From: Ignavibacteriaceae bacterium
GTDB taxonomy: Bacteria > Bacteroidota > Ignavibacteria > Ignavibacteriales > Ignavibacteriaceae
Length of the DNA: 43,847 bases
Reading direction: 5' to 3'
Assembly: GCA_014860115.1 (NCBI GenBank)
Contig: JACZKK010000135.1
Coordinates: forward strand, 1 to 43,847
Shown here: positions 1-43,847 of the stretch, piece by piece
Layout of the letters: every line of letters starts with the position of its first letter
How positions within the stretch are numbered: position 1 is the first letter of the stretch
Program-made: the position numbers and the translations under genes
The notes under the pieces: model-generated
What the model saw: the letters and a program-made list of their open reading frames with translations, nothing else
What the model was told of the DNA's origin: nothing
Databases searched by the model: none

Positions 1-628
1 CTATTACCTTTGCGCCTTCGTAATCAAAGATATTTTTTCTTAACTCACCGAGCGATTCTCTCTTCTTTAATAAGCCCTTTGCTGCCGTTAAACCAAGGCA
101 CAAAATTAATTTTGGTTTTATAAGCTCAACCTGTTTTTTAAGATATGGCATACACGTTTCCATTTCATCGGGTAGCGGAGTTCTGTTTTCCGGAGGACGG
201 CATTTAACCACATTACCGATGTAGACTTCTTCCCTTTCAAACTTTATTGCTTTTAACATATCAGTTAAAAGTTTACCTGCTCTTCCAACAAACGGTAAAC
301 CCTGCTTATCCTCTTCTGCACCGGGACCTTCTCCAATTACAAGGACATCGGCGTTTGGGTTGCCTGTCCCGAATACAAATTTATTTCTGCCGCTATGCAA
401 TCTACATTTTGTGCAATTACATATTAATTTTTCAAGTTCATCAAGTGTTTTGGTAATCTCCCATTTTTCTTTTTCTGTTGGAAAGAGTTCCTGTTCAGTG
501 AAGGATGCGGAGGGTTCTTTAACGACTATTGTATTCCTTTTCTTTTTAGAAATGAACATCTCATCTCCAAAAATTTCTTTTTGAAGATTTAAGGATTTTA
601 TAATTTCGCTTTTGGTTGATTTGCTCAT
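1..628 (-). CDS. Family 4 uracil-DNA glycosylase, C-terminus cut by window edge
   Basis: Removes uracil from DNA to start base excision repair; family 4 enzymes carry a 4Fe-4S cluster. The reverse strand reads open from an ATG at 628 to the window edge (209 codons). Visible motifs: the uracil-binding loop [12 protein letters not shown] followed by PFVGRAG (about residues 99-118), [11 protein letters not shown] (141-151), and four cysteines at 72, 75, 143 and 159 spaced as in family 4 Fe-S enzymes. The first 60 residues are a charged N-terminal extension. It starts 5 bp after the coaBC stop, so the two are probably co-transcribed. The last catalytic histidine motif would lie outside the window, so integrity of the 3' end cannot be judged. 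Confidence 0.9.
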
Positions 629-633
629 TATGA

Positions 634-1842
634 TTAAAAAAAACTTTTGGCTTCGGTTAATATTTTGTTTGCAACTTGAAATTTGGAAAGCAATGGCGGT
701 TTAATTGCTTTACCATCCTTTCTAATTAGAGTCACTTTATTCGTCTCAACTTCAAATCCGCTTTCTTTACCGGGAGAATTCAATACAATCATATCAAGAT
801 GTTTTTCTTTTAGTTTTTTCTTTGCGTTGGCAAGTTCATTTTGTGTCTCAAGTGCAAAGCCTATAATTTTTGTTTTCTTTGTTTTGATTGATGACAGAAT
901 ATCAGGATTGAGTTCAAGCTTCAATTCAAACGTTCCCCCTTGTTTCTTTATTTTGTTTGACGCAGTTCTAACTGGATGAAAATCTGAAACTGCAGCAGAC
1001 ATAACCAGTAAATCATTTTTATCAACTTCTTTCTTAACAGCATTTTCCATTTCAGAAGCAGATCGAACCTTAATCATTTTAATTTCAGGATAAATATTTT
1101 GCGATGAAGGTCCTGAAATCAAAGTTACATCAGCCCCGCGAAGATATGCAGCCTTTGCTATTGAACATCCCATTTTACCTGAAGAACGATTTCCTATAAA
1201 TCTAACAGGATCAATATCTTCATAAGTTGGTCCGGCAGACACCAGAATTTTTTTACCAATTAAATCTTTTGAATAACCAGAGAGGATCAACTCAACAGCA
1301 TCAATAATTTTATTTGCGTCAGCTAATCTTCCTTCACCAGAAAGCCCGCTTGCCAATTCACCTGACTCCGGATAAATGATGTAATGCCCAAGATTTTCGA
1401 GCTTAGCAAGGTTCTCTTTGTTAATCGGATTGTTGAACATGTCAACATCAGCGGCGGGTGCAATTAGAAGTGGAGACCTGAGTGCAGTTACAAGTGTGGT
1501 CAAAGCGTTATCTGCAAATCCATAAGAAATTTTTGCAATTGTATTAATTGTTGCGGGGGCGATGAGCATCAGATCAGCCCAGAGAGCATAATCAATATGC
1601 CAGGTTGAAAGATTTGTTCCGTCTTTTTGGCTTGGAGGAAACGTATTTACTATTACTTCATTTTGAGAAAGTGTTGCAAGCGTCAGTGGAGTAATAAACT
1701 CAGTTGCAGATGGAGTCATAACAACTTTTGCTTCAGCACCTCTTTTGATTAACTCCCTTACAATCAAACAAGATTTATATGCAGCTATGCATCCTGTTAC
1801 TCCAAGAAGTATTTTCTTACCAACTAATTGATCTTTAATCAT
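634..1842 (-). CDS. coaBC: Bifunctional CoaBC (phosphopantothenoylcysteine decarboxylase / phosphopantothenate-cysteine ligase)
   Basis: Makes 4'-phosphopantetheine in coenzyme A synthesis: the CoaB half joins cysteine to phosphopantothenate and the flavin-dependent CoaC half decarboxylates the product. The 402-residue length fits the fusion. CoaC, about residues 8-180, shows GVTGCIAAYKS, the conserved His82 in WHIDYALWAD, and LIAPAT. CoaB, about 185-400, shows SAGPTYEDIDPVRFIGNRSSGKMG and VMSAAVSDF. The usual CoaC cysteine of the ACG...GxGR loop is Ser165 (GELASGLSGEGR), and the PxMN motif reads PAAD (129-132). I recall similar LASGL...GEGR loops in Bacteroidota enzymes, so this is probably lineage-typical rather than inactivating. 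It follows a terminator that closes the rpoZ unit and leads into the glycosylase gene. Confidence 0.96.
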   Translation of the reverse strand: MIKDQLVGKKILLGVTGCIAAYKSCLIVRELIKRGAEAKVVMTPSATEFITPLTLATLSQNEVIVNTFPPSQKDGTNLSTWHIDYALWADLMLIAPATINTIAKISYGFADNALTTLVTALRSPLLIAPAADVDMFNNPINKENLAKLENLGHYIIYPESGELASGLSGEGRLADANKIIDAVELILSGYSKDLIGKKILVSAGPTYEDIDPVRFIGNRSSGKMGCSIAKAAYLRGADVTLISGPSSQNIYPEIKMIKVRSASEMENAVKKEVDKNDLLVMSAAVSDFHPVRTASNKIKKQGGTFELKLELNPDILSSIKTKKTKIIGFALETQNELANAKKKLKEKHLDMIVLNSPGKESGFEVETNKVTLIRKDGKAIKPPLLSKFQVANKILTEAKSFF

Positions 1843-1898
1843 TGCAGTACTTTCAAATTGTTTAACTGAAATTTAATGCAAATAATAACAAGATATTT

Positions 1899-1928
1899 AA
1901 AAAAATAAATCCGGCAACTTGCCGGATT
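1899..1928 (-). terminator. Intrinsic terminator after rpoZ
   Basis: Read on the minus strand, AATCCGGC pairs with GCCGGATT around a short loop (1908-1928) and is followed by a run of T (the A-run at 1899-1905 on the plus strand). It lies 26 bp past the rpoZ stop and separates the yicC-gmk-rpoZ unit from coaBC. Confidence 0.88.
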
Positions 1929-1953
1929 CAAACTAATAAAATCTAAAGAATGA

Positions 1954-2244
1954 TTACTTCTTATATTCGAATTCGATCTTACCATCCAAGAACTCATTCA
2001 AAGCCTGAAGATGCGGTTTCTTTTTTTGTTCCATTTCTAAAGCTATCTTTAATTGTGCAGGATTATCAATATCTTCACTCTCATCATCTGTAGTAGCTTC
2101 AGGTATTGTACTGAGCAATGCATTGAATTCAATTTTGTTCTCGGCATTAATCTGACGTGCTTTTTTTGATGTAACTATTATCCCTTCGTAAACATTGTTC
2201 GCTCTTTTATCGATCTCTCTTAAATCAATCGGTGTTATTTCCAT
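1954..2244 (-). CDS. rpoZ: RNA polymerase omega subunit
   Basis: A small subunit that helps assemble RNA polymerase by clamping beta'. The 96-residue protein begins MEITPIDLREIDKRANNVYE and contains the GIIVTSKKARQIN segment, matching the conserved omega core (xxANxYExxxxxxKRARQL). An acidic linker (TTDDESEDIDNPAQ) precedes a conserved C-terminal region. Its ATG lies only 4 bp past the guanylate kinase stop. The gmk-rpoZ order is a common bacterial arrangement and supports the call despite the short length. The unit ends in the hairpin at 1899-1928. Confidence 0.9.
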   Translation of the reverse strand: MEITPIDLREIDKRANNVYEGIIVTSKKARQINAENKIEFNALLSTIPEATTDDESEDIDNPAQLKIALEMEQKKKPHLQALNEFLDGKIEFEYKK

Positions 2245-2248
2245 CTGG

Positions 2249-2821
2249 TTAACTCTCCTTTAATATTTTTTTTACTAAACTTTTTGCTTCTTTAATTGCT
2301 GTATCCAGTTCCTTGTTTTCGATGATGTAATCGAATTGATCTTTTAAGCTCAGTTCCATTTGAGCCCGATCAATTCTTTTTAAAAAATCAGACTCACTTT
2401 CAGTATTCCTTTGCCTGAGTCTGTTAACAAGTTCTTCGAAACTGGGAGGTGAAATATATACTAAATGTGCATAAGGGTAAAGTCTTTTTATTGTGAGTGC
2501 CCCTTTAACATCCAGCTCGAATAAAACAGACTTTCCCGACTCAATATTTTCTGTTACGAAGCTTTTAAAAGTGCCATAATAATAGTCATAAAACTTCTCC
2601 CACTCGATGAATTCGTCTTTTTCTATTCTTCTTTTGAACTCATCTTCCGATATGAAGAAATACTCAATACCATCCTTTTCTGTCTCTCTTTTAGGTCTTG
2701 TAGTGGCAGAAATTGAAAAAACCAGTTGAGGGAAGGTTTTTAAGATCTCCTTTACTATGGTCGTCTTCCCAGCACCGCTTGCAGCAGAAAATACAATTAG
2801 TTTTCCGATTTCCGTCTTCAA
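2249..2821 (-). CDS. gmk: Guanylate kinase
   Basis: Phosphorylates GMP (and dGMP) to the diphosphate using ATP. The 190-residue protein has the P-loop FSAASGAGKTT near the N-terminus, the GMP-binding region SISATTRPKRETEKDGIEYFF, and the ELDVKGALTIKR segment equivalent to DIDxQGA. Length is normal for the family (about 190-210). It sits 3 bp downstream of yicC and 4 bp upstream of rpoZ, so the three are very probably one operon. Confidence 0.97.
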   Translation of the reverse strand: MKTEIGKLIVFSAASGAGKTTIVKEILKTFPQLVFSISATTRPKRETEKDGIEYFFISEDEFKRRIEKDEFIEWEKFYDYYYGTFKSFVTENIESGKSVLFELDVKGALTIKRLYPYAHLVYISPPSFEELVNRLRQRNTESESDFLKRIDRAQMELSLKDQFDYIIENKELDTAIKEAKSLVKKILKES

Positions 2822-2824
2822 CTG

Positions 2825-3700
2825 CTACTCAATATTTTGTATTTGTTCCCTGATCTTTTCAATTTCTTCTTTCATCAGTACTGAAGAATGTATTATTGAA
2901 GTTGAAATTGATTTGGATGAGATGGTGTTAGTTTCCCGGTTCATTTCCTGGCATAGAAAGTTTAGTTTTTTGCCGGGCTCCTTTTCATTCTTTAGAGTTT
3001 CTTTGAAGAATTTAAGATGACTTCTTAATCTCACGCATTCTTCGGTGATATCTGCTCTGTCTGCAATAAGTGCAAGTTCGAGGTTCAACCTGTCCTCATT
3101 TATTTCTACGTTACCAGTTAATTCCTGAATTCGCAGTTTAAGCTTGTTGTGATATTCATTGATACTTTTTTTGAATTCCGTTTCAATAATGGCAACATTA
3201 CTGAGAAGGTTTTCAATTCTTACTGTAAGATCCTGTGAAAGCTCAGCACCTTCTTTCTTCTTCATGAGTATCAATTTATCAAGAGCTTTATTTAGTGCTG
3301 ATTTTACGATATCAAATTCTGCTTTGCTTAATTCTGCATCCTGTGAGGTGAATATTTCTTTACTGCTGAGCAGGTGTTCAAGCTTAATCTCATCTTTTAC
3401 GTTTGCAGCTTTTTTTATTTTTTTAATCAGTAATAAATGATTCAATAATTTGTTCTTGTCAATTGTGATAAAACCATTTTCCACACCATCCTTTTTAAAA
3501 TGGATTACGACACTGAGTTTTCCTCTCTGAATCTTCGTTTTAATAAATTCTTTTATTTCATAATCGTAAGGGAAAAGAATTGATGGAAGCTTAAGTGATA
3601 CTTCAAAAAATCTGCTGTTAACACTTTTTACTTCAACTTCAGCCGTTGTTTTATTTTTTGAAATGCTTCCTTTGCCATAACCTGTCATACTGTAGATCAT
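2825..3700 (-). CDS. yicC: YicC family endoribonuclease
   Basis: YicC/YloC proteins are conserved bacterial proteins, some shown to be endoribonucleases. The 291-residue protein begins with the signature MIYSMTGYGKG and continues VEVKSVNSRFFEVSLKLP. The C-terminal half has the family motifs DRADITEECVRLRSHLKFFKE and GKKLNFLCQEMNRETNTISSKS and ends in the conserved KEEIEKIREQIQNIE. It is the first gene of the yicC-gmk-rpoZ unit; yicC-gmk is a frequent bacterial pair. The 77 bp upstream contains a TATCTTTA box (about 3745-3752, minus) that weakly resembles a Bacteroidota -7 element, but I see no matching -33 box. Confidence 0.93.
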   Translation of the reverse strand: MIYSMTGYGKGSISKNKTTAEVEVKSVNSRFFEVSLKLPSILFPYDYEIKEFIKTKIQRGKLSVVIHFKKDGVENGFITIDKNKLLNHLLLIKKIKKAANVKDEIKLEHLLSSKEIFTSQDAELSKAEFDIVKSALNKALDKLILMKKKEGAELSQDLTVRIENLLSNVAIIETEFKKSINEYHNKLKLRIQELTGNVEINEDRLNLELALIADRADITEECVRLRSHLKFFKETLKNEKEPGKKLNFLCQEMNRETNTISSKSISTSIIHSSVLMKEEIEKIREQIQNIE

Positions 3701-3777
3701 TTATTTATCCCGTTCATTTAGTCAATAGTTTTTAAATATGTAATTAAAGATAACGATAAGCCTATAAAAAAAATTAA

Positions 3778-5817
3778 TCAGAAAGACTCACCAATACCAA
3801 AATGGATAACCATAGTACTGAAAAACTGCTTATCGAAAATAAATTTCATGTCATTTGGATCATAAAACTTAAATCCAAAATCTATTCTGAAAGGTGCAAT
3901 CGGTGAATAATATCTTAGACCTGTACCAATAGCAACAGCTATCTGATCAATTCTGATTTCGTTAATCCGATTCCAGGTATTTCCATAGTCAGTAAAAAAA
4001 ACGAAGCCTAAATCTTTTTCAAACCTTCTTCTATATTCAATACTCCCTTCGAGCAAAATATTTCCTCCTCTGATTTTCAACTGTTCATTCAAAGAAGGGG
4101 GAAATAGGTTAAGCAGCTGATCCGATGGAATAAGTTCTCTTCCTCTCCAGCCTCTGACTGAGTTACTGCCTCCTGCAAAAAATGTTTGGTTAGGCGATAC
4201 AAGTGCAGCATCTCCGATGATCATACCAATATAACCTGACTTGGCTTTTATGCCAAGTACTGTCTTCCTATCACGAGATACAGCGAAATAAAATCCAAGC
4301 GTAACCTGTAATTTGAAATAAAATCCCAGAGAGTCGATTGCTAATGATGATTGTCCTGTTTGAAGATTTTTTACGTCCCATTTGACATTGGCTGAGGATA
4401 ATTCTGAAATTAAAGAAATTATCCTACCTTCTGTTGGATAAAAGAGATCATCTGTAGTTGTAGAACCCAGCTCACTACCAAGCGACGATGTAAAAGTGCT
4501 CGGGCTAACTGTAACTGTATCCCCCTCAAACTCAAGTGCAGGTATGCTATAGCTCAATCTATCAAATCTAAGGTAAGGATTAAGGAGGTTTACGAAAGTG
4601 TAACTCGGCATATCAAAGGCAGCGGTAAAGTTTGCACCAAAGTTTTCATAATCAACAGAAGATATACTGTAAGATTTGAGATACCCCTCAAGTCTGCCGG
4701 CAATACGTCTACTGAAAAGAAAAGGTTGTTCAAGTATCGCAGAAAGGTCAACTTCAGTCTGAAAAGTTTCTTTGAACAAATCAGAATCGAACCTAATATT
4801 CGTGATGTCATTTAGTCTGAAACGCGCTCTGATTGTAAACTTTCGCGCATCACCCAGAAAATTTTTCCTTGTGTAGCTTGCGCCAACACCTACATTGAAA
4901 AAGCCGAATTCATTATCGGCAAATACTTCCGGGGATAGTTCATTTAAACTGCCAACTGTTCCTTTAATCAGCAGCTGGACTTTGCTGCTTGATGAGTCTC
5001 TGATTTCTCCGGAAAGATTAATTGTACTAAATAATCCCGTACGTGCAAGTCTAATTCTACTCTTCGAAAGCTCTTCCTCTTTGTAAGTATCGCCGACGTT
5101 AATATTGGCTAAATATTCTATAAGCTCATAACTTACCTGAGAACTTGATTCACCATCTTTCTCAATTTTAATGTCGTCATATGTATACCACCTTCCTCTT
5201 TTGAAATAAGTCGTGATATCTGCTTTGGCATTTAGCGTATCAATTTTAACAACAGTGCTGTCATAGCTGGCAAGTTTAAAACCATTATTTTTTAAGTAAG
5301 TAATTATCGCATCATTTTTTTTCTGAACATTTTCCTGAACATAGCGTTCCCAACTAGGGTAAATAACGTACTCTTCCAAGGCATTGTTCATTTCTTCACT
5401 TAAATTATCTAGCCCTCTAAATTGAACATTTCCGTAAGTATGTGGTGTGTTTTCATTTATGAAATATGTAATCTCTGCGGATTTGCCAATGGTATCAACC
5501 ACAAATGAGTAATCAAATTCTGCCTTAAAGAATCCATTAACAGAATAAAATGACTTAAGCGAAATAATATCAACAGATATAGTAGAAGAGTCAAAGTAAT
5601 TAGGCGGAGAACCCAGAAAAGAGATTGTGCTGTATAAAAATCGCCAGAACCAAAAGGGATTTTCTTGACTTTGAATAACAGCTTTTAATTCCACATCATC
5701 GAAAGTTTCATTTCCCTCAAAATTTATAGACGATAATTCGAACCTGTAGTCATCCTGTGCATAATGACTGGGACTAATCAGAAAAGTAACTAGGATGATG
5801 TATAAGAAAATTTTCAT
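3778..5817 (-). CDS. Omp85/BamA-TamA family outer-membrane assembly protein
   Basis: Omp85 proteins are outer-membrane beta barrels with periplasmic POTRA domains that insert or translocate other proteins. A signal peptide (MKIFLYIILVTFLISPSHYAQ) is followed by POTRA-like regions (about residues 25-290; for example FELSSINFEGNETFDDVELKAV and DDIKIEKDG...NINVGDTYKEEELSKSR). A barrel runs from about 300 to the end. The barrel holds the loop motif GGSNSVRGWRGREL, equivalent to the VRGF/Y loop of BamA, and the protein ends in phenylalanine as expected of an outer-membrane barrel. At 679 residues with few POTRAs it is shorter than E. coli BamA (about 810) and closer to TamA or small BamA types, so I do not assign a symbol. 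It follows a lipoprotein gene by 73 bp. Confidence 0.9.
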   Translation of the reverse strand: MKIFLYIILVTFLISPSHYAQDDYRFELSSINFEGNETFDDVELKAVIQSQENPFWFWRFLYSTISFLGSPPNYFDSSTISVDIISLKSFYSVNGFFKAEFDYSFVVDTIGKSAEITYFINENTPHTYGNVQFRGLDNLSEEMNNALEEYVIYPSWERYVQENVQKKNDAIITYLKNNGFKLASYDSTVVKIDTLNAKADITTYFKRGRWYTYDDIKIEKDGESSSQVSYELIEYLANINVGDTYKEEELSKSRIRLARTGLFSTINLSGEIRDSSSSKVQLLIKGTVGSLNELSPEVFADNEFGFFNVGVGASYTRKNFLGDARKFTIRARFRLNDITNIRFDSDLFKETFQTEVDLSAILEQPFLFSRRIAGRLEGYLKSYSISSVDYENFGANFTAAFDMPSYTFVNLLNPYLRFDRLSYSIPALEFEGDTVTVSPSTFTSSLGSELGSTTTDDLFYPTEGRIISLISELSSANVKWDVKNLQTGQSSLAIDSLGFYFKLQVTLGFYFAVSRDRKTVLGIKAKSGYIGMIIGDAALVSPNQTFFAGGSNSVRGWRGRELIPSDQLLNLFPPSLNEQLKIRGGNILLEGSIEYRRRFEKDLGFVFFTDYGNTWNRINEIRIDQIAVAIGTGLRYYSPIAPFRIDFGFKFYDPNDMKFIFDKQFFSTMVIHFGIGESF

Positions 5818-5890
5818 CAGGGGTTGGATTATTTTCTTATTTGAAGAATTAAATTCTTATCAGGTAACACGTCTTTATGATAATTTTGAA

Positions 5891-6496
5891 TTATAGTGCT
5901 CTCTCTACTAATCTCAGGTTTGGATAATCTCTTCTAAAATAACTGGTAAAGAAATTTTTAATCATCGGGTTATCAATATTTTGCGAAAGATCCAGGGAAA
6001 CCCGCCCTTCCGAAATTACTGAAAGGTGTGCACTGTATACTTTTAGTTTTTTCAAATCTATAACGTGCGAGTATACATCTCCGCCAGAGTTTCCTAAAAA
6101 GTAACTTTTTGAATTATAATAAATCAGTTCATTAGAATAGTCAGAGAACTTTATTTTATTAACCAGACATTGTACAAATGAACCATTAAGTAATCCTGTC
6201 TGATACTTAATATTAAATTCTCCTTCCACCCAGCTTATCAGGTAAAATTTAATACCCCATTCATTTTTTTCGGACACTTCCAGGCCTGCAATGATTGATT
6301 TTACAGTATCGGATTCAAAGTAACCTGCACTTGTAAATGAAATGTTTTCACCCACAACTTCTTTAGCCGTTTTTTGAACTAGCTGCTCATTCTCAAAAAG
6401 ATTGTGAGGCGGCGGCTCATATGATTTTTTGCAACCGGCGATCACAATAAACAAAGCGAATAATAGCAAACTGATATAAATTTTATTTGATAACAA
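5891..6496 (-). CDS. Uncharacterised lipoprotein
   Basis: A 201-residue protein with a lipoprotein signal: hydrophobic MLSNKIYISLLLFALFIVIAG followed by a cysteine (lipobox VIAGC) and a KKSYEPPP linker. The mature part is mixed alpha/beta without a motif I recognise. The ATG overlaps the last 14 bases of the L,D-transpeptidase-like gene upstream, indicating translational coupling and probably a joint envelope role. It is followed 73 bp later by the Omp85 gene. It could be a partner of either neighbour; I cannot name a function. Confidence 0.8.
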   Translation of the reverse strand: MLSNKIYISLLLFALFIVIAGCKKSYEPPPHNLFENEQLVQKTAKEVVGENISFTSAGYFESDTVKSIIAGLEVSEKNEWGIKFYLISWVEGEFNIKYQTGLLNGSFVQCLVNKIKFSDYSNELIYYNSKSYFLGNSGGDVYSHVIDLKKLKVYSAHLSVISEGRVSLDLSQNIDNPMIKNFFTSYFRRDYPNLRLVERAL

Positions 6497-7178
6497 CTTC
6501 AGTTCCCTCTCTGATTACTGAATAAATTTCATCTATGTTTTCGTTGCTCATTGCAATAGATCCGTTTGTCCAGTTATAAACAAATGGAAGATTCTTAAAA
6601 ATATAATTCAATTCACCTATACCATGTATACCAATATCACCACCAAGAACGTTGTGAAACTTTGTACATCCTTCATAATAATATTGAAATTTAATATCAT
6701 TGAATTCCTTTTGAGAAATTAATCCTTTTCGGAGCGCACCGGCACCATCTTCAAGGTTAGGATAATTTATCTGAAAATATTTATGGTATTTATGTGTTTT
6801 ATAAATCTTACAGATTCTATAAACACCTACCGGTGTAGCTTTATCACCAGCTCTGCTTTTTGCTATTTGAACCGACTTTCCAAAACTAACTCTGTAATTT
6901 TTAATCAAAACACTATCTTCATAAATGCCTAATGTATAGTTATGTCTATCGATGACAATTTTGGGGTTTGTAATTTCCGTATATCCGGTTTTAATTATCG
7001 CTTCAGAAAGAGTTATATCACGAAGGTTAAGAACAACTCCATAAACCAAAACACCAAAAAAGAAAACCATTATGGCCAACGTTAAATAAACGACATTCCT
7101 TAGAACATCCTTATTTATATAGTCTGAGACCTTAAAGGGGCCAATTTGAATATTTTTTAGTTTTTCAAAAAACTTCAA
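6483..7178 (-). CDS. L,D-transpeptidase (YkuD) fold protein with altered catalytic motif
   Basis: YkuD-family enzymes cross-link peptidoglycan or attach proteins to it through a catalytic cysteine. The 231-residue protein has one N-terminal membrane segment (about residues 28-50). A YkuD-like domain (about 73-231) includes GDKATPVGVYRICKIY, the conserved GIHGIGEL histidine at 185, and the C-terminal block NGSIAMSNENIDEIYSVIREGTEVVI. In canonical members this block reads S/TxGCIR or NGCIAL; here the cysteine position is Ser207 (codon TCT at 6558-6560, one base from TGT). The protein may therefore be a non-catalytic binder or use serine. Its 3' end overlaps the following lipoprotein gene by 14 bp. 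Confidence 0.82.
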   Translation of the reverse strand: MKFFEKLKNIQIGPFKVSDYINKDVLRNVVYLTLAIMVFFFGVLVYGVVLNLRDITLSEAIIKTGYTEITNPKIVIDRHNYTLGIYEDSVLIKNYRVSFGKSVQIAKSRAGDKATPVGVYRICKIYKTHKYHKYFQINYPNLEDGAGALRKGLISQKEFNDIKFQYYYEGCTKFHNVLGGDIGIHGIGELNYIFKNLPFVYNWTNGSIAMSNENIDEIYSVIREGTEVVIK

Positions 7179-7317
7179 GCTTAATTAAAATCTGATATGA
7201 AACATTTAATTCTTATTTAGCTGAATCAAAATTTACTTAAAAATCAACTAATTAATAATTGATATTGAGAATTGAATAAGCAAATTATTCTTCTGAAAGG
7301 TACCCACTTTACAAAAT

Positions 7318-7344
7318 AAAAAACCCGGTCTTGAATAACCGGGT
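7318..7344 (-). terminator. Intrinsic terminator after frr
   Basis: On the minus strand ACCCGGT (7338-7344) pairs with ACCGGGT (7323-7329) around an 8-nt loop, followed by a T-run (plus-strand A-run 7318-7323). It lies 26 bp beyond the frr stop and ends the pyrH-frr unit. The rest of 7179-7370 is the upstream region of the transpeptidase-like gene; I see no other clear signal there. Confidence 0.88.
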
Positions 7345-7370
7345 CATTAAAAAATTATAGCAGTAAGAAG

Positions 7371-7925
7371 TTACACTTCCATAATTTCCTTCTCTTTATG
7401 CTTCAGTGTATCATCAATTAATTTAATATGCTCATCAGTTAATTTTTGTGTTTCAATTTCAGCATCACGAAGCTGATCTTCCGTAATTTTTTTATCCTTC
7501 TGCTCTTTCTTTAAATGATCATTGGCATCTCGTCTAACATTTCTTATTGCAACTCTGGACTCTTCACCAAATTTTCTGACAAGCTTTACAAGCTCTCTTC
7601 TTCTTTCCTCATTCAAAGCAGGGATAGGAATTTTAAGATTGGTTCCATCACTGATCGGATTCAATCCCAGATTTGCTTCTAATATGGCTTTATCAATTAT
7701 CTGAACCATTTGCTTTTCCCAGGGAGTGATCGCAAGGGTATGAGCATCCAGTACGGAAACATTGCCAACCTGATTTAAAGGAACCATATTTCCATAGTAG
7801 TCTACTTTTATACTATCAAGTAAAACAGTAGTAGCTTTTCCTGTTCTGATTTTAGCGAGCTCGCTTCGCAGTGCTTCAATCGTTTTATCCATTCTGCCTT
7901 TGGCATCTTTTATTAATTGATGCAT
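7371..7925 (-). CDS. frr: Ribosome recycling factor
   Basis: Releases ribosomes from mRNA after termination together with EF-G. The 184 residues match the family length and show the core signatures: LRSELAKIRTGKATTVLLDSI near the N-terminus (RTGRA-like), VDYYGNMVPLNQVGNV, ITPWEKQMV, and IPIPALNEERRRELVKLVRKFGEE, then RNVRRDAND. It starts 18 bp after the pyrH stop, the usual bacterial pyrH-frr pair, and is followed by a strong terminator. Confidence 0.98.
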   Translation of the reverse strand: MHQLIKDAKGRMDKTIEALRSELAKIRTGKATTVLLDSIKVDYYGNMVPLNQVGNVSVLDAHTLAITPWEKQMVQIIDKAILEANLGLNPISDGTNLKIPIPALNEERRRELVKLVRKFGEESRVAIRNVRRDANDHLKKEQKDKKITEDQLRDAEIETQKLTDEHIKLIDDTLKHKEKEIMEV

Positions 7926-7943
7926 AACTACCTCAGTTTGTTG

Positions 7944-8684
7944 TTAAACTTCTTTAGTAATTTTTTCGCCGCTGTTAATAAGAGTACCAATCTCTTCACC
8001 CATTACAAGCTTCAATAAATTATCCTTCACATCCATATTAAATACTATCATCGGAAGATTATTTTCCTGGCAAAGACTTACTGCGGTCAAATCCATAATT
8101 CGAAGGTTTTTCTTTAAGACATCCAGGTATGAAATATTTTCAAATCTAAATGCATTCGGATTTTTTTCCGGATCGCTGTCAAATACTCCATCTACTCTGG
8201 TTCCTTTAACAATTACATCAGCTTTTATTTCAACTGCACGAAGAGAGGCTGCAGTATCCGTGCTGAAGTATGGATGTCCTGTTCCAGCACCAAAGATCAC
8301 TACTCTTTTTTTCTCAAGATGTCTTATTGCTCTTCTTCTTATGTAAGGTTCAGCAATAGCTTCCATATTTATAGCGCTCATCAAGCGGGTAAAAATTCCT
8401 CTTTTTTCAATGGAATTCTGTAAAGCAAGTGCGTTAATCACAGTAGCCAACATTCCCATTTGATCTCCTGTTGCTCTGTCAATCCCCTGGGAAGTTGCAC
8501 TTAAACCACGATAGATATTACCTCCTCCGATTACAATTCCCAGTTCTACACCGGCTTTATATGCCTTCTGAATTTCCTCAGAAAAAAACTCGAGTACATT
8601 ATTGTCTATTCCAAATCCCTGCTCACCCATAAGGGATTCACCGCTAAGCTTGAGTAAAACTCGTTTATATTTTAAGTTCATCAC
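7944..8684 (-). CDS. pyrH: UMP kinase
   Basis: Phosphorylates UMP to UDP in pyrimidine nucleotide synthesis; bacterial UMP kinases belong to the amino-acid kinase fold. The 246-residue protein shows [19 protein letters not shown] at the N-terminus, the [12 protein letters not shown] nucleotide loop, [20 protein letters not shown], and the ATP-site region [19 protein letters not shown]. The gene lies in the rpsB-tsf-pyrH-frr order common in bacteria, but a terminator at 8712-8743 separates it from tsf, so it may have its own promoter or depend on read-through. Confidence 0.98.
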
Positions 8685-8711
8685 ATCCTAAAAAAATTTA
8701 CGTTTAAATAT

Positions 8712-8743
8712 AAAAAAAGGTCTCAAAATTATTAAGACCTTTT
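8712..8743 (-). terminator. Intrinsic terminator after tsf
   Basis: On the minus strand AAAAGGTCT (complement of 8735-8743) pairs with the complement of 8715-8723 around an 11-nt loop and runs into seven T residues (plus-strand A 8712-8718). It lies just past the tsf stop and 28 bp before pyrH. Confidence 0.82.
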
Positions 8744-8752
8744 AGTTCGAAA

Positions 8753-9607
8753 TTACTTTTTCTCGTCGCCGAGATGGAACCGGTCAAACCGTGCAACCTT
8801 GGCATTGGAGCTATGCTTTGTATTGAATTCCTTAAGCAAATCACTCACCGTTTTTGAATTATCTTTAATGAATGCCTGCTCAAGAAGCACATTTTCCTGA
8901 TAAAATTTGTTCAATCTACCCATAGCAATTTTCTCCAGCATCTGTTCTGGTTTGCCCTCTTTTTTAGCCAGCTCTTTATATATCTCTATCTCTTTTTCAA
9001 CCGTATCTTTCGGGACATCTTCTCTTTTAACGCTTATCGGATTCATCGCCGCAACCTGCATTGCCATATCTTTACCGATTAAATAAAGCTCATCGTTTCC
9101 TGCTTTTACATCATCAAACTTGATTAGCACCCCGAGCTTTGATCCCATGTGGATATAATCTACAAGCAAACCATCTTTTGCCTCGATAATATCGAATCGT
9201 GAAATTTCTATCTTCTCACCAACCTTACCCAAAACATCGTTCAACTTATCCTGAACATCAGAATTTTTCATTAACTCTTCGACATTTTTTGGTTTGTTCT
9301 TGTGAATAGCATCAATGACAAACTTTGCCAGATTTACGAAATCTTCACTCTTTGCAACAAAATCAGTTTCGCAATTTATTTCAAGTATAGTTCCAAATTT
9401 TTTATCATCAGATAGTTTGGTTACAACCAACCCTTCGTTTGCAGATTTTTCAGCTCTCTTTGCAGCAACAGAAGCACCTTTCTTTCTTAGTATCTCAATT
9501 GCTTTTTGTATATCGCCGTTGGCTTCCTCAAGAGCGCGTTTGCAATCCATCATTCCGGCGCCGGTTCTTTGTCTTAAATCATTTACTTGTGCAGCAGTAA
9601 TAGCCAT
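8753..9607 (-). CDS. tsf: Translation elongation factor Ts
   Basis: Guanine-nucleotide exchange factor for EF-Tu. The 284-residue protein has the N-terminal UBA-like domain ITAAQVNDLRQRTGAGMMDCKRALEEANGD, followed by the core motif INCETDFVAKSEDFVNLAK (TDFV being the residues that contact EF-Tu). The dimerisation region includes DMAMQVAAMNP, and the C-terminal block is EIYKELAKKEGKPEQMLEKIAMGRLNKFYQE. It follows rpsB by 21 bp and is closed by the hairpin at 8712-8743. Confidence 0.98.
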   Translation of the reverse strand: MAITAAQVNDLRQRTGAGMMDCKRALEEANGDIQKAIEILRKKGASVAAKRAEKSANEGLVVTKLSDDKKFGTILEINCETDFVAKSEDFVNLAKFVIDAIHKNKPKNVEELMKNSDVQDKLNDVLGKVGEKIEISRFDIIEAKDGLLVDYIHMGSKLGVLIKFDDVKAGNDELYLIGKDMAMQVAAMNPISVKREDVPKDTVEKEIEIYKELAKKEGKPEQMLEKIAMGRLNKFYQENVLLEQAFIKDNSKTVSDLLKEFNTKHSSNAKVARFDRFHLGDEKK

Positions 9608-9628
9608 AATATTTATTTCCTTTCAAAA

Positions 9629-10498
9629 TTAATTTTCTGAAGAAGGTTCTTTTGTATCTAAATCTTTTTTCTCTTCAGAAATTTCGTCTTCTTTTTTATC
9701 TCTTCGCTTTAAATGTTTTTTTGATACTTTTTTATCATCAGCCTGCTCAGTCTCTTCATGATGCTCTTTTCTTGCTCTTTCTCTTTCAGAAATTTCTTCA
9801 GCTTTTCTTTCTTTAAATTTTGCCTGACCTTCAAAAACTGCATCTGCCATATGCTTAATAATAAGTTCTATTGTTTTAACTGCATCATCATTTGCGGGAA
9901 TTACGTGATCGATAAGATCCGGATCACAATTTGTATCAACCATTGCAAATACAGGTATGTTCAGCCTCTTTGCTTCTTTTACTGCGATGTCTTCTTTCTT
10001 AATATCCACAACAAAAACTGCACCGGGCAGTTTTGACATAGTCTCAACTCCCTCAAGAATTTTCTTCAGCTTGTCACGTTCACGAGTAAGGAATAATCTT
10101 TCCTTCTTAGTTATCTTCTCAAAAGTACCGTCAGTTTCCTGCTTCTCGATGTTCTGTAATCTTTTCACACTCTTTCTGATCGTGGAAAAGTTTGTGAGCA
10201 TTCCGCCAAGCCATCGTTCGCTTACCCAGTTCATTCCGCATCTTTTAGCTTCCGATTCGATAACTCCTTTTGCCTGCTTTTTAGTTCCGACAAAAAGTAT
10301 AGAACCGCCCTGGGAAACAGCGTCGACCATTTCCTGGTATGCCTGATTAAGTAATCCAAGACTTTTCTTTAAATCGATGATGTGTATCCCATTCTTCTCC
10401 ATGAAAATGTACGGTTTCATTTTGGGATTCCAGCGGCGTGTTAAATGCCCGAAGTGTGCACCTGATTCAATTAGGTGCGTCAACTCTATAGTTGCCAT
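9629..10498 (-). CDS. rpsB: 30S ribosomal protein S2
   Basis: Binds the 30S head-body junction with S1. The 289 residues open with the conserved [24 protein letters not shown], contain [12 protein letters not shown] and [16 protein letters not shown], and end the core at [14 protein letters not shown]. The family is usually about 230-260 residues; this copy carries an extra highly charged C-terminal tail (about residues 222-289, rich in Lys, Glu and Arg), predicted disordered or coiled. It is co-transcribed with tsf. Its leader (10499-10580) contains a segment that can pair with the Shine-Dalgarno region; see findings. Confidence 0.98.
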
Positions 10499-10506
10499 TA
10501 GTATAT

Positions 10507-10571
10507 CTCCTGTTTTTATCTTCTACCCTCGTCGTCTTTACCCTCAATCCCATTAATTCAGGACACAGGAG
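10507..10571 (-). promoter_or_regulatory. Possible autoregulatory leader of rpsB
   Basis: On the transcribed strand the Shine-Dalgarno ACAGGAG (complement of 10507-10513, 8 nt before the rpsB ATG) is exactly complementary over 7 nt to CTCCTGT further upstream (complement of 10565-10571). Pairing would hide the ribosome binding site. Many bacteria control rpsB-tsf through a leader bound by S2, so the idea is reasonable, but a 7-nt match may be chance. Confidence 0.3.
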
Positions 10572-10607
10572 GTAAATCGGAAGATATGAATGTTTATTAA
10601 TTAATTT

Positions 10608-10668
10608 AGTTTATAGTTAAAATAGTTGTTGGTTTTAGTTTTATAGTTTCAGTTACAGTTAATAAGTT
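10608..10668. repeat. AGTT-rich quasi-periodic spacer
   Basis: The 241-bp spacer between rpsI and rpsB contains eight AGTT words in 61 bp (starts 10608, 10615, 10624, 10637, 10645, 10651, 10657, 10665), spaced mostly 6-9 bp. It is a degenerate short-period repeat, similar in character to the heptamer runs at 36494-36528 and 39942-39976. I see no clear terminator hairpin for rpsI in this spacer. Confidence 0.5.
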
Positions 10669-10739
10669 GAATACTAATTTTAAAATCAAGACTTATAACA
10701 AAGTAACCAGGACAAAAAACGAATGAACCAATAACCAAA

Positions 10740-11126
10740 TTATCTCTTAGAAAACTGAAATCTTTTTCTTGCTTTTGGTTGACCGTATTTCTTTCTTTCA
10801 ACCATTCTTGGGTCTCTTGTCAGGAAACCTTCAATTTTTAATGCTGGCCTGAATTCAGGATTTGTATCAATTAAAGCACGAGCTATTCCTAATCTTATTG
10901 CTTGTGCCTGACCCGTTGAGCCGCCGCCTTTCACTGTAACATGAACATCATACTTACCCTTGGTTTCGGTAACATCAAAAGGTTTTGTAATATCTTCACG
11001 GCTAACCAGTAAAGGGAATGCTTTTTCAAACTCTTTACCGTTGACGGTTATCTTGCCGTTTCCGTTTTTCAGAATTATTCTTGCTACTGATGTTTTCCTT
11101 CTTCCAATAAAAATTCTATCAACCAT
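10740..11126 (-). CDS. rpsI: 30S ribosomal protein S9
   Basis: A 30S head protein whose C-terminal tail reaches the P-site tRNA. The 128-residue protein begins [25 protein letters not shown], contains [19 protein letters not shown], and ends with the conserved tail [27 protein letters not shown], whose final lysine-arginine residues contact tRNA. Its start overlaps the rplM stop by one base, the classic rplM-rpsI operon. Confidence 0.99.
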
Positions 11127-11575
11127 TACTTCTCCGATGTACTTAATGTTTCAGGTTTCTGTGCTTTGTGCGGATGTTCTTCGCCGGCATAAACTTTTAG
11201 TTTAGTAATTAAACTTTTCCCTAATCTGTTTTTAGGTAACATACCTCTTACTGCTTCCTGAATTGCATACTCAGGTTTTTTACTTTTCATTTCTTCATAT
11301 GAACGAATCTTCTGTCCACCGGGGTACATACTGTGCCAGATATATTTTTTTAATTGTTCACGTTTACCAGTCATTTTAATTTTATCAGCATTTATCACAA
11401 TCACGAAATCACCTGTATCCATATTCGGTGTAAATATGGGTTTGGTTTTTCCTCTTATAACCGATGCAACTCTTGATGCCAATCTTCCCAGAGTCTGGTC
11501 CTTTGCATCAACGAGGTACCATTTTCTGGCAGCATCTTCAGGCTTTATAAATCTTGTCATTCCTGTCTTTTTCAA
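11126..11575 (-). CDS. rplM: 50S ribosomal protein L13
   Basis: An early-assembly 50S protein. The 149-residue protein has the conserved [26 protein letters not shown] near the N-terminus, [18 protein letters not shown], and [35 protein letters not shown] at the end. The gene is preceded by a GGAG Shine-Dalgarno (AAGGAG at about 11582-11587 on the minus strand). The leader has a small TGAGC...GCTCA stem (about 11609-11632) that could be an L13-type autoregulatory element, but the evidence is weak. Confidence 0.99.
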
Positions 11576-11770
11576 AATAAACTCCTTCGTTAAACAAATT
11601 CAATTTTTGAGCCTGAAAAAATAAGCTCATACCTTCTAAAAGTCAAGAAATTTAATGGCTATTCAATTTACCTTAACTACACACACTATTTCAGAAATGA
11701 GATTGTTTCGTTAATGAATGAATTTCAAGCAAAATGAAACCTCCAGGGAAGTTTAATGAATTCAGTTTTA

Positions 11771-11801
11771 TTTGAAGCCTGTAGGGGAATTTGTAAATTT
11801 G
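11771..11801 (+). promoter_or_regulatory. Bacteroidota-type promoter for the epimerase gene
   Basis: TTTG (11771-11774), a 19-bp spacer, then TAAATTTG (11794-11801) matches the Bacteroidota consensus TTTG-N19-21-TAnnTTTG exactly. Transcription would begin near 11808, giving a leader of about 35 nt before the ATG at 11843. The 267-bp interval 11576-11842 also holds the divergent rplM upstream region. Confidence 0.72.
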
Positions 11802-11842
11802 TGCTCCAAAATTCTACTTTCTGAATAAAAATAAAGGATAAA

Positions 11843-12880
11843 ATGAATTTTCTCGTCACCGGTGGTTCGGGATTTTTAGGGATAAACCTTATTCGATATC
11901 TACATTCTCAAGGGCATCAGATAAAATCATTAGATTTAGTTGATTTTGAGTATCCAGATATGAATAATAAAATTGAAGCAATAACAGGAGATATACGAGA
12001 TAAAGTGGCAGTAGAAAAGGCTGTTGATGGAGTTGATATAGTTGTTCATTGTGCAGCAGCTCTTCCTCTTTACACACCTGAAGAAATTTTTTCAACTGAC
12101 ATTGATGGCACAAGAACTTTGCTCGAAGCTGCAGAAAAATTTAAAGTCCAGCGCTTTGTGCACGTTTCTTCAACTGCTGTTTATGGAATTCCTGATCATC
12201 ATCCATTGTACGAAACTGATAAACTGGATGGAGTTGGTCCTTACGGAAAAGCTAAAATTCAAGCGGAAGAAGAATGCATTAAATTCCGAGAGAAAGGAAT
12301 GTGTGTTCCGATCATACGTCCAAAGTCGTTTATTGGTCCCGAAAGACTTGGAGTATTCGATTTGCTTTTTGACTGGGCAAAAGATGGACACGGTTTTCCG
12401 ATGATCGGAAATGGAAAAAACCGCTACCAGCTATTGGATGTAGAAGATCTTTGTGAATCAATTTATCTTTGCTGTACTCTGGATAAAGACAAAGTCAACG
12501 ATACATTCAACATTGGTGCAAAAGCATTTACAACAATGAGAGAAGATTACCAGGCAGTTCTGGATTTTGCAGGTCATGGAAAAAAAATTAAAGGACTTCC
12601 TGAAAAACCGATTATATTAACACTAAGAGTTCTTGAAGCAATGAAGCTTTCGCCGCTTTACAAGTGGGTTTACGAAACAGCTTCTAAAGATTCGTTTGTT
12701 TCGATTGAGAAAGCAGAAAGAATTCTCGGATACAAACCAAAGTATTCAAACAAAGATGCCTTAATCAGAAATTATAAATGGTATCTTGATCATCACGAAG
12801 AATTCAAAAATAAAACAGGAATTTCACACAGAGTTCCGTGGAAACAAGGAATTTTAAAAGCCGCAAAGTATTTCTTTTAA
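11843..12880 (+). CDS. NAD(P)-dependent epimerase/dehydratase (extended SDR)
   Basis: An extended short-chain dehydrogenase of 345 residues with the Rossmann motif VTGGSGFLGINLIRYL at the N-terminus, the acidic residue after beta-2 (LDLVDF) suggesting NAD preference, and the catalytic SSTAVYG and YGKAK (Tyr and Lys of YxxxK). The C-terminal half (LLDVEDLCESIYLCC, FNIGAKAFTTMREDYQAVLDFAG) is the sugar or sterol substrate domain; the substrate cannot be read from sequence. An AAGGA ribosome site precedes the ATG. It lies 45 bp before the deoxyhypusine-synthase homologue and shares its terminator at 13987-14020, so the two may be one transcript. Confidence 0.9.
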   Translation: MNFLVTGGSGFLGINLIRYLHSQGHQIKSLDLVDFEYPDMNNKIEAITGDIRDKVAVEKAVDGVDIVVHCAAALPLYTPEEIFSTDIDGTRTLLEAAEKFKVQRFVHVSSTAVYGIPDHHPLYETDKLDGVGPYGKAKIQAEEECIKFREKGMCVPIIRPKSFIGPERLGVFDLLFDWAKDGHGFPMIGNGKNRYQLLDVEDLCESIYLCCTLDKDKVNDTFNIGAKAFTTMREDYQAVLDFAGHGKKIKGLPEKPIILTLRVLEAMKLSPLYKWVYETASKDSFVSIEKAERILGYKPKYSNKDALIRNYKWYLDHHEEFKNKTGISHRVPWKQGILKAAKYFF

Positions 12881-12925
12881 AAATGACATTTGAAAATTTC
12901 AATTATTAAATAAGGAGTTAATAAA

Positions 12926-13969
12926 ATGGCACAAAAAAAAGATTATCTAAAAGAAGTTATCGAGCATATCGATATTAAAAAGCACAATGTTGTTCCATTG
13001 GTTGATGCGATGGAGAATATGGCTTTTACTGCTCGAGACCTGAATCGTGCTGCAAGGATCTATGATATGATGCTAAAGGATAAAAACTGCGGAATCATTT
13101 TAACTCTTGCTGGTAGTTTGTTCAGTGCAGGATTGAAAAAAGTAGTTTATGATATGATTATGAACAATATGGTTGATGCAATTGTATCAACTGGTGCAAT
13201 AATAGTTGACCAGGATTTTTTTGAAGCACTCGGTTTCAAGCATTATAAAGGAACAAAATGGGTTGATGATAATGAGATGAGAGATCTGCACATTGATAGG
13301 ATCTACGACACTTTCATAGACGAAGACGAATTAAGAATTTGTGATGATACTTGTGCAAAAATATTTGATGGAATGGAACCAAAACCATATTCATCGAGAG
13401 AATTCCTTTATGAATTTGGAAGATACCTTGAGAACAACGGCGGACCAAAAGTAGATGATTCAGTTGTCTGGGCAGCATACAAAAAAAATGTTCCTATTTT
13501 CGTCCCGGCGTTTTCTGATTGTTCAGCAGGATTTGGTTTTGTTGTTCATCAAACACAAAACCCTGATAACCATGTGTCTGTTGACTCAGCAAAAGATTTT
13601 GTTGAGTTGACCAAAATAAAATTGGCTAGTAGGGATACCGGAATATTTATGATTGGCGGCGGTGTTCCGAAAAACTTCACTCAGGATATTGTTGTTGCGG
13701 CAGACATTCTCCAGGAAGATGCAACAATGCACAAGTACGCTGTTCAAATTACTGTTGCAGACGAAAGAGATGGTGCACTTTCCGGCTCAACGCTTAAAGA
13801 AGCAAGTTCATGGGGTAAAGTTGAAACAACTTATGAGCAGATGGTTTATTCTGAGGCTACTGTTGCTATGCCATTAATTGTTGGATATGCATATCACAAG
13901 GGAAGCTGGAAGGAAAGAAAAGGCAAAGAGTTTCAGAAGATTTATTCAAAGGTTGATATAACAGCTTAA
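12926..13969 (+). CDS. Deoxyhypusine synthase-like protein
   Basis: Homologue of deoxyhypusine synthase, which in eukaryotes and archaea moves an aminobutyl group from spermidine to eIF5A. Bacteria have no eIF5A, and bacterial members are thought to transfer the aminobutyl group in polyamine synthesis (homospermidine-type products). The 347-residue protein keeps the NAD-binding LTLAGSLFSAGLKKVV and VDAIVSTGAIIV, VPIFVPAFSDCSAGFG, MIGGGVPKNFTQD, and SSWGKV, whose lysine aligns with the catalytic enzyme-imine lysine (Lys329 in human). The active site therefore looks intact. An AAGGAG ribosome site is at 12912-12917. It is followed by a strong terminator. Confidence 0.88.
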   Translation: MAQKKDYLKEVIEHIDIKKHNVVPLVDAMENMAFTARDLNRAARIYDMMLKDKNCGIILTLAGSLFSAGLKKVVYDMIMNNMVDAIVSTGAIIVDQDFFEALGFKHYKGTKWVDDNEMRDLHIDRIYDTFIDEDELRICDDTCAKIFDGMEPKPYSSREFLYEFGRYLENNGGPKVDDSVVWAAYKKNVPIFVPAFSDCSAGFGFVVHQTQNPDNHVSVDSAKDFVELTKIKLASRDTGIFMIGGGVPKNFTQDIVVAADILQEDATMHKYAVQITVADERDGALSGSTLKEASSWGKVETTYEQMVYSEATVAMPLIVGYAYHKGSWKERKGKEFQKIYSKVDITA

Positions 13970-13986
13970 CAATCAAAAAACATTTC

Positions 13987-14026
13987 AAGTCACACCAAAA
14001 CGTTAGTTGAGGTGTGACTTTTATCA
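13987..14026 (+). terminator. Intrinsic terminator after the deoxyhypusine synthase-like gene
   Basis: AAGTCACACC (13987-13996) pairs perfectly over 10 bp with GGTGTGACTT (14011-14020), followed by a T-rich stretch. It ends the epimerase/synthase unit ahead of trkA. Confidence 0.92.
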
Positions 14027-14052
14027 TTTAAACCAAAAAAACCTCTTTGTTT

Positions 14053-14082
14053 TTTGATTCATAAAGAGTGAAATTTACTTTG
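14053..14082 (+). promoter_or_regulatory. Candidate promoter of trkA
   Basis: TTTG (14053-14056), an 18-bp spacer and TTACTTTG (14075-14082) match the Bacteroidota pattern with one mismatch in the -7 box. Transcription would start near 14089, about 22 nt before the GTG start of trkA. Confidence 0.5.
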
Positions 14083-14110
14083 TATGTAGAATTAAGTAAG
14101 GTAAAGCAGA

Positions 14111-15451
14111 GTGAGAATTATAATCGCAGGTATGGGGGACGTTGGATATCATCTGGCAAAACAGCTTTCCAATGAAGAGCACGACATCATTGCCATCGAT
14201 AAGGATCAGCAAAGACTTAGTTATTTAGATTCTCTTGCTGATGTTCTTACCATCAACGGCTCATCAACAAGCATTTCAGTACTTAAGCAGGCACAGGTTG
14301 AAAAAGCAGATCTTTATGTTGCTGTAACCTCATTTGAAGAAGCTAATGTTACGAGTTCGATACTTGCCAAAAAACTTGGCGCTAAAAGAACCATCGCAAG
14401 AATTGGTAACTCCGAATATTTGGATGATGAACTTGAGTTCAGCTTTAAGGAAATCGGGGTAGATTTTATGATTTATCCTGAGGAGTTAGCTGCGAGAGAA
14501 ATGGTCAACCTGATTCTTAGGACAGCAGCGACCGATGTCATGGATTTTGAAGGAGGCAAACTTTCAGTAATAGGTTTGCGCTTGGATAAAGATGCACCTG
14601 TAATAAGAAAAACTATTGTTGATATCGCTAAAGAATTTGAAACATTCGATTTCAGAATTGTAGCTCTGCAAAGAAATTTTCGGACGATAATACCAAAAGG
14701 CAACGACAGATTCCTGCCGAATGACCAGGTATTTGTAATTTCAAAACCTGAAGGCAACAACGTAGTTATGAAACTTGCAGGTAAAGAAGATATTAAGTTT
14801 GACAACATCATGATTCTGGGCGGGAGTAAGATTGGTCACAGAGTCGCTCAATTGCTTGAAGATAAAATGACTGTCAAACTGATTGAATCGGATGAAGATA
14901 AAAGTCTCAAACTTGCTGATACATTAAAAAGTACTTTAGTGATTAAAGGAGATGGAAGAGATATAGATTTACTTGCCCAGGAAGGAATAATCGATGTCGA
15001 TGCATTCGTTGCAGTTACCGAAGATGCTGAAACCAACATCATAACTTGCCTGATGGCAAAACACCTCGGAGTTAAAAAGGCAATCGGACTTGTTGATAAG
15101 GTTGATTACATCCCGCTCACTCAAACCATCGGACTGGATTCACTCATTAATAAAAAATTAATTGCTGCAAATAACATCTCCAGATTTATACGAAAAAGCG
15201 AAGTTCTCGCTCTTAGCACACTTGAAGGAATAGATGCAGATATTATGGAATACTTCGTCCAGCCTAACTCACCGATTACAAAAAAGCCTATTAAAGATCT
15301 CAACTTTCCAAAGGAAGCAATTATCGGAGGTATAATCCGAGGTGAAGAGTCGATAATTGCAGTTGGCGAAACTCAAATTCAAAAGGGTGATAAAGTGGTT
15401 GTCTTCTCTCTTCCCGGTGGCGTAAAACAAACTGAAAAGTTCTTCAAGTAA
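14111..15451 (+). CDS. trkA: Trk potassium uptake regulator TrkA
   Basis: Cytoplasmic NAD(H)-binding subunit that gates the TrkH potassium channel. The 446-residue protein has the two tandem RCK units expected of full-length TrkA. First: RIIIAGMGDVGYHLAKQLSNEEHDIIAIDKD followed by a TrkA-C segment (about 140-220). Second: DNIMILGGSKIGHRVAQLLED (about 230 onward) followed by its own TrkA-C segment ending in a KGDKVVVFSLPGG strand. It begins with GTG; the codon after it opens the typical RIIIAGMG strand and no upstream ATG fits. Its stop overlaps the trkH ATG by one base (TAATG), showing translational coupling. Confidence 0.96.
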   Translation: MRIIIAGMGDVGYHLAKQLSNEEHDIIAIDKDQQRLSYLDSLADVLTINGSSTSISVLKQAQVEKADLYVAVTSFEEANVTSSILAKKLGAKRTIARIGNSEYLDDELEFSFKEIGVDFMIYPEELAAREMVNLILRTAATDVMDFEGGKLSVIGLRLDKDAPVIRKTIVDIAKEFETFDFRIVALQRNFRTIIPKGNDRFLPNDQVFVISKPEGNNVVMKLAGKEDIKFDNIMILGGSKIGHRVAQLLEDKMTVKLIESDEDKSLKLADTLKSTLVIKGDGRDIDLLAQEGIIDVDAFVAVTEDAETNIITCLMAKHLGVKKAIGLVDKVDYIPLTQTIGLDSLINKKLIAANNISRFIRKSEVLALSTLEGIDADIMEYFVQPNSPITKKPIKDLNFPKEAIIGGIIRGEESIIAVGETQIQKGDKVVVFSLPGGVKQTEKFFK

Positions 15452-16899
15452 TGAACTTCAAATTAGTATTCAACATTCTTGGATTTTTGTTGATGCTAAC
15501 CGGGGTGTTCATGCTTGCAGGCATCCCCTTCTCTCTATATTACAACGATGATGACATTCTCGTCTTATTTCTTTCCGGACTTGGTACCGCTCTGCTTGGC
15601 TTTATCACCTGGCTGATCACATTAAAAAATCTTGAAAAAGAATTTAGTAAACGAGAAGGTTATTTGATAGTTACGCTCGGCTGGTTTTTAATGTCAGTCT
15701 TTGGCGCATTCCCATTCTTTTTCTCCGGGTACTTTACTTCATTTACAGATGCTTTCTTCGAGACTGTATCAGGATTTACAACAACCGGAGCTTCAATTTT
15801 AAGCGATGTGGAAGTACTACCGCATGGGTTGCTCTTCTGGCGAAGTATGACTCACTGGATTGGCGGTATGGGAATAATTGTTTTATCAATTGCTATAATG
15901 CCGTTGTTAGGAATTGGCGGGATGCAATTGTTTCAGGCTGAAGTTGCGGGTCCGAGCAAAGACAAACTTCATCCTCGTGTAAAAGAAACAGCTAAGCGAC
16001 TCTGGGCAATTTATGTTTTATTCACCGGAACTGAAACTTTGCTTCTTTTATTTGGAGGAATGAACTTATTTGATTCACTCTGCCACTCTTTCGGAACTTT
16101 GGCAACAGGAGGATTTTCAACAAAGAATCAAAGCGTTGCGTATTACAATTCACCTTTTATTGAATATGTAATTATCATTTTTATGCTGATCGGGGGAACT
16201 AATTTTTCCCTTCATTATCTCGCATTAAAAGGTAAGTTGTTCAGATACTTTAAGGATAGTGAATTTAGATTTTATTTTGGTTTGGTAATATTCCTTATAA
16301 TATCGTCGTCTTTATTCCTGATCATTTATAACAATCAGTCAGTTGAATCTTCTTTCAGAGATACGGCATTCAGCGTTATTTCAGTTATCAGCTCAACTGG
16401 ATTTGCAACTGTCGATTATCAAAAGTGGGCTCCATTCTTCTCTGAGGTATTTCTCATCATGCTTTTACTCGGAGCCTGTGCTGGTTCAACCAGCGGTGGT
16501 GTTAAGATGATCAGATACCAGTTGCTTTTAAAAAACAGTCTTCTTGAACTTAAACGACTCATACATCCGCAAGCAGTTATTCCCGTCAGGCAAAACGGTA
16601 AAGTTGTTCAAACTGAAATAATTGCAAAAGTCGGTGCATTCGTACTTCTTTATCTTTTCATTTTTGGTATTGGCTCGGTTATCCTTGCCATTACGGGGTT
16701 AGATTCAACTTCTGCGATGGGTTCAGTTGCAGCGTGTCTCGCAAACATTGGTCCGGGTTTGGATGTTACAGGTCCGGTTTCTAATTACAGTTCAGTTACC
16801 GATTTAGGAAAGTGGGTACTTAGTTTCATTATGCTTCTTGGAAGATTAGAAATCTTCACTATTCTCATTCTCTTTTCACCTTCACTCTGGAAAAAGTAA
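15451..16899 (+). CDS. trkH: Potassium channel subunit TrkH, copy 1
   Basis: Membrane pore of the Trk potassium uptake system. The 482-residue protein has the four pore-loop selectivity segments of the family: GFTTTGAS, LATGGFST, SSTGFAT and ANIGPGLD, each with the filter glycine, and hydrophobic helices between them. Other family markers are WRSMTHWIGGMGIIVLSIAIMPLLGIGGMQLF and GACAGSTSGGVKMIR. Coupled to trkA by a one-base overlap, so it is probably the main TrkA partner. A second copy of identical length follows 43 bp later. Confidence 0.96.
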   Translation: MNFKLVFNILGFLLMLTGVFMLAGIPFSLYYNDDDILVLFLSGLGTALLGFITWLITLKNLEKEFSKREGYLIVTLGWFLMSVFGAFPFFFSGYFTSFTDAFFETVSGFTTTGASILSDVEVLPHGLLFWRSMTHWIGGMGIIVLSIAIMPLLGIGGMQLFQAEVAGPSKDKLHPRVKETAKRLWAIYVLFTGTETLLLLFGGMNLFDSLCHSFGTLATGGFSTKNQSVAYYNSPFIEYVIIIFMLIGGTNFSLHYLALKGKLFRYFKDSEFRFYFGLVIFLIISSSLFLIIYNNQSVESSFRDTAFSVISVISSTGFATVDYQKWAPFFSEVFLIMLLLGACAGSTSGGVKMIRYQLLLKNSLLELKRLIHPQAVIPVRQNGKVVQTEIIAKVGAFVLLYLFIFGIGSVILAITGLDSTSAMGSVAACLANIGPGLDVTGPVSNYSSVTDLGKWVLSFIMLLGRLEIFTILILFSPSLWKK

Positions 16900-16942
16900 A
16901 ATAACAATTGCCTCACCATTTTAGTTGATTTAGATTTGTAAT

Positions 16943-18391
16943 GTGAATTACAGAATTGTCCTTAACATAATCGGTTTTCTATTAATTCTTAATGGATTAT
17001 TCATTCTTACCGGAATTGGATTTTCACTTTATTATCAGTCGGATGATATTTTAGCATTGTTGATATCAGGAACCGGGACATCAATGATCGGATTGATTAT
17101 CTGGCTGGCAACCCGCAAAACAGAAATAACTGAATTAGGAAAACGTGAAGGTTATTTGATTGTAACACTCGGCTGGTTTGTAATGGCAATATTTGGAGCT
17201 TTACCCTTCTTACTTCACGGATCAATTTCAAATTACAGCGATGCTTTTTTCGAAACGATGTCGGGTTTCACAACAACAGGTGCAACCATACTTGATGATA
17301 TCGAGGTGTTACCACCAGGTTTACTATTTTGGCGAAGTCTTACTCAATGGCTCGGCGGAATGGGAATCATTGTTCTTTCTCTTGCAATTCTTCCTTTGCT
17401 TGGTATCGGAGGTATGCAGCTTTTCACTGCTGAAGTTCCCGGCGTTACCAAAGACAAAATTCATCCAAGAGTAAAAGAAACAGCAAAACGGCTTTGGGGA
17501 ATTTACGTTATTCTTACCGCAGCAGAAACATTACTCCTGATGGTTGGTGGTCTTAACTTCTTTGATGCAATCAATCACTCGTTTACTACGATGGCAACCG
17601 GAGGTTTCTCAACAAAGAATGCAAGTATTGCTTACTACACTTCACCTTATGTGCAGTATATATTTATACTTTTTATGTTTTTTGCCGGAATGAATTTTAC
17701 TTTACATTACCTCAGCTTTCATGGCAAGTTCAGTTACTTCAAACAAAATACTGAGTTCAAATACTATCTTGGTTTTACTATCGCCGCAACATTATTCGTA
17801 GTAATAATCCATCTTCCTCATGTAGATTTTCATTATGAAGAAGCAATCAGGCAATCTCTTTTCCATGTAGTGTCACTTACAACAACAACAGGCTATGTAA
17901 CATCCGATTTTGAAAACTGGGCTCCGTATTCAAGGATGATATTTTTCGTTCTGCTTTTTATCGGTGGTTGCGCAGGATCAACAGGAGGTGGAATTAAATT
18001 TGTTCGACATATTGTTCTGTTTAAAAACAGCTGGGCGGAATTAAAAAGACTTATTCACCCGCGTGCAATCATTCCCGTAAAATTTAATGGAAAGACTGTA
18101 AGCTCGGAGGTTATCTCAAATGTTCAGGCTTTCTTTATATTTTATATTCTGGTGTTTGTACTCGGCTCAATAATTATTTCTTTACTCGGTGTTGAATTTG
18201 TAACCGCAATAGGTGCAACTGCTACTTGTGTCGGCAACATCGGTCCCGGCATTGGAACTGTTGGACCGGTTAGCAACTTCGCTCACCTTCCTGAAATTGT
18301 AAAATGGATACTAAGTCTGTTTATGGTAGTAGGAAGGCTTGAACTGTTCACGGTTCTGATTCTCCTCTCTCCTGCATTCTGGAAGAAGTGA
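16943..18391 (+). CDS. trkH: Potassium channel subunit TrkH, copy 2
   Basis: A tandem paralogue of the preceding gene, also 482 residues. It shares long blocks such as KREGYLIVTLGWF, WRS(M/L)T(H/Q)W(I/L)GGMGIIVLS and DK(L/I)HPRVKETAKRLW. Filter segments are GFTTTGAT, MATGGFST, TTTGYVT and GNIGPGIG, so the third and fourth differ from copy 1 (SSTGFAT, ANIGPGLD), while filter glycines are kept. It starts with GTG: the overlapping ATG at 16941 is followed directly by TGA, and an in-frame TAG lies at 16931. It probably uses the same TrkA and ends at the hairpin 18398-18430. Confidence 0.95.
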   Translation: MNYRIVLNIIGFLLILNGLFILTGIGFSLYYQSDDILALLISGTGTSMIGLIIWLATRKTEITELGKREGYLIVTLGWFVMAIFGALPFLLHGSISNYSDAFFETMSGFTTTGATILDDIEVLPPGLLFWRSLTQWLGGMGIIVLSLAILPLLGIGGMQLFTAEVPGVTKDKIHPRVKETAKRLWGIYVILTAAETLLLMVGGLNFFDAINHSFTTMATGGFSTKNASIAYYTSPYVQYIFILFMFFAGMNFTLHYLSFHGKFSYFKQNTEFKYYLGFTIAATLFVVIIHLPHVDFHYEEAIRQSLFHVVSLTTTTGYVTSDFENWAPYSRMIFFVLLFIGGCAGSTGGGIKFVRHIVLFKNSWAELKRLIHPRAIIPVKFNGKTVSSEVISNVQAFFIFYILVFVLGSIIISLLGVEFVTAIGATATCVGNIGPGIGTVGPVSNFAHLPEIVKWILSLFMVVGRLELFTVLILLSPAFWKK

Positions 18392-18397
18392 GTTTCC

Positions 18398-18436
18398 ACC
18401 GATAATTTCCCTCCGAAGGATAGTATCGGTTTGGTG
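18398..18436 (+). terminator. Intrinsic terminator after the second trkH
   Basis: ACCGATA (18398-18404) pairs with TATCGGT (18424-18430), with a small inner TCC/GGA pairing and a short T/G-rich tail after it. It lies 6 bp past the trkH stop and ends the trkA-trkH-trkH unit. Confidence 0.7.
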
Positions 18437-18494
18437 TTCTAATTATTTCATTTGTTAATTGGATGAATTAGTGTGTAAGTTAGTTCTGAAAATT

Positions 18495-18902
18495 ATGTTA
18501 AAATCTTTATTCAATATTTACTTATATCATACTAAGTTGTCAGCAACAAAATCACTGCGGTCAATTTTTTTAGTTTTCTGGTTATTAAATTTCTTAACCA
18601 GTTCATTCATCTATTCAAAAACAGATATCCTGACGGAAACCGGTAAAATACCAGTACACACTCTTATAGATTCTGATTTAACTTCTCCCGGAAAACTTTT
18701 TTTCATACAAAATGAAACTTTAAGAATAACGGAAAGCCTGAAGGTTCAACCTCTTTTCAGTCTGAATCTTGCAGTTCTATCAAAAACAGATTTGCATCAT
18801 AAGAGCCCTGCTGAAATTTCAACAGCGAATAACAGGAATTTTTTATTCTTTGTTTTTATTGAAACCACAAATCCCCGCAGCCCACCACACTCCTTTATCT
18901 GA
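18495..18902 (+). CDS. Uncertain small exported protein
   Basis: An open frame of 135 residues from ATG 18495 (147 from an upstream TTG at 18459). Near the N-terminus is a basic stretch followed by a hydrophobic segment (SIFLVFWLLNFLTSSFIYSK), which could be a signal peptide or membrane anchor. The rest has no motif I recognise and ends in a proline/serine-rich tail. No convincing ribosome site is visible. An AT-rich hairpin (TTTTCAAA at 18930-18937 with TTTGAAAA at 18944-18951, then a T-rich run) follows and could be its terminator, which slightly favours a real transcript. It may also be a chance frame. Confidence 0.42.
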   Translation: MLKSLFNIYLYHTKLSATKSLRSIFLVFWLLNFLTSSFIYSKTDILTETGKIPVHTLIDSDLTSPGKLFFIQNETLRITESLKVQPLFSLNLAVLSKTDLHHKSPAEISTANNRNFLFFVFIETTNPRSPPHSFI

Positions 18903-18929
18903 TCGTTCTTTATAAACAATAAACAATTA

Positions 18930-18966
18930 TTTTCAAACTAAAATTTGAAAAGCTTTAATAATTTTT
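18930..18966 (+). terminator. AT-rich terminator-like hairpin
   Basis: TTTTCAAA (18930-18937) pairs over 8 bp with TTTGAAAA (18944-18951) around a 6-nt loop; T-rich sequence follows. The stem has only one G-C pair, so strength is doubtful. Alternatively it is an operator for the small protein starting at 18984. Confidence 0.35.
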
Positions 18967-18983
18967 TAGATAAAGGAAAAAAT

Positions 18984-19091
18984 ATGTCAACTTCTCAAAA
19001 TGAAAAGAAGAATTCATTCCTGAAGGATGTGTTATTCGGAATATTAATACTTGTGCTGCCGCTTGTAATACTTTATTTCTTACTTGCATAG
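18984..19091 (+). CDS. 35-residue single-pass membrane protein
   Basis: A short frame from ATG 18984 to TAG 19089-19091. A Shine-Dalgarno-like AAAGGAAAA lies about 6 nt upstream. The protein starts with a polar, lysine-containing head (MSTSQNEKKNSFLKD) followed by one hydrophobic segment of about 20 residues (VLFGILILVLPLVILYFLLA) reaching the C-terminus: a tail-anchored or N-in small membrane protein. Such small proteins often bind larger transporters; here it lies between the Trk potassium genes and ppk1, but no partner can be deduced. A hairpin (TTTCTTAC 19076-19083 with GTAAGAAA 19091-19098) spans the stop codon. Confidence 0.6.
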   Translation: MSTSQNEKKNSFLKDVLFGILILVLPLVILYFLLA

Positions 19092-19221
19092 TAAGAAATT
19101 TGTAATAAACCTTTTCACATTTTACAAGCAAGAGGTAAACCCACCATATAAAAATGAAATAATTAAGAAAATTTCAAACTAATTACCCTTTTAATCCACG
19201 GCATATAGATTGTATTTATAT

Positions 19222-19229
19222 TATATTTG
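19222..19229 (+). promoter_or_regulatory. Candidate -7 box for ppk1
   Basis: TATATTTG matches the Bacteroidota -7 consensus TAnnTTTG. It lies 25 nt before the preferred ppk1 ATG at 19255, which would give a leader of about 20 nt. A good -33 TTTG box at the expected distance is missing, so confidence is moderate. Confidence 0.45.
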
Positions 19230-19254
19230 TGCCCGATTAGAAAGAACAATTACA

Positions 19255-21378
19255 ATGACTGGCAAGGAAATACTAAAGAAATACAAAGAGCCGAAGAACT
19301 TTTTTAACAGGGACTTAAGCTGGGTAGAATTCAACCGAAGAGTGATGGAAGAAGCGCTTAATCCTGAACTTCCACTTCTTGAAAAAGTGAAATTCATTTC
19401 AATCTTCCATTCAAACCTGGACGAGTTTTATATGATTCGTGTCTCGGGTTTAAAAGAACAGATAGCTGCGAACATTCTCGAGCCAACAATTGATGGCCTA
19501 ACTCCTTTAGAACAAGTTCAGAAAATTGACAAAGCTTTACGTCCTATGCTTGAGCAATTAAACAAGTACTGGAGTTATGAAATTGTACCTGCATTAAAAG
19601 AGAGTAAAATTTTCGTTCAAAAAATCGTGGATTTTTCAGAAGAGGAACAAATCAAACTCCGGGAATATTTTAAGAAAGAAATTTACCCGATTCTGACTCC
19701 GCTTGCTTTCGATCCGGGAAGACCTTTTCCATACATCTCCAATCTGAGCCTGAATCTTGCAGTACTCATTCGAAATCCGAAAGGTGATACTCATTTTGCA
19801 AGAGTAAAAGTACCGAACACACTTCCAAGATTGCTGCCTGTTGATGATATAATTAATCCGAACCGAAAGCCAAATAATAATGGCGGATTCGAAGCAAAGT
19901 TTGTCTGGTTTGGTGATCTGATAAGAGCTAATCTGGATCTGCTTTTCCCCGGTGTTGAAGTAGTCGAAGCTCATAAATTTCGTGTAACTCGTGATACAGA
20001 CATTGAGCTACAGGAGGATGAAGCAGATGATTTGCTTCGGGTAATTGAAGAGAACATTCGCCAACGAAGATTTGGTCAGGTAGTCCGGATGGAAGTAGAA
20101 AGTAGCATGCCCGAATATATGCTCGACACCTTGATGGAGAATTTAAGAATTAAACGTGAAGATGTCCATATTTCTGATGGACCTATTGGTCTTAGCGATG
20201 TAATGGTTCTTTACAAGCTCCCATTGCATCAGCTAAAAGATAAACCATTCTATCCGGTTGTACCAAAAGTTTTTGAAACTGAAGAAGACATTTTTACAAC
20301 CATTAAACAGAAAGATATTCTACTTCACCATCCTTATCATTCCTTTACTCCTGTAATTGAATTTATCAGGCAGGCTGCTAGAGATCCCGAAGTGCTTGCA
20401 ATCAAACAGACACTTTACAGAGTAGGCTCGGATTCACCAATAGTTAAAGCTCTTATTGAAGCGGTCATAAGAGGAAAGCAGGTTGCTGTATTAGTTGAAC
20501 TTAAAGCACGATTTGATGAAGAGAATAATATTTTCTGGGCGCGCGAACTCGAAAAAGCAGGTGCTCACGTTGTTTATGGTTTGGTTGGATTAAAGACTCA
20601 TGCAAAGATGACTCTTGTTGTTAGAAAAGAATTTGATGGTGTAAAAAGATATGTGCACCTTGCAACTGGTAACTACAATGCAATAACTGCTAAAATTTAT
20701 ACTGACCTTGGTCTCTTCACCTGCGATGAAGCTATCTGCTCGGATGTTTCTGATGTCTTCAATTATTTAACAGGTTATTCAAAACAAAAAGAATACAGAA
20801 AACTTTTCGTTTCACCTGTAAATATGCGGGAGAAGATGCTTGAGAAAGTTTTTCGTGAGATTGAGAACGCAAAGGCAGGTAAAGACGGAAAATTAATCTG
20901 GAAGATGAATTCGCTCGTTGATCCCCAAACTATCAGCGCTTTGTATGAGGCTTCTAACGCAGGAGTAAAAATCGATTTGATCGTACGCGGCATCTGCTGC
21001 CTTGTTCCCGGTGTTGAAGGATTAAGTGAAAACATAAAAGTAAGAAGCATCGTTGGAAGATTCCTCGAGCACAGCAGAGTATTTTATTTCTTTAATGATG
21101 GAAAAGAAGAAATGTATATGGGCAGTGCCGATATGATGCAGCGAAATCTTGACGGAAGAGTTGAAACTTTATTCCCAATTGAGAATGAAAAAATCAGAAA
21201 TGATGTGATGAAGACATTAATGAAAGCTGCTCTTAAGGATAATCAGAAAGCGCGCACACTTTTACCAGATATGAATTACAAAATGGTTGTTCCACTGAAT
21301 GGAGCTAAACCTTTGAACAGCCAGGAATGGCTTATGAAACAGGTTGATAAAAATTCAGGACAAACGGTAAAATCATAA
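19255..21378 (+). CDS. ppk1: Polyphosphate kinase 1
   Basis: Reversibly polymerises the gamma-phosphate of ATP into polyphosphate. From ATG 19255 the protein has 707 residues; a TTG at 19210 would add 15, but that stretch overlaps the likely promoter. The N-terminal domain opens FFNRDLSWVEFNRRVMEEA and contains SIFHSNLDEFYMIRVSGL. The catalytic phospholipase-D-like domains carry LKTHAKMTLV (the autophosphorylated histidine of the HxK motif), ATGNYNAITAKIYTDLGLFT, GICCLVPG and IVGRFLEHSRVFYF. Length is normal for PPK1. It is followed about 100 bp later by mrp on the same strand. Confidence 0.97.
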   Translation: MTGKEILKKYKEPKNFFNRDLSWVEFNRRVMEEALNPELPLLEKVKFISIFHSNLDEFYMIRVSGLKEQIAANILEPTIDGLTPLEQVQKIDKALRPMLEQLNKYWSYEIVPALKESKIFVQKIVDFSEEEQIKLREYFKKEIYPILTPLAFDPGRPFPYISNLSLNLAVLIRNPKGDTHFARVKVPNTLPRLLPVDDIINPNRKPNNNGGFEAKFVWFGDLIRANLDLLFPGVEVVEAHKFRVTRDTDIELQEDEADDLLRVIEENIRQRRFGQVVRMEVESSMPEYMLDTLMENLRIKREDVHISDGPIGLSDVMVLYKLPLHQLKDKPFYPVVPKVFETEEDIFTTIKQKDILLHHPYHSFTPVIEFIRQAARDPEVLAIKQTLYRVGSDSPIVKALIEAVIRGKQVAVLVELKARFDEENNIFWARELEKAGAHVVYGLVGLKTHAKMTLVVRKEFDGVKRYVHLATGNYNAITAKIYTDLGLFTCDEAICSDVSDVFNYLTGYSKQKEYRKLFVSPVNMREKMLEKVFREIENAKAGKDGKLIWKMNSLVDPQTISALYEASNAGVKIDLIVRGICCLVPGVEGLSENIKVRSIVGRFLEHSRVFYFFNDGKEEMYMGSADMMQRNLDGRVETLFPIENEKIRNDVMKTLMKAALKDNQKARTLLPDMNYKMVVPLNGAKPLNSQEWLMKQVDKNSGQTVKS

Positions 21379-21474
21379 AAAAGAGACTCACAAAGGAACT
21401 TCCTCTCTTCCACTAATTGTTTATCTTTTAAGTAATTCTTTTTAATAATCCATAAATTAAATTCATATAAAGCT

Positions 21475-22584
21475 ATGCCTGAAATAACTAAAAGCGGTAT
21501 TCTTAATGCTATAAAAAAGATTGATGATAAAAATTTCAACAAGAACTCACTAACGCTCAATTCAATAAAAAAAATAGAGCGTGAAGGGAATTCACTTACA
21601 GTTGATATCTCAATCCCCGCTCTAAACAAAGAAACAAATTTTGACTATAACATAATCGCTGACGTCATAAAGAAAGAATTTCCTGAGCTTGACGATATTC
21701 ATCTGAATGTGCAGCAAAGAGTATCGACAATTTCAACACATAAAGATCCGAAGAAAGAAGCAATACTTCCGGGAGTAAAAAACACTATTGCAGTTGCCAG
21801 TGGAAAAGGCGGAGTTGGTAAAAGCACAGTTGCCGTAAACCTTGCAGTTGCTCTCGCTAAAGATGGTGCTAAAGTCGGATTGATTGATGCAGATATTTAT
21901 GGCCCGAGTATTCCCTTAATGCTTGGCATTAAAGATAAACCTAATGTTGTACAAGATGATGGTAAAGTTAGATTAATTCCTCTTGATGCTTTCGGCTTGA
22001 AGATGATTTCAATCGGATTATTAGTTGATGACAACGCTCCGATTATCTGGCGCGGTCCAATGGCAAGTGGAGCTATAAAACAATTTATGACTGACGTTGC
22101 GTGGGGAGAACTTGATTATCTCGTGTTCGATATGCCCCCAGGAACAGGAGATATCCAGTTAACTCTCGTGCAAACTATTCCTCTTACGGGAGCTGTTATT
22201 GTTACAACGCCGCAGGAAGTTTCACTCATTGATGCAAGAAAAGCTTTAAAGATGTTTGAGCGAGTGAATGTTCCTGTACTTGGTTTGATAGAAAATATGA
22301 GTTACTTTATTGCCCCGGATACTAAAAACCGGTACGACATCTTTGGAACAGGCGGCGGTGAAAGGGTTTCGAAGGAGTTAAACGTTCCTTTTCTCGGAGG
22401 CATTCCAATAAATCCTCAGATAAGGGAAGGCGGAGACAAAGGAATACCGATTGTATTTGATATTCCTGATTCAAATGAATCTGATATTATTATGGATATT
22501 TCACGAAACCTGAATGAACGGGTGAACATCAGGAATCTAAATGCACCGGGGAAAGTTGAAATACTTCTTGGCGATGATGATTAG
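21475..22584 (+). CDS. mrp: Mrp/ApbC family iron-sulfur carrier ATPase
   Basis: P-loop ATPase of the Mrp/NBP35 family, which delivers Fe-S clusters to apo-proteins. The 369-residue protein has an N-terminal MIP18 (DUF59) domain (about 1-85) and then ASGKGGVGKSTVAVNLAVALA (deviant Walker A, from about 109), DADIYGPSIPLML, IIWRGPMASGAIKQFMTDVAWG and DMPPGTGDIQLTL. The CxxC that binds the cluster in E. coli ApbC (in the ENMS...IFGTGG loop) is absent: the loop reads ENMSYFIAPDTKNRYDIFGTGG (about residues 272-293). Other Bacteroidota Mrp proteins, as I recall, also lack it. The next gene is a Nfu Fe-S scaffold domain, in line with this role. Confidence 0.94.
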   Translation: MPEITKSGILNAIKKIDDKNFNKNSLTLNSIKKIEREGNSLTVDISIPALNKETNFDYNIIADVIKKEFPELDDIHLNVQQRVSTISTHKDPKKEAILPGVKNTIAVASGKGGVGKSTVAVNLAVALAKDGAKVGLIDADIYGPSIPLMLGIKDKPNVVQDDGKVRLIPLDAFGLKMISIGLLVDDNAPIIWRGPMASGAIKQFMTDVAWGELDYLVFDMPPGTGDIQLTLVQTIPLTGAVIVTTPQEVSLIDARKALKMFERVNVPVLGLIENMSYFIAPDTKNRYDIFGTGGGERVSKELNVPFLGGIPINPQIREGGDKGIPIVFDIPDSNESDIIMDISRNLNERVNIRNLNAPGKVEILLGDDD

Positions 22585-22595
22585 TTTTTAATGCC

Positions 22596-22626
22596 GAACC
22601 TGCCTGACAGCAAAGCAGGCAAGTTC
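22596..22626. repeat. GC-rich palindrome after mrp
   Basis: GAACCTGCCTG (22596-22606) pairs with AGGCAAGTTC-side sequence ending at 22626 with a single mismatch, making a stem of about 11 bp that is GC-richer than its surroundings. No T-run follows, so it looks more like a REP-type palindrome than a standard terminator, though it may also stop or stabilise the mrp transcript. Confidence 0.6.
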
Positions 22627-22687
22627 ACGGATAAAACAATAACTAATTCATATTTTTCACAAAATGAATTTTTCTTTACGAAACAGA

Positions 22688-22827
22688 ACTCTTCCTAATC
22701 CTTCTCTTAAAAAGAGAAGGACTCGTTCGCAGTAATGACTTTTCATTAAATATCCTGTCAGAAATAAAAAATGCAAGGACTTTCCGTTAATAAGTTCCTC
22801 TCTAAAAAGAGAGGGATTAGGGTGAGT
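22688..22827. repeat. MITE-like element with inverted ends between mrp and the Nfu gene
   Basis: The 337-bp gap 22585-22921 holds a 140-bp unit with imperfect 21-bp inverted ends: ACTCTTCCTAATCCTTCTCTT (22688-22708) and the near-reverse-complement 22807-22827. Each end also folds on itself (CCTTCTCTTAAAAAGAGAAGG; CCTCTCTAAAAAGAGAGG). It resembles short palindromic intergenic repeats. A 70-codon frame across it on the minus strand is repeat-derived and not called as a gene. Confidence 0.65.
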
Positions 22828-22921
22828 TAATATTGAAGAGATACGTTTGTAATACATTAATATTCTCATATTTCATTTCAAAATTTTCATTAGATTTACA
22901 TACCTGAATTACTCAAAGTCG

Positions 22922-23146
22922 ATGAAAGAAGAAATCCTAAAAGCACTTGAATCAATCAGACCTTTCCTGCAAGCAGATAACGGAGACGTTCAGCTTGTTG
23001 AAGTAACTGAAGAAGGAATCGTTAAAGTAAAGCTGACCGGCGATTGCGAAAACTGCCCGATGTCAACTTTAACCTTACGCGCAGGAATTGAAAGAGCCTT
23101 GATGAATCAGGTGCCGGGAATCAGAAGAATTGAAGCTGTAAATTAA
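22922..23146 (+). CDS. NifU-like C-terminal (Nfu) domain protein
   Basis: A stand-alone Nfu domain of 74 residues that would assemble or carry a 4Fe-4S cluster at a dimer interface. It shows IRPFLQADNGDVQLVEV and the cluster-binding CxxC in GDCENCPMSTLTLRAGIERAL, followed by VPGIRRIEAVN; this is the full length of the single-domain type. It lies 337 bp after mrp with a repeat between them, and 12 bp before the transporter gene. Placement after mrp fits Fe-S maturation. Confidence 0.95.
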   Translation: MKEEILKALESIRPFLQADNGDVQLVEVTEEGIVKVKLTGDCENCPMSTLTLRAGIERALMNQVPGIRRIEAVN

Positions 23147-23158
23147 TTAGTTTTGCAT

Positions 23159-24211
23159 ATGGCAGATTCTCCTTACAACAACATTTCAAAACTTTTCTTG
23201 TGGATTGCAGCCACGATAATTTTTCTATACCTGGTTTACTTACTCACCGAAATTATTATAATCGTCGCTTTGTCTATTCTGCTTGCCTTTATTTTTGCAC
23301 CTTTTGTTTCATTGCTTGAAGGGAGGGGTTTTAACCGGCTAACATCCACACTTATTATTTTTGGAATATTTGGATTCATTATATACTTCAGCTTATCCAT
23401 AATTATTCCCAAATTTGTGTTTCAGATGGATCAAATAATAAGTGCACTTGAAGGATTTTCTTTCGCGGAGGAAGTAAAGGCTCTGGAAGTTACTTTATTA
23501 CACTATGTTCCCTTTCTAAAAGCCGGAGATCTCACTCACAGGATTGAATCAATTATTAATTCTCAAGTACTAAACATTTTTGATAGTGTATCTACTTTAC
23601 TTTCAAGCATAGTGTCAGTAATTGCTGTGCTGGTAATTGTTCCATTCATCACTTTCTTTCTGCTTAAAGATAATAGAAGAATTTTACAGGGACTTCTTCA
23701 CACAATCCCCAATAAATATTTTGAAATGTCTTACTACGTTCTGAAAAAAGTCACCCTGCGACTTGGCCTATTTGTGAGAGCATGGATATTCGATGCAACT
23801 TTTGTTGGAGTGATGATTGGTTTTGGTTTTTATTTTATTGGAGTTCCCAACGCTCTGCCTCTTGGAGTGATTGCCGGACTTGGACATCTCATCCCTTACT
23901 TCGGCCCGGTAATCGGAGGTATTCCTGCAATAATTGTTTCGATAGTTCAGTACGGCGATCTGTCTCAAGTTCCACTTATACTTCTCATTGTTTTAATTAC
24001 TTATACTGTTGATAACGGTTTTGTACAGCCGTATATATTCGGAAAGAGTGTAGATATGCATCCAATTGTAATAATTCTTCTAATCATTAGTGGTGGAATA
24101 TTATTTGGATTATTCGGGATGCTGCTTGCCGTGCCCGTAGCCACAGTAATTAAAACCTTCACAAAAGAAATTTACTTCGCAAAGAAGAATTATAAAATTG
24201 CGAGAGTATGA
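23159..24211 (+). CDS. AI-2E family transporter (UPF0118/PerM type)
   Basis: An integral membrane protein of the AI-2E/PerM family, whose members have been linked to export of small molecules, signals or sodium/protons; the substrate cannot be told. From ATG 23159 it has 350 residues (a TTG at 23153 would add two). Hydrophobic helices lie at about 12-60, 65-90 and 150-175 and a cluster at about 205-345. The conserved C-terminal signature LGVIAGLGHLIPYFGPVIGGIPAIIVS and the KSVDMHPIVIILLIISGG block are present. It follows the Nfu gene by 12 bp, probably read-through, and converges with the minus-strand region that starts at 24253. Confidence 0.92.
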   Translation: MADSPYNNISKLFLWIAATIIFLYLVYLLTEIIIIVALSILLAFIFAPFVSLLEGRGFNRLTSTLIIFGIFGFIIYFSLSIIIPKFVFQMDQIISALEGFSFAEEVKALEVTLLHYVPFLKAGDLTHRIESIINSQVLNIFDSVSTLLSSIVSVIAVLVIVPFITFFLLKDNRRILQGLLHTIPNKYFEMSYYVLKKVTLRLGLFVRAWIFDATFVGVMIGFGFYFIGVPNALPLGVIAGLGHLIPYFGPVIGGIPAIIVSIVQYGDLSQVPLILLIVLITYTVDNGFVQPYIFGKSVDMHPIVIILLIISGGILFGLFGMLLAVPVATVIKTFTKEIYFAKKNYKIARV

Positions 24212-24252
24212 AAATAAAAGATTGCAATTAAGGTTATGTTTTTCATTACGTA

Positions 24253-24534
24253 TTACCTTTCAATTCTAATCTTCTTCGTTTTCTCATAACTTCCCGCCTG
24301 CATTTTGTAGTAATAGTAACCCATCTGTAATTCTTTCCCATCTATTTCTACTTGATAGGTACCAGCTTCTTTAGTCTCATCTACCAACGTTTTAATTTTG
24401 TTTTTTTTCGAATCAAAGAGTTCCAACTTTACTTTAACATTTTCCGGCAGACAATATTTTATCGTTGTCTTCTCTTTGAAAGGATCAGGATAATTCTGAC
24501 TTAAGAAATATTCATCCGGAACAAAGTCTTTCAT
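24253..24534 (-). pseudogene. Orphan T9SS sorting domain, probable gene remnant
   Basis: A 93-residue frame from ATG 24534 consists almost only of a type A T9SS sorting domain: YFLSQNYPDPFKEKTTIKYC at the start, then KVKLELFDSKKNKIKTLVDETKEAGTYQVEIDG, YYYYKMQAGSYEKTKKIRIER at the end. There is no signal peptide and no cargo domain, so it cannot be exported as it stands. The longer frame starting at 24630 only reads through the repeat at 24556-24580. The sequence differs clearly from the neighbouring T9SS tails (YPDPFKEK versus YPNPFNPT), so it is not a recent copy of them. Probably the 3' end of a decayed gene. Confidence 0.6.
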
Positions 24535-24555
24535 AATGACTACCATATGATTAAA

Positions 24556-24580
24556 AGAGAAGGGACATATCCCGTCTCTA
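24556..24580. repeat. REP-like palindrome
   Basis: AGAGAAGGGA-cata-TCCCGTCTCT forms an imperfect hairpin (one internal mismatch), followed by ACAAATA. The GTAGAGACGGG...CCCGTCTCTAC type is a widespread bacterial dispersed repeat. It lies just past the stop of the propeller gene and could also act as its terminator. Confidence 0.6.
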
Positions 24581-24589
24581 CAAATAAGT

Positions 24590-26182
24590 TTATTTAAGCA
24601 GCAACATCTTCTTCGTTTGAACAAACTCACCAGTTCTCAATTGATAATAATAAATCCCGCTTGGCAATCCTGCTGCGTTAAACTCAATCGTGTATCTTCC
24701 CGCTTCTTTTTCTCCGTTATACAATTGTGCTACTTCTTCACCAACTGCGTTAAATACTTTCAACGTTATGTGTGTTTTGATTGGTATGCCGAATGTAATT
24801 GTAGTAGTTGGATTAAACGGATTCGGATAGTTCTGATACAGAACATAATCTACAGGTGCAGGATTTTCTACCAGCACTTCATCGCTATATTCGTAAGTGC
24901 CGAGGAAATCCATTTGTTTTAACCGGTAAACTAGTGATGTGGCTTGCAAGGAGCTTATGTCATCAAGATAAGTATATTCTTTAGGTTCTGTTGTTGTTCC
25001 GTGTCCTTCAATAAAACCAATCGTTCTCCATAACTTCTCCTGACCGGGCGTAGTCATAAACGAAGCCCGTTCGATTTCAAAACCAAGATTGTTTATTTCT
25101 GTGGCAGTTGTCCAGTTAAGTATTACTTTACCAAGCTGTGTAGTTGATGTGAATGACGTTAACTCAACTGGAACTATCATTAAAGTTGAAACTGTAGCTA
25201 ATCCGGTTTTCGCATCATATTCACCATTACCTCCCCAATACCACATTTTGTATTCAATACCATCATGTAACACAAATGGGTTTGAAACATAATAGTCTTC
25301 CCAACTTCCAACCGAACCCTTATAAAGACAAGGGTAAGGATGCTTAAACCAATTAACTCTATCTGTTGACCTTGCAAAACCAATCTCAGAAATAAAAAAG
25401 TCACCGCCATAATAAAACATATAGAGCGTATCTAAATATTTAGTTACACTTCCACATTGTACTCTTGGATAATCCCAATTTCCGGATGACCCAATATTCA
25501 GTACTGGATTATTCGCATATTTTGTCCAGTGTTTACCATAAGGATTAGTTGTTGTTGCATAACCAACACGCCAGAAAGTTCCTCCACTAGATGATCCGTC
25601 GTACCACATATGAAATGTATCATCTTCAAAGCTGACAAAACCGGGCCCAACATTTTCTACTTCCCAGGAGGCTGGTCCTGGTTCTAACACTGGATTCTCA
25701 GGATCTCTAGTCCATACAATACCATCTGGAGATGTGGCATGACCACCTCGTTCATTTAAAAGTCCATCATCACCGGTGTACCACATATGATAAATTGTAT
25801 CAACATGAATAACATCCCCTATAAGTACCCAGTAATCGTCCCATTGACCTGATACTCCTAAATCAAGCACTGGATTCAATTCGTACTTTGTCCACAAAAT
25901 ACCATCCATCGATGTCGCATAACCAATTCGTACAAATGTTCCATCATAACCGTTATACCACATTTTATATGTGCTATTTTCAAATATCACACATCCCACA
26001 CCAACAGATTCATCATCCCAGCTTCCTGACGGTCCTGGTTCCAGTACCGGATTATCTGCAAATTTTGTCCAGGGTATATTCTGCCCATAAACCATAGGAT
26101 AAAGCGGAAGCAAAAGAATGAATAAAACGGTATAAACAAAATTCAGTGATAAATTGAAATTGTGTGTTGAAAAGTTTTTCAT
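24590..26182 (-). CDS. T9SS-exported beta-propeller protein, glycosidase-like (GH43/GH32/GH130-type fold)
   Basis: A 530-residue secreted protein. After a signal peptide ending near YGQNIPW come about five repeats (residues 35-325) with the pattern WTKxxxNPVLxxGxxGxWDD...YxMWYxGxxG..IGYATSxDGIxW, typical of five-bladed glycosidase-type propellers. I cannot identify a complete set of catalytic acids, so activity is unproven. A linker domain starting PVELTSFTSTTQLGKVILNWTTATEINNLGFEIERA (about 335-435) leads to a T9SS type A tail (from YVLYQNYPNPFNPTTTITF to FVQTKKMLLLK). A perfect AAGGAGG ribosome site lies at 26187-26193, 4 nt before the ATG. It follows the beta-helix gene by 41 bp, so probably the same transcript. 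Confidence 0.85.
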   Translation of the reverse strand: MKNFSTHNFNLSLNFVYTVLFILLLPLYPMVYGQNIPWTKFADNPVLEPGPSGSWDDESVGVGCVIFENSTYKMWYNGYDGTFVRIGYATSMDGILWTKYELNPVLDLGVSGQWDDYWVLIGDVIHVDTIYHMWYTGDDGLLNERGGHATSPDGIVWTRDPENPVLEPGPASWEVENVGPGFVSFEDDTFHMWYDGSSSGGTFWRVGYATTTNPYGKHWTKYANNPVLNIGSSGNWDYPRVQCGSVTKYLDTLYMFYYGGDFFISEIGFARSTDRVNWFKHPYPCLYKGSVGSWEDYYVSNPFVLHDGIEYKMWYWGGNGEYDAKTGLATVSTLMIVPVELTSFTSTTQLGKVILNWTTATEINNLGFEIERASFMTTPGQEKLWRTIGFIEGHGTTTEPKEYTYLDDISSLQATSLVYRLKQMDFLGTYEYSDEVLVENPAPVDYVLYQNYPNPFNPTTTITFGIPIKTHITLKVFNAVGEEVAQLYNGEKEAGRYTIEFNAAGLPSGIYYYQLRTGEFVQTKKMLLLK

Positions 26183-26223
26183 AAGACCTCCTTGATAAAT
26201 TTGTGATAGTAATTAGGTTATAC

Positions 26224-28269
26224 TTATTTAATTAGCAACATCTTTTTCGTCTCAATAAAATCCCCCACCTTTAGTCTGTATAAGTAAATACCGCTGGCTA
26301 AGTTCCCTGCAATAAAATCTACTTTGTAATACCCTGCATCCTGTTCTTCATTTACTAAAACTTCCACCACTCTGCCGAGTATATCATACAATACCAGCTC
26401 AACAGGTGTTCTTTCTTTTATAGAGTACTGTATTGTAGTTTTCGGGTTGAAGGGGTTGGGGAAGTTTTGTGATAATTTAAACTCATTTGGTGTTTGAGAA
26501 TTTTCTTTCTCATCGTTTTCTACATCAGTAACTATCCAGTTTATAGTGTTCGGACCACCATAAGCTCCCATATCATTACGTATAGTTCCCATAGCTGGAT
26601 AAAATGCATAGCCTGGATTATTTGGATCTTCAGGATCATTATAAATTGGATCGGGATTGCCTTCATCTATACAAGGTGAGCCATTTGAAAGTGTATAAGG
26701 AAACTCTGCATCATTGAATAACGGATTTTGATTAATATTTCCTTCAAGCCAGTATACTATTCCCGAAATCCCTTTAAAAATTTCACCATTAATATCAGAA
26801 TAATTGATTGTTACTGATCCTCCAAATAAATTATGAAACTCAATCTCGTAGGTAGGATTATTCGATAGTATACAATTATTCAGAAATACATCACTTCTCG
26901 CTTTGATATATATACCTCCACCAGAATTGTTGGCTATTGTAGTATTTATAAATTGTGGATCAGAGGACTGCACACAATAAATTCCACCACCCCATCCAGA
27001 GTTATTACAAATTATAACATTTTCTATCAGTGGATTTGAATGACTACTCATATATATTCCACCACCACAACCGGAAGCTGAATTATTAATAATAGCAACG
27101 TTAGTTATACTGACATTTAATGCTCGGTACAAGTAAATACCACCACCAATCGCGCCATGATTATTTGTTAGCGTAACATTTTTTAGTTGTAAACCCGAGT
27201 TATGACAAGATAATCCGCCATAGCCATTTGTTATTGTAATACCTTCTATAGATATATTATTCAAATCGGACATGCCAATGACGCCATTTTGAGTATCACC
27301 ACTAATTATAGTTTCATCTTCTCCGCTTCCTATTATTTTTATATAATCTTTACAGTTTATCGGAAACTCTTCTCCATTAGTATTTTCACTATAGGTACCC
27401 GGCGAAAGAAAAATATCTACATGATTTGAAGCATCTCCAGAAATTACAGAGATAGCAAAGTTTAGGGTAAGAAGTGCATCGCTGAAAGACGAGCCATAAT
27501 TACTATTACTGCCATTTGGTGAGACAAATAAGTTCTTGAATACCACGTGTAGTTCATAAGGGATCATGTATTCATTATAATTGTTGTCGAGTGATGATAC
27601 GCAGTAGTAGTGAATTCCTTCCAGAGGATTTAAATCTGTAAAGGTAGTATCTGAGATAACACCTGGAAAGAGTGGCTGTTCATCCCTATAAACGACGTAC
27701 CCCATTAATTCATTTGTGTTTAAGGGTTCATTCCAACTTATAACTACATATTCACCTTCAAGAGTAACCTGTAAACCATATGGAGTATGCTCTTCAACAA
27801 CTTCAATTTGATGGTCATCATTCCTTTGGTAATTTACACTGTGATATGAATCCCCGAGCATATAATCGATTAAAAAAGTTCCCATCTGGCTGTCGTTTTG
27901 TATCCGTAATTCCCCATAAATTAATCCGACTGCTGTTGTATCCGCTACACCTTTGCCTACCCACCAATAGTATCCCTCTTCAGCGGGGCTTACATTTTCC
28001 TGTTCAACTGATAGAGAATCATTATAATGGATCGCCTCATTGTACCCTCCACTGCACTGCATTGAATCGCCTGAAATTGTCCAACCAACAGGAAGACAAA
28101 CACCGAGGTATGGTTCGTGTGCGCCACCTTCTGTTGTAGCAGTTATATAGACAGTAATAATTTCATTAGGTAATGAAACAGCCGGTTGATTTATGGTTTG
28201 GAATTCTATACAGCTAAATAGAAAGAGTAATAAGAAAGAAATAACTAATGGGGTAATAAATCTTTTCAT
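26224..28269 (-). CDS. Beta-helix surface protein with lipobox-like signal and T9SS tail
   Basis: A 681-residue protein. The N-terminus MKRFITPLVISFLLLFLFSC is a hydrophobic signal ending in a cysteine, a possible lipobox (LFSC, with an atypical Phe at -2). A fibronectin III-like domain follows (about 165-245), then a DUF1565-like start (NLFVSPNGSNSNYGSSFSDALLTLNFAI). Right-handed parallel beta-helix repeats come next (about 330-470; INNSASGCGGGIYMSSHSNP and similar), a fold of polysaccharide lyases and adhesins. The tail is T9SS type A (FKLSQNFPNPFNPKTTIQYS to FIETKKMLLIK). No lyase catalytic residues are recognisable. AAGGAGG ribosome site at 28274-28280. Confidence 0.85.
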   Translation of the reverse strand: MKRFITPLVISFLLLFLFSCIEFQTINQPAVSLPNEIITVYITATTEGGAHEPYLGVCLPVGWTISGDSMQCSGGYNEAIHYNDSLSVEQENVSPAEEGYYWWVGKGVADTTAVGLIYGELRIQNDSQMGTFLIDYMLGDSYHSVNYQRNDDHQIEVVEEHTPYGLQVTLEGEYVVISWNEPLNTNELMGYVVYRDEQPLFPGVISDTTFTDLNPLEGIHYYCVSSLDNNYNEYMIPYELHVVFKNLFVSPNGSNSNYGSSFSDALLTLNFAISVISGDASNHVDIFLSPGTYSENTNGEEFPINCKDYIKIIGSGEDETIISGDTQNGVIGMSDLNNISIEGITITNGYGGLSCHNSGLQLKNVTLTNNHGAIGGGIYLYRALNVSITNVAIINNSASGCGGGIYMSSHSNPLIENVIICNNSGWGGGIYCVQSSDPQFINTTIANNSGGGIYIKARSDVFLNNCILSNNPTYEIEFHNLFGGSVTINYSDINGEIFKGISGIVYWLEGNINQNPLFNDAEFPYTLSNGSPCIDEGNPDPIYNDPEDPNNPGYAFYPAMGTIRNDMGAYGGPNTINWIVTDVENDEKENSQTPNEFKLSQNFPNPFNPKTTIQYSIKERTPVELVLYDILGRVVEVLVNEEQDAGYYKVDFIAGNLASGIYLYRLKVGDFIETKKMLLIK

Positions 28270-28500
28270 AATACCTCCTTGCTTGTTTGTTTAGATAAGC
28301 CAAAAATTTTAACCTCAATAAACAAAATCAGGAGGGGCGGTGCATATCAATGAATGGACTAATTATATAACTTATCGGACAAGATTTGTAATAACTGCGA
28401 ATAACCGTGAAATTATATTAGAAAGGATTCCCTTAGAATTTCCCGGAAAAGAGAATTATTTGCCAAACAATAAGTTTTTGTTAAAACTATTTATGGTTAA

Positions 28501-31143
28501 TTAGAAATCAACTTCCAATCCTAACCTTAATGACATTGGCGGCTGAAACCTGATCGGCTGACCATAATTTGGATTGGGATCAACCTGGTTTCCTTCTTCA
28601 TCAACATTAAAGTATTTAACTTCATCATATTCAACTGCTGTTTTATCACTTGCGACGTGTAACATATCAGCAATTAATCGTATTCTCTTGTTGAAACCGA
28701 ACAACTTATTTAATTCGTATGTTAATCTAAGATTTAAATCCCATACGGTTGGCGTTCTACCATTTGTTCCTCTTGGTTCAAGAAAAGTTGACCTGGGTGG
28801 ACCAAGCGAGTGTCCGCCCTTTAATGAAAGTGGTTTACCTGAAGAAATAAAGAAAGATGTTCCTGCCGATAAACCAAAATCAAAGTAATAGGAGCCAAGG
28901 AATTTAAAAGTGTGTGTTCTATCCTGTGGAAGCAATCCGGTTCCATTAATTAATTGTTCCGGAGTATCATATTGACGATTAACCGGACCATACCCTTCTG
29001 TCTCTGTATCATAAAATCCTGTATAGTTGCCATATGATCGCGACAATATATATGATAACTGGAAATTAAAATTTCTCATTGAGCCCGAGCTTAAAATTAA
29101 TTCTACGGCAGTAAAGTCTCTCTGCATTTCAGGAAAAGCAGTCATATCTCCTTTCCCGGGATTACCCATTACAACCATTCCTGTTTCCGGATCAATCCCA
29201 TCCTCAATTCCTTCAACCAGCCTTCGGTATATAAACTTTAAATTTCCGTAAAGATTAAATGGCAGCTCTCTTTCATATCCAAAAGTAATTTCATCGTAAT
29301 GAGGTCCTTTAAGATTATCAATTTCAGGATATATGTTCCCGTAAGACTCATAGACTATTTCTCCTTCTGAAGTACTTATTCTTGGATCTTCGTCGTAAGA
29401 GCTGGTTTGAATGTAAGACGAATTCGAATAGAAGAAATGTGATAACATAATTGGGAATGTATGGTAAAACCTGCCAAGAGATAAAGATATTTTTTGTTTG
29501 TTATTTCCTTCAGGTAAAAAGATCACTCCAATTCTAGGCGCAATTTGATCAGGTATAGTCTGAGCTACTTTACGATCTGATCCGATCATAAAAACATAGT
29601 TACAGCGAAAACCAATATTGAAACGTAAATATGGGTTTACTATCCAGGAGTCTTGTAAAAATAATGTCGGGACTCTGTGAGTCACGGTTCCGCTAGGACG
29701 GAAAATGACTTTATAATATGAAGAATCACCATATTTACTTATCGTAACTTGGTCGGAACCTTCTGTCGAATTGGTGTTTAATAATTCCAATCCTGCTTTT
29801 ACAAGATGATTGCCAATTTGAAAAGATCCTTTTAGTCCTAAATTAATTTCATCATTTCTATTTGACATATAAATGCCATCACCTGATACAATTCCGTTTG
29901 TATAATCAATAAACAAAGGTGTCTCTATCGTGGGTGAATTTAAATCATTAAACTCTTGCTCAAATTGACTGTGTGATATATAACTTTCCAGGAAGACAGC
30001 TTTATTTAAAGAGTGATTACCTCTAACCAGCGCGTGCAAGTTACCTCTGTAATACGGTGGTTTTACTGTAAAATTAATAAAGGTTGCATTAACCGGCACA
30101 TAATATGGGAATAGAGTACCGGAGGATGGATCTCCAAAAGTAACAATTTCTATTTTGTTATTATCATTAAGTGACCAGTTCAATTTACCGGCGAATAAAT
30201 GTATTGTCATGTGGTAATTCTGATATCCAAGATTAGAAACGAGAAGTTCTTCCCGATCAAACTGAGGGCTATAAGAAACAAAGAACCATAGTTTATCCTT
30301 AATGATTGGACCACCAATCCCCAAACCAATATCTGAATGCACAAACGAACCAGTAGATGGTTCTCCAACAGAATATTTTATACCAGTAAACTTGTCGTTG
30401 GTAAAAAAAGCAAATGCTTTTCCATAGAATTCATTTGAACCTGAATTAGTTATTACATTGACCATTCCTCCAAATGAACTTTCATATTCAGGTAGATATG
30501 CACCTGTATTTATTTGTATCTCTTTAACAAAATTGTATGGCAGTCGCGTTGCATACCAATTAGCATACTGATCCGTAACCGGAACTCCGTTGATAAAATA
30601 TTTATTCTCTTTCCCGCTCGCACCTGCTATGCTTACTCCATCACCCAGATAACTCTCTTTTGCCTCGGGAGTAAGCTGGCTGATCTGCTGGTAATCCCTT
30701 TCAAGTGGAAGCAAAACCAAATTTTCATCCTTGAAATTCTGACCGTAAGTGGTAGAGCTAATATCAATTACAGATCTCTCAGCATTTACTACAATTTCCT
30801 CTAACCCGACTGCTTCCCCTTCAAGCTTAATTTTTCCAAGTGAAGTTGTTTTCTCCAGAGTAACTACAACATTCTCAACCAAAAATTTTCTATATGATAC
30901 ACAAGAGATTGTAACAGTATATTTACCTGGGGGAACTGATGTAAAAATGAAATAACCATCTTTATTTGAAGATGTACCCCTAATTCCTAATAGCGATTTT
31001 GAGGAAATTAAAATATTTGCCAGCTCGAGTGGTTCACCGTTTTCATTAACCAGCCAGCCATCCAGATTACCACTTGTTCCCTGAGAGAGTGTATCAGAGA
31101 AAGAGAGTAATGCTATTAAGATTAAGAAAATCGCGATTTTCAT
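28501..31143 (-). CDS. TonB-dependent outer-membrane receptor with carboxypeptidase-like N-domain
   Basis: An 880-residue outer-membrane receptor. After a signal peptide (to about residue 20) comes a carboxypeptidase D regulatory-like domain (about 24-110: GNLDGWLVNENGEPLELANI...GYFIFTSVPPGKYTVTISCVSYRKF). A plug follows (about 120-235: NKYFINGVPVTDQYANWYATRLPYNFVKEIQINTGAYLPEYESSFGGMVNVITNSGSNEFYG) and then the barrel to the end (terminal LRLGLEVDF). The plug resembles Oar-type receptors more than SusC; no SusD is encoded nearby and I see no clear TonB box. It lies 58 bp after the HTCS gene in the same direction. Substrate unknown; a glycan, peptide or protein is possible. Confidence 0.9.
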   Translation of the reverse strand: MKIAIFLILIALLSFSDTLSQGTSGNLDGWLVNENGEPLELANILISSKSLLGIRGTSSNKDGYFIFTSVPPGKYTVTISCVSYRKFLVENVVVTLEKTTSLGKIKLEGEAVGLEEIVVNAERSVIDISSTTYGQNFKDENLVLLPLERDYQQISQLTPEAKESYLGDGVSIAGASGKENKYFINGVPVTDQYANWYATRLPYNFVKEIQINTGAYLPEYESSFGGMVNVITNSGSNEFYGKAFAFFTNDKFTGIKYSVGEPSTGSFVHSDIGLGIGGPIIKDKLWFFVSYSPQFDREELLVSNLGYQNYHMTIHLFAGKLNWSLNDNNKIEIVTFGDPSSGTLFPYYVPVNATFINFTVKPPYYRGNLHALVRGNHSLNKAVFLESYISHSQFEQEFNDLNSPTIETPLFIDYTNGIVSGDGIYMSNRNDEINLGLKGSFQIGNHLVKAGLELLNTNSTEGSDQVTISKYGDSSYYKVIFRPSGTVTHRVPTLFLQDSWIVNPYLRFNIGFRCNYVFMIGSDRKVAQTIPDQIAPRIGVIFLPEGNNKQKISLSLGRFYHTFPIMLSHFFYSNSSYIQTSSYDEDPRISTSEGEIVYESYGNIYPEIDNLKGPHYDEITFGYERELPFNLYGNLKFIYRRLVEGIEDGIDPETGMVVMGNPGKGDMTAFPEMQRDFTAVELILSSGSMRNFNFQLSYILSRSYGNYTGFYDTETEGYGPVNRQYDTPEQLINGTGLLPQDRTHTFKFLGSYYFDFGLSAGTSFFISSGKPLSLKGGHSLGPPRSTFLEPRGTNGRTPTVWDLNLRLTYELNKLFGFNKRIRLIADMLHVASDKTAVEYDEVKYFNVDEEGNQVDPNPNYGQPIRFQPPMSLRLGLEVDF

Positions 31144-31170
31144 TTACACTCGATCTGTAAGCTTAAATTA

Positions 31171-31190
31171 ATTCAAAAAACAATTTGAAT
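31171..31190. promoter_or_regulatory. Palindrome between the HTCS and receptor genes
   Basis: ATTCAAA (31171-31177) and TTTGAAT (31184-31190) form a 7-bp inverted repeat with a 6-bp centre, in the 58-bp gap downstream of the HTCS stop and upstream of the receptor start. It may be an operator for the receptor gene or a weak AT-rich terminator. Confidence 0.35.
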
Positions 31191-31201
31191 AATTGCTGGA
31201 A

Positions 31202-34200
31202 TTATTTAGTTGCTAATTCACTTGGTGAACAGCCGAACTCTTCTTTGAAGCATTTGGAGAAATATGCCGGACTTCTAAATCCCAGGTCATATGCAATTTC
31301 AGAAATTGTTCCCTTATTTTCTTTAATTAATTTTTTTGCTCTTCTTAATTTGATTGAACGAACAAAAAGTTTCGGCGCTCTGCCCGTCAATGCTATCAGT
31401 TTTCTTTGAAGATGCCTGTTGCTCATCGCTACTTCCTTACTCAGCTCTTCAATGCTAAATTCTTCTTCAGAAATGTGTTCGTTAATTATGATAATAACTT
31501 TCTTCATAAACTGCTTATCCACTGGATTTAAATCATTGGGAATTACAAAATCATCAGCACTGAACTTATCATGAAGTTTTCTTCTTATCTCAATAAGGTT
31601 CTTAATTCTAGCCTGCAGTACTTTGGTATCGAAAGGTTTCATTATGTAATCATCGGCTCCTGTTTTATATCCTGATATTTTATCCTTATCAGTTGCCTTT
31701 GCTGTTAACATTATTAAGGGGATGTGACTTGTACGCTCATCTTCCTTTATTCTTTTACACATTTCAAATCCGTCCATCTTCGGCATCATTATATCGCTGA
31801 TAATAAGATCGGGAATATGTGTTAAAGCTTCATTTAAACCCTCTTCTCCATCAACTGCCTCAAGTATTCTGTATTCTCCCTCGAGATGATCAATTACATA
31901 TTCTCTTACATCTGAGTTGTCTTCTACAATTAAAAGGGATGGTTTGCTTGTTTCAATAAAAGTTTCAATTTCATCCGCGTCTTTTTTACTTTCTGGTTCG
32001 AGTATTACTTCCTTTCCTAAAAATATTGCTTTCTCCTCTTTATCAGGTTTGCATATCTCTTCCGGTCTCAAATGCACTTTACCCAAAGGTAGAGTTAAAG
32101 TAAAAGTTGTTCCTTTCCCCTCTTTACTCTCAATTTCGATCTTTCCTTTATGCAGCTCAACTAATTCTTTTGTTAATGCTAATCCTATTCCTGCTCCTTC
32201 ATTCTCTCTTGTGTGGCTGCTATCTACCTGGTAAAAACGATCGAAGATTTTATCAATCCTTTCCTTAGGAATACCAATACCATTATCACTTACACTAATC
32301 CTAACAAAACCCCCTTTTAATTCCCCCTTCAATAAAGGGGGAAAAGAAGAGGATTCAACGGAAACTGAAACCTCGCCATCATCAGGGGTGAACTTGAGTG
32401 CATTGGATAGCAGATTTGATATTATTTTTTCCAACTTATCCTTATCAACATATACGTTGAGATTTTCCATTGGTGAGATGAATTGCAAAGTGATTTTTTT
32501 TCTTTCAGCGAAAGAACTAAAAGACAGCAATTGCTCTTTTAAAAGAGGAATAATATTCTGTTCACTTGTCTCAAGTTTCATCTTACCAGCTTCGAGTTTG
32601 GAAATATCAAGAAGCTGATTTACCAAACCATACAACCTGTCAGCATTTCGTCTAATTACTCCTGCTCTCTGTTTTGTTTTAGACTCTTTTGTTTCATCCA
32701 TTATGTCTTTTGCTGGTCCGAAGATTAAAGTGAGCGGAGTCCTAAATTCGTGAGAGATGTTTGCGAAGAATCTGTTTTTAATTTCATCTACCTCGTGCAT
32801 CTTTTCTGCTTCAAACTTTTCTATCTCCAGCTCGTGCTTAATTCTAATTCGCCTTAGTTGAAGTTTCCAGGTGAAGTAAATGATGCTGATAATGATGAGT
32901 ACATAAAAGACATAAGCCCATGTTGTTGACCACCAGGGAGGAAGAATAATTATTTTAATTGAAGTTCCCGCCTCATTCCAGATACCATCATTGTTTGAAC
33001 CTTTAACTCGGAAAATATATTCGCCGGGATCTAAGTTCGTATAAGTCGCGAATCTTCTGTCAGAGTCAGTGTAGTTCCAGTCTTTTTCAAATCCTTCCAG
33101 AATGTATGCGTATTTGTTTTTCTCCGGTACGTGAAAATCAAGTGCTGCAAACTCGACTGAAATTACTTTGTCATCATGAGTTAATACTATTTCTTCAGCT
33201 TCGATGATTGATTTTTTAAGTATCGTACGATTTAAAGTGCTATCAAATCCTGTTGAAACAGGTTTATTATAAATTAGAAAATTGGTTACGTAGATCGGTG
33301 GAATATGTTCATTGTCTTTTATACTCTCCGGATGAAAAATATTAATTCCATTAGGACCGCCAAATATCATTTCACCGGTTTTGGATTTACAGTATGAATA
33401 TGCATTAAATCCTTTGCCTTGCAAACCATCGCTTACATCGTAGTTTCTAAATGTTTCCAAAACAGGATTGAACTTGCATAATCCATCATTTGTACTTAAC
33501 CAAAGATTACCATGATCATCTTCCAGTATTCCATAAATGACATCATTGGGTAAACCATCACTTATTCTGTAACTAAAAAACTTTCCGGTCTCTCTGTTGT
33601 ATTTGTTGAGACCACCTCCGTTAGTTCCAATCCAGAATCCACCCACTTTATCCTCGCAGATACAAAGTACGTAATCATTACTCAGACTAGCTGGATTTTG
33701 TAAATCGTAACGGTAACGAATAAAATTATCATTTTCTTTGTTGTATTTATTTAGTCCACTGTGTGTGCCAACCCATAATTCACCAAATTTATCTACATAC
33801 AATAGCTCTGGATTATCACCACTCAGACTATTTATATCATCAGGACTATACCGGTAATGAACAAATTCTCCTGTTTTTCTATCAAATCTATTTAACCCGG
33901 CACCAAAGGTTCCCAGCCAAATCCTTCCATCTTTATCCTCGCAGATGGTATTAACAAAATTTGAACTTATACTTGTAGGATCAGCGGGATTGTGCTGATA
34001 GTGAGTAAACTTTTCTGTTTCAGGATTGAGCAAATTCAATCCACCATTAAATGTTCCTATCCAGAGCATTCCGGATTTATCTTCATAAACTGAATAAATT
34101 TCATTATCACTTATACTTGAAGGGTCGTCAGGATTATGGCGGTAATGTTTAAACTTATTAGTTTTTCTATCTAACCTATCTAATCCACCATCCCAGGTTC

Positions 34201-35407
34201 CAATCCATAAATATCCATTTCGATCCTCAATAATTCCATAGGTACCATTGACACTCAAACTCGATGGATCATTTGGAATATTTTTATAATGTTTAAATGC
34301 TTTTTTCTTCTTATTGAACTTATTGAAACCGGCTCCCCATGAACCTACCCATAGCAAACCTGAATTATCTTCATAAATTGTATACACAATATTATTACTT
34401 AGACTTGATGGATCGCTCGCATTATGAGTATAAGATTTAAAAGATAGCAGCGAGTTTTTATCAATCCCCAGAATTAATTTATTCAACCCTCCACCCCAGG
34501 TTCCAATCCAGACTTCACCATCTCTGTCTTCATAAATTTGAACAATCTCATTACCACTGATACTTAACGATTCATTAGGATGATTCTTGTAATGAATGAA
34601 AGTAGCTTTTAATTTGTCCTCATCTTCCCAAACAAGTTGATTGAGACCTTCACCTAAAGTACCTACCCAGATGACACCATTTCTATCTTCGTATACTCTT
34701 GATACCTGATCACTGCTGAGACTTTTTGAATCATTTGGATCATGCCTGAAGTGTATGAAATCAGGATTTGTTTTTTTTCTTTCGGAGTGAGTTAATATAT
34801 TAAGTCCTCCTCCGAGAGTTGCAATCCATAAATTCCTCTTTGAGTCTTCATAAACTGAAACTACTGTATTAAAACTCAAGCTACTTGTATCATCAGGATT
34901 ATGGGAATACCTGATGAATGGTTCCTTACTCCTATCAAACTTGTTCAATCCGCCACCAAAGGTTCCAATCCAAAGATTTTCAGAATTATCTTCATAAATT
35001 GACCACACAGCATTATCACTTATGCTGGTTGAGTCATTTGGATTGTGGATGTATCTTGTGAAAGTTTCTTTATCACTATTAAATTTATTCAGACCTCCTC
35101 CATCCGTACCAATCCAGAGTGTTCCTGTTTTATCTTCTAAAATTGAGAGAACCTGGCTATTTGAAATGCTATTTAAATCACTGTGAATGTTTCTGAAAAT
35201 TTTGAACTGATACCCATCATATCTATTTAATCCATCCGCTGTACCGATCCATAAAAATCCTTTACTATCCTGAAGTATACACCAGGCAGAACCTTCCGAC
35301 AACCCGTCCTCTCTTGTGAGTTGTTCAAATTGCATCTTTTCAGTTTGGGTATAAAGAACTGAATTGAGAAGAGTAATAAGACAAACTATTTGAAAATACT
35401 TCGCCAT
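31202..35407 (-). CDS. Hybrid two-component system regulator (HTCS)
   Basis: A 1401-residue one-protein signalling system that spans the inner membrane. The signal peptide is followed by about 14 two-component propeller repeats (residues 30-690; pattern ILEDxxGxLWIGTxGGGLNKF...). A Y_Y_Y domain follows (about 740-815), one transmembrane helix near 826-848, a HisKA domain with the phospho-acceptor in FFANISHEFRTPLTLI (about 880), and HATPase (DNGIGIP about 1039). A receiver with its aspartate in DLIISDIMMPKMDG (about 1202) and an AraC DNA-binding domain (about 1300-1401) complete it. In Bacteroidota these sensors bind a glycan fragment and switch on utilisation genes. The HATPase domain contains a repeat-derived in-frame insertion (about residues 1018-1034). 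Likely regulator of the adjacent receptor and T9SS cargo genes. Confidence 0.95.
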   Translation of the reverse strand: MAKYFQIVCLITLLNSVLYTQTEKMQFEQLTREDGLSEGSAWCILQDSKGFLWIGTADGLNRYDGYQFKIFRNIHSDLNSISNSQVLSILEDKTGTLWIGTDGGGLNKFNSDKETFTRYIHNPNDSTSISDNAVWSIYEDNSENLWIGTFGGGLNKFDRSKEPFIRYSHNPDDTSSLSFNTVVSVYEDSKRNLWIATLGGGLNILTHSERKKTNPDFIHFRHDPNDSKSLSSDQVSRVYEDRNGVIWVGTLGEGLNQLVWEDEDKLKATFIHYKNHPNESLSISGNEIVQIYEDRDGEVWIGTWGGGLNKLILGIDKNSLLSFKSYTHNASDPSSLSNNIVYTIYEDNSGLLWVGSWGAGFNKFNKKKKAFKHYKNIPNDPSSLSVNGTYGIIEDRNGYLWIGTWDGGLDRLDRKTNKFKHYRHNPDDPSSISDNEIYSVYEDKSGMLWIGTFNGGLNLLNPETEKFTHYQHNPADPTSISSNFVNTICEDKDGRIWLGTFGAGLNRFDRKTGEFVHYRYSPDDINSLSGDNPELLYVDKFGELWVGTHSGLNKYNKENDNFIRYRYDLQNPASLSNDYVLCICEDKVGGFWIGTNGGGLNKYNRETGKFFSYRISDGLPNDVIYGILEDDHGNLWLSTNDGLCKFNPVLETFRNYDVSDGLQGKGFNAYSYCKSKTGEMIFGGPNGINIFHPESIKDNEHIPPIYVTNFLIYNKPVSTGFDSTLNRTILKKSIIEAEEIVLTHDDKVISVEFAALDFHVPEKNKYAYILEGFEKDWNYTDSDRRFATYTNLDPGEYIFRVKGSNNDGIWNEAGTSIKIIILPPWWSTTWAYVFYVLIIISIIYFTWKLQLRRIRIKHELEIEKFEAEKMHEVDEIKNRFFANISHEFRTPLTLIFGPAKDIMDETKESKTKQRAGVIRRNADRLYGLVNQLLDISKLEAGKMKLETSEQNIIPLLKEQLLSFSSFAERKKITLQFISPMENLNVYVDKDKLEKIISNLLSNALKFTPDDGEVSVSVESSSFPPLLKGELKGGFVRISVSDNGIGIPKERIDKIFDRFYQVDSSHTRENEGAGIGLALTKELVELHKGKIEIESKEGKGTTFTLTLPLGKVHLRPEEICKPDKEEKAIFLGKEVILEPESKKDADEIETFIETSKPSLLIVEDNSDVREYVIDHLEGEYRILEAVDGEEGLNEALTHIPDLIISDIMMPKMDGFEMCKRIKEDERTSHIPLIMLTAKATDKDKISGYKTGADDYIMKPFDTKVLQARIKNLIEIRRKLHDKFSADDFVIPNDLNPVDKQFMKKVIIIINEHISEEEFSIEELSKEVAMSNRHLQRKLIALTGRAPKLFVRSIKLRRAKKLIKENKGTISEIAYDLGFRSPAYFSKCFKEEFGCSPSELATK
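32308..32345. repeat. Dispersed repeat inside the HTCS kinase domain
   Basis: TTCCCCCTT (32321-32329) and AAGGGGGAA (32335-32343) form a 9-bp stem, with another CCCCCTTTTAA just before it. Read in frame on the minus strand it encodes SFPPLLKGELKGGF, the typical translation of a common palindromic repeat, between the two beta strands VSVSVE and VRISVSDNG of the ATPase domain. Confidence 0.75.
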
Positions 35408-35457
35408 TTATATCATAGAGGGAGAATAATTTTTATTTCTCAACTCTACACTTTGAG

Positions 35458-35546
35458 AAAGCAGAACATTCCGGACAGAAGATAAGAGAACAACATTCTA
35501 CACGTTTCTCCAAAAGTGCAGAACTTTACCAATAAATTGCAAAAAT
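35458..35546 (-). promoter_or_regulatory. Conserved upstream block, copy A (HTCS gene)
   Basis: Starts 51 bp upstream of the HTCS ATG. It aligns with 37383-37471 at roughly three quarters or more identity, including AACATTCCGGA, ATAAGAGAACA, ACGTTTCTCC and GCAGAACT in the same order and spacing (one gap). The core GAGAACAACATTCTACACGTTTCTC has inverted ends (GAGAA/TTCTC), an operator-like layout. Probably the HTCS AraC-domain binding region or a shared promoter; it could instead be a dispersed repeat. The rest of 35408-35632 holds no gene. Confidence 0.6.
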
Positions 35547-35632
35547 TAGGTTTGATAAAAAAGCAACTGTTGTAAGGCGGCAAGTAAAAAAAGAATTACT
35601 CCTCTTTAAAAAGCCTGGTACACGTTGTTACT

Positions 35633-36259
35633 CTATCTTTCAATCACATCAATTACTTTTAGATATTCTGGTTCTTCGTCATTATAGCGAGTGTAATCTT
35701 TTAATATATAAAAATTATAACCAGTTGGAATTTCCTCCAGTATAAATTCTTTATTGGAAAGAGCATAGCCTGCTATTCCTCCTGAAACACTGCCCAATAT
35801 TGATCCAATTCCCGCTCCAACTATTATTGCAAAATCTTTTTCATTTCCGTATAAATCAGTTGTAGAATTAACAATAAAGCCACCTAATACAGCACCCGTT
35901 AAATAACCAAGAGCTATTCCTGTCCAGACATAAGATTTTCCTTCAAATGTCAATTCCTTAATTTCATTATTTTTGACAAGAATAATTGGATAGACAGAAT
36001 TTAGCAGTTCTTCCTCCGTTGCTCCATATTCAGTGCACAAAATCAATGCACTATCACGCACAGATAGAAGTTCTCCTTCAACTTCCTCTCCGTTAAACAG
36101 AATTATTGTTACTTCGGCGCCTACATTAGTGCCTTTTTCATAAGCATTAAGTTCTCTAATAACTTTTCCTCTATCGTTTTCTGTCAAACTCAGGTAAGTT
36201 GTAGTGCTGCATCCTGCACTAATCATTCCAATAACAACAATTATGATTGATGACTTCAT
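35633..36259 (-). CDS. Uncharacterised lipoprotein with glycine-rich membrane-active segment
   Basis: The preferred start is the ATG at 36259 (MKSSIIIVVIGMISAGC), four codons into the longest frame (36271), because it gives a compact lipoprotein signal with lipobox ISAGC; the protein is then 208 residues. The first mature part (about 20-95) has the strand-rich pattern GAEVTIILFNGEEVEGELLSVRDSALILC, an Sm-like or small beta-barrel style segment common in Bacteroidota lipoproteins. About residues 108-165 are glycine-rich (GIALGYLTGAVLGGFI, GAGIGSILGSVSGGIAGYAL), like glycine-zipper domains. It starts 34 bp past the jelly-roll gene stop. Function unknown. Confidence 0.75.
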   Translation of the reverse strand: MKSSIIIVVIGMISAGCSTTTYLSLTENDRGKVIRELNAYEKGTNVGAEVTIILFNGEEVEGELLSVRDSALILCTEYGATEEELLNSVYPIILVKNNEIKELTFEGKSYVWTGIALGYLTGAVLGGFIVNSTTDLYGNEKDFAIIVGAGIGSILGSVSGGIAGYALSNKEFILEEIPTGYNFYILKDYTRYNDEEPEYLKVIDVIER

Positions 36260-36292
36260 CAATAAGCCCAATAAAAGAATTTCTTATTTAGA

Positions 36293-37309
36293 TTATTTTA
36301 ATAGGATCATCTTCTTCGTTTCAACAAAATTTCCAGCCTTAAGTCTGTAGAAGTAAATTCCACTTGGCAGATTCCGGACTTCGCCGGAATGACTACTAAA
36401 AGTTACTTCGTAGGTTCCTGCAGATTTTTCTTCACTTACCAATGTTGCTATTTCATTACCCAGAACATCATATACTTTTAGTGATACAAATTGCCTACTG
36501 CTTACTGCATACTGGATACTGGTTACTGGATTGAATGGATTGGGATAATTTTGTTCGAGTGCAAATTCGGTTGGTACAGAAAAATCCTTAACTCCAACTA
36601 TAGTATCTAACCGTTCCAGCATAAAGTCATCCAAATACCATTGAGATGGGTCGGGAAGAGGCCAGTCGCTGCCCATTATATCCGTTACAGACAGCTGACG
36701 TGCACATGTATCACCCCAAATAGCGAGAGTCCATTGCCAGCTGTGAATTAGACTACCTTCAAAATAGTACTCGGCTGAATCCTTGTTTAAATCTACAATT
36801 AGTTCATTATGCATCCACATATCATAGGAGAACGAAAATGGTGCACCACTTCCACCACCATTAATATAACCGTTTCCAGATGGATCGAACTTGGCTACAA
36901 ATCCCCACTCAGTTGAATCAGGATTATAAAAAGCTGCTAACTGACCCCAGCTTGCAGTATAATCCGTAGGGATATACATATAAAAGCTTATACTATACTT
37001 TCCATAGGTATAGTTAGGAATAGGTTTAACCAAGTCGTTATCCTGTTGGATCCAAACCGAGTTCGTTCCGCTGTAAGAATTAGTGTTAGTTACATAAGGA
37101 TCTTCGGTCAGATCACAAGGAATACTGTTCCAGGTATTCCAATTCACATTAATATGAATGGTATCCTGGCAAGCAATTTGGCCTCCGGCAGTGTATGATT
37201 CGAAATCATCAGAAAATAAAACTAAAGAATCTGTCTGTGCCGGTGAGAAAGAAGAAAGTAACAGAATGAAGACAAAACTGAGACAAAGTAGAAAAAATTT
37301 AGTGAACAT
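36293..37309 (-). CDS. T9SS-exported jelly-roll (concanavalin-like) protein
   Basis: A 338-residue secreted protein from ATG 37309. The frame opens four codons earlier, but those codons contain the GGAGG ribosome site placed 5 nt before this ATG. A signal peptide ends near SPAQTDS. Residues about 30-240 (FSDDFESYTAGGQ..., TYGKYSISFYMYIPT, WYLDDFMLERL) look like a concanavalin/laminin-G-type jelly roll, typical of carbohydrate-binding or glucanase-like modules; no catalytic pair is identifiable. The tail is a T9SS type A domain (FALEQNYPNPFNPVTSIQYA to FVETKKMILLK). Two repeats interrupt this tail in frame: heptamers at 36494-36528 and a palindrome at 36371-36390. Shares an upstream block with the HTCS gene. 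Confidence 0.85.
   Translation of the reverse strand: MFTKFFLLCLSFVFILLLSSFSPAQTDSLVLFSDDFESYTAGGQIACQDTIHINVNWNTWNSIPCDLTEDPYVTNTNSYSGTNSVWIQQDNDLVKPIPNYTYGKYSISFYMYIPTDYTASWGQLAAFYNPDSTEWGFVAKFDPSGNGYINGGGSGAPFSFSYDMWMHNELIVDLNKDSAEYYFEGSLIHSWQWTLAIWGDTCARQLSVTDIMGSDWPLPDPSQWYLDDFMLERLDTIVGVKDFSVPTEFALEQNYPNPFNPVTSIQYAVSSRQFVSLKVYDVLGNEIATLVSEEKSAGTYEVTFSSHSGEVRNLPSGIYFYRLKAGNFVETKKMILLK
36371..36390. repeat. REP-like palindrome inside a T9SS sorting domain
   Basis: ATTCCGGACTTCGCCGGAAT: perfect 7-bp arms with a 6-nt loop. In frame it encodes part of SSHSGEVRNLPSGIY, where other tails in this window read (F)NAAGLPSGIY or AGNLASGIY, so about 8 residues are extra. Confidence 0.75.
36494..36528. 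repeat. Five tandem heptamers inside a T9SS sorting domain
   Basis: Units CCTACTG, CTTACTG, CATACTG, GATACTG, GTTACTG (consensus NNTACTG), exactly 7 bp each. They encode the segment TSIQYAVSSRQ of the tail on the minus strand. Heptamers shift frame with each unit, so a change in copy number would disrupt the tail unless made in multiples of three. Confidence 0.85.
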
Positions 37310-37382
37310 GGCGCCCTCCAAAAAATTTTAATGAATTATTTATGGATTAAATGCAACTACTTTGAACAATACTCCTTGGGGG

Positions 37383-37471
37383 AAGCACAACATTCCGGAG
37401 AGCAATAAGAGAACAGTATTCTATACGTTTCTCCTAAGGGGCAGAACTACTTGCTATAATTTGCGAAAAAT
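37383..37471 (-). promoter_or_regulatory. Conserved upstream block, copy B (jelly-roll gene)
   Basis: Starts 74 bp upstream of the jelly-roll ATG and aligns with 35458-35546. The core GAGAACAGTATTCTATACGTTTCTC keeps the inverted GAGAA/TTCTC ends. The 374-bp gap 37310-37683 contains this block and the moxR fragment at 37567-37668; nothing else is clear. Confidence 0.6.
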
Positions 37472-37566
37472 AATTGACAGTTACAACTATTCTTTCTGGC
37501 AGGTAACAGTAAACGTCTTGGGAATAATAGAATGAATTCCAAAAAACCTAAGTTTCAGAAGGATTT

Positions 37567-37668
37567 TTATATTCCTCCACTCAGTCTCTCTATCACATCA
37601 GTCGGTTTTATTCCTTCAGATTCAGCACTAAAGTTTGTTATAATTCTGTGGCAGAGAACCGGAAGCAT
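37567..37668 (-). pseudogene. Fragment duplicating the 3' end of moxR
   Basis: 33 codons plus stop reading [20 protein letters not shown] then [13 protein letters not shown]. The intact moxR ends [20 protein letters not shown] then [13 protein letters not shown] (stop at 38883). Homology starts abruptly at the MLPV methionine and there is no AAA core upstream, only 15 bp to the acetyltransferase stop. So it is a decayed partial copy or a remnant of a second moxR, not a working gene. Confidence 0.85.
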
Positions 37669-37683
37669 TATTTAGTAATCGGA

Positions 37684-38400
37684 CTAACTATCTTCAACAA
37701 TATATCCCATTCTGATGACGTCATAATATTTATTATTAATAACAAACTCTTTTCGGAGGATGCCTTCTATCTGAAAGCCAAGCTCCTTATTTAGGGTAAG
37801 ATTCCTGATGTTATTTTCGATTGTGTTGAGATATATTTTCTTTAAACCTAAATTGTTGATGCCATATTGAATCCATAACATAGTCGCTTCCTTGGCATAA
37901 CCTTTACCGCGGTGTATTTCTTCCCCGATTAATTTTCGCATTTCTGCTTTGTGATTATTCTGGTCATAGTTTAAAAAACCCATCAGTCCGATTGGTGTTG
38001 TATCAGGCAATGAAATAATCCCAAATATGTTTCTTTTATCTTCAAGTAATTCTTGCAAAGTTTTGCTGCTGGAAGAAGACCGGGATAGCAAAAACCATCG
38101 GCCTGCTTCATCTTTCAACCATTTCTGGACTATTTCGTAATCTGCATTATTAATAAATTTTCTGATTTGTATTTGCTTGCCCTGGAGAGGAAAATCAATC
38201 TTGCCCCGTTTTAACTTTGCTTCGGTTTTTTCTTTTAATTCATTTTGAGGTGGTTTAGTTAGTGATAAGTCAAGCAATCCATTAACAAGCGACATATAAT
38301 CAGATGGCTTAAAACCCCACTTAGCTGTTTCATTAAGAATAGTTTTTGAAATCGTCTCGACTGTAATACTGTCCCGCATTTTCAATTCGAAGTCGTTCAT
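37684..38400 (-). CDS. GNAT acetyltransferase with N-terminal extension
   Basis: A 238-residue protein. Residues about 75-235 form a GNAT domain of the RimJ/RimL-like group: strand IQIRKFINNADYEIVQKWLKD, then PIGLMGFLNYDQNNHKAEMRKLIG, the acetyl-CoA loop EEIHRGKGYAKEATMLWIQYG (R/Q-x-x-G-x-G/A), and LNTIENNIRNLTLNKELGFQIEGILRKEFVINNKYYDVIRMGYI. The first about 70 residues form a helical region (FKPSDYMSLVNGLLDLSLTKPP) that I do not recognise and which also occurs outside the usual single-domain length. Substrate unknown: an amino group on a protein, sugar or small molecule. It lies 119 bp after khpA. Confidence 0.85.
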   Translation of the reverse strand: MNDFELKMRDSITVETISKTILNETAKWGFKPSDYMSLVNGLLDLSLTKPPQNELKEKTEAKLKRGKIDFPLQGKQIQIRKFINNADYEIVQKWLKDEAGRWFLLSRSSSSSKTLQELLEDKRNIFGIISLPDTTPIGLMGFLNYDQNNHKAEMRKLIGEEIHRGKGYAKEATMLWIQYGINNLGLKKIYLNTIENNIRNLTLNKELGFQIEGILRKEFVINNKYYDVIRMGYIVEDS

Positions 38401-38519
38401 TTTTTCTTTCCGTTTTATATAATAATAATTTTCAAATTCATTGCTTCATCAAAAGAAAGCTTATTAGCTCCAATAAAATTATAGTTTAATCAGTTTGCTT
38501 TTTGTTAATCGATTTTACC

Positions 38520-38774
38520 TTACGCTTCTGGTTTCTTCTCAGGAGCGAATATTTCCAATGTGACTCTATGGTGTTCTTTCCCTCCCAGAGCAATTAGCAA
38601 AGCTCGCATAGCATTCACAATATTTCCTTTTTTGCCGATCACTTTACCGATATCGCTTTTATCAACTTTTAGGATGAGTGCTATCGTGTTTTCATCAGGA
38701 GTACTTTCCTCGACGAGTACTTTGTCAGGATGATCGACAAGTTTTTTGGCAATGAATTCTATAAACTCTTTCAT
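38520..38774 (-). CDS. khpA: KH-domain RNA-binding protein KhpA
   Basis: A small cytoplasmic RNA-binding protein (KhpA/YlqC family) with one KH domain. The protein is 84 residues from the ATG at 38774, which has a GGAAG sequence 4 nt upstream; a further ATG at 38786 would add MGSE and lacks a ribosome site. Visible: MKEFIEFIAKKLVDHPDKV, then ALILKVDKSDIGKVIGKKGNIVNAMRALLIALGG with the GxxG loop (GKKG) that contacts RNA. In many bacteria khpA lies beside rpsP; here it follows moxR instead. Confidence 0.92.
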   Translation of the reverse strand: MKEFIEFIAKKLVDHPDKVLVEESTPDENTIALILKVDKSDIGKVIGKKGNIVNAMRALLIALGGKEHHRVTLEIFAPEKKPEA

Positions 38775-38882
38775 TTCACTTCCCATCGCTTAGTTTGAAA
38801 ATAAAAGTTAGTGTATTATAGAAATATTATTAGATAGAAGCAACTTATGGTTGGTGATTGGCAATTACTAAATGGAAAAACT

Positions 38883-39881
38883 TTAAACTTCCTTACTCAA
38901 TCTCTCAATCACATCAGTCGATTTTATTCCATCAGCTTCGGCGCTGAAGTTGGTGATAATTCTGTGACGGAGAACAGGAAGCATTGCTATCTTAACATCA
39001 TCAATGTTTGGTGTGAATCTTCCCTGGATAACTGCACGGGTTTTTGAAGCTAGTATCATAAACTGAGAAGCTCTTGGACCGGCTCCCCATGTTATCCAAT
39101 CTTTAATAAATTGAGGAGAGTTTCCGTTTGTTGGTCTGGTCATATTAGCAACTTTAACTGCAAACTCAACGACATTATCAGCTACAGGAACTTTTCTAAC
39201 AAGGTCCTGGAATTCAAGTATTTCATTTGCATTTAAAACTTTTTCAAGCTTTGCCTTGTATTCACTAGTGGTAGTTTCAACTATTCTTATTTCATCTTTG
39301 AAGGAAGGATAATCTAGCCAAAGGTTGAACATAAACCTGTCAAGCTGTGCTTCAGGTAATGGATAAGTTCCTTCCTGCTCAATCGGGTTTTGTGTTGCAA
39401 GAACAAAGAACGGCTGAGGCAATTGATAAGTAACTCCTGCAGCGGTCACCTTATTTTCCTGCATCGCTTCAAGAAGTGCTGCTTGTGTTTTAGGAGGTGT
39501 TCTGTTGATCTCATCTGCAAGAATTATGTTGGCAAAGATCGGTCCGGATATAAACTTAAAATTTCTTTTCTTACTAACAGCATCCTCCTCAATTATTTCT
39601 GTTCCGGTAATATCGCTCGGCATTAAATCGGGAGTGAACTGTATCCTGCTGAATTTTAAATCTAAAACTTCCGAAACAGTTTTTATAAGAAGTGTTTTCG
39701 CCAACCCGGGAACTCCCACCAGCAAACAATGCCCTCGTGAGAAAAGCGAAATTAATAGCTGATCAATTATCTCATCCTGGCCAACAATCACTTTTGCAAT
39801 TTCGGATTTTACTTTTTTAACTTTTTCGGAAAGCTTTTCAACAAGTTCCACATCTTTTTGTCCTGCTGGATTTTCTTTCAA
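38883..39881 (-). CDS. MoxR family AAA+ ATPase
   Basis: MoxR ATPases act as chaperones that mature partner enzymes or complexes, often next to VWA-domain or DUF58 proteins (none seen here). The 332-residue protein has the typical Walker A LLVGVPGLAKTLLIKT, Walker B NIILADEINRTPPKTQAALLEAMQE, sensor 1 VLATQNPIEQEGTYPLPEAQLDRF, and the C-terminal lid (SQFMILASKTRAVIQGRFTPNIDDVKIAMLPVLRHRI). It starts with TTG at 39881; an AAGGA site lies 7 nt upstream and no better start exists. Its last 33 codons are duplicated at 37567-37668. Confidence 0.95.
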   Translation of the reverse strand: MKENPAGQKDVELVEKLSEKVKKVKSEIAKVIVGQDEIIDQLLISLFSRGHCLLVGVPGLAKTLLIKTVSEVLDLKFSRIQFTPDLMPSDITGTEIIEEDAVSKKRNFKFISGPIFANIILADEINRTPPKTQAALLEAMQENKVTAAGVTYQLPQPFFVLATQNPIEQEGTYPLPEAQLDRFMFNLWLDYPSFKDEIRIVETTTSEYKAKLEKVLNANEILEFQDLVRKVPVADNVVEFAVKVANMTRPTNGNSPQFIKDWITWGAGPRASQFMILASKTRAVIQGRFTPNIDDVKIAMLPVLRHRIITNFSAEADGIKSTDVIERLSKEV

Positions 39882-39941
39882 ACTTAATTCCTTAATTTTT
39901 TGATACTGAATACTAGATTCTGGATAGAGAAGCTATTATAA

Positions 39942-39976
39942 TTATACTCTTGACTACTTACTTCTTACTCACTACT
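39942..39976. repeat. Degenerate heptamer run between moxR and the parvulin gene
   Basis: TTATACT, CTTGACT, ACTTACT, TCTTACT, CACTACT: five consecutive 7-bp units ending in ACT, ending 3 bp before the parvulin-gene stop at 39979. A second, shorter run (TGATACT, GAATACT, AGATTCT) lies at 39901-39921. The unit is similar to the NNTACTG heptamers at 36494-36528. Confidence 0.7.
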
Positions 39977-39978
39977 AC

Positions 39979-41253
39979 TTAAAGCCTCACTTCCCAATAA
40001 ATTTTATCTCTTAGGGATGCAACCCAGGTTTCATACTGCTTCTGCTTTTTGTACTCATCAGCAAGTCTTTTTAATTCAGCATAATCTTCTTCAAGACTTG
40101 CAGGATGCTGAGGAACCCTTGATTGAAGATAAACGATATGATATCCATAAATTCCTTGTCCGTAGTCTATTCTTTTCGGAAAGCTGATTTCGCCTTGTTT
40201 CATCTTCGATACAACATCAAGCAAATTTTTATCAAGCTGGTTAATGTAGAATGTTCCGAGGTCACCGGAGAACGGAGCCGTCTCTTTATCTTCGCTGTAT
40301 CTTTTTGCATAATGTTGAAAAGTATTAACTTCTTTTACAACACTGTCCCTTAGCTCTGTAAGAAATTCGATTGCTTCAAGGTCAGCACCTTCATCGGTTT
40401 TGAATTTAAAGAGGATGTGCCGTGTTCGGATTGATTCTCCTCTTCGTTCCAGCAATTCAATAATATGATAACCCACCGGTGTCTCAACTACATCCGATAG
40501 CTGACCCACTTCAAGTGCAAATGCTGCTGCTTCAAACTGCGGATAGAACACACCTTTTTTGACGAATCCCAGATCACCCCCATAAGCCTTACTTCCGGGA
40601 TCTTCAGAATATTTTTTAGCCATTTCTTCAAAGCTTGCACCCTGTTTTATTGAATCGAGTACTGCTTGAGCAAAATCGCGATACTGATTTTTAAGTCTGT
40701 CAGTTGTTTTAGGATTTCTGAAGATATGATAAATTCTCAGCTTCTCGGGAATCATACCAAGGCTGTCTCTATAAGTCAGGTAAAATTCTTCTACCTCCCG
40801 ACGCGATGCTTCAACGGGTGCAAAATTTTTCTCACGTAACCTTTGAACCATCAAATTTTTTCTCACATCATCACGCAGTTCTCTTTTAATTTTTTCGAGA
40901 CTCATCCCATACATTGTTTCAATGCTCGCTTCTGAACCATATTGCTGCTTCAAAACCGAAATCTGGTATTCTATTCTTTGAGCAACTTCAGCATCAGTAA
41001 CTACAATAGAATCAAGTTCAGCCTGAGCATATACCAGCTTTTCATCAATCATAGCATTGAGAAGTTGATTTCTAAGTTCAGGAGATTTAGGATCCATCCC
41101 GCGCTGCGAAGCATATATAGCGGCCTGAAAATCAAGCTCACTTTGCAGAATGATTTCATTATCAATAATAGCAACAACCTTATCAATCACAACTGACTGC
41201 GCGAATAGGGATACTGCAAATAAAATTAATACACTAAAAATCTTTAAAGACAT
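39979..41253 (-). CDS. SurA-type periplasmic peptidyl-prolyl isomerase/chaperone
   Basis: A periplasmic folding factor for outer-membrane proteins. The 424-residue protein has a signal peptide (MSLKIFSVLILFAVSLFAQS), a SurA N-terminal chaperone domain (VVIDKVVAIIDNEIILQSELDFQ..., LLNAMIDEKLVYAQAELDSI), and two parvulin domains. These are about 175-270 (LRIYHIFRNPKT...FEEMAKKYSEDPGSKAYGGDLGFVKKG...VVETPVGYHIIELLERR) and 275-385 (IRTRHILFKF...YAKRYSEDKETAPFSGDLGTF...YGYHIVYLQSR). This layout is that of E. coli SurA (428 residues). It starts 6 bp after the preceding gene of the same group. The Omp85 gene at 3778-5817 could be its downstream partner in outer-membrane assembly. Confidence 0.93.
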   Translation of the reverse strand: MSLKIFSVLILFAVSLFAQSVVIDKVVAIIDNEIILQSELDFQAAIYASQRGMDPKSPELRNQLLNAMIDEKLVYAQAELDSIVVTDAEVAQRIEYQISVLKQQYGSEASIETMYGMSLEKIKRELRDDVRKNLMVQRLREKNFAPVEASRREVEEFYLTYRDSLGMIPEKLRIYHIFRNPKTTDRLKNQYRDFAQAVLDSIKQGASFEEMAKKYSEDPGSKAYGGDLGFVKKGVFYPQFEAAAFALEVGQLSDVVETPVGYHIIELLERRGESIRTRHILFKFKTDEGADLEAIEFLTELRDSVVKEVNTFQHYAKRYSEDKETAPFSGDLGTFYINQLDKNLLDVVSKMKQGEISFPKRIDYGQGIYGYHIVYLQSRVPQHPASLEEDYAELKRLADEYKKQKQYETWVASLRDKIYWEVRL

Positions 41254-41259
41254 GTTCTT

Positions 41260-42093
41260 TCACTTATTTATTTCTATTTCACTGAGAGAATATAAATCGT
41301 TAATGTAGTTTTCAAGGGCTAACTCAGTTAACGCCGCTTTATATCTTCTTTCAACCTCAACTTTTACAGCTTCAAATGGTGGAATAGATTGTGCCGAATA
41401 TTTTTCCAGAAGCTGTACAACTGTATAATAACCTCTCTCATCGGGAATGACAATGCTAATTTCAAGTGGGTAAAGTCCTTCAAGGATGCGTAATAATCTT
41501 ATTGGATATATATTCTGCTCTGAGATTAGAACTGAACTTTCGGAATTAACGAGAGATAAATCATTAGAAAATTTATTTAACGCTCCTTTCCACCCGTTAA
41601 TCATCAACTCGGTGCGGAACATTACCGCGGCCTCTCTATCAGAAAAATTTATTCGATTTAAATAAAATGCACTGAAGGGAATACGGAAACTTGATTTATT
41701 TTCATTGTAATAATTTAGAAGTTCTTCATTTGTAACAACCGGTTGAGAGGAAGTGGCAAAATCCTGAAGAACAAGGGATGAGGCTAATTGTCGTCTTGAA
41801 TTTTCAACTGTTCTTTTAAATTCTTTAGACTCAGTTATGCCTTTCTTTATGGCTTCCTGAAGAAGTATTTCCTGCTTAACCCAGTTTTTAATGACCAGAG
41901 TTTTAGTTTTTTCCGACGCAGTTTGTGAGTCAACCAACTCGTTGAACTCAGTTTCAGTAAGATATGAATTGTTTACCCTGGCAACATAAGAATCCGGTTT
42001 CTCTGGTTGAGTACAAGCTCCGAAAAAAAAGAGAGGGAATATTATTCCCTCAATTATTCTATTCCTGCTTAAAAGCATTTTGAAGATTATCAT
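41260..42093 (-). CDS. SurA-like lipoprotein, parvulin domain not recognisable
   Basis: A 277-residue protein (ATG 42093; an alternative ATG at 42078). The N-terminus RIIEGIIFPLFFFGAC gives a lipoprotein signal (lipobox FGAC). Next comes a SurA N-terminal-type helical domain (YVARVNNSYLTETEFNELVD..., KTLVIKNWVKQEILLQEAIKKGI, EELLNYYNENKSSFRIP). The region where a parvulin domain belongs (about 140-240) is diverged and lacks the HIL...GGDLG...GYHI signatures. Probably a chaperone-only lipoprotein. Overlaps the end of the upstream gene by 35 bp and precedes the SurA gene by 6 bp: the three are one translationally coupled operon. Confidence 0.82.
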   Translation of the reverse strand: MIIFKMLLSRNRIIEGIIFPLFFFGACTQPEKPDSYVARVNNSYLTETEFNELVDSQTASEKTKTLVIKNWVKQEILLQEAIKKGITESKEFKRTVENSRRQLASSLVLQDFATSSQPVVTNEELLNYYNENKSSFRIPFSAFYLNRINFSDREAAVMFRTELMINGWKGALNKFSNDLSLVNSESSVLISEQNIYPIRLLRILEGLYPLEISIVIPDERGYYTVVQLLEKYSAQSIPPFEAVKVEVERRYKAALTELALENYINDLYSLSEIEINK

Positions 42094-43847
42094 AATTCAT
42101 TTTGGGCTTATATCTATTATCAAGGCTTGTCAGATAATCATTCTCTAGTTTTTTACTTAGCAATTCCTGGTATTCACCAGAAACTTCGGCTTTAGCCTCT
42201 TCAAAAGTTTTAATTCTTGCCGGTTGTCTTTCATTAAGTTTAAAGATTGAGTATCCTCCGGAGAATACTACCGGTTCTGTGTATGTGCCAACATTCAATA
42301 TTTTATTGGCTTCTTTATAAAATTCAGAATAGTCAACAGACTGCAATTCATAGTGTCCGCTATCTTTTTTCTTTACTGATCTTTCGGTGTAAAGTGCAGC
42401 AAGCGAATCGAATGATGCTCCTCCCTTCAGCATAGAATAATAACTTTGGATAAGAGAATCTTTTGTAGAAAATATTTCGCTGAAGCTTATTCTGTCAGGC
42501 CAAGAATATTTTTCTTTGTTTGAGTTCCAATAATTATAAACATCAGCACTATCTATTTTTACTTTGTTCCAAACTTCTTCTTCCTGAATCTTAAAAATGA
42601 AAATACCGTCTCTATAATCCTGCATTAGCTGTGCAAACTCCGGATCAGTTTTATCAAGATTCATTGCCTCCTCTTCAAGAAGCATATCTTCAGCAAGTAT
42701 GTTAATTGCATTTGTAACTTCAACGGCATCATCCATCGGCTTTGCAGTTATTTTGGAATTGCTGTTAGCAGCTTCAAGAAAAGCTCCAATAGTAGTTGGT
42801 TTCTTTGCATAAGAGAATAAAACGCTGCCGGAAATTTCATCATATTTTGGATGAACCATTCCAAATCTTAAAGAATCACTTTTTTCTACGAACATATTCA
42901 GAACGTCTTCATCAATATTAAAATCATATTTTTTCTTAAGACCATCAATTAAAACCTCTCTTTCGTGTTGATACCTTTGCTTGCTGAACATACTTTTCAG
43001 GCTTTCGTATTCAGACTCATAAGGCTGAGTATCCATTTTATCGGTTAGCTTGATTATATGATAACCAAAATTAGTTTGCACGAGATCCGATATTTGACCG
43101 ACTTCCATTTTGAAAGCAACCTCATCAAATTCTTTGACCATCATTCTTCTTTCAAAATATCCAAGGTCTCCGCCTTTTTCTTTTGAACCTGGATCGTCGC
43201 TATATTTTGTAACGAGCTCCTCGAATGATGCACCTGCATTAAGTTCGGTAAAAACAGATTCTGCCTTTAGTTTTGCCGCTGCAGTATCAATATTACCTTC
43301 CGCATTATGATAGCCAATTAAAATGTGACTTGCTTGTATTTTTGGAAAACGATGCTGTCTTTCAGTAACTTTTATTAAATGATAGCCAAATCTCGTTTTT
43401 ACGACATCTGGATAAACCTCACCAGCTTTGAGAGTATACATCGGATCTTCGAACTCGTAGGGAAGTAATCCTGCAGTTATGTAATAGATGTCTCCACCAT
43501 TGATACCAGAAAATTTATCATCAGAATGTTTAATCGCCATGTTTTCAAAGATATGACCATTTTTAATGCTGTCTAATATTGCCTGTGCTTTATTCCTTGC
43601 TCCTTCATCACCCAGCGTATCAGGTCTTATCATTATGTGGCTAACTCTGAATTCTTCTTTTCTTCTTTCATAAAGCTGTTTTATACCAGGCTCGTTTATT
43701 TTCTTTTCAAGTATATAAGAAACTCCGACCTGTCTTTGGTAATCCTTTAGCTCATTCATTAGACCAGTATCCTTGTCATAAGCTCTTACCTGAGCATCGC
43801 GTAATTTCATTCTGAATTTAACATATAGATCCAGGAAGTTTTTGTAG
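42059..43847 (-). CDS. Multi-parvulin periplasmic folding factor, N-terminus cut by window edge
   Basis: The frame runs open from the right edge; the first in-window methionine (43810) is internal, since sensible sequence (YKNFLDLYVKFRMKLRDAQV) continues to the edge. Seen here are about 596 residues. Parvulin domain 1: VSHIMIRPD...FENMAIKHSDDKFSGINGGDIYYI...VVKTRFGYHLIKVTER. Domain 2: ASHILIGYH...FEELVTKYSDDPGSKEKGGDLGYFERR...LVQTNFGYHIIKLTDK. A third, degenerate domain lies near the C-terminus (FSEIFSTKDSL...FDSLAALYTERSVKKKDSGHYEL...FSGGYSIFKLNER). FLDLYVKF...LKLRDAQV is the end of a SurA-type N-domain. First in-window gene of the three-gene folding operon. Confidence 0.92.
   Translation of the reverse strand, partial: YKNFLDLYVKFRMKLRDAQVRAYDKDTGLMNELKDYQRQVGVSYILEKKINEPGIKQLYERRKEEFRVSHIMIRPDTLGDEGARNKAQAILDSIKNGHIFENMAIKHSDDKFSGINGGDIYYITAGLLPYEFEDPMYTLKAGEVYPDVVKTRFGYHLIKVTERQHRFPKIQASHILIGYHNAEGNIDTAAAKLKAESVFTELNAGASFEELVTKYSDDPGSKEKGGDLGYFERRMMVKEFDEVAFKMEVGQISDLVQTNFGYHIIKLTDKMDTQPYESEYESLKSMFSKQRYQHEREVLIDGLKKKYDFNIDEDVLNMFVEKSDSLRFGMVHPKYDEISGSVLFSYAKKPTTIGAFLEAANSNSKITAKPMDDAVEVTNAINILAEDMLLEEEAMNLDKTDPEFAQLMQDYRDGIFIFKIQEEEVWNKVKIDSADVYNYWNSNKEKYSWPDRISFSEIFSTKDSLIQSYYSMLKGGASFDSLAALYTERSVKKKDSGHYELQSVDYSEFYKEANKILNVGTYTEPVVFSGGYSIFKLNERQPARIKTFEEAKAEVSGEYQELLSKKLENDYLTSLDNRYKPKMNYDNLQNAFKQE

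Follow-up and report, generated by a model that had tools for sequence, protein, structure and literature searches.

A conserved upstream element shared by genes for exported proteins and regulators in Ignavibacteriaceae

Two blocks in a 43,847-nucleotide stretch of DNA from an Ignavibacteriaceae bacterium (the window) genuinely belong to a conserved control element that occurs in one bacterial family. Both are on the minus strand, one ahead of a gene for a T9SS cargo protein and the other ahead of an HTCS gene, and they align as a sequence-only reading of the same DNA had proposed. Given its orientation and position relative to mostly unrelated genes, and the restriction of its family to one clade, the element is a shared cis-regulatory element of a small regulon and not a random repeat. 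It probably acts at the start of the mRNA rather than as a docking site of the neighbouring regulator. The reading that we favour, at a little short of an even chance, is that of a clade-specific element forming a structured 5' leader that acts on translation. The two genes and the two copies are located as follows.

31202 to 35407, minus strand: HTCS gene, 1401 amino acids (Pfam: Reg_prop, Y_Y_Y, HisKA, HATPase_c, Response_reg, HTH_18)
36293 to 37309, minus strand: T9SS cargo gene, 338 amino acids from ATG, with a Por_Secre_tail (Pfam PF18962, E=1.1e-9)
37362 to 37449, minus strand: copy 1 of the element, ahead of the T9SS cargo gene (model R2, 81.7 bits, E=9.5e-25; 37359 to 37450 with model R1)
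35438 to 35525, minus strand: copy 2 of the element, ahead of the HTCS gene (model R2, 68.7 bits, E=1.1e-20)

When the T9SS-gene block was used as a query, a genome-wide DNA comparison recovered the HTCS block at E=2.5e-15, with 80% identity over 90 bases. The word pair TGTTCTCTTAT and TCCGGAATGTT, separated by 3 to 10 nucleotides, occurred twice in the window and never in 100 shuffles. Distances of 51 and 74 bp had been given between the blocks and the two gene starts, and these are consistent with ATG starts at 35407 and 37309. A third, faint copy suspected near 28441 to 28465 was not found, as a search of the window up to E=10 with a model built from 33 copies gave these two and no other.

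The element is about 85 bp long, and the window's genome contains five copies. A genome search at E<=0.01 yielded 32 copies in 8 of 80 family genomes, and a rescan of the loci brought the number to 33, in 8 genomes of three genera, all within the family Ignavibacteriaceae. No additional element-bearing genome was found among 164 genomes of the order, and of 84,980 species genomes scanned with a strict pattern, six matched, all from the element's own clade. In 20 genomes scanned with the 33-copy model, which was built from these copies themselves, no match fell between E=3.5e-8 and 9.5e-4, and no further weak copies rose above noise. The early copy set comprised 18 members (21 matches less the partial G5, G34 and G2; matches at E>0.0072 were excluded), and an 18.5-bit match, L052:2546, was excluded from alignment A4. 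Covariation, dyad and strand-fold analyses used 31 of the 33 copies, the divergent C8b and G1_171b being excluded. A known RNA family was rejected as the element's identity for want of an Rfam match at the copies examined: at the gathering threshold none lay near any copy in the window, L011 and L012 (one SRP RNA was found elsewhere), and at E<=1 five copy-bearing loci gave a tRNA only.

In all 33 copies the 3'-side neighbour is on the same strand as the element. The 5'-side neighbours, taken as a control, were on the same strand in 20 of 31 cases and on the opposite strand in 11, two copies having no such neighbour. The start of the gene lies 35 to 97 bp from the element in 27 of 33 copies, with same-strand neighbours only considered. 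These downstream genes, one to nine per genome, are mostly unrelated: 11 encode T9SS tails, three are HTCS or HTCS-like, three encode MarR proteins and one a cNMP-binding protein, and the rest are mainly genes for exported proteins. The earlier proposal that the similarity is confined to control regions, with a shared orientation, is supported.

The element has a pronounced inverted symmetry. An outer dyad, CTACnCCTTrGGrGAA...TTCCCCCAAGGnGTAG, scored 15.8 in the 31 copies, compared with 10.9 for the best of 60 column shuffles. The inverted GAGAA...TTCTC ends described previously are present, but the inner dyad that they form (10.8) is within the shuffle range, and the outer dyad is the stronger of the two. 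The outer arms are about 61 bp apart, or some six helix turns, and much of the spacer between them (about 45 bp) is conserved as strongly as the arms. The best direct repeat scored 10.5, at a period of 27 bp, within the range of the shuffles (mean 8.0, maximum 11.8), and the shorter periods listed scored lower; a direct-repeat operator was therefore rejected. An inner hairpin-like segment folded with a mean z of -2.1 on the sense strand and -2.2 on the antisense strand in 31 copies, with no significant covariation.

37429 to 37444, minus strand: outer dyad, 5' arm, copy 1 (dyad score 15.8; coordinates from the sequence)
37370 to 37384, minus strand: outer dyad, 3' arm, copy 1 (dyad score 15.8; coordinates from the sequence)
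35506 to 35521, minus strand: outer dyad, 5' arm, copy 2, by eye; nine positions can pair with the 3' arm (CUGCACUUU/AAAGUGUAG)
35446 to 35460, minus strand: outer dyad, 3' arm, copy 2, placed by eye from the dyad
37409 to 37434, minus strand: inner hairpin-like stretch GGAGAAACGTATAGAATACTGTTCTC, copy 1, from fold prediction
37378 to 37388, minus strand: conserved GTGCTTCCCCC segment, candidate anti-Shine-Dalgarno, copy 1, strongly conserved in alignment A5
37314 to 37319, minus strand: Shine-Dalgarno (SD) sequence GGAGGG of the T9SS gene, from the sequence
37453 to 37486, minus strand: weak promoter-like TTG-N22-AATTATAGC near the 5' edge of copy 1
35533 to 35566, minus strand: weak promoter-like TTG-N22-TGCAATTTA near the 5' edge of copy 2

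The strongest promoter-like match faces the gene, with its end at the 5' edge of the element. In the aggregate over 33 copies, this peak puts a -7 box at position -13, with z=3.0 over positions; the spacing assumed is that seen before tRNA genes (7 of 19, without a shuffled control). A promoter downstream of the element was a weaker match than the upstream one and was rejected. Canonical sigma-70 sites and terminators around both window copies showed no excess over shuffles.

SD sequences are enriched in the regulon. GGAGG precedes 15 of 32 regulon genes, compared with 24 of 210 other genes (p=8e-6, Fisher) and 19 of 110 genes with a hydrophobic N-terminus (p=0.0016, Fisher). These 32 genes, which also served for tests of duplexes with the ribosome-binding site, exclude G59_132, a gene of uncertain start that is open at a contig end. 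Twenty leaders, hand-picked and most of them with an SD, were folded first, without a shuffled control, and a subset of 13 with an SD and a spacer of at most 65 was picked after the folds had been seen, so that the p-values of this subset are post hoc. In these 13 leaders, the part that runs from the conserved segment as far as the start codon had a mean z of -1.69, compared with -0.06 in 90 background leaders (p=1.4e-4); in the comparison with 45 SD-bearing background leaders, the means for this part were -1.54 and -0.23 (p=0.0026). A hairpin in the spacer also folded better than in both backgrounds (p=0.0011 and 0.0032), of which the former consists of 90 folded out of 137 leaders and the latter of all 45. 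In two g13 leaders this hairpin appears, by eye in predicted folds, to be kept through a double change from U-A to C-G. In the same 13 leaders the element alone folded no better than expected (mean z 0.0), the whole leader folded only slightly better (mean z -0.95) and its antisense more so (-1.58), and the antisense of the leader's 3' half was also above the SD-bearing background (p=0.027).

When the whole leader of the T9SS gene is folded, its SD is predicted to pair with the element at a mean probability of 0.92, mainly with the GCTCTCC stretch; when the 3' half is folded, the SD pairs with CCCCC instead. The GTGCTTCCCCC region is part of a stretch that forms a duplex of -18.5 kcal/mol with this gene's own ribosome-binding site. 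Regulon ribosome-binding sites generally pair better with elements than background sites do (-8.59 vs -6.56, p=0.00085). Among GGAGG-bearing sites, 15 from the regulon and 26 from the background paired equally with elements (p=0.20), and own pairing did not significantly exceed swapped pairing in the 32 genes (p=0.19 with other elements, p=0.61 with other ribosome-binding sites) or in the 13 leaders (p=0.077). The strongest duplex, that of C8a (-21.5), owes its strength to a G-rich ribosome-binding site and is not specific to its own element, as 19 other elements pair better with that site. The HTCS leader has no SD and is for that reason not covered by the pairing model.

None of 4575 column pairs covaried significantly in 31 copies (best E=5.2; R-scape-like phylogenetic null, own implementation), and RNAalifold placed six pairs in 18 copies with none compensated. 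A hand-made structure combining the lower dyad and the inner hairpin was paired in 86% of cells, but its covariation was within shuffles, and it was rejected. In alifold analysis of 31 copies, no structure was found on the sense strand (z +0.3); the 15 g1 copies alone gave -3.8. The antisense strand of the 31 copies gave -5.6, which arises at least in part from the dyad and the direction of A-C/G-U mismatches.

In the favoured leader reading, transcription would start at the element's 5' edge, and the element would make up the first ~85 to 90 nucleotides of the 5' untranslated leader in a small regulon whose products are exported or secreted by the T9SS, together with some regulators, among them an HTCS. 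The leader RNA may fold, and a conserved UUCC...GUGCUUCCCC stretch could pair with the SD and start codon of its own mRNA and so keep translation low. The fold might be shifted, and the ribosome-binding site freed, by a ligand, a protein or a small RNA that acts on the element's conserved 5' part. On this model the HTCS would be controlled through the element and would not be its reader. A more specific version, which we consider unlikely, is that Ignavibacteriaceae have their own class of leader RNA, which responds to a signal from the envelope or from secretion. Translation of a mixed regulon (T9SS cargo, exported SnoaL-like proteins and their regulators) would then be switched by a built-in anti-SD that pairs with either the element's own 5' part or the ribosome-binding site.

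A serious rival, which we regard as possible and on the doubtful side, is a DNA operator, in which a dimeric or paired transcription factor other than the HTCS binds the outer-dyad arms and controls promoters ending at the element's edge. It accords with the outer dyad far above shuffles, with a primary sequence strongly conserved without covariation and with the ordinary sense-strand folding of the element alone in the 13 leaders; long-spaced twin sites (direct repeats, 67 or 77 bp) are predicted for Bacteroides SusR-like regulators, as far as PMC3878776 describes them. However, a looped operator pair would not need the conserved ~45 bp between the arms, and the extra leader folding and the SD enrichment would be left unexplained. 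Nor does any tested candidate binder (HTCS, MarR, cNMP) co-occur with the element: MarR was rejected as a universal partner because element-bearing G059 and G061 have no match at E<=1e-20, and the cNMP protein because it was found in G001 only, of 13 genomes. The AraC domain of the HTCS had been put forward as the natural binder, with autoregulation of the HTCS and co-control of the T9SS gene. A common regulon is indeed indicated by the uniform orientation; the proposed binder is unsupported by the sequence comparisons, and we judge it very improbable. Regulators are often members of their own regulons, and three of the 33 copies lie ahead of an HTCS or HTCS-like gene; two of these three are 46% identical over 1404 aligned positions. 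Yet the other 30 copies do not precede an HTCS, and no receiver-AraC match at E<=1e-40 occurs in G017 (100% complete, two copies) or G059 (93%, three copies). In G000, one of nine matches at that threshold was seen behind a copy, some being possibly cut by contig ends. The element's symmetry is also that of an inverted dyad, and it contains no significant direct repeat such as HTCS sites are predicted to have. A 68%-identical HTCS occurs in G003 with no element copy; that genome is 77% complete, and the HTCS frame is apparently cut at the contig start.

The remaining explanations concern the opposite strand and mobile DNA. A small RNA encoded on the opposite strand and transcribed away from the gene would fit the better antisense folding in 28 of 31 copies (mean z -2.95) and alifold z values of -5.5 to -8.7. 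It is hardly likely, however, since the element's position goes with the 3'-side gene in all 33 copies, whereas the 5' neighbour varies in strand and distance, the promoter-like match points toward the gene, G-U and A-C counts in the lower dyad (27 vs 29 cells) do not favour it, and in 26 of 31 copies it is the sense strand that gives the more stable inner hairpin. A REP/MITE-like dispersed palindromic repeat lying upstream of genes by chance would likewise be palindromic and present in several copies per genome, and one copy has an IS200-like transposase about 0.5 kb away. Copies scattered in random positions and orientations, which the sequence-only reading had named as the refuting case, were looked for and did not occur; the single orientation of all 33 relative to the 3'-side gene largely refutes this idea, to which we give almost no credence. 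Degenerate relics are also absent from the E-value gap given above, and among 24 loci one other carried a relative of the transposase. An integron attC site or an invertible promoter was rejected, as no attC boxes were seen by eye and all copies have one orientation.

The element marks a ready-made regulon of 33 genes in 8 genomes under one motif, comprising T9SS cargo, HTCS, MarR and uncharacterised exported proteins. With it one can test whether some T9SS cargo proteins are regulated together, and whether this happens in the mRNA leader or on the DNA. In our literature search no paper dealt with how genes for exported proteins are controlled in Ignavibacteria. Cis-regulatory leader RNAs such as riboswitches are conserved blocks of ~80 nucleotides, found in one orientation shortly upstream of unrelated genes. 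The element resembles them in this placement and in the possible occlusion of the ribosome-binding site; it differs in having no significant covariation, no Rfam match and a range of one family only. PorXY-SigP of Porphyromonas, as far as its source describes it, is likewise two-component control in a T9SS context; it governs genes of the secretion machinery, whereas the cis element described here is common to cargo and other exported proteins. The predicted HTCS sites of Bacteroides resemble the element as conserved sites upstream of exported sugar-machinery genes, but they are linked to an HTCS locus and consist of two 12-16 bp sites repeated directly across a 5-9 bp spacer, whereas here an element of about 85 bp contains an inverted dyad (PMC3878776, in its account of these sites). 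The predicted SusR-like sites of Bacteroides share with the element two conserved sites some six to seven helix turns apart; there, according to the same account, the sites are repeated directly at a distance of 67 or 77 bp and the spacer is not conserved, whereas here the arms are inverted, about 61 bp apart, and the spacer is conserved (PMC3878776).

The two blocks of the window, described in the sequence-only reading as a shared stretch of about 89 bp, align as it stated, and each lies before a gene on the minus strand:

37362-37449, minus strand: copy 1 of the conserved element
36293-37309, minus strand: T9SS cargo gene, with copy 1 upstream
35438-35525, minus strand: copy 2 of the element
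31202-35407, minus strand: HTCS gene, with copy 2 upstream

A DNA search with copy 1 showed that the window's genome (G000; 222 contigs, 99% complete) contains five copies rather than two: besides copy 1 there were copy 2 (E=2.5e-15), a copy on C128 (E=2.1e-16) and two places on C8 (E=1.5e-8 and 0.0021), and the five other matches all had E>=1.1. A faint third resemblance proposed near 28441 was not recovered by the family model of the element. The MarR-linked copy C8b (L012:15191-15286) is the most diverged in this genome and lacks part of the element's centre; two MarR genes of genome G060 have fuller copies. A further gene (window:35633-36259), located between copy 2 and the T9SS gene, encodes a protein of 208 aa whose start resembles that of a lipoprotein (MKSSIIIVVIGMISAGC) and which has a weak, below-cut-off ArsP_1 match; this gene may be co-transcribed with the T9SS gene.

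A covariance model made from 18 copies, found in a search of 59 relatives, detected 32 copies (E<=0.01), spread over 8 of the 80 family genomes examined, and the same 8 genomes only among 164 of the order, under stricter filters by which weak matches can be lost. A rescan of 24 loci added one copy (E=0.0042), giving 33: five in G000, nine in G001, three in G004, one in G009, two in G017, three in G059, and five each in G060 and G061. When a sequence-only model built on these 33 was run over 20 genomes, all 33 scored E<=3.5e-8, as expected by construction, and the next match had E=9.5e-4, so half-decayed copies are absent from these 20 genomes. A strict pattern, which fits some copies only, gave 12 matches in six genomes of 84,980 species, in a scan that covered contigs of at least 3 kb and may have excluded the window's own genome; three of the six are named as Ignavibacteriaceae or Ignavibacterium, and the others match G017, G059 and G061. 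The clade belongs to Ignavibacteriota, in the FCB group. The C128 copy has an IS200-like Y1 transposase gene (L011:7932-8423) some 0.5 kb upstream, on the opposite strand; among the 24 copy-bearing loci, one more (L093) carries a relative with 35% identity.

All 33 copies share their strand with the nearest frame on the 3' side, whereas on the 5' side 20 are on the same strand, 11 on the opposite strand and two copies have none within reach; the element therefore belongs to the gene on its 3' side. The chosen ATG lies 35-97 bp away in 27 copies and 127-267 bp away in six. Pfam assigned a T9SS tail (Por_Secre_tail) to 11 of these downstream, or regulon, genes, and the others include three HTCS or HTCS-like, three MarR, one cNMP-binding, five SnoaL/DUF4440, one pyridoxamine-oxidase-like and one SBBP. 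The HTCS-like G60_537 is masked beyond its N-terminal part and shares 71% identity over 299 aa with another HTCS-type regulon protein; by BLAST, the 72-aa frame G1_175 resembles T9SS tails. Six genes had no family above the Pfam cut-off, one of them (G17_53) with a sub-threshold match, and G4_255, truncated by a contig end, was outside the scan. T9SS tails are common in G000 (at least 150), and the element marks three of these. A hydrophobic N-terminus, crudely scored, was found in 26/32 regulon genes versus 110/210 others (p=0.002). Because the proteins, leaving aside the T9SS tails and some recurring families, are mutually unrelated, the similarity sits in the control regions, as the earlier reading had held. 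Four of the G001 copies fall inside a stretch of about 5 kb (L047:7526-12619), and each precedes a separate gene (one SnoaL-like, two with no family, one cNMP-binding), which suggests local copying of the control region along with gene gain. One of the G001 copies, G1_87, is followed by a 15-codon frame (L047:7621-7840) with the start context GAGGCTGCTATG, also found before other regulon genes; the gene of 178 aa starts some 200 bp further on, and the short frame is possibly a leader peptide or an eroded first gene.

Bacteroidota-type promoters consist of TTG followed by TAnnTTTG. This pattern occurred at six sites in 175 upstream regions versus 1.9 expected (sd 1.2), and, in G000 and G001, before 7 of 19 tRNA genes (a count without a shuffled control), none of which had TATAAT; such a promoter thus appears to be in use in these genomes. 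Along the 33 copies, the best fit (mean 6.50; z=3.0 over positions) had the -7 box 13 nt ahead of the element, a placement from which a transcript would start at the element's 5' edge. Ten of the 33 reached a promoter score of 7, and single matches are weak, that of copy 2 included.

We conclude that this is a real, clade-limited cis-regulatory element with a regulon. Literature searches centred on Ignavibacteria, Ignavibacterium and Ignavibacteriaceae, rather than on general surveys of structured bacterial RNAs, brought up no description of an element of this kind, and on the basis of these searches and Rfam it appears to be undescribed.

Of the possible mechanisms, action as a leader RNA on translation is the likeliest, at slightly below even odds. 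A GGAGG Shine-Dalgarno (SD) sequence precedes 15/32 regulon genes versus 24/210 others (p=8e-6), or 19/110 others with a hydrophobic N-terminus (p=0.0016). In 13 of 20 folded leaders, a hand-chosen set, the SD paired with the element at a mean probability >=0.72, its partner being the GUGCUUCCCC segment or a UUCC/CUCC stretch preceding it; the HTCS leader has no SD. For a 13-leader subset (SD present, spacer <=65) picked after the folds had been seen, the segment running from the conserved stretch as far as the start codon folded better than in 90 background leaders (mean z -1.69 versus -0.06, p=1.4e-4), as did the spacer hairpin (-1.79 versus -0.33, p=0.0011); against 45 SD-bearing background leaders the values were -1.54 versus -0.23 (p=0.0026) and -1.64 versus -0.37 (p=0.0032). 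Across all ribosome-binding sites, those of regulon genes paired better with the elements than background ones did (-8.59 versus -6.56, p=0.00085). Several results count against a leader RNA: the antisense strand of the 13 likewise exceeded the SD-bearing background (p=0.027), the element alone had a mean z of 0.0, and the whole leader had z -0.95 versus -1.58 for its antisense. A gene's own element was at best a marginally better partner for its ribosome-binding site than a swapped pairing (p=0.19 and 0.61 for 32 leaders, p=0.077 for 13), 19 other elements did better than that of C8a (-21.5 kcal/mol) on the same site, and GGAGG-bearing sites paired equally with elements (26 background versus 15 regulon, p=0.20).

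The whole leader is more informative than structure internal to the element, where covariation gave no support for base pairing. For the sense strand, alifold gave a null result with the 31 copies taken together (z +0.3) and z -3.8 for the 15 copies of genus g1; the antisense strand gave z -5.6. At several upper-dyad positions, mismatches that are A-C on the sense strand become G-U on the antisense (76 versus 6 cells), whereas in the lower dyad both kinds are balanced (29 versus 27); for the inner hairpin, the sense strand is the more stable one in 26 of 31 copies. A second conserved stretch, like GGGATAAATTGCTRTGCTTCCTAATTCCC, lies between element and gene in three leaders of genus g13, with a fourth, diverged form:

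L090:7362-7446: g13 leader
L091:7070-7153: g13 leader
L056:7076-7162: g13 leader
L097:7263-7348: diverged form

The element's TGCTTCC motif recurs in this stretch, and alternative hairpins are possible; one of these shows a U-A to C-G double change between L090 and L091.

A somewhat unlikely alternative is that the element is a DNA operator for a protein other than the candidates examined here. It has the symmetry of an inverted dyad, the 16-bp arms of which lie about 61 bp apart (score 15.8 versus 10.9 for the best of 60 shuffles), and its best direct repeats are inside the range of shuffles. None of the HTCS, MarR and cNMP proteins looks a required partner. MarR was found in 54/80 family genomes at E<=1e-20 and was absent at this threshold from G059 and G061 (three and five copies), and the cNMP protein occurred in G001 only among 13 genomes at E<=1e-8. 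With a 260-residue receiver-AraC query at E<=1e-40, a threshold that a weaker HTCS could escape, neither G017 (100% complete, two copies) nor G059 (93% complete, three copies) gave a match, and one of nine matches in G000 lies behind a copy. Genome G003 (77% complete) has a 68% HTCS relative, its frame apparently cut at the contig start, and no element. The earlier proposal of the HTCS AraC domain as binder is thus disfavored by these two copy-bearing genomes and by the symmetry, and a place among the element's targets is likelier for the HTCS than the role of reader. According to PMC3878776, predicted HTCS sites of Bacteroides are direct repeats, with 12-16 bp sites 5-9 bp apart, whereas the element described here is an inverted dyad.
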